The notes beneath the pieces were generated by a model, which worked only from the letters and a program-made list of their open reading frames with translations, was not told where the DNA came from and ran no database searches. Both the position numbers and the translations under genes were made by a program. From the NCBI RefSeq assembly GCF_900104475.1, contig NZ_FNJR01000013.1, positions 1 through 64,000 of the forward strand: 64,000 nt of DNA, given 5' to 3'. The stretch comes from Actinopolyspora xinjiangensis (GTDB lineage: Bacteria; Actinomycetota; Actinomycetes; Mycobacteriales; Pseudonocardiaceae). The stretch's first letter is position 1. The number at the start of each line of letters is the position of its first letter. Below, piece after piece: positions 1 through 64,000 of the stretch.

Positions 1-479
1 CGACGGGTCGGTTCGTCACGGGTGGTCCGATGGGTGACTGTGGTCTGACGGGCCGCAAGATCATTGTGGATACCTATGGTGGTATGGCGCGGCACGGTGG
101 TGGCGCGTTCTCGGGTAAGGACCCGTCGAAGGTGGACCGGTCGGCGGCGTACGCGACTCGGTGGGTGGCCAAGAACGCGGTGGCCGCGGGGTTGGCGAGC
201 CGGATCGAGGTGCAGACGGCGTACGCGATCGGTAAGGCGGCTCCGGTGGGGCTGTTCGTGGAGACGTTCGGCACGGAGAACGTGGATCCGGTCAAGATTC
301 AGGCCGCGATCAACGAGGTGTTCGATCTGCGTCCGGCGGCGATCATTCGGGATCTGGACCTGTTGCGGCCGATCTACGCGCCGACGGCGGCCTACGGGCA
401 CTTCGGGCGTACGGATGTGGACCTGCCCTGGGAACGCACCGACCGCGTCGAGGCCCTGAAGAGCGCCGCGGGCCTCTGA
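1..479 (+). CDS. metK: S-adenosylmethionine synthetase, C-terminal part (5' end outside window)
   Basis: Makes S-adenosylmethionine from methionine and ATP in the cytoplasm. The reading frame is open from base 3, so the gene begins upstream; about 158 C-terminal residues are present. The signature [13 protein letters not shown] is followed by KIIVDTYGG and the glycine-rich loop [19 protein letters not shown], both typical of MetK. The frame ends in the usual C-terminal domain, including the YGHFGR segment. It heads a methyl-cycle cluster in which adoK, metH and ahcY follow on the same strand, and the adoK start lies 148 bases downstream. Identification is secure; only the missing N-terminus limits it. 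Confidence 0.96.
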
Positions 480-627
480 CAGCCGAATACGCGACGTGTC
501 GCCGACGCCGCGGGGCGCGGGATGTTTCCGCGCCCCGCGGCGTGGCGAGCAAAGCCAGGTTCGCTCATCCACGACCGCGGGCCGGTGTCCGGACACCGAC
601 GCCGGCCCTGGTGAAGGAGTTTTCCCA

Positions 628-1602
628 GTGCAAATTGCGGTGACCGGTTCAATCGCCACCGACCATCTGATGTCCTTCCCGGGCAAGATCGCCGACCAGC
701 TCATCGCCGATCGGCTCGACCAGGTCTCGCTCTCCTTTCTCGTCAACCAGCTCGAGGTGCGCCGGGGCGGCGTCGCGGGCAACATCACCTTCGGCCTCGG
801 CCAGCTCGGCGTGAAACCGCTGCTGGTGGGTGCGGTCGGTGAGGACTTCGCCGATTACCGCGCGTGGCTGGACCGGCACGGTGTGGACACCAGTGCGGTC
901 CACACCTCCAAGACGGCGCACACCGCGCGCTTCACCTGCACCACCGACGAGAGCCAGAACCAGATCGCCTCGTTCTACCCGGGTGCCATGTCCGAGGCCA
1001 GCGAGATCGAGCTCAAGCCCATCTCCGACCGGGTGGGCGGCCTGGACCTCGTTGTCGTCTCGGCCAACGATCCGGAGGCGATGCTGCGCCACAGCCAGGA
1101 GTGCCGCGACCGTGGTTTCGACTTCATCGCGGACCCGGGCCAGCAGCTCGCCCTGATGGACGGGCCGCAGATCCGTAAGCTGGTGGAGGGTGCCAAGTAC
1201 CTGTTCACCAACGAGTACGAGCACAGCCTGCTGCTGCAGAGCACCGGCATGTCGCACGCCGAGGTGCTCGACCAGGTCGGCATGTGGGTCACCTCGCTCG
1301 GTGAGAACGGTGTGCGCATCGAGTCCAAGTCGGCGGAGACGATCGAGATCGCCCCGGTCAAGCCCAAGCAGGTCGGCGACCCCACGGGCGTGGGCGACGC
1401 GCTGCGCGCGGGCTTCCTCGCCGGGTTGGCCAACGGGCTGAGCCTGGAGCGTTCCATCCAGCTCGGGTGCACCCTGGCGACCACATCCCTTGAAACCGAC
1501 GGACCGCAGGAATACGAGGTCGAGAAGGGCTCGTTCGTTTCGAGGTTCGCCGAGGCCTACGGCAAGCAGGCCGCGGGCGAAATCGAATCTGTGCTTCGCT
1601 GA
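628..1602 (+). CDS. adoK: Adenosine kinase (PfkB/ribokinase family)
   Basis: Phosphorylates adenosine to AMP and so removes one product of S-adenosylhomocysteine hydrolysis. The GTG at 628 is chosen because AAGGAG sits 8 bases before it and the protein then begins MQIAVTGSIATDHLM, matching mycobacterial adenosine kinase (the Rv2202c type). An upstream in-frame ATG at 496 has no such support. The protein is 324 residues. Family features are GGVAGN near residue 47, HTARFTCTTD in the middle, and the anion-hole and catalytic motif DPTGVGD with the likely catalytic base D257. Its place between metK and metH supports a role in SAM salvage. Confidence 0.93.
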   Translation: MQIAVTGSIATDHLMSFPGKIADQLIADRLDQVSLSFLVNQLEVRRGGVAGNITFGLGQLGVKPLLVGAVGEDFADYRAWLDRHGVDTSAVHTSKTAHTARFTCTTDESQNQIASFYPGAMSEASEIELKPISDRVGGLDLVVVSANDPEAMLRHSQECRDRGFDFIADPGQQLALMDGPQIRKLVEGAKYLFTNEYEHSLLLQSTGMSHAEVLDQVGMWVTSLGENGVRIESKSAETIEIAPVKPKQVGDPTGVGDALRAGFLAGLANGLSLERSIQLGCTLATTSLETDGPQEYEVEKGSFVSRFAEAYGKQAAGEIESVLR

Positions 1603-1622
1603 AGCGTTCGGAAGGCAGCGTG

Positions 1623-4600
1623 ATGACGAAACAGGAAGAATCGGGCCGTCGGGACAACGACCCGAGCGGGTTTCTCACGGCCATCGCCGAACGTGTGCTC
1701 GTCGGGGACGGCGGCATGGGTACGGCGCTGCAGGAGCACGACCTGACCCTGGAGGACTTCAACAACCTCGAAGGTTGCAACGAGATCCTCAACGAGACGC
1801 GCCCCGACGTCGTGCGCTCGGTCTACCGGGGCTTCCTGAAGAACGGTTCGGACGCCATCGAGTCGAACACGTTCGGCTGCAACCTGCCGAACCTCGGTGA
1901 GTACGGGATCGAGGACAGGATCCGGGACCTCGCCGAGAAGGGTGTGGCGCTGGCCAGGGAGTGCTGCGACGAGTACTCCACACCGGACAAGCCGCGCTTC
2001 GTGCTGGGGTCGATGGGTCCGGGGACCAAGCTGCCCACCCTGGGGCACGCGCCGTACGCCGATCTGCGCGACGCGTACTACCAGCAGGTACTGGGCATGC
2101 TCGACGGCGGCGTCGACGTGATCCTCGTGGAGACCTCGCAGGACCTGCTGCAGACCAAGGCGTCCATCATCGCGGCCAAGCGCGCGATGGCCACGCAGCG
2201 GAAGTGGGTGCCGATCATCGCCCACGTCACCGTGGAGCAGACCGGCACCATGCTGGTCGGTTCCGAGATCGGTGCGGCGCTGACCGCGCTGGAGCCGCTC
2301 GGCATCGACATGATCGGCATGAACTGCGCGACCGGGCCCGCCGAGATGAGCGAGCACCTGCGGGTGCTGGCCGACCACGCGCGGGTGCCGATCTCGGTCA
2401 TGCCCAACGCCGGTCTGCCGGAGCTGGGTCCCAACGGCGCGGTGTATCCGCTGCAGCCGGCCGAGCTCGCCGAGGCGCTGGTCGACTTCGCCAACAACTA
2501 CGGTGCGCGACTGGTCGGCGGTTGCTGCGGTGTGACCGGTGAGCACGTTCGCCAGGTCTCCGAGGCGGTCTCAGGCCTCAATCCCCCCGAGCGGACCCCC
2601 GAGATCGTTCCGTCGATCTCGTCGGTGTACCAGTCCATCCCGTTCGAGCAGGAAGCCTCGATCCTCAACGTGGGTGAGCGCACCAACGCCAACGGGTCCA
2701 AGGCGTTCCGCGAGGCGATGCTGGAGGGGCGCTACGAGGACTGCGTCGAGATAGCCAAGGGGCAGACCCGCGAGGGCGCGCACATGCTCGACCTGTGCGT
2801 GGACTACGTGGGTCGCGACGGCACCCACGACATGCGTGAGCTCGCCTCCAGGCTGGCCACGGCCTCGACGCTGCCGGTCATGGTGGACTCCACCGAGGCC
2901 GACGTCATCGAGGTCGGCCTGGAGCACCTCGGCGGTCGGTGCGCGATCAACTCGATCAACTACGAGGACGGCACCGAGGAGGGCGGTCGGTACGACCGCG
3001 TCATGAAGATGGCCGTCGAGCACGGTGCCACCGTGGTGTGCACCTGCATCGACGAGGAGGGCCAGGCTCGGACCGCGGAGTGGAAGCTGCGGGTGGCCGA
3101 GCGGATCATCGAGGACCTCACTCAGAACTGGGGCCTGGACAAGTCCGCGATCATCATCGACCCCCTGGTCTTCCCGATCACCACCGGTCAGGAGGAGGTC
3201 CGCCAGGACGCGATCGAGACGATCAACGCGATCCGGGAGCTCAAGACGCGGCACCCGGAGGTGCAGACCACGCTGGGTCTGTCGAACGTCTCCTTCGGGC
3301 TCAACGCCGCGGCGCGCCAGGTGCTCAACTCGGTGTTCCTCAACGAGTGCCGGGAAGCGGGGCTGGACAGCGCCATCCTGCACGCGTCCAAGATCCTGCC
3401 GATGAACAAGATCGACGAGGAGGCGCGTCAGGTCGCGCTGGACCTCGTCTACGACCGGCGGACCGAGGCCACCGAGACGGAGGAGGCCTACGACCCGCTG
3501 CAGAAGCTGATGGCCCTCTTCGAGGGCAAGTCGGCCGAGACCAGCGGCTCGTCCAAGGCCGAGGAGCTGGCGGCCCTGCCGCTGTTCGAGCGGTTGGAGC
3601 AGCGCATCGTCGACGGCGAGAAGAACGGCCTGGAGGCCGATCTCGACGAGGCGATGAAGGAGAAGAAGCCGCTGGAGATCGTCAACGACACCCTGCTCTC
3701 GGGGATGAAGACGGTCGGTGACCTCTTCGGCGCGGGTCAGATGCAGCTGCCCTTCGTGCTGCAGGCCGCAGAGATCATGAAGACCGCGGTGGCCTATCTC
3801 GAACCGCACATGGAGAAGGAGGACTCCGGCGGCAAAGGCAGACTGCTGCTGGCCACGGTCAAGGGCGATGTGCACGACATCGGCAAGAACCTGGTCGACA
3901 TCATCGTGTCCAACAACGGCTACGAGGTGGTCAACATCGGCATCAAGCAGCCGATCAACACCATCCTCGAGGAAGCCGAGAAGCACAACGTCGACGCGAT
4001 CGGTATGTCCGGGCTGCTGGTGAAGTCCACGGTCATCATGAAGGACAACCTGGCGGAGATGAACTCCAGGGGAATCGCGGAGAAGTACCCCGTCCTGCTG
4101 GGCGGTGCGGCTCTGACGAGGTCCTTCGTCGAGAACGATCTCGACGAGATGTACCAGGGCGACGTGCGCTACGCCAAGGACGCCTTCGAGGGCCTCAAGC
4201 TGATGGACCGCATCATGCAGTCCAAGCGCGGCGAGTCTCCAGAGGAGGACGAGGCCGAGAAGGCCAAGAAGGCCGAGCGCAAGGCCAGGCGCGAGCGCTC
4301 CAACCGGATCGCGGAGAAGCGCAAGGCCGAGCAGGGGCCGGAACCGGACGAGCGCGACGACAGCGTCCGCTCCGACGTCGACCCGGACGTGCCGGTGCCG
4401 ACGCCGCCGTTCTGGGGTCCCAAGGTCGTCAAGGGCCTGTCCAGCAACGAGTACCTCGCGCTGCTCGACGAACGTGCCACGTTCTTCGGACAGTGGGGGC
4501 TGCGCGGAGCCAAGAAGGGCCAGGGGCCCAGCTACGAGGAGCTCGTCGAGAGCGACGGGCGTCCCCGGCTGCGCGCCTGGATGGACGAGCTGGCGACCAA

Positions 4601-5228
4601 GGGCATCCTGCAGCACGCGGCGCTGGTGTACGGCTACTTCCCGTGTGTGTCCGAGGGCAACGACCTGATCGTGCTCGACAAGGACTCCCCGGACGCCCCG
4701 GAACGGTTCCGGTTCAACTTCCCGAGGCAGAAGCGGGACCGCAGGCTGTGCCTGGCGGACTTCTACCGCTCCAAGGAGAAGGCCGAGGCCACCGGGCAGG
4801 TGGACGTGCTGCCGTTGCAGCTGGTCACGATGGGCCAGCCCATCGCCGACTACGCCAACGAGCTGTTCGCCGCCGACGCCTACCGGGACTACCTGGAGAT
4901 CCACGGGCTCGGTGTACAGCTCACCGAGGCGATGGCCGAGTACTGGCACCGCCGCATCCGCAGCGAGCTGCAGTGGTCCTCCGGTGAGACGGTCGCCTCC
5001 GAGGACCCGGAGAACGTCGAGGAGTTCTTCAAACTCGGCTACCGAGGGGCTCGGTTCTCGCTCGGCTACGGCGCTTGCCCCGACTTGGAGGACCGCGCCA
5101 AGATCGTCGAGCTGCTGGGCGCGGAGAACATCGGCGTGGAACTCTCGGAGGAGTACCAGCTCCACCCCGAGCAGTCCACCGATGCCATCGTCGCGGTCCA
5201 CCCCGAGGCCAAGTACTTCAACACCTGA
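1623..5228 (+). CDS. metH: Cobalamin-dependent methionine synthase
   Basis: Transfers a methyl group from 5-methyltetrahydrofolate to homocysteine via methylcobalamin. The protein is 1201 residues with the full four-module order. The homocysteine domain has the zinc ligands C235 (GMNCATGP) and C301/C302 (GGCCGVTG). The pterin domain starts near residue 340 (ILNVGERTNANGSK). The cobalamin domain has DVHDIGKN with the base ligand H751, and the reactivation (SAM-binding) domain is C-terminal. A long charged linker (about residues 860-925, rich in E, K and R) separates the last two modules, which is unusual. The ATG at 1623 is preferred over the GTG at 1620 because GGAAGG lies 7 bases before it. 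It starts 20 bases after adoK. Confidence 0.97.
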   Translation: MTKQEESGRRDNDPSGFLTAIAERVLVGDGGMGTALQEHDLTLEDFNNLEGCNEILNETRPDVVRSVYRGFLKNGSDAIESNTFGCNLPNLGEYGIEDRIRDLAEKGVALARECCDEYSTPDKPRFVLGSMGPGTKLPTLGHAPYADLRDAYYQQVLGMLDGGVDVILVETSQDLLQTKASIIAAKRAMATQRKWVPIIAHVTVEQTGTMLVGSEIGAALTALEPLGIDMIGMNCATGPAEMSEHLRVLADHARVPISVMPNAGLPELGPNGAVYPLQPAELAEALVDFANNYGARLVGGCCGVTGEHVRQVSEAVSGLNPPERTPEIVPSISSVYQSIPFEQEASILNVGERTNANGSKAFREAMLEGRYEDCVEIAKGQTREGAHMLDLCVDYVGRDGTHDMRELASRLATASTLPVMVDSTEADVIEVGLEHLGGRCAINSINYEDGTEEGGRYDRVMKMAVEHGATVVCTCIDEEGQARTAEWKLRVAERIIEDLTQNWGLDKSAIIIDPLVFPITTGQEEVRQDAIETINAIRELKTRHPEVQTTLGLSNVSFGLNAAARQVLNSVFLNECREAGLDSAILHASKILPMNKIDEEARQVALDLVYDRRTEATETEEAYDPLQKLMALFEGKSAETSGSSKAEELAALPLFERLEQRIVDGEKNGLEADLDEAMKEKKPLEIVNDTLLSGMKTVGDLFGAGQMQLPFVLQAAEIMKTAVAYLEPHMEKEDSGGKGRLLLATVKGDVHDIGKNLVDIIVSNNGYEVVNIGIKQPINTILEEAEKHNVDAIGMSGLLVKSTVIMKDNLAEMNSRGIAEKYPVLLGGAALTRSFVENDLDEMYQGDVRYAKDAFEGLKLMDRIMQSKRGESPEEDEAEKAKKAERKARRERSNRIAEKRKAEQGPEPDERDDSVRSDVDPDVPVPTPPFWGPKVVKGLSSNEYLALLDERATFFGQWGLRGAKKGQGPSYEELVESDGRPRLRAWMDELATKGILQHAALVYGYFPCVSEGNDLIVLDKDSPDAPERFRFNFPRQKRDRRLCLADFYRSKEKAEATGQVDVLPLQLVTMGQPIADYANELFAADAYRDYLEIHGLGVQLTEAMAEYWHRRIRSELQWSSGETVASEDPENVEEFFKLGYRGARFSLGYGACPDLEDRAKIVELLGAENIGVELSEEYQLHPEQSTDAIVAVHPEAKYFNT

Positions 5229-5290
5229 CAGGCGGCAGGCGCGACACTAGGCCGAAAGCTGCCCGATAGAGAAAACGAGGAAGGGAAAAC

Positions 5291-6754
<1,464 letters not shown>

Positions 6755-6831
6755 TCCGGTTCGGTCGGTATCAGAGTGCCGTGTAGGGGTGATCACCGCC
6801 GAACGTGGTGGTCTCCCCTGCATACCGAGGG

Positions 6832-6887
6832 AACCCCGCGCCCTCGCCCCACCCGGTGCACCCCGGGCGGGGCAGCGGCGCGGGGTT
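6832..6887 (+). terminator. Rho-independent terminator after ahcY
   Basis: An 11-bp perfect stem (6832-6842 with 6877-6887, AACCCCGCGCC) encloses a second GCCCC/GGGGC stem and is followed by five T residues. It lies 78 bases after ahcY and 40 bases before metF. It may end the methyl-cycle transcript or act as an attenuator before metF. A weaker imperfect hairpin lies just upstream at about 6784-6818. Confidence 0.8.
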
Positions 6888-6927
6888 TTTACCGAGCCGG
6901 TGATGACACAGTCAAGGAGGTCAGAAC

Positions 6928-7821
6928 GTGACCCGGGTCGTGGACCGGCTACAGCCGGGCAGGACCGTGTTCTCGGTGGAATTCTTCCCGCCGCGCAACG
7001 ACGACGAAGAGCAGATCCTCTGGAAAGCCGTGCGCGAGCTGGAACCGCTGGACCCCGCATACGTGTCCGTTACTTATGGTGCGGGCGGCTCCAGCAGGGA
7101 CCGCACGATTCGCACGGTTGGGCGCATAGCCCAGGAAACCACCATGCTGCCGATGGCACACCTGACCGGTGTGGACCACTCCAAGGACGAGCTCCGGCAC
7201 GTCGTCGGATCGCTGGCGAACGAGGGGATCCGGAACATCCTGGCGATCCGGGGTGACCCGCCGGGCGATCCGATGGGGGAGTGGATCCCGCACCCGGACG
7301 GGATTCTCTACGCGGACGAACTGGTTCGGCTGGTTCGTTCCTGCGGCGACTTCTCCGTGGGAGTCGCGGCGTTCCCGCACATGCACCCGCGTTCGACGGA
7401 CATCGAGACCGAGACCGATCACCTGGTCAACAAGATCAGGGCCGGGTCGGACTTCGCCGTGGCGCAGCTGTTCCTGCAGCCAGAGTACTTCCTGCGGCTG
7501 CGCGACCGGCTGGCTGCCCGCGACTGCCACGTCCCGATCCTGCCGGGGGTGATGCCGATCACCACCCCGAAGGTGTTGAGCAAGTTCCAGCACCTGGCCG
7601 GTGTGCCCGTGCCCGCCGAGGTCTCCAACGTGCTGGACCCGCTGGCCGACGATCCCGAGGCGTTCCGCGCGGCGGGGATCGAGCTGAGCACCAGGCTGTG
7701 CGAACGGTTGATCTCCGAAGGAGTTCCCGGCCTGCACTTCTACAGCCTCAATCGGGCCAAGGCCACCCGCGAGGTGGTGGACAACCTCGGTCTGGCCGAG
7801 GTCGTTCCGCAGCCGGCCTGA
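6928..7821 (+). CDS. metF: Methylenetetrahydrofolate reductase
   Basis: Reduces 5,10-methylenetetrahydrofolate to 5-methyltetrahydrofolate, the methyl donor for the neighbouring MetH. The protein is 297 residues, normal for bacterial MetF. Diagnostic segments are FSVEFFPPRND at the N-terminus (folate/flavin-site Glu), YVSVTYGAGGSSRDRT, the ILAIRGDPPG segment, and HFYSLNRAKAT near the C-terminus. The GTG at 6928 has AAGGAGG 7 bases upstream. A terminator separates it from ahcY, so it may also have its own promoter or be expressed by read-through. Confidence 0.95.
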   Translation: MTRVVDRLQPGRTVFSVEFFPPRNDDEEQILWKAVRELEPLDPAYVSVTYGAGGSSRDRTIRTVGRIAQETTMLPMAHLTGVDHSKDELRHVVGSLANEGIRNILAIRGDPPGDPMGEWIPHPDGILYADELVRLVRSCGDFSVGVAAFPHMHPRSTDIETETDHLVNKIRAGSDFAVAQLFLQPEYFLRLRDRLAARDCHVPILPGVMPITTPKVLSKFQHLAGVPVPAEVSNVLDPLADDPEAFRAAGIELSTRLCERLISEGVPGLHFYSLNRAKATREVVDNLGLAEVVPQPA

Positions 7822-7845
7822 CCCGTCGCGGCCGCGAGTCCTCCG

Positions 7846-7875
7846 GTGCCGCCGTCCCCTCCGGGGCGGCGGCAC
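7846..7875 (+). terminator. Rho-independent terminator after metF
   Basis: A 9-bp perfect arm pair GTGCCGCCG/CGGCGGCAC encloses CCCC-TCC-GGGG and is followed by TTTCGTTCG. It begins 25 bases after the metF stop. Confidence 0.75.
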
Positions 7876-8142
7876 TTTCGTTCGCGCCCCGCCCGTACCT
7901 CGCCGGTTCACAGGCGGAGTTCGCCACCTTCAGCTCCAGTGCCAGCGCCTGGGCCGTGTTCGCGGTCAGTGGTGCGGGCTCCCCTCTACGGGGGAGTGAC
8001 ATCGGACACTCGGAGTGTTCGTCCGTGTGCCTCAAGTGATCGCCGTTTCGTGGTCAGCTCCCGTCGGCCCCGTGATCACGTGCCGGTTACCCGCCCGCTG
8101 TTCCATCGGGGCGTTCCCGGAAACCGACACGGGAGTATTCCG
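7876..8142. other. Leader region before phoX-like gene, no gene seen
   Basis: No credible coding frame. A hairpin-like inverted repeat (CGGACACTC/GAGTGTTCG) lies around 8003-8022 and could be an operator, but nothing identifies a regulator. The SD-like GGGAG directly precedes the next start. Confidence 0.4.
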
Positions 8143-9492
8143 ATGACCAGTGAGTCCAACCCGTCCGCGTCCCACCTCAACCGACGCCGTTTCCTCGCCG
8201 CCACCGGCCTGGTAGGCGCCACCGGGGCCCTGCAGGCGTTGATGAGCAACACCGCCGCGGCCGCGGGACCCGGCCGTGGCGACCGGAGCGTCCGCGCCGC
8301 GGCCAACGGTGGCTACGGCGCCCTGCGACCCGCCCCGCCGGACGGGGAGCTCCTGCTGCCCGCCGGGTTCTCCTACGTGGCGTTCGGCGAGACCGGCAGC
8401 ACGATGCGGGACGGCCTGCCCACCCCCTCGCGGCACGACGGCATGGCGGCCTTCGCGGGTGAGGACGACACCGTACGGCTGATCCGCAACCACGAGCAGA
8501 GCGACGGCTTCGCGTTCGCCCAGCCGAGTTACGACTCCTTCGGGGCGGGCGGTACGACCACGCTCGTTTTCGACCCGGCCCGGATGCGACTCGTCGAGTC
8601 CTTCGCCTCGCTGGCCGGGACGGTGCGCAACTGCGCGGGCGGTCCCACTCCGAACGGTTCCTGGCTGTCCTGTGAGGAGACCTTCACCGGACTCGGCGAG
8701 AGCAGCCCGCACGGTTACGTGTTCGAGGTCCCGGTGGAGGCCGAGGGGCCGGTCGACCCGGTTCCGTACCCGGCCATGGGACGCTTCACCCACGAAGCGG
8801 TCGCCGTGGACCCGGCCACCGGGATCGTCTACGAGACGGAGGACCGGGGCAGCGCGGGTTTCTACCGCTTCGTTCCAGCGGACCCGACCGACCTGGGCGC
8901 GGGTGGCAGGCTCCAGATGCTGGCGATAGCCGGTCAGCCCCGTTACGACACCCGCAACGGACAGCGGCCGGGGCGGGCGCTGCCCGTGGAGTGGGTCGAC
9001 ATCGCCGATCCCGATCCCGACAGCGACGACTCGCTGGCGGTGTTCTACCAGGGCAGGGAGCAGGGCGGCGCGGTCTTCGCCAGGTTGGAAGGCGCCTGGT
9101 TCGGGGACGGCTCGGTGTTCATCAACTCCACCAGCGGGGGAGACGCCGGTCTCGGGCAGGTCTGGCAGTACCGCCCCGGCGGTTCCTCCGGCGGGGAACT
9201 CGTGCTGGTCTACGAGTCCACCGATCCGGAACTGCTGGAGAGCCCGGACAATCTCTGCGTCTCCCCGAACAGCGGCGGTCTGGTGCTGTGTGAGGACGGC
9301 AGCGGGGCCGACATGCTGCGCGGAGTCACCCCCGGCGGTGAGATCTTCGACTTCGCGGCGTTGAACAGCTCCAACACCAGCGAGCTGGCCGGGGCCACCT
9401 TCAGCCCCGACGGCAGCGTGCTGTTCTTCAACGTTCAGACACCCGGGGTGACCTACGCCGTCACCGGTCCCTGGAGCGACGGGGCGCTCTGA
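8143..9492 (+). CDS. PhoX-family (DUF839) Tat-exported phosphatase-like protein
   Basis: A 449-residue protein starting at ATG 8143 (GGGAG 7 bases before). The N-terminus carries a twin-arginine signal (NRRRFLAATGLVG, arginines 14-16) followed by a hydrophobic stretch and an AAAA cleavage region, so export folded via Tat is expected. The mature part has PhoX/DUF839 signatures: IRNHEQ, VRNCAGGPTPNGSWLSCEE, RFTHEAVAVDP..GIVYETED and NLCVSPNSGGLVLCEDG. PhoX enzymes are calcium- and iron-dependent alkaline phosphatases, but the substrate here is not established. It is a single gene between two terminators. Confidence 0.82.
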   Translation: MTSESNPSASHLNRRRFLAATGLVGATGALQALMSNTAAAAGPGRGDRSVRAAANGGYGALRPAPPDGELLLPAGFSYVAFGETGSTMRDGLPTPSRHDGMAAFAGEDDTVRLIRNHEQSDGFAFAQPSYDSFGAGGTTTLVFDPARMRLVESFASLAGTVRNCAGGPTPNGSWLSCEETFTGLGESSPHGYVFEVPVEAEGPVDPVPYPAMGRFTHEAVAVDPATGIVYETEDRGSAGFYRFVPADPTDLGAGGRLQMLAIAGQPRYDTRNGQRPGRALPVEWVDIADPDPDSDDSLAVFYQGREQGGAVFARLEGAWFGDGSVFINSTSGGDAGLGQVWQYRPGGSSGGELVLVYESTDPELLESPDNLCVSPNSGGLVLCEDGSGADMLRGVTPGGEIFDFAALNSSNTSELAGATFSPDGSVLFFNVQTPGVTYAVTGPWSDGAL

Positions 9493-9517
9493 TCGACCCG
9501 CCCCACCGGTTTCTCGT

Positions 9518-9544
9518 CCCCCGGTCCCAGCCGGGGACCGGGGG
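9518..9544. terminator. Bidirectional terminator between convergent genes
   Basis: A 10-bp perfect stem (CCCCCGGTCC / GGACCGGGGG) with a 7-base loop lies between the rightward PhoX-like gene and the leftward SnoaL-like gene. There is no clear T-run on either side. Confidence 0.6.
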
Positions 9545-9579
9545 CGCCTCGGGGAGCGGAGCGGCTCGGATCGTGTGGG

Positions 9580-10008
9580 TCAGCCGTCCACGCCCAGCTG
9601 CTTCATCAGCCACGGACCGTCCGAGCAGACCCAGTAGGCCACGAACCTCCCGTCGCGGAATCGCAGGATGTCGTTGCCCGCGAACTCCACCTCGGTGCCC
9701 GGCGCGGCCGTGGCACCGGCCACGTCCCCCGCGTAGGTGCCGTTGCCGATCCACCGCGCGCTGAGCAGGTCGCCCTCCACGATCGGTCCGACGGCTAGCG
9801 TGAACCGCAGTTCGTCGAACGGCTTCCTCCCCAGCTCGACCAGTTTCACCAGGCCCGCCGGGCCGACCAGCTCCCGCTCGGTTCCGGGACGGATCTCGCC
9901 GTGGTGGATGGCGAAGTCCTCGCTGACCAGCTCCGCCGCCACGTCGTGGTTCCCCGCCCACAGCTCGCTCAGCCAACGCCGGTACAGCTTCTTCGCCGTC
10001 TCGCCCAT
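9580..10008 (-). CDS. SnoaL-like polyketide-cyclase-family protein
   Basis: A 142-residue protein starting at the ATG at 10008 (MGETAKKLYRRW), with GAAGGG upstream. A longer frame to 10125 adds an arginine-rich stretch unlike the family. The pattern matches the SnoaL / ester-cyclase NTF2-fold group: LWAGNHDVAAELVSEDFAIHHG, ARWIGNGTYAG, and FAGNDILRFRDGRFVAYWVCSDGPWLMKQLG. Members act on diverse small molecules, so no substrate can be given. It lies 121 bases downstream of the E1 fusion gene on the same strand and may be cotranscribed with it. Confidence 0.72.
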   Translation of the reverse strand: MGETAKKLYRRWLSELWAGNHDVAAELVSEDFAIHHGEIRPGTERELVGPAGLVKLVELGRKPFDELRFTLAVGPIVEGDLLSARWIGNGTYAGDVAGATAAPGTEVEFAGNDILRFRDGRFVAYWVCSDGPWLMKQLGVDG

Positions 10009-10129
10009 CCCGTGCCCTTCGACCAGCTCGTTGTCCGCCCCTCGTGGTGTTCCGACACGTATCCTCCCTCCGAATCGGGGATGACACCACCGGGTTTCCC
10101 GTCGGGCCGGATCGCTAACCGGCACGACC

Positions 10130-12412
10130 TCAGAGCATCGCCAACGCCGTCCGCTCGATGCTTTCCTCGTCCAGCAGTACGTGGTGAGCCGCCTCGCCGA
10201 GCGGGATGAAGCTGTCGGCGCTGCTCACCCTGCGCATCGGCCCGGTGAATCCGGCGTCGATCAGCGCGGTGACCACGCGCTCCGAGATACCGCCGGAGGC
10301 TCTGGTCTCGTCGGCCACCAGCACCCTGCCGGTGGCCTCGGCGGCCAGCCACAGCTGGTGCCGGGGAAGCGGAGCCAGCCAGCGCAGGTCCAGCACGCGC
10401 ACCCCCACACCGCGCTGCCGCAGCCGTCGTGCCACCCGCAACCCCATGGCCAGCCCGTTGCCGGACGTGACCAGGGTGAGGTCCGAACCGTACACGTACT
10501 CGCACGCCGAGCCGAGCGGTACGTGGCCCGAATCCCCGTCCGGGTAGGCAGCCGTCCAACCACCGTCACCCGATTCGTGCAGGTCCCGGGTGTGGTACAG
10601 CGCTATCGGCTCCAGGAACACGCACACCCGTCCGTCCACCTCGGCCGCGGCGAGGCAACTCCGCAGCATCGCCGCCGCGTCGTCCGGCCTGGCGGGGGAG
10701 GCGACGACCAGCCCGGGAATGTCCAGCAACGCGGCGACACTGTTGTCGTTGTGGAAGTGGCCGCCGAACCCCCGCTGGTAGGCGTAGCCCGGCACCCTCA
10801 CGACCATCGGATTCCGGTACCTCCCGTTGGAGAAGAATCCCGTCGTGCTTGCCTCCCCGCGTATCTGGTCCGCGGCGTTGTGCAGATAGGCCAGGTACTG
10901 GATCTCGGGAATCGGCAACAGCCCGGCCAGGCCCGCACCCAGCGCGGTACCGAGGATGCTCTGCTCGTCCAGCAGGGTGTCGAACACCCGCGCGGCTCCG
11001 AACCTCCTGCGCAACCCTCTCGTCACGCCGTAAACCCCGCCCTTGCGGGCGACGTCCTGCCCGAAGACCAGTGCCCGCTCGTCGCGCTCCAGCTCCTCGG
11101 CCAACGCGCGGTTGATGCTCTGGGCCAGCGTCAACGGGCTCCCCGCCTCCGGTCGGCCGTCACCGGAGACCTCCGCCCGCTCGGCCACGCCCGGGCTCGT
11201 CCGGCGCACGCGGTCGGCGATCGCTTCGGGGCTGTGCCGGGCTATCGGCTCGCGGACCTCGGCGGAACTCGCCAGCTTGCGCTGCCCGAGCGCCCACTCC
11301 GCCACCTCGGCCACCTCGGCGCGTTTGGTCTCGTAGCGCTCGACCACCTGCCGGGAAGACAGCACACCGTGGCGCACCAGGGCCTCGGCGGTGCCCAGCA
11401 GCGGATCCCGCCCGTAGTCGGCGGTGATCTCCTCGGGAGAGCGATAGCCGGACTCCACGTCGGAGCCGGCGTGGCCCATCAACCGGACGGTGCGCAGGTG
11501 CAGCAGCGCGGGGCGGCGGTGGGTGCGCACCCAGTTCGCGGCGCGCTCGGCGACCTCCAGGCAATCCAGGGGGTCCCGGCCGTCGGCGCTGAACCAGCTC
11601 AACCCGGCACGGGCACCCAGCGAGTGCCGGATCCAGCCGTCGGGGGTGGACACACTGATTCCGATTCCGTTGTCCTCGCACACGAACAGCACGGGCAACG
11701 GAATGCGCTGGTAGGCGCAGTGCAGTGCCGTGTTCAGCGCCCCGGTGGCCGTCGAGTGGTTGGCCGAGGCGTCCCCGAAACCGCACATCACCACCGAGTC
11801 CCGGGGCCACTCGGTCCGCAGTCCCAGTTTCGCGGCGCGTTCGAGGCTGAAGGCCAGCCCCACCGCTCGCGGCAGGTGCGAAGCGATCGTCGAGGTCTGC
11901 GGCACGACGCTCAGCTCGCCGCGCCCGAAGACCTTGTGCCTTCCTCCCGAGATCGGTTCCGCCGCCGCGGCCACGATTCCGAGCAGTACGTCGCGGAGGG
12001 GATCCACGTTGGCAGTTCGTGCCGCTCTGCGCAGGTAGAAGCCACCCGAGCGGTAGTGGAGCAGCGCGGGATCGGTGGTTCGCAACGCCGCCGCGACGGC
12101 GGCGTTGGACTCGTGCCCGGCGGAGCCGATGCTGTAGTAGCCCACGCCCCGCGCACCCAGCTCGCGCGCGGCCAGGTCCAGGTGTCTGCTGCCGAGCTGG
12201 CTGTCGAAGAGCTCGAGCAGCTCCTCCTCGGTGGTGCCCTCCGAACCCACCGGGGGAAGGGGGAGGGGCGTTTCCGTCGCCGACCACGCGGTCACCTCGC
12301 GCAGGAAGTGGTCGTCGATCGGTTCGGTTCGCGGTGTTGGCCGATTCAATGTCGCTTCCGATTCGTCGTGGACTCCGCCGGTGGAGTGAGCTCTCACTCG
12401 GGGGCGGCCCAC
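10130..12412 (-). CDS. Fused alpha-beta thiamine-dependent 2-oxoacid dehydrogenase E1
   Basis: A 760-residue protein in which an E1 alpha domain (about residues 60-400) is followed by an E1 beta domain (about 425-760). It decarboxylates a 2-oxoacid with thiamine diphosphate; branched-chain or pyruvate type cannot be decided. The alpha half has YYSIGSAGHE, the TPP-loop variant GFGDASANHS near residue 211, FVCEDNGIGIS, and RLMGHAGSDVESGYR. The beta half has FGQDVARKGGVYGVT, DTLLDEQSILGTALG and VVRVPGYAYQRGFGGHFHNDNS. No E2 or E3 gene is nearby. The GTG at 12412 overlaps the LysR gene by 19 bases; a TTG at 12349 is an alternative start. Confidence 0.85.
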   Translation of the reverse strand: MGRPRVRAHSTGGVHDESEATLNRPTPRTEPIDDHFLREVTAWSATETPLPLPPVGSEGTTEEELLELFDSQLGSRHLDLAARELGARGVGYYSIGSAGHESNAAVAAALRTTDPALLHYRSGGFYLRRAARTANVDPLRDVLLGIVAAAAEPISGGRHKVFGRGELSVVPQTSTIASHLPRAVGLAFSLERAAKLGLRTEWPRDSVVMCGFGDASANHSTATGALNTALHCAYQRIPLPVLFVCEDNGIGISVSTPDGWIRHSLGARAGLSWFSADGRDPLDCLEVAERAANWVRTHRRPALLHLRTVRLMGHAGSDVESGYRSPEEITADYGRDPLLGTAEALVRHGVLSSRQVVERYETKRAEVAEVAEWALGQRKLASSAEVREPIARHSPEAIADRVRRTSPGVAERAEVSGDGRPEAGSPLTLAQSINRALAEELERDERALVFGQDVARKGGVYGVTRGLRRRFGAARVFDTLLDEQSILGTALGAGLAGLLPIPEIQYLAYLHNAADQIRGEASTTGFFSNGRYRNPMVVRVPGYAYQRGFGGHFHNDNSVAALLDIPGLVVASPARPDDAAAMLRSCLAAAEVDGRVCVFLEPIALYHTRDLHESGDGGWTAAYPDGDSGHVPLGSACEYVYGSDLTLVTSGNGLAMGLRVARRLRQRGVGVRVLDLRWLAPLPRHQLWLAAEATGRVLVADETRASGGISERVVTALIDAGFTGPMRRVSSADSFIPLGEAAHHVLLDEESIERTALAML
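12384..12399. promoter_or_regulatory. 7-bp inverted repeat at LysR/E1 junction
   Basis: GAGTGAG-CT-CTCACTC is a perfect inverted repeat with a 2-base spacer. It spans the end of the LysR gene and the possible early codons of the E1 gene. It could be an operator if the E1 gene starts at 12349. Confidence 0.35.
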
Positions 12413-13311
12413 CGCTCGGCCAGCACCGCGCAGGTCTTCGCGAGACGTTCCAGTGCCAGTGCGAGCAGTGGGTTGGTGTTGTGCGGGCGGTAGATCACCT
12501 GGACGCGGCGGTGGGGTTGTCGTCCCCGGAGCGGTTTGACGCGCACGTCCTCGTCCCCCACGGCCATGGCCGGTAGCAGGGCGGGGCCGAGGCCGCGGGC
12601 CACCAGGTCACGGATCACCCCGTAGTCGTTGCTGCGGAAGACGATGTTCGGCACGAACCCCGCCGCCGCTGCCAGGCGGACCAGCACACGTGCCCCCGCT
12701 GTGTCGTCACGGGTACAGGTCCACGAGTCCGAGGCGAGCTCGTCCAATCGCACCGACTCCCGCGCGGCCAGCGGGTGCTCGGTCGGAAGGCACAGCCGCA
12801 GCGGCTCGGCGAGCAGTTCCTCGACCCGGAGTTCCGCCGGCCAGCTGCGGGGGTCGAGGTCGTATTCGAACACCACGGCCGCGTCCACGTCGCCGTCGAG
12901 GACCTCACCGATGACCTCGTCCGGCTCGCCCTCATCGAGCTGCACCCTCGCGTTCGGGCGCTCGGCGACCACCGCGGCCAGCACATCCGGCAGCACCCGT
13001 GCGTTGGCGGTGGCGAAGCTGGCCAGCCGCAGACTGCCGGTTTCGCCCACCGCCACGGCCCGGATCTCGCGTTCCACGGTTTCCAGCTCCCCCAACAGTT
13101 CCTTGCTGCGTTGTGCCAGCCGTTCCGCGAGGGGAGTGCAGTGGATACTGCGCGCGGTTCGCTCGAACAGATTCGCGCCGACGGCCCGTTCCAACAGCAC
13201 CATCTGCTGTGACACGGCCGAGGGGGTGTAACCGAGAGTTCGCCCGGCTTCGGCGAACGAACCCGTTCGCACGCATTCCCGCAGCGTCCGCAGGTGTATC
13301 GGATTGAGCAC
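12394..13311 (-). CDS. LysR-family transcriptional regulator
   Basis: A 305-residue protein starting at GTG 13311, with GGAAGG just upstream and the expected N-terminus MLNPIHLRTLRECVRTGSF. The winged helix-turn-helix fills residues 1-60 (AGRTLGYTPSAVSQQMVLLERAVGANLFERT), followed by a LysR substrate-binding domain (LRLASFATANARVLPDVLAAVV through ALLPAMAVG). It sits between the leftward aldehyde dehydrogenase and E1 genes, all on one strand, so these are its likely targets. The effector is unknown. Confidence 0.87.
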   Translation of the reverse strand: MLNPIHLRTLRECVRTGSFAEAGRTLGYTPSAVSQQMVLLERAVGANLFERTARSIHCTPLAERLAQRSKELLGELETVEREIRAVAVGETGSLRLASFATANARVLPDVLAAVVAERPNARVQLDEGEPDEVIGEVLDGDVDAAVVFEYDLDPRSWPAELRVEELLAEPLRLCLPTEHPLAARESVRLDELASDSWTCTRDDTAGARVLVRLAAAAGFVPNIVFRSNDYGVIRDLVARGLGPALLPAMAVGDEDVRVKPLRGRQPHRRVQVIYRPHNTNPLLALALERLAKTCAVLAERWAAPE

Positions 13312-13480
13312 GTTGCCTTCCCGGTAGGGGGCTGTTTCGGTGCGCCCGGCGGCGCCGGTGATGGGGAGATCCCACGGTTTCCCGCGCCGGGAGCCCGTGC
13401 GGCGGCTGCCGCACGGGTACCATCGGCCGGTTCGCGGTACGTCCGAAGCGCACCCCTGTGGTGCGCTCGGGTCGAGTCGT

Positions 13481-15085
13481 TCACCGGTGTCCGCGCAGTT
13501 CCGTGGGAAGGCGGTAGTCGAGCTGCGGTTCCACCGCCCCGACATCCATCTGCGCCTTCTGCAGTTTGCCCGAGAAGTCCCAGTTCAACGACTGCCACCG
13601 CGTGAACTGGTCGATGACCCACATGCCGGACAACCTGCTGCCGTTGCCGGACCTGCCGTTGCCACCGAACGGAAGGTGCGCCTCGGCCCCCGAGGTGGAG
13701 TTGTTGGCGCTGACCATGCCCGCGCCGATCCCCTCTCGGAACCGGAAGGCCGTCCCCGGATCGGTGGTGTACACGGCAGCGGAGAGCCCGTATCCCGGCA
13801 TGTTGCCGAGTTCGACGGCCTCTTCCAGGGTTTCGAAGGTGGTCACCCCCACGATGGGGCCGAAGGTCTCCCGCAGGAAGAGCGTGTCGTCGGTTCGCAG
13901 CCCGTCCACCAGCACCGGGTGGTAGTACAGCCCCGTGGAGTGGTCGCCGCGGAACCCCTTGCGTGGGTTGGCGTCGGTGATCAGTCCGGTGGATTCCGAA
14001 CCGAGCACCCGGTGGTGCGGCGCTATTTCCCCGAGGAAGCTCTCGAACCCGTCGGCGAACTTGCGGTCCAGCATCGGGCCGTAGAGCACGTCCTGGGTCG
14101 GATTTCCGATCGTCGCCTCCCGCAGCGCGGTGTCCAATCGGGAGACGAACTCGTCGTGCACGTCCCGGTGCACGATCAGGTTTCCCAGGGAAGTGCAGCG
14201 CTGTCCTCCGGTTCCCCAGCCGGAGAACAGCGCTCCCTCCACGGCCAGGTCCAGCTCCGCGTCGGCGGCGACCACCATCGGGTTCTTCCCCCCGAGCTCC
14301 AGGCAGGGGGTCTGCAGATGCCGACCGCACAGTTCGCCGATGTCACGACCGACGTCGCTGGAGCCGGTGAACCCGACCTTGTCGACCGCACCGTCCTCCA
14401 GCGCTGCCCGCAGCCCCTCGAAGGTCGGTTGGCCCTCCGCGTACACCAGATTCAGCACACCCGCCGGAACTCCCGCACGCCACGCGAGTTCGGCCAGGGC
14501 GCGCGCGGTGGCCGCCGCGTACTCGGCGGGTTTCCACACCACGGCGTTGCCGGAGACGAGGGCCGGGGCCAGATACCAGGAGGGGACCGCTACGGGGAAG
14601 TTCCCCGCCGTGATCACCGCTGCCACACCGACGGGGGCGCGAAACGTGAACAGCTGTTTGTCCGGCATTTCGGAGGGGACGGTCTGACCGTAGAGCCTGC
14701 GTCCTTCTCCGACGAAGTAGTCGCAGGTGTCGATGATCTCCTGTACCTCACCGAGGGCTTCGGTGTAGGGCTTGCCGATCTCGCGGGTGACCAGTCCGGC
14801 CAGTGCCTGCTTGTTGGCCTCGACGAGCCTGCCGAAGCCCGCGACCACGCGTCCCCGGACTGGGGCGGGGACGCGGGACCACTCCCGCTGTGCCTGTTTG
14901 GCTCGCCGCGCGGCGGCCAGGAACGTGTCCGGCCCGTCCAGTTGGACCCGAGCGACCACGTCGTCCAACTCCGCCGGGTTCCGCGAGAGGTACTGCCCGT
15001 ACTCCCCTCGCGGTGCGGTGTTCCCCGCGGAACCGCGGGTTTCCTCGGGTGAACCGATCACCGAACCGCACGTCGTAGCCTCCAC
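13481..15085 (-). CDS. NAD(P)-dependent aldehyde dehydrogenase
   Basis: Oxidises an aldehyde to the acid. The GTG at 15085 gives 534 residues; no in-frame ATG lies nearby and the frame further upstream does not look coding. Family motifs are the NAD-fold segment VGFTGSSDVGRDI, the active-site Glu in LELGGKNPMVV, and the catalytic Cys near residue 297 in GTGGQRCTSL. It also has FGPIVGVTTFETLEEAVELGN and the C-terminal GAEAHLPFGGNGRSGNG. It resembles semialdehyde-type dehydrogenases, but the exact substrate is not evident. Proximity to an E1 and a LysR regulator suggests a catabolic pathway for an amino acid or aldehyde. Confidence 0.88.
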   Translation of the reverse strand: MEATTCGSVIGSPEETRGSAGNTAPRGEYGQYLSRNPAELDDVVARVQLDGPDTFLAAARRAKQAQREWSRVPAPVRGRVVAGFGRLVEANKQALAGLVTREIGKPYTEALGEVQEIIDTCDYFVGEGRRLYGQTVPSEMPDKQLFTFRAPVGVAAVITAGNFPVAVPSWYLAPALVSGNAVVWKPAEYAAATARALAELAWRAGVPAGVLNLVYAEGQPTFEGLRAALEDGAVDKVGFTGSSDVGRDIGELCGRHLQTPCLELGGKNPMVVAADAELDLAVEGALFSGWGTGGQRCTSLGNLIVHRDVHDEFVSRLDTALREATIGNPTQDVLYGPMLDRKFADGFESFLGEIAPHHRVLGSESTGLITDANPRKGFRGDHSTGLYYHPVLVDGLRTDDTLFLRETFGPIVGVTTFETLEEAVELGNMPGYGLSAAVYTTDPGTAFRFREGIGAGMVSANNSTSGAEAHLPFGGNGRSGNGSRLSGMWVIDQFTRWQSLNWDFSGKLQKAQMDVGAVEPQLDYRLPTELRGHR

Positions 15086-15217
15086 CTGGGCACCCCATTC
15101 CTGCTGGTGTGTTGTCCACGCTCGGGAAGCGGGCCGCGCCGCGCTCCCGTTGTCGCCACCGTAGACCGTGTTTCGCTTTCGGTAGAGGACTTCAAGCACG
15201 ATTCCTGTTCGTGTCGA

Positions 15218-15263
15218 GCAACAGTGAAGCTTGTTCCTGCTCCGGTGATGCAACAGTGAAGCT
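15218..15263. repeat. Two 14-bp direct repeats, 32 bp apart
   Basis: GCAACAGTGAAGCT occurs exactly at 15218-15231 and 15250-15263. The 32-bp period is three helical turns, placing both copies on the same face of the DNA, 130-180 bases before the aldehyde dehydrogenase start. This suggests a regulator binding region. Confidence 0.5.
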
Positions 15264-15560
15264 GGTGTGCTCCGGGCGTTCGCTCCTGGTCTCGTTCCGT
15301 TGTCGGTAACGTCGATAAAGTTGTGACAATATTCATTATTTTTTCAGTGTTGACTGAAATAATCCCCAGGCGCCCAACGAGCTCCAACACGGGAAAACCC
15401 AAGCGAAAAGCCGACGACGAAGACAGCTGTTCCGAGGTGTGCGGCTCGGTCCGCACACCTCGACCCGTGAGCCCGGTTACCGCCGACCAGTGATTCTTTC
15501 CGAGGAGTGGGATCCGTTCCGCACTTCCCCGAACAGCGGTAGGAGCCGTTCAAGTGTCGT
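15264..15560. other. AT-rich intergenic region with inverted repeat
   Basis: Contains a markedly AT-rich stretch at 15310-15365 and a 7-bp inverted repeat TTTCAGT-GTTG-ACTGAAA at 15342-15359. It lies upstream of the leftward aldehyde dehydrogenase, so a promoter for that gene is likely here, though no clean -35/-10 pair could be assigned. No gene seen. Confidence 0.45.
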
Positions 15561-15878
15561 TCAGCAGGTCCTCCCGACGTAGGAGGCGAAACGAATGTCG
15601 TCGGTGCTTCCCAGGTAGGTCACGCCGGGGCCTACGCACTTGGTGTAGTCCCGCGCCCAGATCGTGTCCACATTGATCACGACGTGAGTGTTGTCGGCGC
15701 AGTGATTGTACTTGGCGTCGTGCTCGGTCTCGAAGTATCCGCACGGTGTCCTGGCGGGTTCGTTCGAGCTCGCCTCCGACGGTACGGCTGGTGCGGCCGA
15801 GGCCACAGTGGCCACGAGCAAGCTTCCGGCGGCGATCGTCAAGGCCGTCATCGTCCTCAGATTGAAAACACTTCGCAT
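15561..15878 (-). CDS. Small secreted four-cysteine protein (DUF6355-like)
   Basis: A 105-residue protein starting at ATG 15878, with GGAGG 5 bases upstream. A Sec signal peptide occupies about residues 1-29 (TALTIAAGSLLVATVASAAP). The mature part of about 75 residues has four cysteines (PCGYFE, NHCADNTHVVINVD, KCVGPGVTYLGS and a C-terminal Cys), enough for two disulfides. The pattern PCGYxE...YNHC...CVGPG...G..C resembles the actinobacterial family annotated DUF6355. The function is unknown. It stands alone. Confidence 0.7.
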   Translation of the reverse strand: MRSVFNLRTMTALTIAAGSLLVATVASAAPAVPSEASSNEPARTPCGYFETEHDAKYNHCADNTHVVINVDTIWARDYTKCVGPGVTYLGSTDDIRFASYVGRTC

Positions 15879-16182
15879 ATTACCCTCCTGCTCGGTGAAC
15901 GTCTCGGAACTCGTCGACACCGAGGAAAGCGGCGATTGGCCGCCGTTCTCCGGTCCGGCGCGAACTCCGTGGCGGGGCTCGCCCGGGAAAGTGGGGACGA
16001 AGTCCAGGAACTCGGTTCTCAGGATTTCTGGCTCGTGCCGAATCGGAGCGCCGCGAATGGATCACTGCAACAATCTAGAAAGATCCTGCCTGCGGGTACA
16101 GCGAATACGGACGTTGCCCACCCGATCGCGTGGAATCCGTTCCCACTCTGGAGGGATATTCGTGCTGGGGTGGTGCTCGCGC
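15879..16182. other. Intergenic region, no gene seen
   Basis: Separates the secreted protein from the amidohydrolase, both leftward. No conserved frame or strong hairpin was noticed. It should hold the promoter of the secreted protein. Confidence 0.4.
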
Positions 16183-17808
16183 TCACTCATCACCGCGATG
16201 AACGAATCCACCGTCGACCATGGTCAGGTCCACACCGACGTTGCCGATCTCCTCCGGGGGCAGCTCGAACGGATTCGCGTCGAGTACGGCCAGGTCGGCC
16301 CGCTTGCCCGGTTCCAGCGAACCGGTGTGCTGCTCCAGTCGGTGCGCCCGCGCGCTGCCGATCGTCGATGCGCTCAGGGCCTCGGAGAGCGTGATCGCCT
16401 CTCCGGGCACCAGGGGTGGTCCGTCGTCCGAGAGACCGGTGCGGTTGACCGCCACGTGCACCGCCCGCATCGGGTCGATCGTCGAAACCGGCCAGTCGCT
16501 TCCGGTGGCCAACAGCGCGCCCGTGGCCAGCAGGGAACCGAACGGGTACTGCCGCGCGTACCGCTCCGGGCCGAGGTGGGGAGCGGTGAGCTCCGTCATG
16601 GCGGCGTCGTTGTGCGCCCACTCGGCCTGGATGTTGGCCACCACCCCCAACTCGGCGAAACGCGTGAGATCGTCGGGGTGCACCACCTGCAGGTGGGCGA
16701 TCTGGTGCCGGTTCCCGCTGTCGCCGTTGGCGCCGCGCGCCGTGGCCACGGCGTTCAACGCCTGTCGCACGGCCCGGTCACCCACCGCGTGGAAGTGTAC
16801 GGCGAACCCCACCGCGTCGAGCCGACGCACCGCTTCGTCCAGCTCGGGTGGGTCCAGGTACGAGATGCCGCTGCCGTGCCCGTGCAGGTACGGGCGCAGC
16901 ATCGCGGCGGTGAAGTTCTCGCAGACCCCGTCGAGCATTATCTTGACCGAAGGGGTTCCCAACCGTCGACCACGCGCCGCCACGGCGCGCTCCAGCAGCT
17001 CGGGGATCTGTTCGATACCCCGTTCCCGATCCCACCACAGCGAACCGGTCACCCGTCCGGTCAACCGGCCCGTCCGGTCGAGTTCCCGATAGAAGTCGAG
17101 GGGGTCGGGATACCCCAGATAAGGGCCGAGTATGGCGTCGTGCCAAGCGGTGACCCCGTGCTCGTGCAGTCGACGCTGCCCGGCCAGCAGGGCGCGCAGG
17201 TGCTCCTCCTGCCGGGCTCGCGGCACGTGTCGGCTCACCAGCTCGACCGCCGTCTCGTGCAGGGTCCCCTGCGGGGAGCCGTCCAGATCGCGTTCGATGC
17301 GCCCCCCGACGGGGTCCGGGGTGTCGCTGTCGATGCCCGCGATCCGCAGAGCGGCGCTGTTCGCCCACCCGCCGTGCTGGTCCTCGTTGATCAGCAGTGC
17401 CGGGCGTTCGCCCGTGACGCCGTCCAGACTTTCACGATCGGGACACCCGCCGGGGAACAGCGCCATCTCCCACCCACCGCCGAGCACCCACTCCGCGTCC
17501 GGATGTTGCGATGCGTACTCGGCCACCCGCCGCAGGCACTCCGCGCCGCTACCGCTGTCGGTCAGATCGCACCTGACGAGCTGTAGACCGCCGTAGAGCG
17601 GGTGCACGTGGGCGTCCTGCAGCCCGGGAAGCAGCATCCGACCGCGCAGCTCGACGACCTCGGTCTCGGCGGACAGCGACTCCTCGACCTCGGCGCGACC
17701 CAGCGCCAGGATCCTGCCGCCACCGACGGCCACGGCATCGGTGAACGGCAGGCCGGGGACCATGGTCGCCACCGTTCCGCCGAGGAATGCCGTCTCGGCG
17801 CTGGGCAT
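16183..17808 (-). CDS. Amidohydrolase-3 family (YtcJ-like) metal-dependent hydrolase
   Basis: A 541-residue protein with the bipartite layout of the family: an N-terminal beta-sandwich start (AFLGGTVATMVPGLPFTDAVAVGGGRILALG), the metal-binding HxH at H67/H69 (GLQDAHVHP), then the TIM barrel. VHFHAVGDRAVRQALNAV and GSDWPVSTIDPMRAVHVAVNR supply the later ligands. The C-terminus GSLEPGKRADLAVLDANPF closes the sandwich. It probably hydrolyses an amide, cyclic amide or N-formyl compound; the substrate is not predictable. Its ATG overlaps the stop of the upstream gene (TGATG), indicating translational coupling. Confidence 0.85.
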   Translation of the reverse strand: MPSAETAFLGGTVATMVPGLPFTDAVAVGGGRILALGRAEVEESLSAETEVVELRGRMLLPGLQDAHVHPLYGGLQLVRCDLTDSGSGAECLRRVAEYASQHPDAEWVLGGGWEMALFPGGCPDRESLDGVTGERPALLINEDQHGGWANSAALRIAGIDSDTPDPVGGRIERDLDGSPQGTLHETAVELVSRHVPRARQEEHLRALLAGQRRLHEHGVTAWHDAILGPYLGYPDPLDFYRELDRTGRLTGRVTGSLWWDRERGIEQIPELLERAVAARGRRLGTPSVKIMLDGVCENFTAAMLRPYLHGHGSGISYLDPPELDEAVRRLDAVGFAVHFHAVGDRAVRQALNAVATARGANGDSGNRHQIAHLQVVHPDDLTRFAELGVVANIQAEWAHNDAAMTELTAPHLGPERYARQYPFGSLLATGALLATGSDWPVSTIDPMRAVHVAVNRTGLSDDGPPLVPGEAITLSEALSASTIGSARAHRLEQHTGSLEPGKRADLAVLDANPFELPPEEIGNVGVDLTMVDGGFVHRGDE

Positions 17809-18680
17809 CAGGCGTTCTGCTCCGCGGTGATCACCGAGACCGCCAGTTCGCGGGCCTCATCGTCCACGTAGGGGAGCTGGAAGTCGCGCTCGCGGATGTG
17901 CCGCACCAGATCCGCCTGGGGAGCCAGTTCGTGGGTACGCAGGTAGTAACCGACCGCACCCGGCCAGATCCAGCTGCCGTCGGTGTGAAACGTCATGGGC
18001 ACGGTGGCCCTCCCGTACGGATCGAGGCGGTCGCTGTCGTAACCGCGGGCCGCGAGGATCACGGGGGCGCGTTCGAGGTACTCCAGCACCAGGTCCCGTT
18101 CTTCGGGGGGCAGTTCCCCTCGGTTGGTCACCGGTCGCCCCACCGCGTCGGTGCCGTCGAACACCTCCGCCTTGCGGAGTTGTTCCGGGCTCCTCGCGGA
18201 GGTGGGCGTGGTGACTCCTCCCCGTTCCGCGAGCCAGGCAGGGATGTTGTGCGTCGCGCGGGGGTACAGGTTCAGTTCCGCGGCGAACTCCGTGTACGGG
18301 GGTTCCTGCTCCCAGTCCGGGTTGTGGTCGCCGTTGAAGTCGACGCTGTAGCTCGCCGGGCGGCTGAGCCGGTAGGTGGCGCTGACCCATGTTCCGCGTT
18401 GTGGCTGGTACATACCGTGCCGCAGTTCGGCGAACAGCTCTCCCACCTCGGGGGTGACGGTTACCGGGATGCCCGTTCCATTGGGGGCGATCAACTCCGC
18501 GTCGAGCTCGCGATACGAACCGACCGCACGGTACCGCACGCTCGCTTCCCGCCAGCCCGGCGGCAGCGAGTGCACGATCCCCCGACCGATTCGCTGGATC
18601 ATGTCCTGCTGACCCTGCTGATCCAGCGTGCCCGGGGGTTCTTTCCCGGCGGGCTCGCCCGGTGGTTCCGGTTGGCTCAT
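17808..18680 (-). CDS. Hypothetical protein, possibly immunity-type (YezG/DUF600-like N-terminal half)
   Basis: A 290-residue protein from ATG 18680. After a Pro/Gly/Glu-rich start of 30 residues comes IQRIGRGIVHSLPPGWREASVRYRAVGSYRELDAEL, then an aromatic segment (YSVDFNGDHNPDWEQEPPY). This arrangement recalls the YezG/DUF600 immunity family; the match is by eye and weak. The second half has DPYGRATVPMTFHTDGSWIWPGAVGYYLRTH, a recurrent actinobacterial segment of unknown role. No toxin gene is next to it. The stop overlaps the amidohydrolase start, so the two are expressed together. Confidence 0.45.
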   Translation of the reverse strand: MSQPEPPGEPAGKEPPGTLDQQGQQDMIQRIGRGIVHSLPPGWREASVRYRAVGSYRELDAELIAPNGTGIPVTVTPEVGELFAELRHGMYQPQRGTWVSATYRLSRPASYSVDFNGDHNPDWEQEPPYTEFAAELNLYPRATHNIPAWLAERGGVTTPTSARSPEQLRKAEVFDGTDAVGRPVTNRGELPPEERDLVLEYLERAPVILAARGYDSDRLDPYGRATVPMTFHTDGSWIWPGAVGYYLRTHELAPQADLVRHIRERDFQLPYVDDEARELAVSVITAEQNA

Positions 18681-19080
18681 ACCTGCATCCTCCCAGTCGG
18701 ATGGCCGAATCTGGCTGCTCCCGCGATTTCGCGACTGGTGTTCGGCACGCGGTTGTGCGAGACGACTCCGCCACAAGCCTAGTAGTACTTCGACGCCCCT
18801 TCGTCGTGCTCGCTTCGCGAGGTCTTTTCCCGCATCGTCGGTCGGGGCGACCACGAGGCGGTCGTTCGATGTCGGATTCCGGTGGCGCGGTCCGGGGAGT
18901 CGTCGCCCCGTGACCATCGGCTGGAGCCGGGACGACGAAGTTCCGAGAGTGCTCGGAAAGTTTCGTCCAGCTTTCGGGTGGACGCTCGGTAACCGAAATG
19001 ACTGGTCGAATTCACCCGTATTGACGATGTTTTAGGCGGTAGGGTACTGGGTGCTGCTGTCGATCGCCTGCGAGGTCCCC
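18681..19080. other. Divergent intergenic region, no gene seen
   Basis: Holds the promoters for the leftward hypothetical gene and the rightward epimerase-like gene. A TTGACG at 19021-19026 could be a -35 element, but no well-spaced -10 follows (TAGGGT at 19040-19045 is only 13 bases away). Confidence 0.35.
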
Positions 19081-20013
19081 GTGCCTTTGCGCGTGTTCGT
19101 AGCCGGAGCCACCGGCGTGGTCGGACGACATCTGCTGCCGATGCTGGCAGAGCGTGGGCACCACGTAACCGCACTGGTGAACGGAGAACCGAGATTCTCC
19201 TCCGGCGCCGACACCTTGATGTCGGCTGATCTGTTCGACTTTCCCGGGCTGAGGCATGCTCTCCGGGCCGCCGCCCCTGACACGGTGCTGCAGTTGTCGG
19301 GCCTCGACGGGGTGGACACCGAGGAGGCGCTGTGGCACACCGCCCGGCTGCGCGACCAGGGGACGCGCAACCTGCTGGCGGCCGCCACCGAGGTGGGGGT
19401 GCGCCGTGTGGTGGTGCGCAGTTCCGCCACGGCGTACGCCCCGAAGGGACACGAGGTCGCCGACGAGCAGGCGGACCTGTTCACCACCGCCCCCGGCAGT
19501 TGGGGGGAGGCCTGCCGTGCCGTCGAGGAGATGGAGCGAGTCCTGCTGCAGGAACCGGATGTCGAAGGGGTGGCCCTTCGATTTGGCGAGCTCTACGGGG
19601 CCGACACCCCCTTCGCCGAATCGGGCGGCGTCTACCGCCTCGTGCGGGGCAGTGCGCTTCCCCTCGTCGATACCGGTGGGGGAGTCACCTCGTTCACCCA
19701 CGTCGAGGACGCCGCCGCGGCCGTGCTCGAAGCGCTGCACGACGTCGAACCCGCCGCGTACAACGTGGTGGACAACGAGCCCGCCGAGAGCGGGGAGTGG
19801 TTGCCCGCCTACGCACGTATGATCGGGGGGCCCGAACCGGTGTCGCTGACCTTGGAGCAGGCCAATCAGCAGCTCGACTGGGCGACAGTACACCGGCTGA
19901 CCGAACAACGCGGGGCCAGCAACTTCCGTTTCAGGGAGGTCTCCGGGTGGCGCCCTCGCTGGCCCAGCTGGCGCGAGGGGCTGGCCAATCTCTTCGGATT
20001 CTGGCCGGTCTGA
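19081..20013 (+). CDS. NAD-dependent epimerase/dehydratase (atypical extended SDR)
   Basis: A 310-residue protein from GTG 19081, which puts the Rossmann motif VFVAGATGVVGRHL at the very N-terminus as usual. A GTG at 19051 would add ten residues. The NAD-binding glycine pattern is intact and the later SDR segments are present (VRRVVVRSSATAYAP, FGELYGADTPFAESGG, TSFTHVEDAAAAVLEAL). The usual catalytic YxxxK is not evident after the SSATAY stretch, as in atypical SDRs that bind NAD(P) without classic epimerase activity. It is a single gene with no pathway partner nearby. Confidence 0.75.
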   Translation: MPLRVFVAGATGVVGRHLLPMLAERGHHVTALVNGEPRFSSGADTLMSADLFDFPGLRHALRAAAPDTVLQLSGLDGVDTEEALWHTARLRDQGTRNLLAAATEVGVRRVVVRSSATAYAPKGHEVADEQADLFTTAPGSWGEACRAVEEMERVLLQEPDVEGVALRFGELYGADTPFAESGGVYRLVRGSALPLVDTGGGVTSFTHVEDAAAAVLEALHDVEPAAYNVVDNEPAESGEWLPAYARMIGGPEPVSLTLEQANQQLDWATVHRLTEQRGASNFRFREVSGWRPRWPSWREGLANLFGFWPV

Positions 20014-20324
20014 GCACGGAAGGGTGCTCCCGTCTTCGTGGTTTCCCCACACGGAATCATGGAGGCCGAAAAGGAGGTCACTTTTCGAGCTCGTTCGGAT
20101 TCGTTCGGCGAAGCTGCTCCGGGCGGGGCCCTTGTCGTTAGAGCGGTTCGACAGGGTTGTCTCCGACTTCGGGACCAAGGTGCGCGATCAGCCGACCAAC
20201 ACGGATTCCGCTGCCCTGAGTCCGAGCTCCGGTGGTTCGACCTGTGCTCGGCCCGGGCCACCGGAGGCTTGGCCCGCGGCACCACGACGGTGAACCGTTG
20301 GTCAAATCCGGTGCGAAGCGGGGA
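20014..20324. other. Intergenic region, no gene seen
   Basis: Lies between the rightward epimerase-like gene and a leftward small gene. No conserved frame or strong terminator hairpin was recognised. Confidence 0.35.
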
Positions 20325-20507
20325 TTAGCCGTGCTCGTAGTCCTCCTCGTCGGGCACCACGATGTGCTGCTCGGCGAGATCCGCCGGGTTGGCGTCCGAG
20401 AATGTCCCACTCGTGGTGAGCTCGTCCTCTCCCGCTGGTTCGTCGAGGTCTTCCGCGTACGGTTCCTCTTGCTCGGCGGCGTCCCATTCCGGGGTCTCGA
20501 AGTTCAT
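20325..20507 (-). CDS. Small acidic protein with duplicated AEQ motif
   Basis: A 60-residue, strongly acidic protein from ATG 20507 with AGGAG 8 bases upstream. Two similar segments are visible, EWDAAEQEEP near residue 7 and NPADLAEQHIVVPDEEDYE near the C-terminus. Similar short acidic proteins ending in ADVAEQ..VVP.DED are widespread in actinobacteria with no assigned function. No membrane segment or cysteine is present. Confidence 0.65.
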   Translation of the reverse strand: MNFETPEWDAAEQEEPYAEDLDEPAGEDELTTSGTFSDANPADLAEQHIVVPDEEDYEHG

Positions 20508-20634
20508 GAGCGTCACTCCTGCCGCGACGGCGCGTCGATCCTCTCCGCCCAGATGCGGACGGGGTTCGCGGTGAAAACCGGTTCACGAGTGAACGGCGGT
20601 CATTTTCCGGCCGGCCAGATCGGTGCTGGACCGA

Positions 20635-21411
20635 TCAGTCCAGCGGCGGAAACCCCGGTTCGTGGCGCTGCCGCGTGTCACGTTCCCGCGTCGGGTCGGT
20701 GCCGCCGCGCAACGCCGTGATCATATGGAGCCCGGCGTCGGAGACCGCAGTTTCCAGCCCCGTGTCCAACCCACTGTAGACCCGCTGCTTGACGGCTGCC
20801 ATCGAGGCCGGTGAGCACTCGCGCGCCAGCGTCGCCGCGTACTCCATCGTCTCGGCCAGTACCTGGTCGCTCGGGACCACCCGGTCGACCAGTCCCAGTT
20901 CGTGGGCCCGGGTGCCGTCGATCGTCCGTGCCGACAGCAGCAGGTCCATGGCGGTGCCGAGCCCCACCAGCTTCGGGAGCAACCACGCCAGGCCGTGCTC
21001 GGCGACCATCCCGTCCCGACTGAACGCGGTGGTGAAACCCGCCTCCGGCGTCGTGAACCGGACATCGGTGAACAGCGCGGCAGCCAGCCCCGCCCCCGAT
21101 GCGGCACCGTTGATCGCCGAGATGACCGGTTTGCGCAACCGCATGCTCAGGCTCAGCCGGTGATGAGTGTCGGCGGTGCCGAGGTCCTCGGAATCCGGCG
21201 GTGCCGTGATGTCCGAGCCCGCGCAGAAGCCGCTTCCCGAACCGGTGAGCACCACGACCCGGACCGACGGATCCCGGTCGGCCCGTTCGAGCAGCGCGAC
21301 GTAGCGGGATCGCATCGTGGGAGTCCAGGCGTTGAGCTGTTCCGGGCGGTTCAGCGTCAACAGCAGTACCGCCTCGTGCTGTTCGGCAAGGATCTCGTCG
21401 GTACCTGACAT
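20635..21411 (-). CDS. Enoyl-CoA hydratase/isomerase (crotonase) family protein
   Basis: A 258-residue single-domain crotonase, likely acting on an acyl-CoA in fatty-acid or amino-acid breakdown. Visible features are LLLTLNRPEQLNAW at the N-terminus, the oxyanion-hole segments GFCAGSDI and NGAASGAGLAAAL, and MVAEHGLAWLLPKLVG, which carries an acidic residue at the expected catalytic position. ARECSPASMAAVKQRVY lies near the C-terminus. The substrate is unknown and no other beta-oxidation gene is adjacent. Confidence 0.83.
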   Translation of the reverse strand: MSGTDEILAEQHEAVLLLTLNRPEQLNAWTPTMRSRYVALLERADRDPSVRVVVLTGSGSGFCAGSDITAPPDSEDLGTADTHHRLSLSMRLRKPVISAINGAASGAGLAAALFTDVRFTTPEAGFTTAFSRDGMVAEHGLAWLLPKLVGLGTAMDLLLSARTIDGTRAHELGLVDRVVPSDQVLAETMEYAATLARECSPASMAAVKQRVYSGLDTGLETAVSDAGLHMITALRGGTDPTRERDTRQRHEPGFPPLD

Positions 21412-21575
21412 GTGATCACCTCCGCCGGGACTGGCTGGAAACTACCCAGCTATGCGAAGCATCACAAGTCCATTACCTCCGGTCGGGTGAGTAGGCCCCG
21501 TGCGGGGCTCATCAGCCCGGTACGTCCGGAGCAGTCGGGAGCCGGTTCGAGGAATTCGCCGGCCTTCGCCGCCAC

Positions 21576-22267
21576 GTGCGCGGCCATCGGGATCGCACGT
21601 CCCGAAGAGGTACCCACATGCGACGCGAGGATCTCCAAGGGACGCACCATCCGGGAATGATCGCCGGAATGTTCGTGGCGGGCAGCGTCGGGTGCTGGGG
21701 TGCCTTCACCCCGCTGGGCAACACCGCGATGTTCTGCCAGATCGCCGACATCGTGTGGACGCAGGGCAACGTCGCCGGCACCATGGCCGCGTTGTCGCAG
21801 CTACCACTCGGCACGGTGGTGCTCGCGGTGTTCGTGCTGCTCGTGGTGCTGTTCCCGGCGACCACGCTGGACTCCTCTGCCTACACCATGGTCGCGGTGG
21901 CCTCCGCCGAACTCGGAGGTCCGTCGTCCCGTCGGCAGGCCGCGTTCGTCGCCCCGTAAGCGAGCTGCCCCGTGGCGCCGATCCGGCCCGCTGGCCCCGA
22001 GTCTTCTGGGTGGTGGTGCCGGCCGCGGTCTCCATCGCGCTGATGTACGCGGGCGGTCTCGAAGCGCTGCAGACCTTGCCGATTATCACCGCCTTCCTGC
22101 TGATATTCGTGCCGACGCTGGTCGTGGAGCCGTTGCGTTGGTGGCTCAGGGACGACGTGAAAGCCGAGCGTGCCGTTGGCGACGGGACTGTGGCCCCGAG
22201 GCCGAAGTCCCGGACGAGCCCGGTTCACGGGAACCGGAGGAGGAGCCACGCCCCGATGCCGTCGTAG
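21576..22267 (+). pseudogene. BCCT (betaine/carnitine/choline) transporter, truncated and frameshifted remnant
   Basis: Only the C-terminal third of a BCCT symporter is recognisable. The first part, in the frame of 21576-21959, has GMFVAGSVGCWGAFTPLGN and the conserved VVLFPATTLDSSAYTMVAVAS. The sequence then continues in another frame (21500-22267 phase) with DPARWPRVFWVVVPAAVSIALMYAGGLEALQTLPII, the last transmembrane region. A frameshift therefore lies at about 21925-21965. The first 350-400 residues, including the tryptophan box, are missing upstream. The gene cannot give a working transporter. Confidence 0.75.
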
Positions 22268-22417
22268 CCCCCGGCGGAGGCTGAACCACCGGCCGGTCCG
22301 CTCGTACCGCAGGCCGGAACGAGCCGGCGGTATTTCCCACCACCGCCGTGGCGGGCTCCCAGGGGACGTGATGAGGTGTGGGACGGGTCCGGTCGGCAGC
22401 CGCTGATGAGGTGAGCA

Positions 22418-23869
22418 GTGAGTGGAGCAGAGTCGGCAGCGTCCGCCGTGACAGCGGGAGGCGAAGGGCACGACCGTCGTTGGCGTGTTCTGGCCCTGTG
22501 CCTGCTGGCCGGCTTCATGACACTGCTGGACGTCAGCATCGTCAACGTGGCCCTGCCGTCGATCCAGCGCGGGCTCGACGCGCCGCCGGTGGCGCTGTCC
22601 TGGGTGATCTCCGGTTACGCGTTGGCGTTCGGACTGGTGCTGGTGCCGATGGGCAAGCTCGGTGACGCCCACGGACGCGGCAGGATGTTCCTGGTCGCGC
22701 TCGCTGCTTTCACCGTGGCCAGCGGTCTCGCCGGAGCAGCGCAGAACCCCGCTTGGATCGTGGTGGCGCGACTGCTGCAGGGCGCCGCGGGTGGAATGCT
22801 CAACCCTCAGGTGCTGGGGCTCATCCAGCAGCAGTTCCACGGACGGGAGCGTGGTACCGCCTTTGGGCTGTTCGGCGCGGTGGTCGGGATCTCCACCGCC
22901 GTGGGGCCACTGCTGGGCGGGTTGATCATCGAACTGGCCGGGGCCGAGCACGGCTGGCGCTGGGTTTTCTTCGTCAACCTGCCGATAGGTCTGGCCGCGC
23001 TCATCGCGGCGGCACGGATCATGCCGCGCGGTTCGGGGAACCGGCAGCTCCGGGGAGCCGATGCTCTCGGGGTGTTCCTCCTCGGGGCGGCCGTGGTCTG
23101 CCTGCTGCTGCCGCTGGTCGACCGGGAGGGGATGAGCGGCCCGCTGAGCTGGTCGCTGTGGGCCGCCGTCCCGGTTCTGCTGCTGTTGTTCGTCACCTGG
23201 GAGCTGCGGTGCTCCCGCCGCGGGGGTTCCCCGCTGGTGGACCTGAGGCTGTTCCGTATCAGCAGCTACACCTTCGGAGCGACGCTGGGCATGCTGTACT
23301 TCGCCGGTTTCACCAGCATCTTCTTCGTCCTCGCCGTCTACTTCCAGCGCGGTCTCGGATACTCCGCGTTGCAGGCCGGGCTGGCGCTGACACCCTTCGC
23401 GGTGGGATCCGCCGTTTCCTCCGCGTTCAGCGGTCGCGCGGTGCACCGACTCGGTCGCAAGGTCGTGCTGCTCGGGTTGGGCGGAGCCCTGCTGGGGTTG
23501 TTGACCACCGAGATCCTGTTGTCGAGGCACCAGGGTGACCTCGCGGGGTTGGTCATCGCGTTGCCGTTGCTGGTGGGGGGAGTGGGCAGCGGCATGGTGA
23601 TCTCACCGAACCAGACCGTGACCCTCAGCGAGGTCGATGTCGCCAGGGGCGGCACCGCGGCGGGCGTGCAGCAGACCGGCCAGCGCATCGGTACCGCCAT
23701 AGGGACCGCCACCGCCTCCGGCCTGTTCTTCGCCGCGCTGCCCGGTGACTACGACACCGCCATAGCGCACGGCCTGCTGGCCTCGGTCTCGTTCGTGGCC
23801 GCCGCCGTGCTGGTGGGTCTGCTCGAACTGCTCGTCACCCGTCGACGGCGTGATCCCTCCACCACGTGA
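22418..23869 (+). CDS. DHA2-family MFS drug-efflux transporter (14 TM, EmrB/QacA type)
   Basis: A 483-residue integral membrane protein with about 14 hydrophobic helices, exporting drugs or metabolites by proton antiport. Family motifs are D1 near TM1 (LLDVSIVNVALPSI), motif A (GKLGDAHGRGRMF) and the antiporter motif C (GAVVGISTAVGPLLGG in TM5). The late helices include SGMVISPNQTVTLSEV and GVQQTGQRIGTAIGTA. The GTG at 22418 has GAGGTGA upstream. No regulator is adjacent. Confidence 0.88.
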   Translation: MSGAESAASAVTAGGEGHDRRWRVLALCLLAGFMTLLDVSIVNVALPSIQRGLDAPPVALSWVISGYALAFGLVLVPMGKLGDAHGRGRMFLVALAAFTVASGLAGAAQNPAWIVVARLLQGAAGGMLNPQVLGLIQQQFHGRERGTAFGLFGAVVGISTAVGPLLGGLIIELAGAEHGWRWVFFVNLPIGLAALIAAARIMPRGSGNRQLRGADALGVFLLGAAVVCLLLPLVDREGMSGPLSWSLWAAVPVLLLLFVTWELRCSRRGGSPLVDLRLFRISSYTFGATLGMLYFAGFTSIFFVLAVYFQRGLGYSALQAGLALTPFAVGSAVSSAFSGRAVHRLGRKVVLLGLGGALLGLLTTEILLSRHQGDLAGLVIALPLLVGGVGSGMVISPNQTVTLSEVDVARGGTAAGVQQTGQRIGTAIGTATASGLFFAALPGDYDTAIAHGLLASVSFVAAAVLVGLLELLVTRRRRDPSTT

Positions 23870-24090
23870 GGGCTGAGCCGAACCGGTGGTCACACGGAGT
23901 CCCGCCGTCCCGTCCGAAACGCGTGGCCTCCGGTTACGGCATCCCTGAACCGTGTTCGGGTGCGTCGTTGCAGGACGTGCAGCCGCGCTCCACAGCGAGC
24001 TGACGACGGAGGCCGAGACCGAAGTTGTCGACCTCCCTCTGAGACGGTTGTGTGGTCGGTTTGGTGACGGACGGAGTTCCGAGGGCGATT

Positions 24091-25563
24091 ATGTGTGCTG
24101 ATTCCGCGGTGTTGCTGCCGAAGCTGCGTGAACCTGACGAGAGCGAGGCGGTGCGTTTCGGGACACACGGACTGAGTTACGCGCGGTTGGCCAGCGTGGC
24201 CGGCGAGGTCGCCGCTCGTGTCGGAGGGGCGAAACGGGTGGCGGTGTGGGCCGATGCCGCGCCGGAGAACTGCGCGGCTTTGGTCGGGGCGCTGTGCGCC
24301 GGTGCCGCGGTCGTGCCGCTGAACCCGAAGCTGGGGGAGCGGGAGCTGGAGCACATCGTCACCGACAGCGAGCCGGAACTGGTACTCGGTGCGACCGGGT
24401 TCTCGGCCCCCTCGGCGTTGTCCCACGTGCCGGTTTTCGAGGTCTCGGTCGAAGTGGCCGGGCGGGAGCTGCCCGAGGAACCGGCGTCGGACTCCGACGC
24501 CCTGATCGTCTACACCTCCGGTACCACCGGGATGCCGAAGGGAGTGGTGCTGTCCCGGAAGGCGATTCGCAGCAACCTCGACGCGGTGGCCCGGGCCTGG
24601 GAGTGGACCGCCACAGACGTGCTGGTCCACGCCCTGCCGCTGTTCCACGTGCACGGTTTGATCCTCGGGCTGCTCGGGCCGCTGCGAGTCGGGGGGACAC
24701 TGCGGCACCTGGTTCGCTTCGAACCGGCGGGAGTGGCTGACCAGCTCGCCGGCTCGGGCACGATGCTGTTCGGGGTGCCCACGATGTACCGGCGGCTGGC
24801 CGACGACGCGGAACGCGACCCCGACATCGCGCGGGCGCTGGGGCGAGCGCGGCTGCTGGTCTCCGGCTCGGCCGCGCTGCCGGCGGTGGAGCACCGGCGT
24901 ATCGCCCGCTTGACCGGCCAGCGGGTGGTGGAGCGCTACGGCATGAGCGAGACCATCATGAACTGTGGAGTGCGGGCCTCCGGTGATCGCAGACCCGGCT
25001 ACGTGGGGACCCCCTTCGGCGGTGTCGAGCTGATCCTGGTCGACGACTCGGGGAGCAGGATCACCGTCTCCGACGACGAGACGGTGGGCGAGATCCTGGT
25101 GAGCGGCCCGAATCTGTTCCGGGAGTATCTCAACCGGCCGGAGGACACCCGGGCGGCCTTCACCGACGGCTGGTTCCGTACCGGGGACATGGCGACCCGG
25201 GCTCCGGACGGCTACATCCGCATCGTCGGACGCCGCGCCACCGACATGATCGGCAGTGGCGGTTTTCGGGTCGGTGCCGGTGAGGTGGAGAACGTGCTGC
25301 TGGAGCACGAGGCTGTTTCGGAGGTAGCGGTGACGGGTGAGTACGACCCCGACCTCGGTCAGCGCATCGTGGCCTGGGTGGTGCCCGGTCGTGCCGAGGT
25401 CTCCGAGCGGGAGCTCGTCGAGCACGTCGTCGGACTGCTCAGCTCCCACAAGCGTCCGAGGGAAGTGCGTTTCGTTCGGGAACTGCCGCGCAACGAGCTG
25501 GGCAAGATCCAGAAGGGGAAGCTGGACCGGGAATGGGGGGCTCTGCACGCCTTCGCGGGCTGA
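24091..25563 (+). CDS. matB: Malonyl-CoA synthetase (acyl-CoA ligase)
   Basis: Activates malonate (or methylmalonate) to the CoA thioester with ATP, giving extender units for fatty-acid or polyketide synthesis. The protein is 490 residues from ATG 24091 (GAGGG upstream). It strongly resembles the Streptomyces MatB pattern from memory: RVAVWADAAPENCAALVGALCAGAAVVPLNPKLG, then the phosphate loop YTSGTTGMPKG at residue 141, LPLFHVHGLILGLLGPLRVGG and VERYGMSETIMN. GWFRTGDMA and the C-terminal lysine K472 in GKIQKGKL complete the set. No matA or matC lies next to it. Confidence 0.85.
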   Translation: MCADSAVLLPKLREPDESEAVRFGTHGLSYARLASVAGEVAARVGGAKRVAVWADAAPENCAALVGALCAGAAVVPLNPKLGERELEHIVTDSEPELVLGATGFSAPSALSHVPVFEVSVEVAGRELPEEPASDSDALIVYTSGTTGMPKGVVLSRKAIRSNLDAVARAWEWTATDVLVHALPLFHVHGLILGLLGPLRVGGTLRHLVRFEPAGVADQLAGSGTMLFGVPTMYRRLADDAERDPDIARALGRARLLVSGSAALPAVEHRRIARLTGQRVVERYGMSETIMNCGVRASGDRRPGYVGTPFGGVELILVDDSGSRITVSDDETVGEILVSGPNLFREYLNRPEDTRAAFTDGWFRTGDMATRAPDGYIRIVGRRATDMIGSGGFRVGAGEVENVLLEHEAVSEVAVTGEYDPDLGQRIVAWVVPGRAEVSERELVEHVVGLLSSHKRPREVRFVRELPRNELGKIQKGKLDREWGALHAFAG

Positions 25564-25623
25564 GCTCGCCGTCGTCCGGGGTCGTGGCCCGGACACGCAG
25601 GCGAGCGGGGCGCGACGATGGGG

Positions 25624-25659
25624 CCGGCACACCCCGGAACGGCTTCCGGGGTGTGCCGG
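25624..25659. terminator. Bidirectional terminator between matB and hexosaminidase
   Basis: A perfect 16-bp stem (25624-25639 with 25644-25659) and a CGGC loop lie between convergent genes. There is no T-run, as is common in high-GC actinomycetes. Confidence 0.75.
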
Positions 25660-25691
25660 TGATCAGTGCGGTCTCGAGCGTTCGGCGGGTG

Positions 25692-27332
25692 TCACGACCA
25701 GGGAATCTGTTCGGAGCGGTAGTAGTCGATTCCCTGTTCCTCCCAGCTCGGAGCCTGCTTGGCCAGCCGTTGCCGGAACGAGGACCAGTCGAGCTCGTCG
25801 GCGGAGGACCAGCCCAGCTCGGCGATGGCGGGCAGTCGGGGGAACGCCATGAACTCGATCTCGTCGGAGTTCGTCAGGGTTTCGCTCCAGAGCGGAGCCT
25901 CCACACCGGCGATCGAACTCTCGGGGACCGACTTCATGAAACCGCCCGGATCCCAGTCGTATGCCTCCCGCACCGTGGTGGGGCCGGCCCAGTCCAGGCC
26001 GAGCTCGGTGTCCTCGTTGTACTTCTGGTCCAGGTAGGACTTGTGCGCGGGCGAGAGCAGAATCTCGTTGCCCCGTGCCGCTGCCTCGGCGACCTCCGCG
26101 TTGGAGTTCGTGGTGCCCCAGTACTGCACCATGGCCGACTCGGAGGGGTTCGCCTTGGCGTACTCGTGCCAGCCGAGCGGGGTCTTGCCGTACTTCTCCA
26201 CGATCGGCAGCACCCTGGACATGAACTTCCGGTAGTCCTCATCGGTGGTGGCGTGAGCTTCGTCGCCACCGATGTGCAGGTACTGGCCCGGTGTCATCGC
26301 GGCGACTTCCCGGATGACGTCGTCGACGAATTCGTAGGTGATCTCCTTGTCGATGCACAGCGAGCTGAAGCCCACCTTGATCCCGGTGTAGAGGTCCGGG
26401 GCCTCACCGTCGCAGTTGAGCTCGGCGTAGGAGGCCAGCGCGGCGTTGGTGTGCCCCGGCATGTCGATCTCGGGCACGATGGTGATGTTGCGGGAGGAGG
26501 CGTAGCGCACGATCTCGGCGAACTCCCGCTTGGTGTAGTAACCACCCTCACCGCCGCCGACCTCGGTGCTGCCACCGTGGGTGGTCAGCCGCGGCCAGCT
26601 GTCGATCTGAATCCGCCAGCCCTGGTCGTCGCTCAGGTGCATGTGCAGATAATTGATCTTGTACTGGGCGAGTTGGTCGATGTAGGTCTTGACCTGGCCG
26701 ACCTCGAAGAAGTGCCTGGCCACGTCCAGCATGGCCGAGCGCCGTTCGAACCGGGGCTTGTCGACGATCTCGCCCGCGCGCACCTTCCATGGGCCGTGCC
26801 TGGGGAAGTCGCTCTCGGCCTTGGCGGGCAGCAGCTGCCGCAACGTCTGGACGCCGTAGAACAGCCCTTCCGAACCGGTCGCGTGGATGGTCAACCGGTC
26901 CTGGTCGACGTCCATCCGGTAACCGGACTCGCCGAGCCTCTCCCGCGAGCCGTCCAGCCGCAGCACGATGTCGTTCCGGCCGGGGCTGTCCCGGTTGACC
27001 AGGAGTCCGTATCCGGTGGAGGGCCTCAACTGCCGTTGCAGGTAGTGCGCGACCTCGACCGCTTCCGAGCTGTCCGGAGGAGTGTGGATGCCGGTGTTCC
27101 ACTTGATGTGGAATTTTTCACCGGGCTCTTCCCGCACCGATGTGGGTGCGGGGATCACGTCGTGCAGGGAAGGCGTGTCGTCCGAGTCCCGCTGCTGTCC
27201 CGCTTGGGGCTCGTGCTGTTGCGGAGCGGCGACGGACAGGGTGCCTCCCGCCAGCATCGCGCTGGTGGCCAACGCCAGTGCCGCGGGTATACGCCTGTAC
27301 GGATTTCGGGGTGTTTCCCGAGTTCGTTTCAT
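25692..27332 (-). CDS. Secreted beta-N-acetylhexosaminidase (GH20)
   Basis: Releases terminal N-acetylglucosamine from chitin or peptidoglycan fragments outside the cell. The protein is 546 residues from ATG 27332 (MKRTRETPRNPYRRIP). A signal peptide runs to about residue 35 (ALALATSAMLAGGTLSVAAP). A GH20b N-terminal domain is followed by the catalytic barrel: RRSAMLDVARHFFEVGQVKTYIDQLAQYK, VPEIDMPGHTNAAL, and the Asp-Glu pair of substrate-assisted catalysis around residue 357 (HIGGDEAH). It is transcribed in the same direction as the sodium symporter upstream, which could import a product, though a hairpin separates them. Confidence 0.92.
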   Translation of the reverse strand: MKRTRETPRNPYRRIPAALALATSAMLAGGTLSVAAPQQHEPQAGQQRDSDDTPSLHDVIPAPTSVREEPGEKFHIKWNTGIHTPPDSSEAVEVAHYLQRQLRPSTGYGLLVNRDSPGRNDIVLRLDGSRERLGESGYRMDVDQDRLTIHATGSEGLFYGVQTLRQLLPAKAESDFPRHGPWKVRAGEIVDKPRFERRSAMLDVARHFFEVGQVKTYIDQLAQYKINYLHMHLSDDQGWRIQIDSWPRLTTHGGSTEVGGGEGGYYTKREFAEIVRYASSRNITIVPEIDMPGHTNAALASYAELNCDGEAPDLYTGIKVGFSSLCIDKEITYEFVDDVIREVAAMTPGQYLHIGGDEAHATTDEDYRKFMSRVLPIVEKYGKTPLGWHEYAKANPSESAMVQYWGTTNSNAEVAEAAARGNEILLSPAHKSYLDQKYNEDTELGLDWAGPTTVREAYDWDPGGFMKSVPESSIAGVEAPLWSETLTNSDEIEFMAFPRLPAIAELGWSSADELDWSSFRQRLAKQAPSWEEQGIDYYRSEQIPWS

Positions 27333-27455
27333 CCTGGTCTGTACCTCTCGTCGGAGACGGTTGGATAAGGTATAGACCAAAGTTTCGGGGGAGGTATATA
27401 GCCTGTTCGGAGTAGAACGGTTGCTGCTGGTGGTCGCTTTCCGGTGTGCGACGCA

Positions 27456-27494
27456 CGTCGGACCCGCCGCGCTCGAGTTGCGACGGGTCCGACG
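27456..27494. terminator. Hairpin between symporter and hexosaminidase genes
   Basis: An 11-bp perfect inverted repeat (CGTCGGACCCG / CGGGTCCGACG) with a 17-base loop, 34 bases after the symporter stop. It probably ends the symporter transcript; no T-run is present. Confidence 0.6.
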
Positions 27495-27527
27495 GTTCGC
27501 GGTGCCGACCTCACGAGGTGGTGATGG

Positions 27528-29273
27528 TCAGACCTCAGTCCTGGCCGTGTTGTTCGGAACGCTTTCGGACTCCGAGTCCTCGGTGAGATCGTTGCCCCAC
27601 CGGGCACGTTCCGGGGTGTCCGGCTCCAACGCGGCCATCGGTACCGGTTCACTCCGGCGGCGGGTGATCGCCGACACCACGACGATCGTCAGCAGGGCCG
27701 CCACCATCGTGACCGTGCGGAACGGGAACAGCACCGCGCCGTCCTCGTACCAGGGCCACGGCAGCAGCGGCTGGAGCCCGAATGTGTCCTCTCCCGCGGA
27801 GAACCGCAGCACGACCGCGACGAGGAATCCGGCCGTGGCGCCGATCCGGTTGGCGAACGGAACGAACAGCGCGCACACCAACAGCGGGAACAGCATGACG
27901 AAGATCAGGTCACTGGCCAGATACCACAGGTCGTAGACACTGCTGGCCCGCAGCGCCATCAGGGTGGCCGCCGCGCCGATGATCACGATCAGCCTGCGGA
28001 TCACCTTCTGCACCTGCTCCGGTTTCGCGTTCGGCCGTACCAGGCGTCGGTAGACGTTCCACCCGGTCAGTGACGAGGCGGACAGCACCGAGGAATCGAC
28101 GCTGGACATGACGGCGGCCGCGAGAACACCCAGACCGAGCGCCGCCGCACCGGTGGGCAGCAGATAGCGCAGCACGTAGGGCAGCACCATCGAGGGGTTG
28201 TCCAGCGGGGGAGCTCCTTCCGCCTGGAAGTTCGCCGCGGTGGCCACGACACCGATGAGCACCGGCGGGATGGCGGCCAGCACGCACATCACGCTGGCGC
28301 CGACCGAGAGCCTGCGCGCGTTCTTCGGGCTGCTGGAGGACAGCACCCGCTGAAAGTAGACCTGCCAGGGGATGCCGCCGAGCACCAGGGCGATTCCGGC
28401 GTCCCACCAGTTCCAGTAGGAGTGGCCCCATGCGGGGTCGTCCCAGCCGGTCAACGGTGGGAACAGCGATGCGTAGGACTCGAAGTCGAAATTGGAGGGG
28501 TAGGCGCTCCAGGCGTCTCCCAGCCCACCGACGGCCGATGCGGCGAACGGTACCGCCACGATCAGGCCGATGAAGATGACCACGACCTGCACCACGTCGG
28601 TGATGGCCACCGACCACATGCCGCCGACGACGGTGTAGGCGACCGCGATCACCGCCGACAGGATGATGGAAACGGTGAAATCCAGGCCGATGATCGTGCC
28701 GAAGGTGGTGCCCAGCGCGGTGAGGATCGCCCCGGTCCAGAAGATCTCGCCGAGGATCGCCGGGATGGCGCCGAGACCGGCGACGCTCCTGCCGAACCGG
28801 ATGTCGATCGGGTCCAGCATGGTGGTGAACCGGCCGCGCCGCATCTTCTTGGCGAAGAACAGTCCGCCGATGAGCAGGCTGACCGCGTAGCCCCACGGCG
28901 CCTGAGCCCAGGCGAGACCACTGCTGAAGGTGCTCTCGGCGGTACCGCTGATGTAGCCGCCACCGACCCAGGTGGCCGTCATGGTGAACACGCCGATCCA
29001 CAGCGGCATGTTGCGGCCCGCGACCATCGTGTCGCCCAGCCCGCCTCCGCGTCGGGCGGCCACGAAAGCACCCAGCCAGTAGAACAACGCGTAGAAAACC
29101 AGCATCGCGATCAGGCCCGGCCACGAAACATTCGGTTCCGCGAGGGCGACATACGTCAGGGCGAATGCCAAAACGATCACGAAAACGCCGATCTTCACCA
29201 TCCCTCTTTTGCCCACGTGGGCAATGGGTGGTCGGGTGCTGTCGTCACCGTTCGTACGTGTTTCGGCAGGCAC
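27528..29273 (-). CDS. Sodium:solute symporter resembling high-affinity choline transporter (SLC5A7/CHT type)
   Basis: A 581-residue protein of the SSS family with about 13 membrane helices. The GTG at 29273 is chosen because GAAGGGAAG directly precedes it; an in-frame ATG at 29315 lacks a ribosome site. The core FTMTATWVGGGYISGTAES, LAWAQAPWGYAVSLLIGGLFFAKKMR, TMLDPIDIRFG and VVGGMWSVAITDVVQVV closely parallels the animal choline transporter CHT1 as I recall it. Choline or a related amine is therefore a likely substrate. This matters because the BCCT osmolyte transporter in the same region is broken. Confidence 0.82.
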   Translation of the reverse strand: MPAETRTNGDDSTRPPIAHVGKRGMVKIGVFVIVLAFALTYVALAEPNVSWPGLIAMLVFYALFYWLGAFVAARRGGGLGDTMVAGRNMPLWIGVFTMTATWVGGGYISGTAESTFSSGLAWAQAPWGYAVSLLIGGLFFAKKMRRGRFTTMLDPIDIRFGRSVAGLGAIPAILGEIFWTGAILTALGTTFGTIIGLDFTVSIILSAVIAVAYTVVGGMWSVAITDVVQVVVIFIGLIVAVPFAASAVGGLGDAWSAYPSNFDFESYASLFPPLTGWDDPAWGHSYWNWWDAGIALVLGGIPWQVYFQRVLSSSSPKNARRLSVGASVMCVLAAIPPVLIGVVATAANFQAEGAPPLDNPSMVLPYVLRYLLPTGAAALGLGVLAAAVMSSVDSSVLSASSLTGWNVYRRLVRPNAKPEQVQKVIRRLIVIIGAAATLMALRASSVYDLWYLASDLIFVMLFPLLVCALFVPFANRIGATAGFLVAVVLRFSAGEDTFGLQPLLPWPWYEDGAVLFPFRTVTMVAALLTIVVVSAITRRRSEPVPMAALEPDTPERARWGNDLTEDSESESVPNNTARTEV

Positions 29274-29348
29274 GTTCTTCCCTTCCGTGTCGCTGTCAGA
29301 ACGGTTCGAGACCATAGCCAGAAATAGCGTTGATGTACAGATGTACTA

Positions 29349-29364
29349 GTTACGCGAAGGTAAC
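29349..29364. promoter_or_regulatory. Inverted repeat upstream of symporter
   Basis: GTTAC-GCGAAG-GTAAC lies 76 bases before the chosen symporter start. A partial direct repeat GATGTAC-A-GATGTAC lies next to it at 29332-29346. Both look like possible regulator sites. Confidence 0.4.
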
Positions 29365-30121
29365 GAATCACTGTTCCTCGATGCCGCTGCCGCTCAAGGG
29401 GAGAGCTCGGTTCAGTGGTGGCTTTTGTGGTCGAAATACCAGGTCAAGAAGTTTTTGATTATGAAGGGGATCCCGGTGTGGACCTCCCCGGCGGCTCGGG
29501 TGGGCCGTTGGTTCACCGGAGGCGAAGTGTTAGCCGACTCACCGAGGATTGAGAGACGCGACACACTTCGGCTGCCGTGTGAAGGGAAGGTGGTGCGGTT
29601 CGCGAGCGGCCCTGTCGTGGGGGCGCGTTTTCCACACATTGTGCCCCCCCTGTTACCGACTGTTTTTTGATTTTCGCCCCTTCGGGGCTTCGATCATCCC
29701 CGTCCGGTGGCGCTTCGCTTCCGGTTCGTCCGGGGATGTGGTTCGATTCGATTCTTCCGCTCTTTTCGGGGGTAAGGTCGGATTCGGAGGCGGTTGTCGT
29801 GCGATTTCGGCGCGAGCCGGTTTCGCCGCCGCGGCGGTGAGAGTCACTCGGCCCGGTTCCCTGCCTCGGAAGGGCTTACGAGAACCGCTCGTCGCGTCCC
29901 CGGACGCGCCGAGCGGCGGGCGGCCGGAGCGGGCTGCCCAGCCCGGGGGATCGTCCGCGCGTACCTCGGGCCCGGTTCGGCGCTCGAGAAGGACCGCCCG
30001 GCGCAACGGGAGATGTGTGCCGCGACACATCCTCGGCCCGCGCGCACAATCGGTACCGAGGGCCCGAAAGCTAACGTTGGACGCGGTCAGGACGACGGTT
30101 CTGGCGGAGGTACTACGGAAG
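29365..30121. other. Long intergenic region, no convincing gene
   Basis: About 750 bases between divergent genes. Several overlapping frames are open, as expected at this GC, but none shows a recognisable protein or good ribosome site. The GCCCC-TTC-GGGGC hairpin at about 29675-29690 follows a T-rich stretch rather than preceding one, so it is not a rightward terminator. Confidence 0.4.
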
Positions 30122-30355
30122 ATGCGCAGCGATACGTCATCGAATTCGGAGTCCGTTCCCGAGGACGAGACCGGAAGCGGGGGTGGTGGGCTCCCCACGA
30201 CCCCCTGCTCGGTGGTCTGGAGCGGTGGCCACCCTTTCGTGCTCGAGGGAAGCGGCGGACGGTCGCGCTGGGTCGGCGTCGACGACCGCGGTCGACCACG
30301 GTTTCTCAGCGACGCCGAGCTCAACCGCAGAGGTTGGTCTCTTCCCGCGAGCTGA
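30122..30355 (+). CDS. Small hypothetical protein
   Basis: A 77-residue frame from ATG 30122 with GGAGG 11 bases upstream, a rather long spacing. The C-terminal half, GHPFVLEGSGGRSRWVGVDDRGRPRFLSDAELNRRGWS, has the composition of a real folded domain, while the N-terminus is Ser/Glu/Gly rich. No family is recognised. It lies 155 bases before the phosphatidyltransferase on the same strand. The start is uncertain. Confidence 0.45.
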   Translation: MRSDTSSNSESVPEDETGSGGGGLPTTPCSVVWSGGHPFVLEGSGGRSRWVGVDDRGRPRFLSDAELNRRGWSLPAS

Positions 30356-30510
30356 CGCCTGGTGCCGCCGACCGCGGGGCGCACGCGTATGGCACCCTGA
30401 ACGAACAGGCACGATGACGCGTCCGGCGTGACCACGAGCGGGCGCGTCATGGATCGCGGGCCCACTCGTGGAACTGGAGTGGAGTCGGCCCGCTCGCAGG
30501 GGAGGGTCTC

Positions 30511-31185
30511 GTGGTGCAAGACGCCGATGGCGCCACTACGGGATCGGCGCGGAGTTCCCGGGGGGAAGGCTCGGACCAGGGAATCGATCGCATCAGGGAA
30601 GTGGCCGCCGGGGTCTGGAGCGATCCGTGGTGGACGGTTCCCAACGCGTTGAGCGTGCTGCGGCTCGCCGGAGTTCCGGTCTTCCTGTGGCTGTTGCTCG
30701 GTCCTCAGTGGGACCTGCTCGCGTTGCTGGTGTTGGTCTTCAGTGGCGTCACCGACTGGCTGGACGGCAAACTCGCCCGGTGGCTGAACCAATACAGCAG
30801 AGTGGGACAGCTACTGGACCCGGCGGCCGACCGGCTCTACATCGTGGCGACGTTGGTGGCGTTCGTGGTCAGGGGAGTGGTCCCGTGGTGGGTCGCTTCC
30901 GCCCTGATCGCGCGTGATCTGTTGCTGACGTTGTGCCTGCCCGTGCTGCGGTACCACGGGTTCGAACCGCCTGACGTGCACTACCTGGGCAAGGCCGCCA
31001 CGTTCTGCTTGATGTACGCCTTCCCGCTGCTGCTGGTGGTGCAGGGGGACTTCGCGCTCGACTGGATCGCCCGCCCGTTCGCCTACGCGTTCACGGGTTG
31101 GGGGGCCGCGCTCTACCTTTGGGCCGGGCTGCTCTACCTCGGCCAGGTGGTCGGCGCCGTCCGGCTCGCCCGCGTCCGCGGTTGA
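30511..31185 (+). CDS. CDP-alcohol phosphatidyltransferase (PgsA-like)
   Basis: A 224-residue membrane enzyme that transfers a phosphatidyl group from CDP-diacylglycerol to an alcohol such as glycerol-3-phosphate. The complete family motif is present: D82-x2-D85-G86-x2-A89-R90-x8-G99-x3-D103-x3-D107, within DWLDGKLARWLNQYSRVGQLLDP. Five to six hydrophobic helices surround it. The GTG at 30511 follows GGAGGG. Its place just before garA corresponds to pgsA2 in mycobacteria, but the acceptor alcohol is not proven. Confidence 0.88.
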   Translation: MVQDADGATTGSARSSRGEGSDQGIDRIREVAAGVWSDPWWTVPNALSVLRLAGVPVFLWLLLGPQWDLLALLVLVFSGVTDWLDGKLARWLNQYSRVGQLLDPAADRLYIVATLVAFVVRGVVPWWVASALIARDLLLTLCLPVLRYHGFEPPDVHYLGKAATFCLMYAFPLLLVVQGDFALDWIARPFAYAFTGWGAALYLWAGLLYLGQVVGAVRLARVRG

Positions 31186-31389
31186 ACACTCCATCCGTCG
31201 CGTCCCGAGTCGTGCGGGCACGGCGGGTGGGCCGTTGAACGAATGTGATCTTCGCTGCGATGATCGTGTGAACACCCTGGTGGTATCCGGCCCGATCGGC
31301 CTGAATATCGGGACTCGCCGTCCGCCGTCGTGTACGGCGAGGTACGTTGGGTGGTACTGGCACGATCCATCCGCAGGAGGAGAGCTCAG

Positions 31390-31854
31390 GTGAGCACCAA
31401 CGACGGGCCCGGCGACGTACCGCCGGAGCAGTCATCGGAGACCACCTCGGTCTTCAAGCCCTTCCTCTCCGAGCAGGAGAACGCCGAGAGTGCGCCTGCA
31501 GAGTCCAACGCGTCCGGTGTGGACGCGCTGCCCGCCGGATCAGCTCTTCTGGTGGTCAAGCGCGGCCCCAACGCCGGTTCGCGCTTCCTGCTCGACCGGG
31601 AGACCACCAGTTCCGGCCGGCATCCCGACAGTGACATCTTCCTGGACGACGTGACCGTTTCCCGCAGGCACGCGGAGTTCCGTCGGGAGGGCGCCGAGTA
31701 CGTCGTCGTCGACGTGGGGAGTCTCAACGGAACTTACGTCAACCGTGAGCCCGTGGACACCTCGGTGCTGGCCAACGGTGACGAGGTGCAGATCGGCAAG
31801 TTCCGCCTGGTGTTTCTGACCGGTCCTGGGGAAGGGGCGCAGGGCACTCGGTAA
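31390..31854 (+). CDS. garA: FHA-domain metabolic regulator GarA (OdhI type)
   Basis: Binds and inhibits 2-oxoglutarate dehydrogenase, and adjusts glutamate enzymes, in a way switched by Ser/Thr kinases such as PknB/PknG. The protein is 154 residues from GTG 31390 with AGGAGGAG upstream. The N-terminal phospho-acceptor motif is intact, ETTSVF with T18/T19. It is followed by the FHA domain (about residues 50-140: SGRHPDSDIFLDDVTVSRRHAEF, DVGSLNGTYVNREPVD, GDEVQIGKFRLVFLTG), nearly the same as mycobacterial GarA. The neighbours BFN, MerR and gcvP are conserved. Confidence 0.95.
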   Translation: MSTNDGPGDVPPEQSSETTSVFKPFLSEQENAESAPAESNASGVDALPAGSALLVVKRGPNAGSRFLLDRETTSSGRHPDSDIFLDDVTVSRRHAEFRREGAEYVVVDVGSLNGTYVNREPVDTSVLANGDEVQIGKFRLVFLTGPGEGAQGTR

Positions 31855-32189
31855 CGAGCGGACTGCTCTGTTCGGTGGTGACCACGGCGCCACCCTGTAC
31901 GAGACCAAGGGATTCGATACGGCTGCCGAACCCGCGAGCCACGCCCGCTCGTGGGCATTTTCGGGATCTGCCGACCCGACCCTGTCCGGCGAGGCCGTGG
32001 GACGTGCCCGATCATTCGGTGTGCGGGGTACGGTATGTACGTCCCATCGGGTGATCCGTGGGGCAGGGGAAGCGGTCGGCGCTTGTGTGGGCGGCGTCTT
32101 CGCCGTATCGCGGGTAGCGTCGGAGGCGTCGGTGCGCGATCCTCGAAGGAGATGTCACGCTTCGGCGCGCTGGAGGAGGCGATTTGACG
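31855..32189. other. Intergenic region where ftsR would be expected; no gene seen
   Basis: No MerR-type frame can be read on either strand, although mycobacteria carry the ftsR-type regulator here. The region ends with a strong GGAGGAGG before the BFN gene. No pseudogene fragments were recognised. Confidence 0.5.
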
Positions 32190-32666
32190 ATGAGCAGCGA
32201 GATGCGCGTCGTCGGCGTGCGAGTGGAACTGCCGGCCAACCAGCCGATCCTGTTGTTGCGCGAGACCGACGGTGAGCGGTATCTGCCGATCTGGATAGGC
32301 TCGGTCGAGGCTACCGCGATCGCGCTGGAGCAGCAGGGAGTGCGGCCCGCCAGGCCGCTCACCCACGACCTGCTCAAGGACGTGGTCGGTGCGCTCGGGC
32401 GAGAGTTGGAACAAGTTCGGGTGACCGACCTCCAGGAGGGGACCTTCTACGCGGAACTCGTCTTCGACGGGGACGTGCGGGTTTCCGCGAGGCCGAGCGA
32501 TTCGGTGGCGCTGGCACTGCGCACCGGTGTTCCGATCCACGCCGAGCAGTCGGTGCTCGACGAAGCGGGGTTGCTGATCCCCGACGAGCAGGAGGACGAG
32601 GTCGAGAAGTTCAAGGAGTTCCTGGACTCGGTCTCGCCGGAGGACTTCCGCGGCGCTGACACCTGA
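32190..32666 (+). CDS. BFN-domain protein (bifunctional nuclease family)
   Basis: A 158-residue protein of the DUF151/BFN family. ATG 32190 gives the usual MSSEMRVVGVRVELPANQPILLLRE N-terminus; a TTG at 32184 is possible. The conserved core reads YLPIWIGSVEATAIALEQQGVRPARPLTHDLLKDVV, then VTDLQEGTFYAELVF and VSARPSDSVALALRTGVPI. The C-terminal tail is acidic. Family members show nuclease activity in plants, but the bacterial role is unsettled. The order garA-BFN-MerR is conserved with mycobacteria. Confidence 0.9.
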   Translation: MSSEMRVVGVRVELPANQPILLLRETDGERYLPIWIGSVEATAIALEQQGVRPARPLTHDLLKDVVGALGRELEQVRVTDLQEGTFYAELVFDGDVRVSARPSDSVALALRTGVPIHAEQSVLDEAGLLIPDEQEDEVEKFKEFLDSVSPEDFRGADT

Positions 32667-32962
32667 GGCATCCCACCACGGCGGTGCCCGCGGACGTCGC
32701 TTCCGCGCGAGGGCGCCGGTGGGACGTCCCGAAGGTGTTGAGGGGGCGCGGGACGTCTTGCCGGTAGCGGGGCACCGCCACTCGACGGAAGCGCCGCGCG
32801 TCGCGTTGACCGCCGTCACCGGTGGGCATACCTTCGAACGACACGGTGGACGTACGCGCGGTGATCGAGCGGGTGGGGGCGTGACGAGATCGGATTCGGA
32901 CCGGCCGGGCACCGCTGTCCCGGATTCGAGGGCCGCCGTGGGTCGGCCGAGGGGAGGCGTGC

Positions 32963-33529
32963 GTGGTCGAGAACGCATCACGGCTGGATACGAACGTAGA
33001 GCAAGCTGAGCTGTTCCCGGACGCCGCGCTTCCGGACGAGCTGGTCGGCTACCGAGGACGTGCTGCCTGTCAGATCGCCGGTATCACCTATCGGCAGCTG
33101 GACTACTGGGCCCGCACCCAACTGGTCGAACCATCGATCAGGCTCGCGGAGGGTTCCGGGTCGCAACGGCTGTACTCGTTCAAGGACATCCTGGTTCTCA
33201 AGGTGGTCAAACGCCTGCTGGACGCCGGTGTTTCGCTGCACAACATCCGCACCGCCGTGGACCACCTGCGCGGCCGCGGGGTCCGCGACCTGGCTGGCGT
33301 CACCCTGTTCAGTGATGGGACCACTGTCTACGAGTGCACCTCGGCGGAGGACGTGGTGGATCTGCTGCGCGGCGGGCAGGGGGTCTTCGGGATCGCCGTC
33401 AGCGGCGCCATGCGAGAGATAAGCGGCACGATCCGCGAGTTCCCCGCTGAGCGGGCCGACAGCGCCGGTGTTCGCTCATCGGACGAGGACGAACTGTCCC
33501 GCAAGCGTCGTGATCGCCAAACGGGGTGA
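32963..33529 (+). CDS. MerR-family transcriptional regulator (Rv1830 type)
   Basis: A 188-residue protein from GTG 32963 (GGGGAGG 5 bases upstream). The winged helix-turn-helix is at about residues 25-95 (GYRGRAACQIAGITYRQLDYWARTQLVEPS, GSQRLYSFKDILVLKVVKRLLDAGVSLHNI). It continues through VDHLRGRGVRDLAGVTLFSDGTTVYEC to a shorter C-terminal part. No metal-binding cysteine cluster is present. Gene order matches the mycobacterial Rv1830 locus, linked there to cell growth and division. It ends 34 bases before the glycine riboswitch. Confidence 0.9.
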   Translation: MVENASRLDTNVEQAELFPDAALPDELVGYRGRAACQIAGITYRQLDYWARTQLVEPSIRLAEGSGSQRLYSFKDILVLKVVKRLLDAGVSLHNIRTAVDHLRGRGVRDLAGVTLFSDGTTVYECTSAEDVVDLLRGGQGVFGIAVSGAMREISGTIREFPAERADSAGVRSSDEDELSRKRRDRQTG

Positions 33530-33562
33530 CATATGAGGTACGCTCACACTTGTCGCTGACCC

Positions 33563-33773
33563 CGTACGGGAGAGATCGTGCCGACCCTCGGCACGGCGCC
33601 GAAGGAGCAACCCCTCCCCGACAACCTCTCAGGCTATTGGGACCGTACGGGCGAGATACCTCTGGAAAGAGGGATTCACCACAGCGTCGTGGTGAACCCC
33701 GCCGACGGTGCAAACCCGCGATCCCGGGTGAAGCTCTCAGGCGCCCGCCTCGCGGGCATTGACAGAGGGGGAG
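33563..33773 (+). promoter_or_regulatory. Tandem glycine riboswitch upstream of gcvP
   Basis: Two consecutive glycine aptamers are readable. The first (about 33563-33657) has CGGGAGAG, GCCGAAGGAGCAA, CTCTCAGG and GGACCGTACGGG. The second (about 33648-33773) has GGGCGAGA, a long variable stem, GCCGACGGTGCAA, GCTCTCAGG and GACAGAGGGGGAGG. The short linker and paired layout are those of the classic glycine switch, which turns on glycine cleavage when glycine is abundant. The gcvP start follows 63 bases later. Confidence 0.93.
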
Positions 33774-33836
33774 GTCAGTCACTCGACCGAGTGCTGTCTG
33801 CCCTGTCCGAGATGCCCGACGATTGAGGTTTTGGCG

Positions 33837-36731
<2,895 letters not shown>

Positions 36732-36804
36732 CCGAGAGTTCCGCGAGGCTGTCTAATACGGTGGGCTCTTTACGTGACCGACTCCGAGAGGGGTATACGA
36801 GCAG

Positions 36805-37089
36805 ATGCTCACCATCAGCGAGAACGCGGCCGAGGTCATCAAGCTGATCTTGGTCGGCGGAGAGTCCCCCGAGGGGGCCGGTCTGCGTATCAGCTCGCCC
36901 GAGGGGCAGGCTTCGCCAGACGGTCTGGAGGCGGCTGTCGCCAACGCTCCGGAGGACAGCGACCAGATCGTCGAGCAGTCCGGTGTGCGGGTCTTCCTGG
37001 ACGAACAGGCCGCCACGGTGCTCGGGGACAAGACGCTGGACGCCGAGCGGGACGACAACGGGGAGCTCGGCCTGACGGTCAGTGAGTGA
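36805..37089 (+). CDS. HesB/IscA-like protein lacking cysteines
   Basis: A 94-residue protein from ATG 36805. It begins MLTISENAAEVIKLIL and has the GAGLRIS beta-strand pattern and a VFLDEQAATVLGDKTLD segment, the fold signature of the HesB/A-type Fe-S carrier family. The three cysteines that bind the cluster in IscA are all absent, and the protein contains no cysteine at all. It therefore probably does not carry a cluster. Similar cysteine-free versions occur in actinobacteria without known role. Confidence 0.75.
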   Translation: MLTISENAAEVIKLILVGGESPEGAGLRISSPEGQASPDGLEAAVANAPEDSDQIVEQSGVRVFLDEQAATVLGDKTLDAERDDNGELGLTVSE

Positions 37090-37131
37090 CCCGAGTACGG
37101 CAGTGCCGAGGTGGGGTGGCCGCGGTGGCGG

Positions 37132-38007
37132 TCACCCCACGCGCTGTTCCAGCAGGTGTCGGCACGTTTCGATCAGACGTCGCCGCAGCGCGCTCGCTCG
37201 TTCGGCGAAGGCCCGCTGCTCGCGGACGTACTCGGCGCGCCCGGGAGCCGTCTCGATCGCCACGGGTGAGTAGCCGAGTTCGCTGAGGTCGTAGGGACTG
37301 GCACGCATGTCCAGCTCGCGGATCTCGGCGGCCAGCTCGAAGGCGTCGGCCGTCAGCTCGGCGGGTACGAGCGGGCCGAGCTTGTAGCACCACTTGAAGA
37401 CGTCCATGTTGTTGTGCAGGCAGCCCGGCTGTTCGAGGTTGACCCGGTCCTGCTGGGTGGGTTGCAGCGTGTTGCGCGGCCGGGCCGCCGTGCTGAAGAA
37501 CCGGAACGCGTCGTAGTGGCTGCATTGGATGCGCATCGACTCGACGACTTCGTTCGTGCCCTGGATCCCCAGGCGCAGCGGCCATTCCGAGTGCCGCAGC
37601 TCGTCCTGGGTGAGTCGGTATACCATGGCCCACTCGTGCAGCCCGAAGCAGCCCAGCTGTGCCGGACGTGACTCCGTGGCGCTCAGCAGGCGGTGCACGA
37701 AGTCGGCGGTGTCGAGCAGTCGAGGAGTCAGCGCCTCGGGCGCGACCATCACACCGTCCGGCGTCTCGCTGTAGCCGCGCCGGTCGAGGAACTTCGCGCC
37801 GCCCTCCAAGGCCACGCCGAAACCCGGTTGCCAGCGCTCCAGCCTCGACGGGCGCTGGGTGTAGTACGTGAAGAGGAAGTCCAGCACCGGGTGCTTCTCG
37901 CCGCGCCGCTGCCGCTCGCGGTGCGGCAGCGTCCAGTTCCGTATCCGTTCCAGGTGAGCCTGTTCCCTGGCACGCCACGTTCGTTCGGACAGTACTTCGG
38001 GTGGCAC
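37132..38007 (-). CDS. Conserved actinobacterial protein often labelled 3-methyladenine DNA glycosylase
   Basis: A 291-residue protein from GTG 38007. The sequence follows a well-conserved actinobacterial family: HPVLDFLFTYYTQRPSRLERWQPGFG, PAQLGCFGLHEWAMVY, MRIQCSHYDAFRFF, NLEQPGCLHNNMDVFKWCYKLGPLVP and ELDMRASPYDL. Databases often call it a 3-methyladenine glycosylase, but no glycosylase helix-hairpin-helix motif is visible and I would not rely on that name. Conserved His and Cys residues suggest metal binding. No Shine-Dalgarno precedes the start; a TATCCT lies about 8 bases upstream, so the mRNA may be leaderless. Confidence 0.7.
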   Translation of the reverse strand: MPPEVLSERTWRAREQAHLERIRNWTLPHRERQRRGEKHPVLDFLFTYYTQRPSRLERWQPGFGVALEGGAKFLDRRGYSETPDGVMVAPEALTPRLLDTADFVHRLLSATESRPAQLGCFGLHEWAMVYRLTQDELRHSEWPLRLGIQGTNEVVESMRIQCSHYDAFRFFSTAARPRNTLQPTQQDRVNLEQPGCLHNNMDVFKWCYKLGPLVPAELTADAFELAAEIRELDMRASPYDLSELGYSPVAIETAPGRAEYVREQRAFAERASALRRRLIETCRHLLEQRVG

Positions 38008-38405
38008 ATGGGGAAGGATAGGCCACCCGTGCGGCGTCTCCCCGGAGTGGTGACGTCGGAAGTGAAGCCCGTTCGGGCTCGTTCGGTCGGTGAGTGCGGG
38101 TCGTGCCCGCCGTCCGGTGCGCCGGTTCATGCCCGTCGCGTTTCGCGAGGTGGCGTCCCATTCTTACTTATCGGAAAATCCGCACCGAGACGTTTTCCGT
38201 AATTCGATAAATCTGGCGCTCGCCCTTGATGTATTTTTTGGCCGAAAAGGATTTTGCGGGAGAAGAAGTGTCTATTTCCGTTGTCCAGGAAACTTCTGTG
38301 CCCTGTCCGGCGGGCGAGGTTTCCCCGGGCGACAGGCTGTGCTACGAGATCACAGTGGACTCCGTGTGCAGCCGAGCCGGATAGATCCGCGCCGAACCCG
38401 GTTGA
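38008..38405. other. AT-rich intergenic region with long imperfect hairpin
   Basis: Base composition drops sharply in GC at about 38155-38290 compared with both flanks. TTATCGGAAAA at 38168-38178 pairs with TTTTCCG...CGATAA at 38193-38210 to form an imperfect hairpin. No gene was recognised. The region lies downstream of the SAVED-like gene and may mark the edge of transferred DNA. Confidence 0.5.
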
Positions 38406-39602
38406 TCAAGCGTCAGCCGTATCGTCGCCGGCACCGTCGGCCTCATTCCCGTGTCCGTTGCCGTTCACCGTCACCGAGGTCGCCTCCGGGACGGGTTGGG
38501 GTGGGGTGGTCGGCTGCGATTCCCGCACCCGCATCGGCACGTAGCGCCGCTCGGCCTGGTCGAAGTTCATCAGATGCGTGCCGCGGAAGAACGCGGGCGC
38601 TTCCTGCGAGAGGTGCCAGCCGAGAGCCAACGCGACTGACTTGGGCACCATCGCCACGACCACGAGTTCCCGCTCACCCGCACCGGCCTTGATCATCGCC
38701 AGCTTCTCGGCGATCTCCGGACCCATGCGTTCGAGCTCACCGCGCCCGAAATTCGGCTGGTAACCGTTCCGCCCCGGAAGGTTGCCCCGACAGGTGAGCG
38801 TGTGGACGGTCCCCACCCCGAACCGGGCGAATTCCTTCGCGGAGAAGTTCTCGGCCTGCTTCGTGAACGCCAGCCACGCACCGACCAGGCTCGCCTGCTG
38901 ATCGGCGACGCTCGAATCGGCTTTGACTAGGCTCACCGGGTCGGTGTCGAGCGGGTACTCGATCTCCACCCGCGAGGACGAGCCGCCGTTTCGCCGCGTC
39001 TTTCGTTCGAACGGGGTGGATTTCGGGGGCGTGCCCTGGTTCTGCGGCTGCAACTCCAGCATTCGCAGACTGTCCGGGTGCGGCAGGGAGAATCCGACGG
39101 CCAGGGCGATGGGCCAGAACATGTTCGGCGCGACCGAATAGCCCGTGTCGTCACGATCGGTGTTGATGGCCTCCTCCAGAGCCTGGCCGAGCTCGCGACA
39201 GGGCTCCACGCAGTCGATCACTCCACCGTGGAAACGGGACTTGAGGTCGACCCACCGGGTCAGCGAACGCATCGACATGCGCCGGTCCCGGGCGGTGGCG
39301 AGTGGCTGCTCGTGCCGGTTGGGCATCGACTCGTCGAGCAGCTGCACGTAGAACAGCGTGCCCCGCTGGTCCTGCGCGATCGCCCGCAGCCCCAGCACCA
39401 CCAGTAGCAACAGCACGGCTGTCAGGAAGATCCCCCACCGCCACGGCACGACCCGGCCGTCGTCGGAATCCCTCGGGAAGAAATCCTCCACGACCAGCGC
39501 CAGCGAGGCGGTGATGAACGCGCCGAGTATCACCACGGACCAGTTGGAGCCGATCATGGGCAGCTGGCCCCAGCTCGGCAGGACACGGCGCAAGGATTTC
39601 AT
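38406..39602 (-). CDS. Two-TM membrane protein with SAVED-like nucleotide-sensor domain
   Basis: A 398-residue protein from ATG 39602 (AGAGGGG upstream). Two transmembrane helices (about 21-39 and 55-76) anchor a large cytoplasmic domain. That domain shows two similar Rossmann-like halves: GYSVAPNMFWPIALAVGFSLPHPDSLRMLELQP, then ELVVVAMVPKSVALALGWHLSQ followed by FFRGTHLMNFDQAERRYVPMRV. The pattern is that of SAVED domains, which bind cyclic oligonucleotides in CBASS and type III CRISPR ancillary effectors. TM-SAVED proteins are thought to act on membranes. The assignment is by eye. It is divergent from a RAMP gene. Confidence 0.55.
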   Translation of the reverse strand: MKSLRRVLPSWGQLPMIGSNWSVVILGAFITASLALVVEDFFPRDSDDGRVVPWRWGIFLTAVLLLLVVLGLRAIAQDQRGTLFYVQLLDESMPNRHEQPLATARDRRMSMRSLTRWVDLKSRFHGGVIDCVEPCRELGQALEEAINTDRDDTGYSVAPNMFWPIALAVGFSLPHPDSLRMLELQPQNQGTPPKSTPFERKTRRNGGSSSRVEIEYPLDTDPVSLVKADSSVADQQASLVGAWLAFTKQAENFSAKEFARFGVGTVHTLTCRGNLPGRNGYQPNFGRGELERMGPEIAEKLAMIKAGAGERELVVVAMVPKSVALALGWHLSQEAPAFFRGTHLMNFDQAERRYVPMRVRESQPTTPPQPVPEATSVTVNGNGHGNEADGAGDDTADA

Positions 39603-39707
39603 CGATACCCCTCTCACGATCCGCACGCGTTCGATAACCTACCGCAACAGATCATCATCGTGGTGTGATCACGCGGACATCGAGCAGGCCCGCTGGGGAG
39701 GCATCGC

Positions 39708-40556
39708 GTGGTCGAGACCTTCGTCAATCCCTACACCTTCGTGCCGTTGCCGGACGCGGTACCGAAGCGCTCCGCGCCGCACGACCACAGCGGCCGGGGC
39801 GATCTGTTGTCCGGCACACTGACCGTCACGATCACGGCCGAAACCCCGCTGCTGGTGCGCGGGATCACCGCCGACGACGAACAGCGGCCCCGGTTGCCGC
39901 GACGTCCCGACGGCACGGTCATGATCCCGGGCTCCTCGCTGAAAGGCGCGCTGCGCTCGCTGCACGAGACCCTGGCCGGGGGATGCCTGCGGGTGTTCGA
40001 CAACGAGTTCGCCCCCGGCTACCGCGCCTCGGCGAATTCCGGCGAGATCGGCACAGTGCGGCTGGCGGTGGTGGTGAGTCACGACGACGAGGACTCACCC
40101 CCCGAGCTGGAGCTCTGCGAGGAGGGGGACACGCGGACGCACCGGCTGCACCAGAACGAGCTGCTCCGGCTGCACAGCGAAGAGGCCCCACTGACCTCCG
40201 GTGACAGGCTGGAAGTCACCTTCGACGAGCACACCGGAAAACCGTCCGAGGCCACCCGCTCCGCCGAAGGGGACTGGGTGGTGTTCCTCAGCGACGCCGG
40301 TGTGCGCGACAAGAAATGTCCCTACCGCGCGCACATCCGCAAGCTGCCGGAGGTGTCCGACCGGGTTCGGGTCTCCCAGAGGTCTGGCAGACCTATCAGT
40401 ACGCGGCCGATGGCGCCGACGACCTGCGGACCCGACGGGGCGCTCGACCAGGACGCCACCATCCAGCTCGTGCCCCACCGCCGCACCACGGCACCCTTCA
40501 TCGGGAACCGGGACAGCCTGACCGGCGAGTTCGGGAAGCTGCTCGGCTCTGCCTGA
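39708..40556 (+). pseudogene. RAMP-superfamily (Cas7-like, TIGR03986-like) gene, frameshifted and truncated
   Basis: Starts at GTG 39708 with GGGGAGG upstream. FVNPYTFVPLP at the N-terminus, LSGTLTVTITAETPLLVRG, and the RAMP hallmark IPGSSLKGALRSLHE at residues 73-87 identify a Cas7-type crRNA-binding fold of the TIGR03986 sort, usually far longer than the 282 codons here. At about 40377 the frame loses one C in a CCC run. The expected continuation PEVWQTYQYAADGADDLRTRR is then in another frame, and the original frame resumes coding-like sequence near 40435. The rest of the gene is missing, ending near an IS110 relic. Confidence 0.68.
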
Positions 40557-40609
40557 GCGGCGAGCGCGGCGCGGCGGACGAAACCGCCATCGGTGGATGA
40601 GCGGTTGGC

Positions 40610-41694
40610 GCTGTTTCCGCCCGAGTGTGCCTTGAACTGCCGCTGCACTCAGCCCAATTCCGACCGCCTTCAGGGCAGCGGCGGAAACGAGACGACTCGC
40701 GATTTCCATGCCTGTCGGTCGGGCGAGGTTGTGTGGGGGCCTCTATGGGGTGGGCAAGAGGTGTTGGTGGAGGGTGGCTGTTTTTGAGCATGGCGTGGAG
40801 GACGTCGTAGCGGCGTCGGGCGAGGCAGAGTAGGGCTTGGGTGTGGCGTTTGCCCTGGGTGGTCTTTTTGGCGTAGTAGGCCCGTGAGGGTGGGTGGTGC
40901 AGCGAGGCGAACGCGGCGAGGAAGAAGGCCCGTTTGAGCTGCTTGTTGCCTCTTTTGGCGGGGTGTTCGCCGCGGGTGCTGCTGCCCGAGCTGCGGGTGG
41001 TTGGTGCTAGCCCTGCGTAGGCGGCCGGGTGGGTGGCGGTGGGGAATTGGCTGGCGTCGCCGACGTCGATGAGGATGCGGGAGGCGGTCGGAGACGCCGA
41101 TGCCGGGCATCGAGGTCTCCGACCGTGGAAAGAGGGGCCTGGCGGCAGGGCCTCGAGCTGGCTTTCCACGTCGTGGCGCTGTGCCAGCACGGTGCGCAGG
41201 CTGGCCGTGAGGTTGGGGATGACCACTCCTGCGGTCTCGGTGTCTGCCACGACTACGGTCTGCTCGGCCGGCGCGGTGCGGATGTCGGTGGTCAGGCGGT
41301 CGGCCATGTGTGGGGCGTGGTGACGCAGTAGCTCGGCCAGGCCGTCGTGCCCGGTGTCTCGTAGTGAGGCCGGGGTGTGGTGGGCAGACAGCAGTGTCAG
41401 CACGGCGGGGTGGTCCAGGCGGGGTCCGAGGACGCGTTCGAGGTGCGGGTGGATCTGGGTGAGTAGTCCGCGTAGCCGGTTGCGTACGCGGGTGGCCTCG
41501 GCGGCGAGGTCGTCGTCGTGGCCGCACAGCATGGACAGGGCGGCCACGGTTTCGTCATCGGGGGCCAGCTCCCGCGGCGTATGGGGCATGGTGCGGGCCG
41601 CGTCGGCGATCACACCCGCATCCCGGGAATCGGTTGTGGCCTCTCGGGGGTAGAGGTCGGCCAGCCGCCCCTCGGGGCGACGCTCCAGCCTCTA
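40610..41694 (-). pseudogene. IS110 transposase, N-terminally truncated and frameshifted
   Basis: The C-terminal Transposase_20 region is clear: TASRILIDVGDASQF, HPAAYAGLAPTTRSSGSSTRGEHPAKRGNKQLKRAFFLAAFASLH, and AYYAKKTTQGKRHTQALLCLARRRYDVLHAML. Before it, the helix-hairpin-helix segment ETSMPGIGVS is in a different frame, so two indels flank about 41090-41140. The N-terminal DEDD RuvC-like catalytic domain is missing: coding similarity starts at ADLYPREATTDSRDAGVIADAARTMPH and an in-frame stop lies just upstream. The element cannot move by itself. Confidence 0.78.
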
Positions 41695-41715
41695 TCAACG
41701 GTCATGCGGCGCCTG

Positions 41716-41774
41716 CGGGTCCGGTGACATACCCCGGATCATGCGGGCAGGAGGGACAAGTCCTGCCGGACCCG
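41716..41774. other. Structured non-coding end of IS110, possible bridge-RNA relic
   Basis: A perfect 9-bp pair CGGGTCCGG (41716-41724) with CCGGACCCG (41766-41774) encloses GGCAGGA/TCCTGCC (41746-41752 with 41761-41767); the two stems compete at two bases. It lies just before the transposase start, where IS110-group elements encode their bridge RNA. The RNA identity is inferred from position only. Confidence 0.4.
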
Positions 41775-41832
41775 AAGGCCGGGAGCCCTCTCGCGGGATC
41801 ACCCAAAAGGTAATGGGGCGGCCATCGTGGAG

Positions 41833-42873
41833 TCAGGCCACGTGGGTGCCGTCGCGGACGGTGCCGACGTACTCCTCGACCAGGTCCTCCAGCGCCACCA
41901 CGCCGAGCGGCCTACCACCGTCGTCGATGGCAGTGGCCAGGTGGCTCCCCGTACGCCGCAGCGCCGTCAGTGCGTCGTCCAGCCTCGCTCGCGACCGCAC
42001 GGTGGGCAGCGTACGGATCCGCGAGGTCGGGACCAGCGTGTTCGGCGAGCTGCCCGCCTGGTCCAGCACGTCCTTGACGTGCAGGTAGCCCACCAGGTTG
42101 CCTCCTTCGCCGCGAACCGGGAAACGCGAGAAGCCCGTGGCGGAGACCGCCTCCTCCACGTCCGTCAGTGTGGGGTCACCGGGCAGCGTGGTCAGCTCTC
42201 CCAGCGGAACCAGCACGTCGCCGACGGTGCTCTCCACCGACGACAGCGTTTTCGCCAGCCTGCGGTGCTCGGACTGGTCCAGCAGCCCTTCGCGTCGGGA
42301 CTCCACCAGCAGCTCGGCCAGCTCCGAGGAAGTGTAGGCGGTCTCCAGGTCCTCCTTGGGCTGCACCCGGAGCAGCCGCAGCACCCCGTTGGCCAGCATG
42401 TTGAACAGCGCGATGAACGGCCGCGCGATCTTGACGAACCCCACGAGCGCGGGGACCAGCCACAGCGCCAGCCGCTCCGGATCGGCGATCGCGAGGTTCT
42501 TCGGCACCATCTCGCCGACCAGTACGTGCAGCACCACTACGATGGCCAGCGCGATCGCGAAGGAGACCGTGTGCACCAGCACCGAGGGCACCGGGATCGG
42601 GCCCAGTAGCCGGTCGAGCTGGTGCGCCACGGCCGGTTCGCCCAGCCGGCCCAGCCCCAGTGAACAGAGCGTGATGCCCAGCTGGGCGCTGGTCAGCATC
42701 AGCGAGCCTTCCTCGTTGGCCCTGATCACCGTGCTAGCCCGTTGGATCCCCTGCTCACGCAGTGCTTCCAGGCGGTCCCGGCGGGACGACAGCAGCGAGA
42801 ACTCCGCACCCACGAACAGCGCGTTGAGCAGCAGAAGCAGCACGGTGAGTCCGATGGCCGCACCGTCGCTCAT
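41833..42873 (-). CDS. CNNM/CorC-type membrane protein with CBS pair
   Basis: A 346-residue protein of the hemolysin-III-like UPF0053 family. The N-terminal DUF21 membrane domain (about residues 1-190) has ALFVGAEFSLLSSRRDRLEAL, ANEEGSLMLTSAQLGITLCSLGLGRLGEPAVA and LVGEMVPKNLAIADPERLA. A CBS-domain pair follows (VPLGELTTLPGDPTLTDVEEAVSATGFSRFPV, then DDGGRPLGVVALEDLVEEYVG). Such proteins are linked to magnesium or cobalt transport. The C-terminal CorC_HlyC domain is absent here. Its ATG overlaps the upstream paralogue by 4 bases. Confidence 0.87.
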   Translation of the reverse strand: MSDGAAIGLTVLLLLLNALFVGAEFSLLSSRRDRLEALREQGIQRASTVIRANEEGSLMLTSAQLGITLCSLGLGRLGEPAVAHQLDRLLGPIPVPSVLVHTVSFAIALAIVVVLHVLVGEMVPKNLAIADPERLALWLVPALVGFVKIARPFIALFNMLANGVLRLLRVQPKEDLETAYTSSELAELLVESRREGLLDQSEHRRLAKTLSSVESTVGDVLVPLGELTTLPGDPTLTDVEEAVSATGFSRFPVRGEGGNLVGYLHVKDVLDQAGSSPNTLVPTSRIRTLPTVRSRARLDDALTALRRTGSHLATAIDDGGRPLGVVALEDLVEEYVGTVRDGTHVA

Positions 42874-44240
42874 CGTGACACCTCCCGCTGGCGTCCGAGG
42901 TCGGAGGAAAACTGCCGTGAACCCGTCTCGGGCGCATTGTGCTGCAGCCGCAACTCCGCGATGCGGTGCCGGTCCATGCCGGTGACCGTCAGCGTCCAGT
43001 CATCCTGTTGGATCCGGTCGCCCGCGGTGGGGATGCGCCCCAGCCGGGAGAGCACGAATCCGGCCACCGTCTCGTAGTCCCCTTCCGGCATCTCGAATCC
43101 GGTGGCCTCCTCCAGTTCGTCCGCGCGCAGCAGCCCCGATATGTTCCAGCTGGAACCACCGGTGCGCCGTACCGCCGCCACCTCGCGCCGGTCGTGCTCG
43201 TCGCGCACGTCTCCGATGATCTCCTCGACGACGTCCTCCAGGGTCACGATCCCCGCCGTGCCCCCGTACTCGTCGACCACCAGTGCCAGCTGCAGCCCGG
43301 AACCCCGTAACCGTTCCAGCAGCGCGTCGCCGTCCAGACTCTCCGGAACCGTGGGCACCGGTCGTGTCAGCGAGCCCACCGATTTCTCGGTGCGTTCCCG
43401 GGAGGGCACTCCGAACGCCTGCTTGACGTGTACCACCCCGTGCACGTTGTCGAGATCGCCACCGTGCACCGGAAACCGGGAGAACCCGGTGCGGCGGGCG
43501 GTGTCTATCAGTTCGAGCACGCTGTCCTCGGCGCCGAGCGATTCCACCCGAACCCGAGGGGTCATCAGTTCCTGGGCGGTGCGCTCGCCGAACCGCAGCG
43601 AGCGGTCCATCAGTGCGGCGGTGGCCTCGTCGAGCGTGCCGTGCTCCGCGCTGGAGCGCACGATCGAACCGAGTTCGTCGGGAGATCGGGCCGAGCGCAG
43701 TTCCTCCTGCGGTTCGATCCCCATCTTCCGGATGAACCAGTTCGCGCTGTTGTTCATGCCGTTGATCAGCGGGCTGAACACGCGGGAGAACATGGCGTGG
43801 TACCCCGACACGGCCCTGGCCGTAGGCAGCGGCCGCGCGATGGCCAGGTTCTTGGGCACCATCTCGCCGAAGACCATCGACAGCGTGGTCGCCAGGAAGA
43901 TCGCGAGCACGAGCGCGGCCGGCACGGCCACGCTCATCGGTATCCCGACCGCGCTGATCACCGGGCGCAGCAGGTCGCCGATCAGTGGCTCGGCCACGTA
44001 ACCGGTGACGAGGGTGGTGAGTGTGATCGCCACCTGCGCCCCGGAGAGCTGGAAGGAGAGCGTGCTGTGCGCGCGTCGCACCGACCTGGAACGTCGGTCA
44101 CCGACTTCGGCGACGTGGGCATCGATGGTGCTGCGTTCCAGCGTGGTCAGCGAGAACTCGGCGGCCACGGCCAGCGCCGTGCCGAACGTGAGCACTCCGA
44201 CGAACAGCAGCCCCAGGATCGCTAGCGCAACGTCCATCAT
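42870..44240 (-). CDS. CNNM/CorC-type membrane protein with CBS pair and CorC_HlyC domain
   Basis: A 456-residue paralogue of the next gene. It has the DUF21 membrane domain (AVAAEFSLTTLERSTIDAHV, STLSFQLSGAQVAITLTTLVTGYVAEPLIG, VFGEMVPKNLAIARP) and a CBS pair (MTPRVRVESLGAEDSVLELIDTARRTGFSRFPVHG through EYGGTAGIVTLEDVVEEIIGDVRDEHD). A complete C-terminal CorC_HlyC domain follows (about residues 365-440: LRADELEEATGFEMPEGDYETVAGFVLSRLGRIP). Probably divalent-cation efflux or its control. The ATGA overlap with the following gene points to a functional pair. Confidence 0.88.
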   Translation of the reverse strand: MMDVALAILGLLFVGVLTFGTALAVAAEFSLTTLERSTIDAHVAEVGDRRSRSVRRAHSTLSFQLSGAQVAITLTTLVTGYVAEPLIGDLLRPVISAVGIPMSVAVPAALVLAIFLATTLSMVFGEMVPKNLAIARPLPTARAVSGYHAMFSRVFSPLINGMNNSANWFIRKMGIEPQEELRSARSPDELGSIVRSSAEHGTLDEATAALMDRSLRFGERTAQELMTPRVRVESLGAEDSVLELIDTARRTGFSRFPVHGGDLDNVHGVVHVKQAFGVPSRERTEKSVGSLTRPVPTVPESLDGDALLERLRGSGLQLALVVDEYGGTAGIVTLEDVVEEIIGDVRDEHDRREVAAVRRTGGSSWNISGLLRADELEEATGFEMPEGDYETVAGFVLSRLGRIPTAGDRIQQDDWTLTVTGMDRHRIAELRLQHNAPETGSRQFSSDLGRQREVSR

Positions 44241-44557
44241 CGGCCGTCCCGGTCCTGGTGACTACGGTGCCGCGGCCGGTGGTGGGAGACGGGACCGCCG
44301 GGTCTTCGACCCGGCCCGGTGGTACTGCCTTCGGGCGAGTGTGCCTCGGGCACTGACGCTGTCACTCCTCTTGCGTCGTGTCGTGATGCCGACCCCGTGT
44401 CGGGATCTTCGGGGCCGCACGGCCGTGCGGCCCCGAAGATGGCTGTCTTCGGTGGGTACATTCTACCGTTCGAGGGCCGGTGAGGGCTCCGGTCGTGTCG
44501 TGGATATCGCATCGGAGTCCGTCCGGCCCGGTGGGACGGTGAACGGAAGGGCAGGAC
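44241..44557. other. Intergenic region containing a long palindrome, no gene
   Basis: Holds the perfect palindrome listed separately and otherwise no recognisable gene. It separates two leftward transcription units. Confidence 0.4.
44405..44440. repeat. Perfect 36-bp palindrome
   Basis: Both halves of 18 bases are exact reverse complements (half-site ATCTTCGGGGCCGCACGG), with no loop bases. It lies 118 bases after the stop of the leftward TIGR03086-type gene and could end its transcript, but no T-run follows in either direction. Confidence 0.7.
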
Positions 44558-45118
44558 TCAGGGCTTCCTGCCGAGCATCGCCAGCAGGCGGGTCTGCGGC
44601 GCCGCCGACTCGTCGACCGGTTGCGGGGGTGCGAAGAGTCCCGAGTCGGCGAGTTCGGCCACGTGCGGTTCGAACACCGTCCGTACCGATTCCACCAGTT
44701 CCGGGTCGAGCCCGGTGTCGACTCCGATGCCCCTGGCCAGGTCCCACGCGTGCACGGTGAGGTCCATCGTCATCTGCCAGCCGTAGTCCTCGGTGGGGAT
44801 CGTTCCGCCCGTCACGTGCACCCGGCCGGACAGCGAGGAGCCGTCCCAGGCGGCCCGTGCCGCGGAGCTGGCCCTGTCCCAGGCGGCCTGGGGTGCCTCG
44901 CCCACCAGGTCGCCGTCGAACCTGTCACCGACCTCCCGCAAGGTGTGGCCGTTCAGCAACCACGGTACCCACAGCTGCTCGCTGACCAGGTGGTTGAGCA
45001 GGTCGCGCACCTTCCAATCGTCGCAGGGGGTGGCGTTGTCCAGCTGGTCAAGTTCGACGCGCCGGACGCGGTTGTCGAATTCGCGCATCGCCACCCTGTG
45101 CGCGGGCAACAGTTCCAT
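44558..45118 (-). CDS. TIGR03086-type protein (mycothiol-dependent maleylpyruvate isomerase-like)
   Basis: A 186-residue protein from ATG 45118 with GGAGGAACC just upstream; frames further upstream do not look coding. It has the DinB-fold pattern of the mycothiol-maleylpyruvate isomerase superfamily. CDDWKVRDLLNHLVSEQLW supplies the first conserved His, and MDLTVHAWDLARGIG holds the second metal-ligand motif, between which lies the helical core. TIGR03086 proteins are abundant in actinobacteria, and most have no proven reaction, so the metal-binding role is inferred. Confidence 0.78.
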   Translation of the reverse strand: MELLPAHRVAMREFDNRVRRVELDQLDNATPCDDWKVRDLLNHLVSEQLWVPWLLNGHTLREVGDRFDGDLVGEAPQAAWDRASSAARAAWDGSSLSGRVHVTGGTIPTEDYGWQMTMDLTVHAWDLARGIGVDTGLDPELVESVRTVFEPHVAELADSGLFAPPQPVDESAAPQTRLLAMLGRKP

Positions 45119-45573
45119 CGAGGTTCCTCCACGGCTCGTCGGCAGCGAGGCTGCCGCGGTGTGCGGTACGAAAGCTGGAATGGTCGTCGGGTCCGGAGTG
45201 TTGGGTGTCGGGGGCGTCCGGAGAGCCCGGTCGGCTGTGTCCATGGGGACGGCCCACCGCCAGGGTGTGTCCACGATGTGGACAACTGGCATCGTGAGTT
45301 GACTCACCTGAGCCGGCCGCCGCGGACGAGGGTATCCGTTACGGATCCGGCGTGGTCAGCACGGAGTGTGTAACTCCCGTAACGTGTCATGTCCTCGTTC
45401 GGGGGTGGGGCACCCCGCTGGAGATCCGAACTGCCCACTGTTGAAACATCTGCTTGTCCAGAGGTCACACCTTTGAGGGACCCAGTGCTCCTGGCCTGCG
45501 AAGAAGTACGTATCCTGCCGCAAGTTGTCAGGTGGCTACCGCCGCCTTGCCATGCGTACGAGAGGACGTGATC
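45119..45573. other. Divergent promoter region, no gene seen
   Basis: Lies between the leftward TIGR03086 gene and the rightward POT transporter. A small inverted repeat at 45334-45346 is listed separately. No convincing -35/-10 pair was assigned. Confidence 0.35.
45334..45346. promoter_or_regulatory. Inverted repeat ATCCG-TTA-CGGAT
   Basis: A perfect 5-bp inverted repeat with a 3-base spacer, in the divergent region 228 bases before the transporter start. It could be an operator; a chance occurrence is possible. Confidence 0.3.
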
Positions 45574-47049
45574 GTGAACACCTCCACGGTTACGAACGAG
45601 TCGCGCGACAGAAGTTTCTTCGGACACCCACGTGGGCTGTCGACGCTGTTCTTCACCGAGATGTGGGAGCGCTTCTCCTACTACGGGATGCGAGCGATTC
45701 TCGGCTACTATCTGTACTTCGCGGTAGCCGAAGGTGGGCTGGCCATCCCCAAGTCCACCGCGCTCTCCCTGGTGAGTGCTTACGGCGCCTCGGTGTACCT
45801 GACCGGTGTGGCGGGCGGATGGCTCGCCGATCGCGTCCTCGGGGCCCAGCGCTCCATCTTCTACGGCGGCGTGCTGATCATGCTCGGCCACATCAGCATG
45901 GCGCTTCCGGGGGGTGTGCCCACCCTGCTGCTCGGGCTGGTGCTGATCATCACGGGTAGCGGTCTTCTCAAGCCCAACGTGTCCAGGGTCGTGGGCAGTC
46001 TCTACTCCGAGGACGACCCCCGGCGTGACGCCGGTTTCTCGATCTTCTACATGGGGATCAACATCGGCGGTTTCGCCGCGCCGCTGATCTGCGGCTGGCT
46101 CGGTGAGAAGATCGACTGGCACTACGGCTTCGGTGCCGCCGCGGTCGGCATGGCCCTGGGCCTGATCCAGTACGTGCTCGGCCGGCGCCACCTTGGGCGG
46201 GCCGGTCTGCACCCTGCCAACCCGCTGCCCACCGCGCACAGGTCCGCGGTGCTGGGGCGCGCCGTCGGGATAGCGGTGGCGCTGGTCGTGGTGATGGCGC
46301 TGCTGTTCGGAACCGGGATCGTCGGCCTGGCCGGGCTGGTCAACGTGATCACCCTGATCTCGGCCGTGCTGCCGGTCGTCTACTTCGCGGTCATGCTCGG
46401 CAGCAAGCAGATCACCAGGATCGAGCGGGACAGGCTGCTCGCCTACATTCCGCTTTTCCTCGCCACGGCCCTGTTCTTCCTGCTGTTCGAACAGCAGCCC
46501 AACACGCTGGCGAACCTGGCCGAGGCCGACACCAACCTGAACGTGTTCGGGTACGTGATCCCGGCCTCCTGGTTCCAGTCGATCAACGCGCTGTCCATCA
46601 TCGCACTGGCCCCGGTGTTCGCGATGTTGTGGATCAAGCTCGGCAACCACCAGCCCGGTACCCCGATGAAGTTCGTGGGTGGTCTCGTCTCCGTCGGTGT
46701 GGCGTTCCTGTGGGTGGTGCTGTCCAAGACCGTCAGCGGTGACCAGCACATCGCTCTGATGCTGGCCTTCGTGTTCGTGCTGATGACGGTCGGTGAGCTG
46801 ATGCTCTCCCCGGTCGGGCTCTCGGTAACCACCAAGCTGGCACCCGCGGTCTTCGCCTCACAGACGATGGGACTGTACTTCCTGGCCCCGGCGATGGGGC
46901 AGGGAGTCGGGGCCCAGGTGGTCAAGCTGTACTCGCTGGACAACCAGCAGATCTACTTCGGCATCGTCGGTGTGGCCACGCTGGCCTGCGCCGTGTTGTT
47001 GGCAGTCGCCAACCGCAGCATCAAACGCTCCATGCACGGAGTGCAGTGA
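45574..47049 (+). CDS. POT/PTR-family proton-coupled di/tripeptide transporter
   Basis: A 491-residue inner-membrane symporter of the MFS superfamily with about 14 helices. The GTG at 45574 is taken because GAGAGGA lies 7 bases upstream and the protein then starts close to TM1. The proton-coupling signature ExxER is present at E29-E32-R33 (FFTEMWERFSYYGMRAIL). The second PTR2 signature area also fits: GSGLLKPNVSRVVGSLY and DAGFSIFYMGINIGGF. It probably imports small peptides. It is followed by a strong terminator. Confidence 0.9.
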   Translation: MNTSTVTNESRDRSFFGHPRGLSTLFFTEMWERFSYYGMRAILGYYLYFAVAEGGLAIPKSTALSLVSAYGASVYLTGVAGGWLADRVLGAQRSIFYGGVLIMLGHISMALPGGVPTLLLGLVLIITGSGLLKPNVSRVVGSLYSEDDPRRDAGFSIFYMGINIGGFAAPLICGWLGEKIDWHYGFGAAAVGMALGLIQYVLGRRHLGRAGLHPANPLPTAHRSAVLGRAVGIAVALVVVMALLFGTGIVGLAGLVNVITLISAVLPVVYFAVMLGSKQITRIERDRLLAYIPLFLATALFFLLFEQQPNTLANLAEADTNLNVFGYVIPASWFQSINALSIIALAPVFAMLWIKLGNHQPGTPMKFVGGLVSVGVAFLWVVLSKTVSGDQHIALMLAFVFVLMTVGELMLSPVGLSVTTKLAPAVFASQTMGLYFLAPAMGQGVGAQVVKLYSLDNQQIYFGIVGVATLACAVLLAVANRSIKRSMHGVQ

Positions 47050-47066
47050 GCCCCGCCGTCGCGTCC

Positions 47067-47105
47067 CGCGCCGCGTACCTCTTCCGACGAGAGGTGCGCG
47101 GCGCG
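47067..47105. terminator. Strong terminator between POT transporter and DUF3616 gene
   Basis: CGCGCCGCG-T-ACCTCT pairs with AGAGGT-G-CGCGGCGCG around a 7-base loop, followed by GTTCTCCTTT on the plus strand. It lies 18 bases after the transporter stop and serves the convergent genes. Confidence 0.85.
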
Positions 47106-47187
47106 GTTCTCCTTTCGGAGGGCAACGACCGGGGAGCTCCTCACGCCGAACGCGGTGGGACTCACACCCGGCCCCGGCCGGTGCGAC

Positions 47188-48264
47188 TCACGGCAGCGTG
47201 AACACGTCGCCCAACACGACGTGCTCGGTGGCGACCCGATGCGCCGCCGGGCTGTCGTAGACCACGAACAGCTTGTCGCCGTCCGACTCCGACACGACCG
47301 AGATGCCCTCGGCGTGATCATCACCCGCTCCGTGGGGCAGGTCCAGCTCCACCGGAAGTTGTGCGGAACGCACCACTTCGGGAGCCTCGCTCTTCGCCGC
47401 GCCCTGCCAGCGGTGCAACCGGACCGGGCCGTCGAGATCCATGGAGGGGCCCGCCAGCACGAGCAGGTCGTCACCGTGTGGGCAGAGATCGCGTATTCCC
47501 AGGCCGCCGAGATCGAGGAAGTGCTTGCGGTAACGCGATCCCCCGAACTTGCCCAGGGCCAGCTCACCCTCTTCGGTTCCCTCTACCGGGGTGATCTCCA
47601 GCAGCACGGCCCAGCCTCGCAGCACCGGTCCCCGCAACCCGAGGAACAGGTTCTCCCCCTTGACCGCGATCCCCTCGACGTCGATCCCGTTGTCCTTGGC
47701 CGGTATCCGCAGGAAGGGGCTCAAGTGCGGGTCCTCGGCCAGCGCCTCGGTCAGACTGTCCCGGCGGCGCGCTCCCAGCACCGCGGAGCGTCTGCCGTCC
47801 GAAGCCTCCCGTACCAGGCGGGGCGGACCACCGCCGTCGCGTTCCACCGCCAGCCTGGCGACGATGTGTCGATTGGCCTCGTCCCGCACCTTCGCCAATC
47901 GCTTCGCGGCCTTGGTGTCGTCGTGCTTGGGCTTTACCTTCTTGCGCACCAGGCTGTGCGAGCCCACCGCCCACAGCCAGTCCCCGTCCAGGCCGAGTCC
48001 CTCGATGTCGGCCTCCTCGTCGGCCGGGCCGGGCAGGGGAATCAGGTCGGACAGCCCGAAGGTACGCTGCTCACCGTAGGAGTCGGGGTGCTCGCCGCCG
48101 GCGACGTGCATCCGCTCCACGGTCGCGGTCTCGTCACCCGCCAACCACAGGCACCCGTCGTCTCTCCGGATCGCGGAGATGTTGACGTGCGTTTCCGCTT
48201 CCACCGACTCCTCGTGGAACCGCAGTGCCACGCGCCGTTCGATTTCGTGGTGCATGGTCCGCAT
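47188..48264 (-). CDS. DUF3616 domain protein
   Basis: A 358-residue protein from ATG 48264 (a second ATG at 48255 is possible; neither has a clear ribosome site). The sequence follows the DUF3616 pattern: NISAIRRDDGCLWLAGDETATVERM, EADIEGLGLDGDWLWAVGSHSLVR, GIDVEGIAVKGENLFLGLRGPVLRGWAVLLEI, then GIRDLCPHGDDLLVLAGPSMDLDGPVRL and DDHAEGISVV. Repeated WLWAVGS-like and LLVLAGP-like strands suggest a beta-propeller. No signal peptide or enzyme motif is seen. It starts 52 bases after the FUSC gene and is probably cotranscribed. Confidence 0.75.
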   Translation of the reverse strand: MRTMHHEIERRVALRFHEESVEAETHVNISAIRRDDGCLWLAGDETATVERMHVAGGEHPDSYGEQRTFGLSDLIPLPGPADEEADIEGLGLDGDWLWAVGSHSLVRKKVKPKHDDTKAAKRLAKVRDEANRHIVARLAVERDGGGPPRLVREASDGRRSAVLGARRRDSLTEALAEDPHLSPFLRIPAKDNGIDVEGIAVKGENLFLGLRGPVLRGWAVLLEITPVEGTEEGELALGKFGGSRYRKHFLDLGGLGIRDLCPHGDDLLVLAGPSMDLDGPVRLHRWQGAAKSEAPEVVRSAQLPVELDLPHGAGDDHAEGISVVSESDGDKLFVVYDSPAAHRVATEHVVLGDVFTLP

Positions 48265-48316
48265 TATGCGGTCCGCGGCCGCTTCGACCGTGGTCGCCGC
48301 CCCCCGCGTCGAGGGT

Positions 48317-50416
48317 TCACCTCGCGGGCTCTGCGTCCCGGCGTTCGACGAACCCGAACTCCCTGCCCAGATCGTGCAGGATTCGCCCGACCCGGTCGAG
48401 CAGGTACACCGTGCGGTGCAGCGAGGTCGGCCCGGCGGGGAGGGCCTCCGCGATGTCGTGCAGTTCCTCCGCACGATCGCGCATCCGCGAGACGACCTCG
48501 TCGAAGTCCCGCTCGCCCCGGCCCGTCAGCCGCTCCGCCGTCTCGGCCATGTCCCGAAGCAGCGCGACGAGTCTGTCCCGGGTGTCCCGGTCGATCATCT
48601 CGGCGGTGGGGCCCAGCACCACGGTCAGGTTGCGGACGTAGTAGGCGCACCCGCTGGCCATGGTCAGCTCCCGTTCCAACCGGCTGCCCTGGGAACGCAG
48701 CCGCAGCCCCGTCAGGGGGCGCGCGCTGCCGCGCAGCCGGTGGAACCGGTCGTCCAGTTCCCGCACGTCCTCGCGCAGTCCGGAGACCGTCCCCTCGTCG
48801 TCGATGCTGTCGGCGGCGCTGCGCAACAGGTCCCGCAGTCGTAGCAGGAAGTCCTCCGAACGCGAGCGGACCACGGAACGGGTGCTGGTGGGTAGGATCA
48901 GCACAGCGGCGACCACGCCCGCCGCGGCCCCCACCGCCGTCTCCACCAGGCGAGTCTCCAGTACCCCCACGGAGAAGGTGCCCAGGATTCCGTAGAGGAT
49001 GCCGAGAGCGGTGGTGATGAAGAACGTCAGCGCCGCGTAGGAGTACCCGATGAAGTAGAACGCGAGGAACAGGCACAGCAGCACGAGTCCCAGTTCGGTG
49101 GCGAGGTACCCCGTCACCTGTGAGGCCACCAGAATCCCGGCCAGCACGCCCAGCAGCGTGCCGGCGGTGCGTTGCCAGGCCCGCATCAGCAGCTCACCGC
49201 GGCTGTTGACGCTGATGAACACGACGAACGCCGTGATCACCGCCCAGTACCAGCGGTTCGGCGACACCAGCTGTCCGCCGAGGATCGCCAGAGCCGCCGC
49301 CGTGGTCACCTGCACCGCCGTGCGCACCTCGGGGCGGCGCAGCCCCGTCTCGGTCTCCTCCTGTTGGCTGCGTTCGGCCTCCTCGAACTCTTCGGTCTCC
49401 TCCGGTTCCGACTCCTCGGGGACGTAGTCCCCACCCAGTTCGGAGGTCGCCTCGGCGAGCTCCGCCATCGCGGTCCCGAGTCTGCGCACGGTCATGGCCA
49501 GCTCAGCCGATCCCTGCCGTTCCAACTCCTCGGCGACGCGTTTGGCCGCTTTCCGGAATTCGGCGGGATCCGTGCGCAGCAGGTACAGCAACGGAGTCAG
49601 CGCCGGAACCGCCCCGGAGGGGTGGTCTATCGCCCTTGTCAGCGGTGTCAGCAGGTTCTCGGCGGCCAGCTCGACGTTGAGCAGCCGTTGGCGCAATCGT
49701 CGCCTGCCCCGCTCGTCGATGCCGGTCAGCTGCTCCACCGTGCCCTCCAGCATCAGCGCCGTCTCGTTCAGCCTGGTGGAGCGGCTCTGCAGCCGACGGC
49801 GGCGAGCCGCCGAGTCGGGATGTTCGGCCAGGTCACGTACCGCGTGCAGCAGTGCGTGCACCTGGGCCCGCATGGTTCGTCTGCCCCTGCGGAGAACGCC
49901 CTGCGGATCGTCCCGCAGCACCACGAAACGCACCAGGCAGGCCGCCAGCGCACCGCACACCGCCGCCACCGCCATCATCGGGATCTGGGACAGGTCGGGG
50001 CGCAGGAACATCGCGAAGAAGTAACCGAAGAACCCCACGAACCCCAGCGCGAAGTAGCGCACGCCGAACCGGCGGACGTAGGTCGCGGCGAAGATGACCA
50101 CCAGAAAGACCAGTACCTTGAGGACCGGGAGGGGTTGACTGGCGGTGGCCGCGGTGAGGCTGGCCGCGGCGGGGATCGGCATCAGCAGTGTGGTGATCAA
50201 CCTGCCGCGCTCGGTGGCGTCGTTGACCGCCACCGACGACTGGATGGCGACGATGGCTCCGATCAGCGCGCTCGAGAGGGGCTCTCCCAACCGGGCGAGC
50301 AAGGGCAGCACGACCAGCAGCGTCACGACCACCGAGGACACGACTCGCACCGCCGTCCGGAACCTGCGAAGCGCCGGGTCCGAGGCGACGAAGCGATTCC
50401 ACCACTCGCTCCACAT
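48317..50416 (-). CDS. FUSC-family membrane protein (aromatic acid exporter-like)
   Basis: A 699-residue protein from ATG 50416 (GGAGG 5 bases upstream). Two hydrophobic blocks of about six helices each (near residues 20-175 and 365-500) alternate with long soluble helical regions. The second block has the FUSC pattern SPNRWYWAVITAFVVFISVNSRGELLMRAWQRTAGTLLGVLAGIL. An acidic stretch (EESEPEETEEFEEAERSQQEE) links the halves. The family includes exporters of aromatic acids and fusaric acid; the substrate here is unknown. acnR lies 140 bases upstream on the same strand. Confidence 0.82.
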   Translation of the reverse strand: MWSEWWNRFVASDPALRRFRTAVRVVSSVVVTLLVVLPLLARLGEPLSSALIGAIVAIQSSVAVNDATERGRLITTLLMPIPAAASLTAATASQPLPVLKVLVFLVVIFAATYVRRFGVRYFALGFVGFFGYFFAMFLRPDLSQIPMMAVAAVCGALAACLVRFVVLRDDPQGVLRRGRRTMRAQVHALLHAVRDLAEHPDSAARRRRLQSRSTRLNETALMLEGTVEQLTGIDERGRRRLRQRLLNVELAAENLLTPLTRAIDHPSGAVPALTPLLYLLRTDPAEFRKAAKRVAEELERQGSAELAMTVRRLGTAMAELAEATSELGGDYVPEESEPEETEEFEEAERSQQEETETGLRRPEVRTAVQVTTAAALAILGGQLVSPNRWYWAVITAFVVFISVNSRGELLMRAWQRTAGTLLGVLAGILVASQVTGYLATELGLVLLCLFLAFYFIGYSYAALTFFITTALGILYGILGTFSVGVLETRLVETAVGAAAGVVAAVLILPTSTRSVVRSRSEDFLLRLRDLLRSAADSIDDEGTVSGLREDVRELDDRFHRLRGSARPLTGLRLRSQGSRLERELTMASGCAYYVRNLTVVLGPTAEMIDRDTRDRLVALLRDMAETAERLTGRGERDFDEVVSRMRDRAEELHDIAEALPAGPTSLHRTVYLLDRVGRILHDLGREFGFVERRDAEPAR

Positions 50417-50556
50417 GCGTGCCTCCGGCTGCCGTCGCTCACCGGCGTCGCCGCGCCGGTCCCCGCCGGTTCTGGTCGGGCCGGGGGCGAGATTACGCCC
50501 GGTACCGCACCACGGCATCGCACACGCCGTGGTGCTCGGTGCGGACCAGGGCGGGC

Positions 50557-51150
50557 TCACACTCCGCCGCGATGGCGCCGCACGCTCTCCTCCACCAGGT
50601 CCAGCACCGGATCCATGTCGTCGGCGGGAAAACCCATCGCCAGGTGCGAGACGAGCCCCTCCAGCACCAGTTCCAGGTAGGAGGTCAGCACGTCCACGTC
50701 GACGTCGTCACGCAGGTTGCCCGAACGGTGCTGCCGTTTGAGGCGTTCCCTGGTGGCGGCCGTGAGCTGTTCGGAACGTTGCGCCCACCTGCTGCGGAAC
50801 TCCGCGTCGGTCCGCAGCCTGCGCGAGACCTCCAGGCGAGTGCCCAGCCAGTCCGCCCCGGGAACGCTTCCGCCTCCGTGCGGATCGGAAAGCAGGTCGC
50901 GCATCACCTGCACCAACCCCTGCTCGGCGACGACGTCGGCCATCCTGCCCGCGTCGTCCTCGGCCAGTGCCAGGAACAACGACTCCTTGTCCTTGAAATG
51001 GTGAAAGATCGCGCCCCGTGAGAGCCCGGTGGCCTCTTCGAGCCTGCGTACGGTAGCCCCCTCATAGCCGTACCGCGCGAAGCAGGCCCGAGAGCCGTCC
51101 AGGATCTGGCGGCGCCGTGCCCGCAGGTGGTCCGAGCTTACGCGAGGCAT
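50557..51150 (-). CDS. acnR: TetR-family repressor of aconitase (AcnR)
   Basis: A 197-residue protein from ATG 51150, giving MPRVSSDHLRARRRQILDGSRACFARYGYEGATVRRLEEATGLSRGAIFHHFKDKESLF. This is almost the mycobacterial/corynebacterial AcnR N-terminus, including the whole DNA-recognition helix. The ligand domain continues with WLGTRLEVSRRLRTDAEFRSRW and a C-terminal VLDLVEESVRRH. AcnR represses acn. In mycobacteria the two genes are neighbours, whereas here acn lies 5.3 kb away, with its operator retained at the acn promoter. Identification is strong. Confidence 0.9.
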   Translation of the reverse strand: MPRVSSDHLRARRRQILDGSRACFARYGYEGATVRRLEEATGLSRGAIFHHFKDKESLFLALAEDDAGRMADVVAEQGLVQVMRDLLSDPHGGGSVPGADWLGTRLEVSRRLRTDAEFRSRWAQRSEQLTAATRERLKRQHRSGNLRDDVDVDVLTSYLELVLEGLVSHLAMGFPADDMDPVLDLVEESVRRHRGGV

Positions 51151-51340
51151 GAACTGATCGTCGCAGCTCGCGAGCATTCTCGCAATCCGTACGTACGTTT
51201 TGTGAGATCCACGAACGCCCGAGAGGGAGCGCGGCGTTTCTTAGCAGTCGAACAGCCGCGACCGCAAGTGGTGCGTGTTCCCCCGAGCGCCGGTAATGTC
51301 AATGTGTACACCAGAACACAGGTGGTGATGGAACGTGGCC

Positions 51341-52615
51341 ATGCCCATCGAACGGGAGAGTCCCGTCGATCCGGCGGTCCACGAGGTACCCGAGTCGCGC
51401 TTGCGGAGCCGTGCCGACGCGGAGGCCTATGTGGCCTCGGTGTGCTTCAAGCACGGCCCACCCCGCTTGCTCGGCATCGAACTCGAATGGACCGTGCACC
51501 ATGCCGGCGACCCCCGGCTCCCTCTCGACCCCGAACGCCTGGAACGGGCTCTCGGTTCTCACACTCCGACTTCCTTGGCCCCGGACAGTCCGAACCGCGA
51601 ACTGCCGAACGGTTCCTCCCTGACACTCGAGCCCGGCGGCCAGATCGAGATCTCCAGCGTCGCGCACGAATCGATGACGACGCTGTTCGAATCGTTGACC
51701 GGCGACATCGCCTACGTGCGACAACTGTGCGACCGGGCCGGACTCGTGCTCGGTGAGCGCGGTGTCGATCCCTGGCGTCCGCCGCGCCGACTGCTCCCGG
51801 TGGCGCGCTACGCGGCCATGGAGCACGCCTTCGAGCGAATCGGAACCGGTGGCAAGCGCATGATGTGCAGTACGGCCGGAGTCCAGGTCTGCCTGGACAT
51901 CGGCGAACGGAACCGGGTCGGAGCGCGCTGGACGGCGCTGCACGCGCTCGGTCCGGTGTTGACCGCGACGTTCGCCAACTCCCCGGTGCTGCTGGGCGAC
52001 CACACCGGTTGGGCCTCAGCCCGTGCCCGGGCGCTGCTGCACACCGATCCGCACCGCACCAGGCCCGCCCCGGTGACCGCCGACCCGGCCGGAGCCTGGG
52101 CGCGCCACGTGCTGGACGCTCCGATCGTGTGCCTGCGTCGGGACAGCGGTGACTGGAGCACCCCGAACGGGATCAGCTTCGCCGAGTGGATCGGTGGCTC
52201 ACTCGGTGAGGCGCCCACGTACGAGGATCTCGACTACCACCTCACCACCATGTTCTCCCCGGTGCGACCTCGTGGTTACTTCGAGGTCCGCTACGTCGAC
52301 GCCCAGCGCGGTGACGAGTGGATGCTGCCCGCCGCGGCTCTGATCGCCCTGTTCCGCAGCGAGACCGCCGTGGACAAGGTGATCGAGGAGACCTCGGCGG
52401 TCGCGGACAGGTGGATCGACGCCGCACGTCGCGGACTCGCGGACCCCGAACTGGCCCGTGCTGCCGAAGCCGTCTTCGATCTGGCCTGTCGCTGTCTGGA
52501 AGCGACTCCCGACAGTCCCGCGGGCCTGGCCGAACGGATGGCGGAAAGCGTGCGACGGCGCCTCGAAACCGCCCGTCGAGCGGAGCCGGTCACATCTCGG
52601 AGGAGGACAACGTGA
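51341..52615 (+). CDS. egtA: Glutamate-cysteine ligase of ergothioneine synthesis
   Basis: Makes gamma-glutamylcysteine, the sulfur donor for EgtB. The protein is 424 residues from ATG 51341, which has a G-rich ribosome site 8 bases before; a GTG at 51335 is possible. The GCS2-like core reads LLGIELEWTVHHAG, NGSSLTLEPGGQIEISS, GGKRMMCSTAGVQVCLDIGE and GYFEVRYVDAQRGDEWMLPAAAL. It starts a tight operon and its stop overlaps the egtB GTG (GTGA). Confidence 0.92.
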   Translation: MPIERESPVDPAVHEVPESRLRSRADAEAYVASVCFKHGPPRLLGIELEWTVHHAGDPRLPLDPERLERALGSHTPTSLAPDSPNRELPNGSSLTLEPGGQIEISSVAHESMTTLFESLTGDIAYVRQLCDRAGLVLGERGVDPWRPPRRLLPVARYAAMEHAFERIGTGGKRMMCSTAGVQVCLDIGERNRVGARWTALHALGPVLTATFANSPVLLGDHTGWASARARALLHTDPHRTRPAPVTADPAGAWARHVLDAPIVCLRRDSGDWSTPNGISFAEWIGGSLGEAPTYEDLDYHLTTMFSPVRPRGYFEVRYVDAQRGDEWMLPAAALIALFRSETAVDKVIEETSAVADRWIDAARRGLADPELARAAEAVFDLACRCLEATPDSPAGLAERMAESVRRRLETARRAEPVTSRRRTT

Positions 52616-53958
52616 GCACAATCGGCCCCGAGTCGGTCGAACTGTCCCAGGATGACCTCAAGAGCCTCGTCGCCGCCGAGCTCGAACGAACCCGGCGACG
52701 CAGCGCCGCGCTGACCGACGCGGTCGACGACGACGACCTGGTCGAACAGCACTCGCCGCTGATGTCGCCGCTGGTCTGGGACCTGGCGCACGTCGGCAGC
52801 CAGGAGGAACTCTGGCTGGTACGTGACGTCGGAGGGCGTCCCGCGCTGCGTCCGGACATCGACGACCTCTACGACGCCTTCCAGCACTCGCGGTGCGACC
52901 GTCCCGAGCTGCCCCTGCTCGGTCCCCGGGAGTCCCGCGAGTACATCGCCACCGTCCGCGACAAGGCTCAGGACGTGCTGCACCACGTCAGCCTGGAGGG
53001 ACGACGTCTGGTGGACCAGGCGTTCGCCTTCGGGATGATCGTGCAGCACGAGCAGCAGCACGACGAGACCATGCTGGCCACCCACCAGTTGCGGCGCGGC
53101 GATCCCGTGCTGCACGCCCCCGATCCGCCCCCGACGGCACGAGCACCCAGTTCGCACGAGGAAGTGCTGGTACCGGCGGGCACCTTCACGATGGGAACGT
53201 CGACCGAGCCGTGGGCGCTGGACAACGAGCGTCCCGCCCATCCCGTCCACGTGGCCGACTTCTTCATCGACGCCCACCCGGTGACCAACGCCGACTTCTT
53301 CCGATTCATCGACAGCGGTGGTTACCGAGAGCCGCGCTGGTGGACCGAGGAGGGGTGGCGGCACCGCGAGCACGCGCGGCTGAGCGCCCCGCTGTTCTGG
53401 CGCCGTGACGGGGACACGTGGTTGCGCCGCAGGTTCGGGCGGATCGAACCCGTGCCCCCCGAGGAACCGGTGCTGCACGTCAGCTTCCACGAGGCGCAGG
53501 CCTACGCGAACTGGGCGGGAAAGCGCCTGCCCACCGAACCGGAGTGGGAGAAGGCCGCCAGGTTCGACCCCGCCACCGGACGTTCCATGCGCTACCCGTG
53601 GGGGGACGACGAACCGGGCCCCGAGCGGGCGAACCTCGGGCAGCGGCACCTGCGGCCCGCCGCGGTGGGCGCCTACGCGGCGGGCCAGGCCCCCTCGGGA
53701 GCCAGGCAGCTGATCGGGGACGTCTGGGAGTGGACGGCCTCCGACTTCGCTCCCTATCCCGGGTTCGAGGCCTTCCCATACCCGGAGTACTCGCAGGTCT
53801 TCTTCGGCACCGCCCAGAAGGTGCTGCGCGGCGGCTCGTTCGGCACCGACCCGGCTGCCTGCAGGGCCACCTTCCGCAACTGGGACTTCCCGATCCGGCG
53901 GCAGATCTTCGCCGGATTCCGCTGCGCGCGTACACCCTCGCGCGAGGAACTCGACTGA
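52612..53958 (+). CDS. egtB: Ergothioneine sulfoxide synthase
   Basis: Iron-dependent enzyme that joins gamma-glutamylcysteine to hercynine with oxygen. The protein is 448 residues from GTG 52612, after AGGAGG and overlapping egtA by 4 bases. A DinB-like domain supplies the iron ligands H60 (LAHVGSQEE) and H146/H150 (QHEQQHDET). The C-terminal FGE-sulfatase domain includes VPAGTFTMGTSTEPWALDNERPAH, VSFHEAQAYANWAGKRLPTEPEWEKAAR and WEWTASDFAPYPGF, ending near FAGFRCAR. All hallmarks are present. Confidence 0.95.
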   Translation: MSTIGPESVELSQDDLKSLVAAELERTRRRSAALTDAVDDDDLVEQHSPLMSPLVWDLAHVGSQEELWLVRDVGGRPALRPDIDDLYDAFQHSRCDRPELPLLGPRESREYIATVRDKAQDVLHHVSLEGRRLVDQAFAFGMIVQHEQQHDETMLATHQLRRGDPVLHAPDPPPTARAPSSHEEVLVPAGTFTMGTSTEPWALDNERPAHPVHVADFFIDAHPVTNADFFRFIDSGGYREPRWWTEEGWRHREHARLSAPLFWRRDGDTWLRRRFGRIEPVPPEEPVLHVSFHEAQAYANWAGKRLPTEPEWEKAARFDPATGRSMRYPWGDDEPGPERANLGQRHLRPAAVGAYAAGQAPSGARQLIGDVWEWTASDFAPYPGFEAFPYPEYSQVFFGTAQKVLRGGSFGTDPAACRATFRNWDFPIRRQIFAGFRCARTPSREELD

Positions 53959-53970
53959 GCGGACGTTTTC

Positions 53971-54792
53971 ATGTGCAGACACGTCGGTTATCTGGGTCCG
54001 CCGGTGGCGCTGGACGAGCTGTTGCTGCGCCCGTCCCATTCTCTGCTGGAGCAGAGCTGGGCACCGGCCGACATGCGTCGCGGCGGAACGGTCAATGTGG
54101 ACGGATTCGGCGTGGGATGGTACCGATCGGACCGTCCCGAGCCCGGGCGCTACCGCGCCTGTGGTCCGATGTGGGCCGACGAGAACTTCGCCGCGTTGGC
54201 CCCCGACATCTCGTCGGGGGCGCTCGTCGGTGCGGTTCGTTCCGCCACCAAGTCGACCCCGGTGGTGCGTACCGCCTGCGCTCCGTTCCAGTCGGGACAC
54301 TGGTTGTTCAGCCACAACGGTTCCGTGCCGGGCTGGCCCGAGTCCCTGTCCGAGCTCGTGGAGAAACTCGACACGACCCGGTTGCTGGCCCTGGACGCCC
54401 CGGTGGACTCCGCTGCGGTGTGGGCGCTGCTGCTCCGCAGGCTCGACGACGGACAGTCCCCCGCCGACGCGGTCCGCGACACTCTCGTCGAGGTGGTCAG
54501 GGCCGTACCCGACGCGCGGATGAACCTGTTGCTGTCCGACGGCGACCTGTTGATCGCGACCACCTGGACCCACGCCCTGTCGGTCTGTCGTACCGACAAC
54601 GCGGTGATCGTCGCTTCCGAACCGTTCGGGGTCCCCGCCGTCGCGCGCGGCGCTCCCCCCGATACGACTGGAGAGCCGCATTGGCAGGCCGTCCCGGACG
54701 GGTATCTCGTCGTCGCCGACCGCGTCGAGACCAGCCTCGTCCCGTTGCCTGAGATCGAACTACGAGACTCCCCACCTTCCGAGAGCAGGTAA
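53971..54792 (+). CDS. egtC: Gamma-glutamyl hercynylcysteine sulfoxide hydrolase
   Basis: Class II glutamine-amidotransferase-fold enzyme that removes glutamate from the EgtB product. The protein is 273 residues and begins MCRHVGYLG, so the N-terminal nucleophile is C2 after Met removal. Further family segments are VDGFGVGWYR, ALVGAVRSATKSTPV and WLFSHNGSVPGWPESL. It lies 12 bases after egtB and 4 bases before egtD. Confidence 0.93.
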   Translation: MCRHVGYLGPPVALDELLLRPSHSLLEQSWAPADMRRGGTVNVDGFGVGWYRSDRPEPGRYRACGPMWADENFAALAPDISSGALVGAVRSATKSTPVVRTACAPFQSGHWLFSHNGSVPGWPESLSELVEKLDTTRLLALDAPVDSAAVWALLLRRLDDGQSPADAVRDTLVEVVRAVPDARMNLLLSDGDLLIATTWTHALSVCRTDNAVIVASEPFGVPAVARGAPPDTTGEPHWQAVPDGYLVVADRVETSLVPLPEIELRDSPPSESR

Positions 54793-54796
54793 CAGG

Positions 54797-55768
54797 TTGA
54801 AACCCGTGGAACTGATCAATCGCCGTTCCGATGACGACGTGGCGCGCGAACTGCGTGCCGATGCGAGGGAGGGACTCACCGCCGAGCCGAAACGGTTGCC
54901 TCCGAAGTGGTTCTACGACGCGCGCGGTAGTGAGCTGTTCGAACGCATCACCGAATTGCCGGAGTACTACCAGACCAGAGCCGAGTACGAGATCCTCGAG
55001 GCGCACGCACTGGACATGCTGGAACTGACCGGAGTGGACACCCTGGTCGAGCTCGGTTCCGGATCCTCGTACAAGACCAGGTTGCTGCTCGACGCGATGC
55101 GCAAGAACGGGACGTTGCACCGGTTCGTCCCACTCGACGTGTCCGCCTCCGCGCTGCGCGGTGCGCTCGAGACGATCGCGGTGGACTACCCAGAGGCGAC
55201 GCTGTACGGGATCGTGGGGGATTTCGACACCGCCCTGGCGGAGTTACCGGCGGAGGGCGTACGCATGGTGGCCCTGCTCGGCGGGACGATCGGAAACATG
55301 CGCTCCCGGCAACGGGTGCGGTTCCTACGCACCGTTCGGGACACGCTGTCGTCGGGGGAGTGGCTGCTACTGGGCACCGACCTGGTCAAGGACCCGACAC
55401 GGTTGCGGCGTGCCTACGACGACAGCGCCGGGGTCACCGCCGAGTTCAACCGCAACGTGCTGCACGTGCTCAATCGCGATCTGGGAGCTGACTTCCCGGT
55501 GGCCGAGTTCGAGCACATCGCCCGCTGGAACGGGGATCGGGAGCGTATCGAGATCGGGCTGCGTTCGCCGCGGGCGATGCGGGTGCGACTGGACGGATTG
55601 GACTCGACTGTCGAGCTGGTCGCGGGCGAAGTGATAGAGACCGAGATCTCGGCGAAGTTCCGGCGTGAACGGGTCGATTCCGAACTGGCCGAATCCGGGT
55701 TCGAACGGGTCGAGTGGTGGACCGACAGTGCCGGTGACTTCGCGGTCTCGCTGGCGCGGGCCCGCTGA
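54797..55768 (+). CDS. egtD: Histidine N-alpha-methyltransferase
   Basis: Trimethylates histidine to hercynine with SAM, the first step of ergothioneine synthesis. The protein is 323 residues if it starts at TTG 54797; a GTG at 54806 is the alternative. The methyltransferase signature reads PPKWFYDARGSELFERITELPEYYQTRAEYEIL, then the SAM motif LVELGSGSSYKTRLLLDAM. VALLGGTIGNM and LLGTDLVKDP follow. The operon ends here: no egtE (the lyase) follows, and the next genes are on the other strand. Confidence 0.94.
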   Translation: MKPVELINRRSDDDVARELRADAREGLTAEPKRLPPKWFYDARGSELFERITELPEYYQTRAEYEILEAHALDMLELTGVDTLVELGSGSSYKTRLLLDAMRKNGTLHRFVPLDVSASALRGALETIAVDYPEATLYGIVGDFDTALAELPAEGVRMVALLGGTIGNMRSRQRVRFLRTVRDTLSSGEWLLLGTDLVKDPTRLRRAYDDSAGVTAEFNRNVLHVLNRDLGADFPVAEFEHIARWNGDRERIEIGLRSPRAMRVRLDGLDSTVELVAGEVIETEISAKFRRERVDSELAESGFERVEWWTDSAGDFAVSLARAR

Positions 55769-55794
55769 ACGCGAGCTTCCCTGGCGGGCCGGGG

Positions 55795-56076
55795 TCAGCC
55801 GGTGGTTCGTCCCGGTGGTGCGCCTTCGCCCGGGAGTTCCGAGGCGTTACCGGAGACCGTTCCGCCAAGGGCGGGAGTGCGCGTCAGGCACCGCAGGCAC
55901 GGCATGCCCGCGGGACGGTCCGCGGTCTCGGCCACGTCGTCGGGGATACGCAGTCCACAGTAGGTTTCCCAGGTCTCCGAAGGGTCACCGGCGTCGTCGA
56001 GAGCGCAGAAGTGGACCTGACGCTGGGATTCCCCGACGACCCCGGCACGGTATCGGACGGCTATCGTCCTGTTCAC
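55795..56076 (-). CDS. Small cysteine-rich putative zinc protein
   Basis: A 93-residue protein from GTG 56076, which overlaps the stop of the upstream gene (GTGA). It carries HFCALDDAGDPSETWETYCGLRIP and AGMPCLRCLTRTP. The Cys/His spacing (HFC...C...CxxC) suggests one metal site, and the C-terminal 25 residues are Gly/Pro-rich and probably disordered. It looks like a partner of the upstream zinc-finger-like protein. The function is unknown. Confidence 0.65.
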   Translation of the reverse strand: MNRTIAVRYRAGVVGESQRQVHFCALDDAGDPSETWETYCGLRIPDDVAETADRPAGMPCLRCLTRTPALGGTVSGNASELPGEGAPPGRTTG

Positions 56077-56294
56077 GCCGTCGCTCCGACACGTTCCTTG
56101 GCGACGTCCATGCACGCGTCGCAGGTGGGCCAGAGCCAGTTGAGCTCGTTGGAAGCGGCGGCCACGACCTGGCGTCCGCAGAGCGTATCGAGTCGCTCCC
56201 CTTCGTTGTGCTGCTTCCCCCCGGGCAGTGGGCCCGCGATGGCGTGTCGCTGATTCTCGGCGGGCTGCCAGTGATGTTTGAGTTCACTTGTCAT
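56073..56294 (-). CDS. Zinc-finger-like small protein (HWxPxxNQRHA family)
   Basis: A 73-residue protein from ATG 56294 with GGAGG 7 bases upstream. The pattern HHWQPAENQRHAIAGPLPGG...LDTLCGRQVVAA...ELNWLWPTCDACMDVA matches a common actinobacterial family of small zinc-ribbon-like proteins, with the Cys pair TCDAC plus an earlier LCG and histidines. It is the first gene of a two-gene operon; the partner starts in its stop codon. The role is unknown. Confidence 0.7.
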   Translation of the reverse strand: MTSELKHHWQPAENQRHAIAGPLPGGKQHNEGERLDTLCGRQVVAAASNELNWLWPTCDACMDVAKERVGATA

Positions 56295-56440
56295 GTTCAC
56301 ACCTCCGTGGGGGAGACGCGCGAGTCGGGTGGGGGTGATGCGCGTGAACGTATTCTGTGACTGTTTTCACCCATCCGTGTGACTCGAGTGTCTCGAAGAC
56401 GGAATCGCCCCACTCGATCCTAGTCCGTTTCGGAAAAGAA

Positions 56441-56478
56441 CGGCGCCGTGGCCCCGTCCGAACGGGACCACGGCGCCG
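56441..56478 (-). terminator. Rho-independent terminator of acn
   Basis: An 11-bp perfect stem (CGGCGCCGTGG / CCACGGCGCCG) extends inwards through CCCGT/ACGGG. On the minus strand it is followed by TTCTTTTCC. It begins 21 bases after the acn stop. Confidence 0.88.
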
Positions 56479-56498
56479 AGGGCGAATTCCGCGTCGTG

Positions 56499-59306
<2,808 letters not shown>

Positions 59307-59415
59307 GTTCCACTCCATCTCGTGACGGGCGTGCGCAAGTTCGGGAACGGCACGGGTCCGTGGAAGTCTCGCGCACTTCGGTGTTCCGTGCGCGCGGACC
59401 CTTGCTTCAGGTTAA

Positions 59416-59445
59416 ACAGTACGCTTGTCCTGTATTCATGCTCAA
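59416..59445 (-). promoter_or_regulatory. Promoter of acn
   Basis: On the minus strand TTGAGC (59445-59440) and TACTGT (59421-59416) are separated by 18 bases, about 110 bases before the acn start. The -10 element overlaps the AcnR operator, as expected for a repressor that blocks RNA polymerase. Confidence 0.65.
59417..59432 (-). promoter_or_regulatory. AcnR operator
   Basis: The minus strand reads CAGGACAAGCGTACTG. This fits exactly the AcnR consensus known from Corynebacterium glutamicum as I recall it (CAGNAC-NNNC-GTACTG). It overlaps the -10 of the acn promoter. Confidence 0.8.
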
Positions 59446-59630
59446 GGCAGGGTCGCCCGGAACGAAGGCCGGAATGTGACCGCACGCTCAATCTCGCCGA
59501 TTTTTCCGGTGAGGCGCCGCCCGTTCGTGACTCCGTCCGGCGGGCGGGCTTCTCCGGGAGGCTCCGCCTCGGGTGGAGAGGCCGCCCCGGGGTCGATCTT
59601 GTGGGGCCGGTGCCGAACGGAGGCCCTCGT
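59446..59630. other. Intergenic region upstream of the acn promoter
   Basis: Together with the promoter and operator it fills the 324 bases between acn and the next small leftward gene. No further gene was recognised. Confidence 0.35.
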
Positions 59631-59774
59631 TCAGCAGTCCTCGTCCTCCTGTTCCTCCTCGGTGGTCGGCAGCTCCGCGAGCTGGGCACGCAGGGTCCGT
59701 GACCACTCCAGGTCCCTGGCGAACGTCGCGTCGTAGTGATCGATTCCGTGCGGCGAATTCATATCGTTGCTCAT
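59631..59774 (-). CDS. Small acidic protein with C-terminal cysteine
   Basis: A 47-residue frame from ATG 59774 (an internal ATG at 59762 is possible). The sequence runs MSNDMNSPHGIDHYDATF, then a helix-like LEWSRTLRAQLAELP and the acidic tail TTEEEQEDEDC. A moderate AGG lies before the start. The short length, acidic tail and lone C-terminal Cys are unusual, but no peptide-modifying enzyme is nearby. It may be a genuine small gene of unknown role. Confidence 0.4.
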   Translation of the reverse strand: MSNDMNSPHGIDHYDATFARDLEWSRTLRAQLAELPTTEEEQEDEDC

Positions 59775-59934
59775 CCTGTGCGTTGCGTGTTTTTCTCTCA
59801 CTCTTGTGAGGGTGGGGCGCGGTAGAGCTGTTTGCTTCCAGTGCGGGACTCGTTCGAGGTTACCGGGGCGCACTCGTGGGTAAACCCCTGACGTGCGAAG
59901 ACTCATGGATGCGGTGGCGGAGGAAGGCGTTTCG

Positions 59935-59984
59935 AACTCACCGGGCGGCGTGGCCGGAAAACTCACCGGGCGGCGTGGCCGGAA
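59935..59984. repeat. Perfect tandem duplication of a 25-bp unit
   Basis: Two exact head-to-tail copies (59935-59959 and 59960-59984) of a unit beginning AACTCACCGGGCGGCGTGGC. They lie 88 bases before the zinc dehydrogenase start. They may be a duplicated regulator site or a recent slippage product. Confidence 0.75.
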
Positions 59985-60071
59985 GCGACGGTCGGTGAGG
60001 CGGGGCCGGCCCCGTATTCCACAGGAGCTCGCGACGACAGCGGCCTCTCGACTTCGGAAGGTGGGGCGACG

Positions 60072-61205
60072 ATGAAGGCAGTCGTTTACCGGGAACCCTT
60101 CTCGGTGGAGATCTCGGAGGTGGCCGAGCCCCGGATCGAACACCCCAACGACGTGCTCGTCAGGGTGACCTCCACGGCGATCTGTGGTTCGGACCTGCAC
60201 ATGTACGAGGGCCGCACGGCGGCCGAACCCGGCATCGTGTTCGGGCACGAGAACATGGGGGTGATCGAGGACGTCGGCAGCGGGGTCGCTTCGTTGATGC
60301 GCGGCGACCGCGTGGTCATGCCGTTCAACGTGGCCTGCGGGTTCTGCCGCAACTGCATGGCGGGCAACACGGCGTTCTGCCTCACGGTCAACCCCGGTTT
60401 CGCCGGGGGTGCCTACGGCTACGTGGCCATGGGGCCTTACACCGGAGGACAGGCGGAGTACCTGCGCGTTCCTTTCGCCGACTTCAACTGCCTGAAGCTT
60501 CCGGCCAACGGGGAGCACGAGACGGACTTCGTGCTGCTGGCCGACATCTTCCCGACCGGGTACCACGGTTGTGAACTGGCGCAGGTGAGCCCGGGTGACA
60601 CGGTCGCGGTCTACGGTGCCGGTCCCGTGGGACTGATGGCCGCCTATTCCGCGTTGCTGCGGGGAGCCTCCAGGGTCTTCGTGGTCGACCGGATTCCCGA
60701 ACGGTTGACCAAGGCCGCCGAGATCGGCGCGATCCCGGTGGACTTCACCCGTGGCGATCCGGTCGAGCTCATCAGGGATCAGACCGAGGGGGCCGGTGCC
60801 GACAAGGGAATAGACGCGGTCGGTTACCAGGCTCAGGTCTCCGATGCCTCCAGGGAGGAACCCGCCACGGTGCTCAACTCGTTGATCGAGAGCGTCCGTC
60901 CCACGGGGCGACTGGGAGTACCGGGGTTGTACGTTCCGTCCGATCCCGGTGGGCCCACCGAGAACGCCAAGCACGGCATGCTCTCGGTGGAGATAGGGCG
61001 CATGTTCGAGAAGGGTCAGGTCATGGGGACCGGGCAGTGCAACGTCAAGCGCTACAACCGACAACTGCGGGATCTGATCATCGCCGAGCGGGCCCGACCC
61101 AGCTTCGTGGTCTCCCACGAACTGCCGCTGGGGGAGGCTCCCGGTGCCTACGACAAGTTCGACCAGCGTGTGGAGGGCTACACCAAGGTCGTGCTGCACC
61201 CCTGA
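60072..61205 (+). CDS. Zinc-dependent alcohol dehydrogenase, glutathione-independent formaldehyde dehydrogenase type
   Basis: A 377-residue medium-chain dehydrogenase that probably oxidises formaldehyde or another small alcohol/aldehyde with NAD. Catalytic zinc ligands are C38 (AICGSDLHMYEGR) and H59 (VFGHENMG). The structural zinc loop is CGFCRNCMAGNTAFC. The segment NPGFAGGAYGYVAMGPYTGGQAEYLRVPFADFNCLKLP is diagnostic of the FdhA-like group. The NAD motif GAGPVGLMAAYSALLRGA follows. It stands alone, preceded by the tandem repeat. Confidence 0.87.
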   Translation: MKAVVYREPFSVEISEVAEPRIEHPNDVLVRVTSTAICGSDLHMYEGRTAAEPGIVFGHENMGVIEDVGSGVASLMRGDRVVMPFNVACGFCRNCMAGNTAFCLTVNPGFAGGAYGYVAMGPYTGGQAEYLRVPFADFNCLKLPANGEHETDFVLLADIFPTGYHGCELAQVSPGDTVAVYGAGPVGLMAAYSALLRGASRVFVVDRIPERLTKAAEIGAIPVDFTRGDPVELIRDQTEGAGADKGIDAVGYQAQVSDASREEPATVLNSLIESVRPTGRLGVPGLYVPSDPGGPTENAKHGMLSVEIGRMFEKGQVMGTGQCNVKRYNRQLRDLIIAERARPSFVVSHELPLGEAPGAYDKFDQRVEGYTKVVLHP

Positions 61206-61471
61206 GCACCGTCGTTCCCGATTCCTCCCGACGGGGCGGACTCTCGGGAGGGCGTGACAGCGGTGCCGGTCCTCGGTGGCGGTGAGCACGGTCGAGCGCC
61301 CGGCCGGATGCTTCGCGTGGCCGGCGGTCGAGTCCGGCGGCGATCACGTCGAATCGGTTCGCGCCGAAAATTCCGTTCCGCACCACGTGCCGCCGCGGTT
61401 TCGCGAGAATCCCACGGGGGCGATCGCCGTAGGGCCGCCCCGGCGGAGAGGCGAGATCGGGAGACTCCACC

Positions 61472-61855
61472 TTGGACGACATCGCTGACTGGGTCGACGA
61501 TCGGATGCACTGGCACGCCTATGTCGAAGCGGATGATCCCCGCGGCGGACGCAGCGATCGCACGGAGCGGCTGGCGCGTAGGCCGGATCGCGTGCTGCAC
61601 ACGCCCGACGACGCCGCGGAGTGGGTGGCCGAGATGACCCGTAAACACGCGCTGCGTCGTCGAATACGGTTGCTGGGCGAGCGCGCGTGGGCGGAACTGG
61701 CCGATGAGGACCAGATCAGCCGGGACCTCGAACGTGACCTGGAAGTGCTGTGCCACGGTCATTCGCTGCACACCGACGTCCCGCGCGAGAGCGACTGGCT
61801 GCGGCTGCACGTCGAGGCGGTCGACGACGGTGAGTGCGGACTCACCTGCCGGTGA
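61472..61855 (+). CDS. Hypothetical protein
   Basis: A 127-residue frame from TTG 61472 (GGGAG 8 bases before); an in-frame ATG at 61505 is an alternative. It is highly charged and mostly helical-looking: TPDDAAEWVAEMTRKHALRRRIRLLGERAWAELADEDQISRDLERDLEVL. A C-terminal part follows with His and Cys (CHGHSLHTDVPRESDWLRLHVE...CGLTC). No family was recognised. No signal peptide or membrane segment. Confidence 0.5.
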   Translation: MDDIADWVDDRMHWHAYVEADDPRGGRSDRTERLARRPDRVLHTPDDAAEWVAEMTRKHALRRRIRLLGERAWAELADEDQISRDLERDLEVLCHGHSLHTDVPRESDWLRLHVEAVDDGECGLTCR

Positions 61856-61894
61856 CGGTCCGACTTCTCGGTGGACAATCCCAGCGCCTCGGCC

Positions 61895-62240
61895 ACGAGC
61901 GGCCTCGGTCACCTTCGCGGTCGAGAACCGGGCCTTCCTGCGACGGGTGGTGCGTTACCTGCTCGACGCCGGCATCGACCAGTTCCTCGATCCGGGCTCG
62001 GGTGTTCCACGGCGGGCAATGTCCACGGGATCGCCGGTGAGCGCGATCCGCGGGTACGAATGGCCTACGTGGATCACGATCCGGTCGCCGTGGCACACGC
62101 CCAGCGGCTGCTGCCGGACTCGCCCAACGTCACGATCACCCAGGGCGACGCGCGGGACGTCACGACGGTGCTGAACGCGCCGGGCGTCGCCGGGCTGCTC
62201 GACTTCGACACCCCACCCCGCCGCTCACGCCAACGGTTAC
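61895..62240 (+). pseudogene. SAM-dependent methyltransferase (DUF574 / Methyltransf_19) remnant
   Basis: Two pieces of an actinobacterial DUF574 methyltransferase lie in different frames. AVENRAFLRRVVRYLLDAGIDQFLDPGSG (about 61917-62003) is followed, after a frameshift near 62005, by GNVHGIAGERDPRVRMAYVDHDPVAVAHAQRLL and VTITQGDARDVTTVL. Similarity ends at GLLDFDTP near 62210. The N-terminal YLLGGKDNF region and the C-terminal half are missing. Not functional. Confidence 0.72.
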
Positions 62241-62398
62241 GCGGTCGTCGGGTGATGCTGAGACCGGCGCGGTGCGCGGCCCGGAGAGCCACGGTTTCGG
62301 GGCCAACCTGGTGTCGTCCCTCGTGGGCGTGAATCGGAACCGCTGGTTCGCGGGCGGCGTGGAGCGGTCTCAAGGCCGCCCGGTACGGCCACCGTTTC

Positions 62399-63169
62399 TC
62401 AGGAGGAGAAGGGGACCGTCGACGCCCGTGCCGGATCGGCGCGACACGCGTCGAGATAGCGGCGAGCGATCAGTTCCACCACTTCGGGGGCCTCCGCCAA
62501 GGGTTCCGCCGTCGCCCTGGAGGGCATCTCCCGCAACCACCGGTGGAACAGGCCGGGAGCCAGCAGGTAGGGCGCGACGAACTCCCCGCCGGCCCCCGAC
62601 GCGCACACTTCGGCCGTGCGCGGGTGCGCCGACGTGACGTAGGTGGCGCGCAGAGGCTCCCCCGCGGGGTGCACCAACCGCCCGAGCAGATCGGCGGCGC
62701 GGTCCACGTCCTCGAGCGCGCGCTCGTCGGAGGACCCGGCGGCGGCGAACACCACGGGGTCGCCGGAACGCCAGCCGGCTTCCCGCAACCTGCGCAGCAT
62801 CGCCCGCGCCAGCTCGGGTGCGGGTCCCAACGGCTCGGCAACCACCACCTCGGCTTCGTGTCCGCTCTCGGCGAGTTGGGCGGGCAGGTCGGTGCGCACG
62901 TGGTAACCGGCGGCCAGGAAGGCCGGGACCACGACGACCCGTCCGCTCATCCCGCGCAGTGCTTCGGGCACCGTGGGGCCTACGACATCCACGTTGGCCG
63001 TCCTTACGCTGGTTCCCAGCGTTCGCCCGACGGCGTGCGCCAACCGCCGGACCACTCGGCCGCCGCGTGGATCGCGGGTACCGTGTGCCACCAGCAGCAG
63101 ACCGGCTCCGGTGCTCGGTTCCCCGGCCTTCCGGTGATCGGTGGGGTGGAGGGTGTGCTCGCCGCTCAA
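62399..63169 (-). CDS. Sirohydrochlorin chelatase (CbiX family)
   Basis: A 256-residue protein with two CbiX-like halves, inserting iron (or cobalt) into sirohydrochlorin. Chelatase motifs are GLLLVAHGTRDPRGG near residue 25, VVVVPAFLAAGYHVRTDLPAQL, VVFAAAGSSDERALEDVDRAADLL and GEFVAPYLLAPGLFHRWL. The TTG at 63169 is the start because it overlaps the nirD stop (TTGA). The context after nirBD argues for siroheme supply to nitrite reductase. Confidence 0.88.
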   Translation of the reverse strand: MSGEHTLHPTDHRKAGEPSTGAGLLLVAHGTRDPRGGRVVRRLAHAVGRTLGTSVRTANVDVVGPTVPEALRGMSGRVVVVPAFLAAGYHVRTDLPAQLAESGHEAEVVVAEPLGPAPELARAMLRRLREAGWRSGDPVVFAAAGSSDERALEDVDRAADLLGRLVHPAGEPLRATYVTSAHPRTAEVCASGAGGEFVAPYLLAPGLFHRWLREMPSRATAEPLAEAPEVVELIARRYLDACRADPARASTVPFSS

Positions 63170-63489
63170 CCGGTGGCCACCTCGACCACACCGTCTCGGC
63201 ACCGCACGGGGTAGGTGGGCAGCCGTGTTTCCGGATCGTCCAGACACTGCCCGCTGCGTAGCGAGAACACCTGCTTGTGCATGGGGGAGGCCACCGTCGG
63301 TTCTCCCTGCCTGTCGCCGACGATGCCGCGACTGATCACGCCCGCCCCGCTGAACGGGTCCACGTTTCCCAGCGCGAACAGCTCGTCGTCGCCGGTGCGG
63401 AACAGTGCCACGGGGTGACCCCGGACGAGAGCCGCGACTCCGAACTCGGTCGGTACCTCCGGTTCCCGGCAGACAGCGTGCCACCTCAT
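63166..63489 (-). CDS. nirD: Nitrite reductase [NAD(P)H] small subunit
   Basis: A 107-residue Rieske-fold protein partnering NirB in assimilatory reduction of nitrite to ammonium. ATG 63489 has GAGGAGG 7 bases upstream and overlaps the nirB stop (ATGA). The sequence has VALFRTGDDELFALGNVDPFSGAGVISRGIVGDRQGEPTVASPMHKQVFSL and ends RCRDGVVEVATG, typical of NirD. As usual for NirD, the full Rieske Cys/His ligand set is not present. Confidence 0.93.
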   Translation of the reverse strand: MRWHAVCREPEVPTEFGVAALVRGHPVALFRTGDDELFALGNVDPFSGAGVISRGIVGDRQGEPTVASPMHKQVFSLRSGQCLDDPETRLPTYPVRCRDGVVEVATG

Positions 63490-64000
63490 GCCGAAACCTC
63501 CTCGGTGACGGTTTTCCGCCCGGTCGTCGGGACCGGCATGGGCAGATCGGTCGGTTCCGGTCGGATCTGCCCGCGCTCCTCGGTGAAGCGGATCGTGGGG
63601 TCGGGGGAGTCCGGCGCGTTGACGAACGAGACGAACCGCGAGAGTTTCTCGGGGTCGTTGAGCACCGCCCCCCACTCGTCGGTGTAGTTCTCGGTGTGGC
63701 GCGCCATGGCGGCCTCGAGGTCCGCCGCGATTCCCAGGCTGTCCTCGACGACCACCTCGCGCACGTGTTCCAGGCCGTTGTCGAAGGACTCGATCCAGCC
63801 CGCCGTCCGTTGCAGACGCTCCGCGGTGCGGATGTAGAACATCAGGAATCGGTCGATGACCCGGATCAGGTCCTCGTCGGTCAGGTCGGAGGCCAGCAGC
63901 TCGGCGTGCCTGGGGCTGAACCCGCCGTTGCCGCCCACGTAGAGGTTCCAGCCCCGCTCGGTGGCGATCACCCCGAAGTCCTTCGACCTCGCCTCGGCAC
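63486..64000 (-). CDS. nirB: Nitrite reductase [NAD(P)H] large subunit, C-terminal part (5' end outside window)
   Basis: The frame is open to the end of the window, so only about 170 C-terminal residues are seen. VIATERGWNLYVGGNGGFSPRHAELLASDLTDEDLIRVIDRFLMFYIRTAERLQRTAGWIE is the conserved siroheme/4Fe-4S C-terminal region of NirB. It is the first gene of the leftward operon nirB-nirD-chelatase, with stop/start overlaps between each pair. Confidence 0.93.
   Translation of the reverse strand, partial: AEARSKDFGVIATERGWNLYVGGNGGFSPRHAELLASDLTDEDLIRVIDRFLMFYIRTAERLQRTAGWIESFDNGLEHVREVVVEDSLGIAADLEAAMARHTENYTDEWGAVLNDPEKLSRFVSFVNAPDSPDPTIRFTEERGQIRPEPTDLPMPVPTTGRKTVTEEVSA

Follow-up and report, generated by a model that had tools for sequence, protein, structure and literature searches.

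Positions 38,406 to 40,556 of the 64,000-nucleotide stretch of Actinopolyspora xinjiangensis DNA analyzed here (the window) raise the question of what system once linked a gene for a membrane-bound SAVED-like sensor to the RAMP gene with which it lies head-to-head, and why the first gene is intact and the second broken. The window very probably holds the decayed remains of a type III-D CRISPR-Cas locus that had an RT-Cas1 module for adaptation, worked via a messenger made by Cas10 and left an orphan gene for a two-transmembrane SAVED protein (TM-SAVED). Gene content, gene order, the deletions, the cyclase motif and family membership are the observed part of this explanation.

The gene at 38406-39602 is, judged by its sequence, that of a two-TM SAVED protein belonging to a catalogued type III CRISPR accessory family. 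Its product matched the PADLOC models PDLC01166 ("membrane associated CARF"; E 6e-145, in two stretches of which 1-190 was the best), PDLC02014 (SAVED6--SAVED_TM; E 1.3e-91, residues 13-371 covered) and PDLC01093 (C3a205; E 4.6e-81). These matches are strong and indicate the same family with no difference in kind, the only distinction being the orphan state of the window copy. Two hydrophobic segments near the N terminus (residues 23-41 and 58-76) both exceed 1.6 on the Kyte-Doolittle scale and give the protein its N-terminal transmembrane helices; a third, weaker peak spans residues 313-331. The initial annotation had called the protein two-TM and SAVED-like and its gene intact, and the segments, the SAVED6--SAVED_TM match and the unbroken reading frame agree with that call.

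The SAVED domain itself was found through profiles of the family. Taken alone, the window protein fell under the cut-offs of both Pfam SAVED (E 0.059) and NCBIfam SAVED (E 0.0011, 18.5 of 33 bits), and a Pfam SAVED search of the whole genome at E 0.001 gave no match. In the family alignment (A3; 14 of the 20 loci described below, without those of G001, G005, G047, G054, G131 and G240) and with E values up to 1 admitted, all 14 members matched Pfam SAVED (best 2e-7) and 12 of the 14 matched NCBIfam SAVED; four family loci (in G070, G014, G131 and G047) passed the Pfam gathering score. A sequence search for solved-structure relatives of the window protein returned none, the best match (E 1) being unrelated. 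Profile-profile alignment by hhalign to 13 SAVED domains over the Pfam cut-off (14 loci had been taken and L076 was dropped, its frame not matching the others) covered part of the soluble domain with a weak score (P 0.049, probability 1.1%). The closest copy of the window protein is that of a related genome, G009 (93% identity). At the 49 columns that are invariant in the 12 other aligned members the window protein deviates twice, one deviation being shared with G009 and the other, R239L, being its own; given these two changes, it may be losing function.

The ORF on the other side, 39708-40556(+), encodes 282 residues from a GTG start. It matched the type III RAMP model TIGR03986 (E 3.5e-30) over model positions 1-172 of 568 and Pfam RAMPs with an E value of 2.2e-9, and the RAMP fragment is 96% identical to residues 1-223 of the G009 RAMP protein. 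The early end of the TIGR03986 match and the frameshift that follows confirm that the gene is broken, and the head-to-head arrangement with 105 bases between start codons was likewise as first described. The intervening region, 39603-39707, shows four differences from that of G009, counted on the printed sequences. At the right-hand junction the BLASTN matches to the G009 RAMP gene and to the tail of the last G009 operon gene overlap at 40432-40449. By this comparison 39708-40556 begins as the RAMP gene, runs through a frameshift and, across a deletion, continues into the tail of the last gene of the operon, with about 6.1 kb lost relative to G009, the cas10, Csm3-like, cas5 and cas7 genes included.

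The orthologous G009 locus (L011) is intact. It contains, in order, a CRISPR array, the small last gene of the operon, genes for Cas7, a Csx10-like Cas5, a Csm3-like protein, Cas10 and the TIGR03986 RAMP and, divergently, those for TM-SAVED and Cas6; beyond Cas6 lie an array, RT-Cas1, Cas2, another array, a PF04672 methyltransferase gene and a further array, followed by orthologues of the genes that flank the window locus. The G009 Cas10 (464 residues) has a palm domain and the sequence GGDD, which we take to be the cyclase motif of Cas10, and a Pfam search found no HD domain in it. HD domains are rare in type III-D Cas10 proteins (3%) according to an excerpt of PMC11229360. L011 proteins matched the PADLOC models for Cas10, Cas5_IIId, Cas7_IIId and the Csm3 of III-A/III-D, and the best PADLOC match of the RT-Cas1 was a III-B model. 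With its Csx10-type Cas5, multiple Cas7 proteins and HD-less Cas10, L011 is type III-D by gene content, as assigned with PADLOC and Pfam and not with a dedicated subtype caller. In relatives the TM-SAVED gene is divergent from the complex genes, and the loci of G009 and G148 also include an RT-Cas1 module; a literature search for RT-Cas1 with type III-D in Actinobacteria gave no match. The window differs in that the complex is gone: by BLASTN, 38366-40449 is a single island co-linear with G009 (TM-SAVED, intergenic region and RAMP start) between two large gaps.

The gap on the left begins within cas6. Residues 1-29 of the G009 Cas6 matched 38348-38434 by tblastn (79% identity, E 7e-9), and what has been lost relative to G009 is the body of cas6, RT-cas1, cas2, the methyltransferase gene and arrays. 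On the far side of the junction, the repeat at 38294-38322 plus the DNA down to 38174 is a 72% match to the last repeat and outer flank of the third G009 array. Window tiles that did not touch either of the two repeats of Table 1 had local-alignment scores of at most 24. A pattern search for the repeat found 38294-38322 (one match versus none expected), and a second pattern matched neither repeat in the window, the other repeat being one base short. Compared with a functional type III-D locus, the window contains no Cas10 match and no CRISPR array, only two single degenerate repeats; the original statement that it has no Cas10, cyclase or array stands for Cas10 and the array and needs to be amended for these repeats. 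As the genome is a draft (G000; 33 contigs, 5.04 Mb), misassembly at the junctions retains a small probability; both, however, lie within one contig, C18.

Past the repeat at 40703-40737 the window lacks about 1.9 kb that in G009 includes the outer array, and an IS110-type ORF sits in its place, co-linearity with G009 picking up again at window position 41819 (BLASTN). The second IS110 copy of the genome is only partial (83% over 222 bases). A fragment of an S-adenosyl methyltransferase gene (PF04672) is also present in the window, at 61871-62329(+), and is of the same family as the 310-residue protein encoded between two G009 arrays.

Table 1 Features of the decayed locus (window coordinates) and of the orphan TM-SAVED genes of another genus (locus coordinates)
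Feature	Position	Strand	Evidence or remark
Degenerate CRISPR repeat	38294..38322	-	Local-alignment score 48; pattern search
Left deletion junction	38323..38365	.	Loss of about 5.8 kb relative to G009
First ~29 codons of cas6, overlapping the TM-SAVED end as in the intact locus	38348..38434	-	tblastn with G009 Cas6
TM-SAVED effector gene, 398 aa from ATG, frame intact	38406..39602	-	PADLOC matches, two N-terminal TM segments, G009 identity
Region between TM-SAVED and RAMP start codons, presumed divergent promoters	39603..39707	.	105 bases in window and G009
5' fragment of TIGR03986 RAMP (Cas7-like) gene, frameshifted after codon ~223	39708..40449	+	TIGR03986 match; G009 co-linearity
3' tail of last (small) type III-D operon gene and a little beyond	40432..40576	+	88% DNA identity to G009
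Incomplete IS110-family transposase ORF, low end over remnant sequence	40498..41613	-	Pfam PF02371, end of PF01548
Degenerate CRISPR repeat beyond operon end	40703..40737	-	Local-alignment score 45
Orphan TM-SAVED genes of two species in another genus, each immediately behind an amidohydrolase gene	L067:9399-10466; L065:9358-10422		

Within the genus, TM-SAVED was present in 7 of 10 genomes (that of the window included), and TIGR03986 and the Cas10 palm domain each exceeded their cut-offs in six. Among 249 sampled genomes of the bacterial family, 17 encoded TM-SAVED at a total of 20 loci (an earlier search of genome contigs with narrow patterns had given only four), and we examined these within at most 20 kb (12 kb for G047) by tblastn with the proteins of G009 and of a second operon, C19, taken up below. 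A complete six-gene operon with cas10 and RAMP genes adjoins TM-SAVED at 13 of the 20 loci, in place of the RAMP fragment that stands alone in the window; at 12 of the 13 (the exception is G247) TM-SAVED is head-to-head with the RAMP gene, and start-codon spacing was 96-105 bases at the ten loci measured, the window among them. The initial annotation had read the window pair as a possible remnant of a type III CRISPR-like locus and proposed a search of related genomes for intact neighbors; the cas10 and further RAMP genes found at these 13 loci bear out the reading. No operon gene was found in the 20 kb examined around TM-SAVED at four loci (G005, G014 on C1, G186 and G070 near 2.319 Mb). The remaining three loci are the window, G131, where the RAMP gene is in pieces and the Cas10 match is some 13 kb distant, beyond the examined stretch, and G240, where TM-SAVED is split over two frames and the examined stretch gave no RAMP or Cas10 match. 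Conversely, TIGR03986 occurred in 26 of the 249 genomes, 14 of which also encode TM-SAVED. From the 13 of 20 operon-linked loci and this converse count, therefore, the link between TM-SAVED and the RAMP operon is strong but not obligate. The wider RAMP-SAVED system that had been envisaged is real, but by gene content it is type III-D CRISPR and not a new kind of system.

The neighbors also bear on whether the locus could be the remnant of a CBASS system that lost its CD-NTase and kept a Cap14-like effector. The combination of TM helices with SAVED is shared with Cap14 of CBASS, which is described as a toxic TM-SAVED effector (PMC10419184, in excerpt). In relatives, however, the neighbors of TM-SAVED are type III cas genes and its partner is Cas10, not a CD-NTase. 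The SMODS cyclase domain (PF18144, the one cyclase family searched) was found in none of six genomes and the CD-NTase neighbor that would mark a CBASS effector was not seen, so that a CBASS origin is disfavored and, in our estimation, extremely improbable.

Given the decayed type III-D locus, we asked how old the decay is. Between the window and G009, TM-SAVED gave a dS of 0.139 and an omega of 0.253, and the RAMP fragment gave 0.118 and 0.167. Three flanking genes (window 35064-38130 versus L011) had dS values of 0.30, 0.46 and 0.75, and DNA identity to G009 was 94-98% in the island and 75-90% in the aligned flanking pieces. Because the flanking genes are far more diverged than the locus, we infer an exchange of the locus between lineages that postdates the split of the flanks, and deletions of recent date. 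The suggestion that the sensor had been kept for another use is not supported for the window: by both dS and omega the dead RAMP fragment is no less conserved than TM-SAVED, and an intact TM-SAVED hence needs no special cause. Its intact state may reflect nothing more than the recency of the deletions. The 27 amino-acid differences between the window and G009 TM-SAVED proteins divide into two assigned to the window, two to G009 and 23 unassignable, and those of the RAMP fragment into two, none and seven, respectively. A special retention of the window TM-SAVED was not supported, owing to the equal conservation of the dead fragment and to the paucity of differences that can be assigned to a branch.

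The genome may encode a source of signal elsewhere. G000:C19 carries a complete six-gene type III-D effector operon that includes a GGDD Cas10, the sole Cas10 palm-domain match of the genome, and its own TM-SAVED, 54% identical to that of the window. Because neither cas6 nor cas1 gave a match within the 20 kb around this operon, its activity can only be assumed. Judging from the genome, the orphan could answer only the messenger of this operon, if any. The orphan might accordingly be maintained in trans as a second effector of C19, a proposal to which the completeness of that operon with its GGDD Cas10, the preserved TM-SAVED frame and 105-base upstream region and the omega of 0.253 versus G009 lend some credence. 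The RAMP fragment, however, is equally well preserved (omega 0.167), C19 already has a TM-SAVED of its own, the window copy has acquired R239L and, with 23 of the 27 differences unassignable, only two can be placed on each branch; we consider maintenance in trans rather unlikely. A plasmid origin of the window locus was also considered and set aside, as the locus had no match in a plasmid collection from which near records may be absent.

Orphan copies elsewhere in the family provide a further view of what follows loss of the operon. In G005 the operon is absent as a block of about 7.1 kb, the DNA being co-linear with that of G001 until just before the TM-SAVED start. The G005 genome gave no match to TIGR03986 or the Cas10 palm domain, and its TM-SAVED frame is open. 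The G005 protein has nine derived changes versus four in G001 (eight are unassigned), a hint of relaxation, although its pairwise omega values (0.263 and 0.331) are similar to that of an operon-linked pair (0.329). Two species of another genus, G070 and G186, have a common orphan after an amidohydrolase gene (81% identity, dS 0.459, omega 0.249), with no CRISPR-like array in the 20 kb around either copy. Because the dS of the orphan is 0.459 and that of the neighboring amidohydrolase gene 0.296, the two genes may have had different histories. In that genus the orphan is found in 2 of 12 genomes (nine at least 90% complete, three under 90%). A complete type III-D operon is present elsewhere in G070 and also in G014. 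In G186 (91% complete) the sole Cas10 match fell below the cut-off (23.3 of 27 bits); it lies in a frame of 677 residues and, like the weak second matches in other genomes, presumably represents another cyclase-like protein. On a tree of 18 of the 20 loci (without G131 and G240) the orphan label needs at least four changes, and 199 of 500 shuffles gave a value as low; that is, orphans are not clustered. The tree carries a warning of long branches, including beside the G070/G186 pair.

These orphans could be taken to mean that exaptation has turned TM-SAVED into a membrane sensor that stands alone and has no relation to CRISPR. In favor are the four of 20 loci that have no operon gene within the 20 kb examined, the G070/G186 orphan with its omega of 0.249 at a dS of 0.459 and the four unclustered changes on the tree. 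The decay in the window is recent, however, and has left both leftovers alike, the G005 orphan hints at relaxation, G070 and G014 (two of the four orphan genomes) also have a complete operon elsewhere, the amidohydrolase-linked orphan is confined to 2 of 12 genomes (nine of the 12 at least 90% complete) and the long-branch warning falls beside the G070/G186 pair. Exaptation thus seems distinctly improbable. A broader proposal, that TM-SAVED was repeatedly released from III-D loci (in the window, G005, G014 and G070/G186) and that at least one lineage is under purifying selection as a membrane sensor of another nucleotide signal, is tentative and in our judgment doubtful.

A different TM-SAVED arrangement was noted at L060:9308-10807, which encodes a protein of 499 residues in all with a C-terminal extension. 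Genes for PNP_UDP_1 and NUDIX/NrtR proteins are nearby, a CRISPR-like array of four repeats follows about 1.6 kb downstream, and no type III-D operon gene was found in the 20 kb around it.

To return to the decayed type III-D locus, its working form can be outlined as follows. A crRNA-guided RAMP/Cas10 complex, with GGDD and without an HD nuclease, would recognize phage RNA and make cyclic oligoadenylate, and the divergently transcribed TM-SAVED would putatively bind this messenger via its cytosolic SAVED domain. The ligand-bound protein may then oligomerize and disrupt the membrane such that growth stops before phage release. Activation by the Cas10 product, oligomerization and membrane damage would be the likeliest working mode; the promoters, the ligand, oligomerization and membrane damage are the parts that we infer. 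A membrane role of transmembrane SAVED effectors in type III systems is given as proposed, not shown, in an excerpt of PMC9704534. The type III-A TM-CARF effectors Cap1 and, by the same account, Cam1 mediate depolarization controlled by cA4 (PMC12642688, in part). These resemble the window family in being membrane effectors under cyclic oligoadenylate control and differ in subtype and in sensing through CARF or a CARF-like domain instead of SAVED. The window has lost the complex, the adaptation genes, Cas6 and most of the array sequence to two deletions of about 6 kb, and an outer array region is gone as well.

The opposite logic has a precedent in Panoptes, where a miniature Cas10 (mCpol) inhibits a 2TM-beta effector (PMC12657230, in excerpt), and TM-SAVED could by the same token be inherently toxic unless restrained by what Cas10 makes. 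The sensor here is SAVED, however, and not a beta-barrel. An open TM-SAVED frame also persists in G005, which gave no Cas10 palm match, and this persistence fits a ligand-activated and not a ligand-inhibited effector; default toxicity is in our judgment highly improbable.

The window shows an ordinary decay of a known kind, and further interest is limited to the orphan sensors that recur. The intact sister locus allows the decay of a type III CRISPR locus to be followed cleanly, and the comparison shows that the gene for a membrane effector can persist after the complex supplying its signal has gone. Should the orphans of the other genus prove functional, a cyclic-nucleotide signal beyond CRISPR and CBASS would be indicated.
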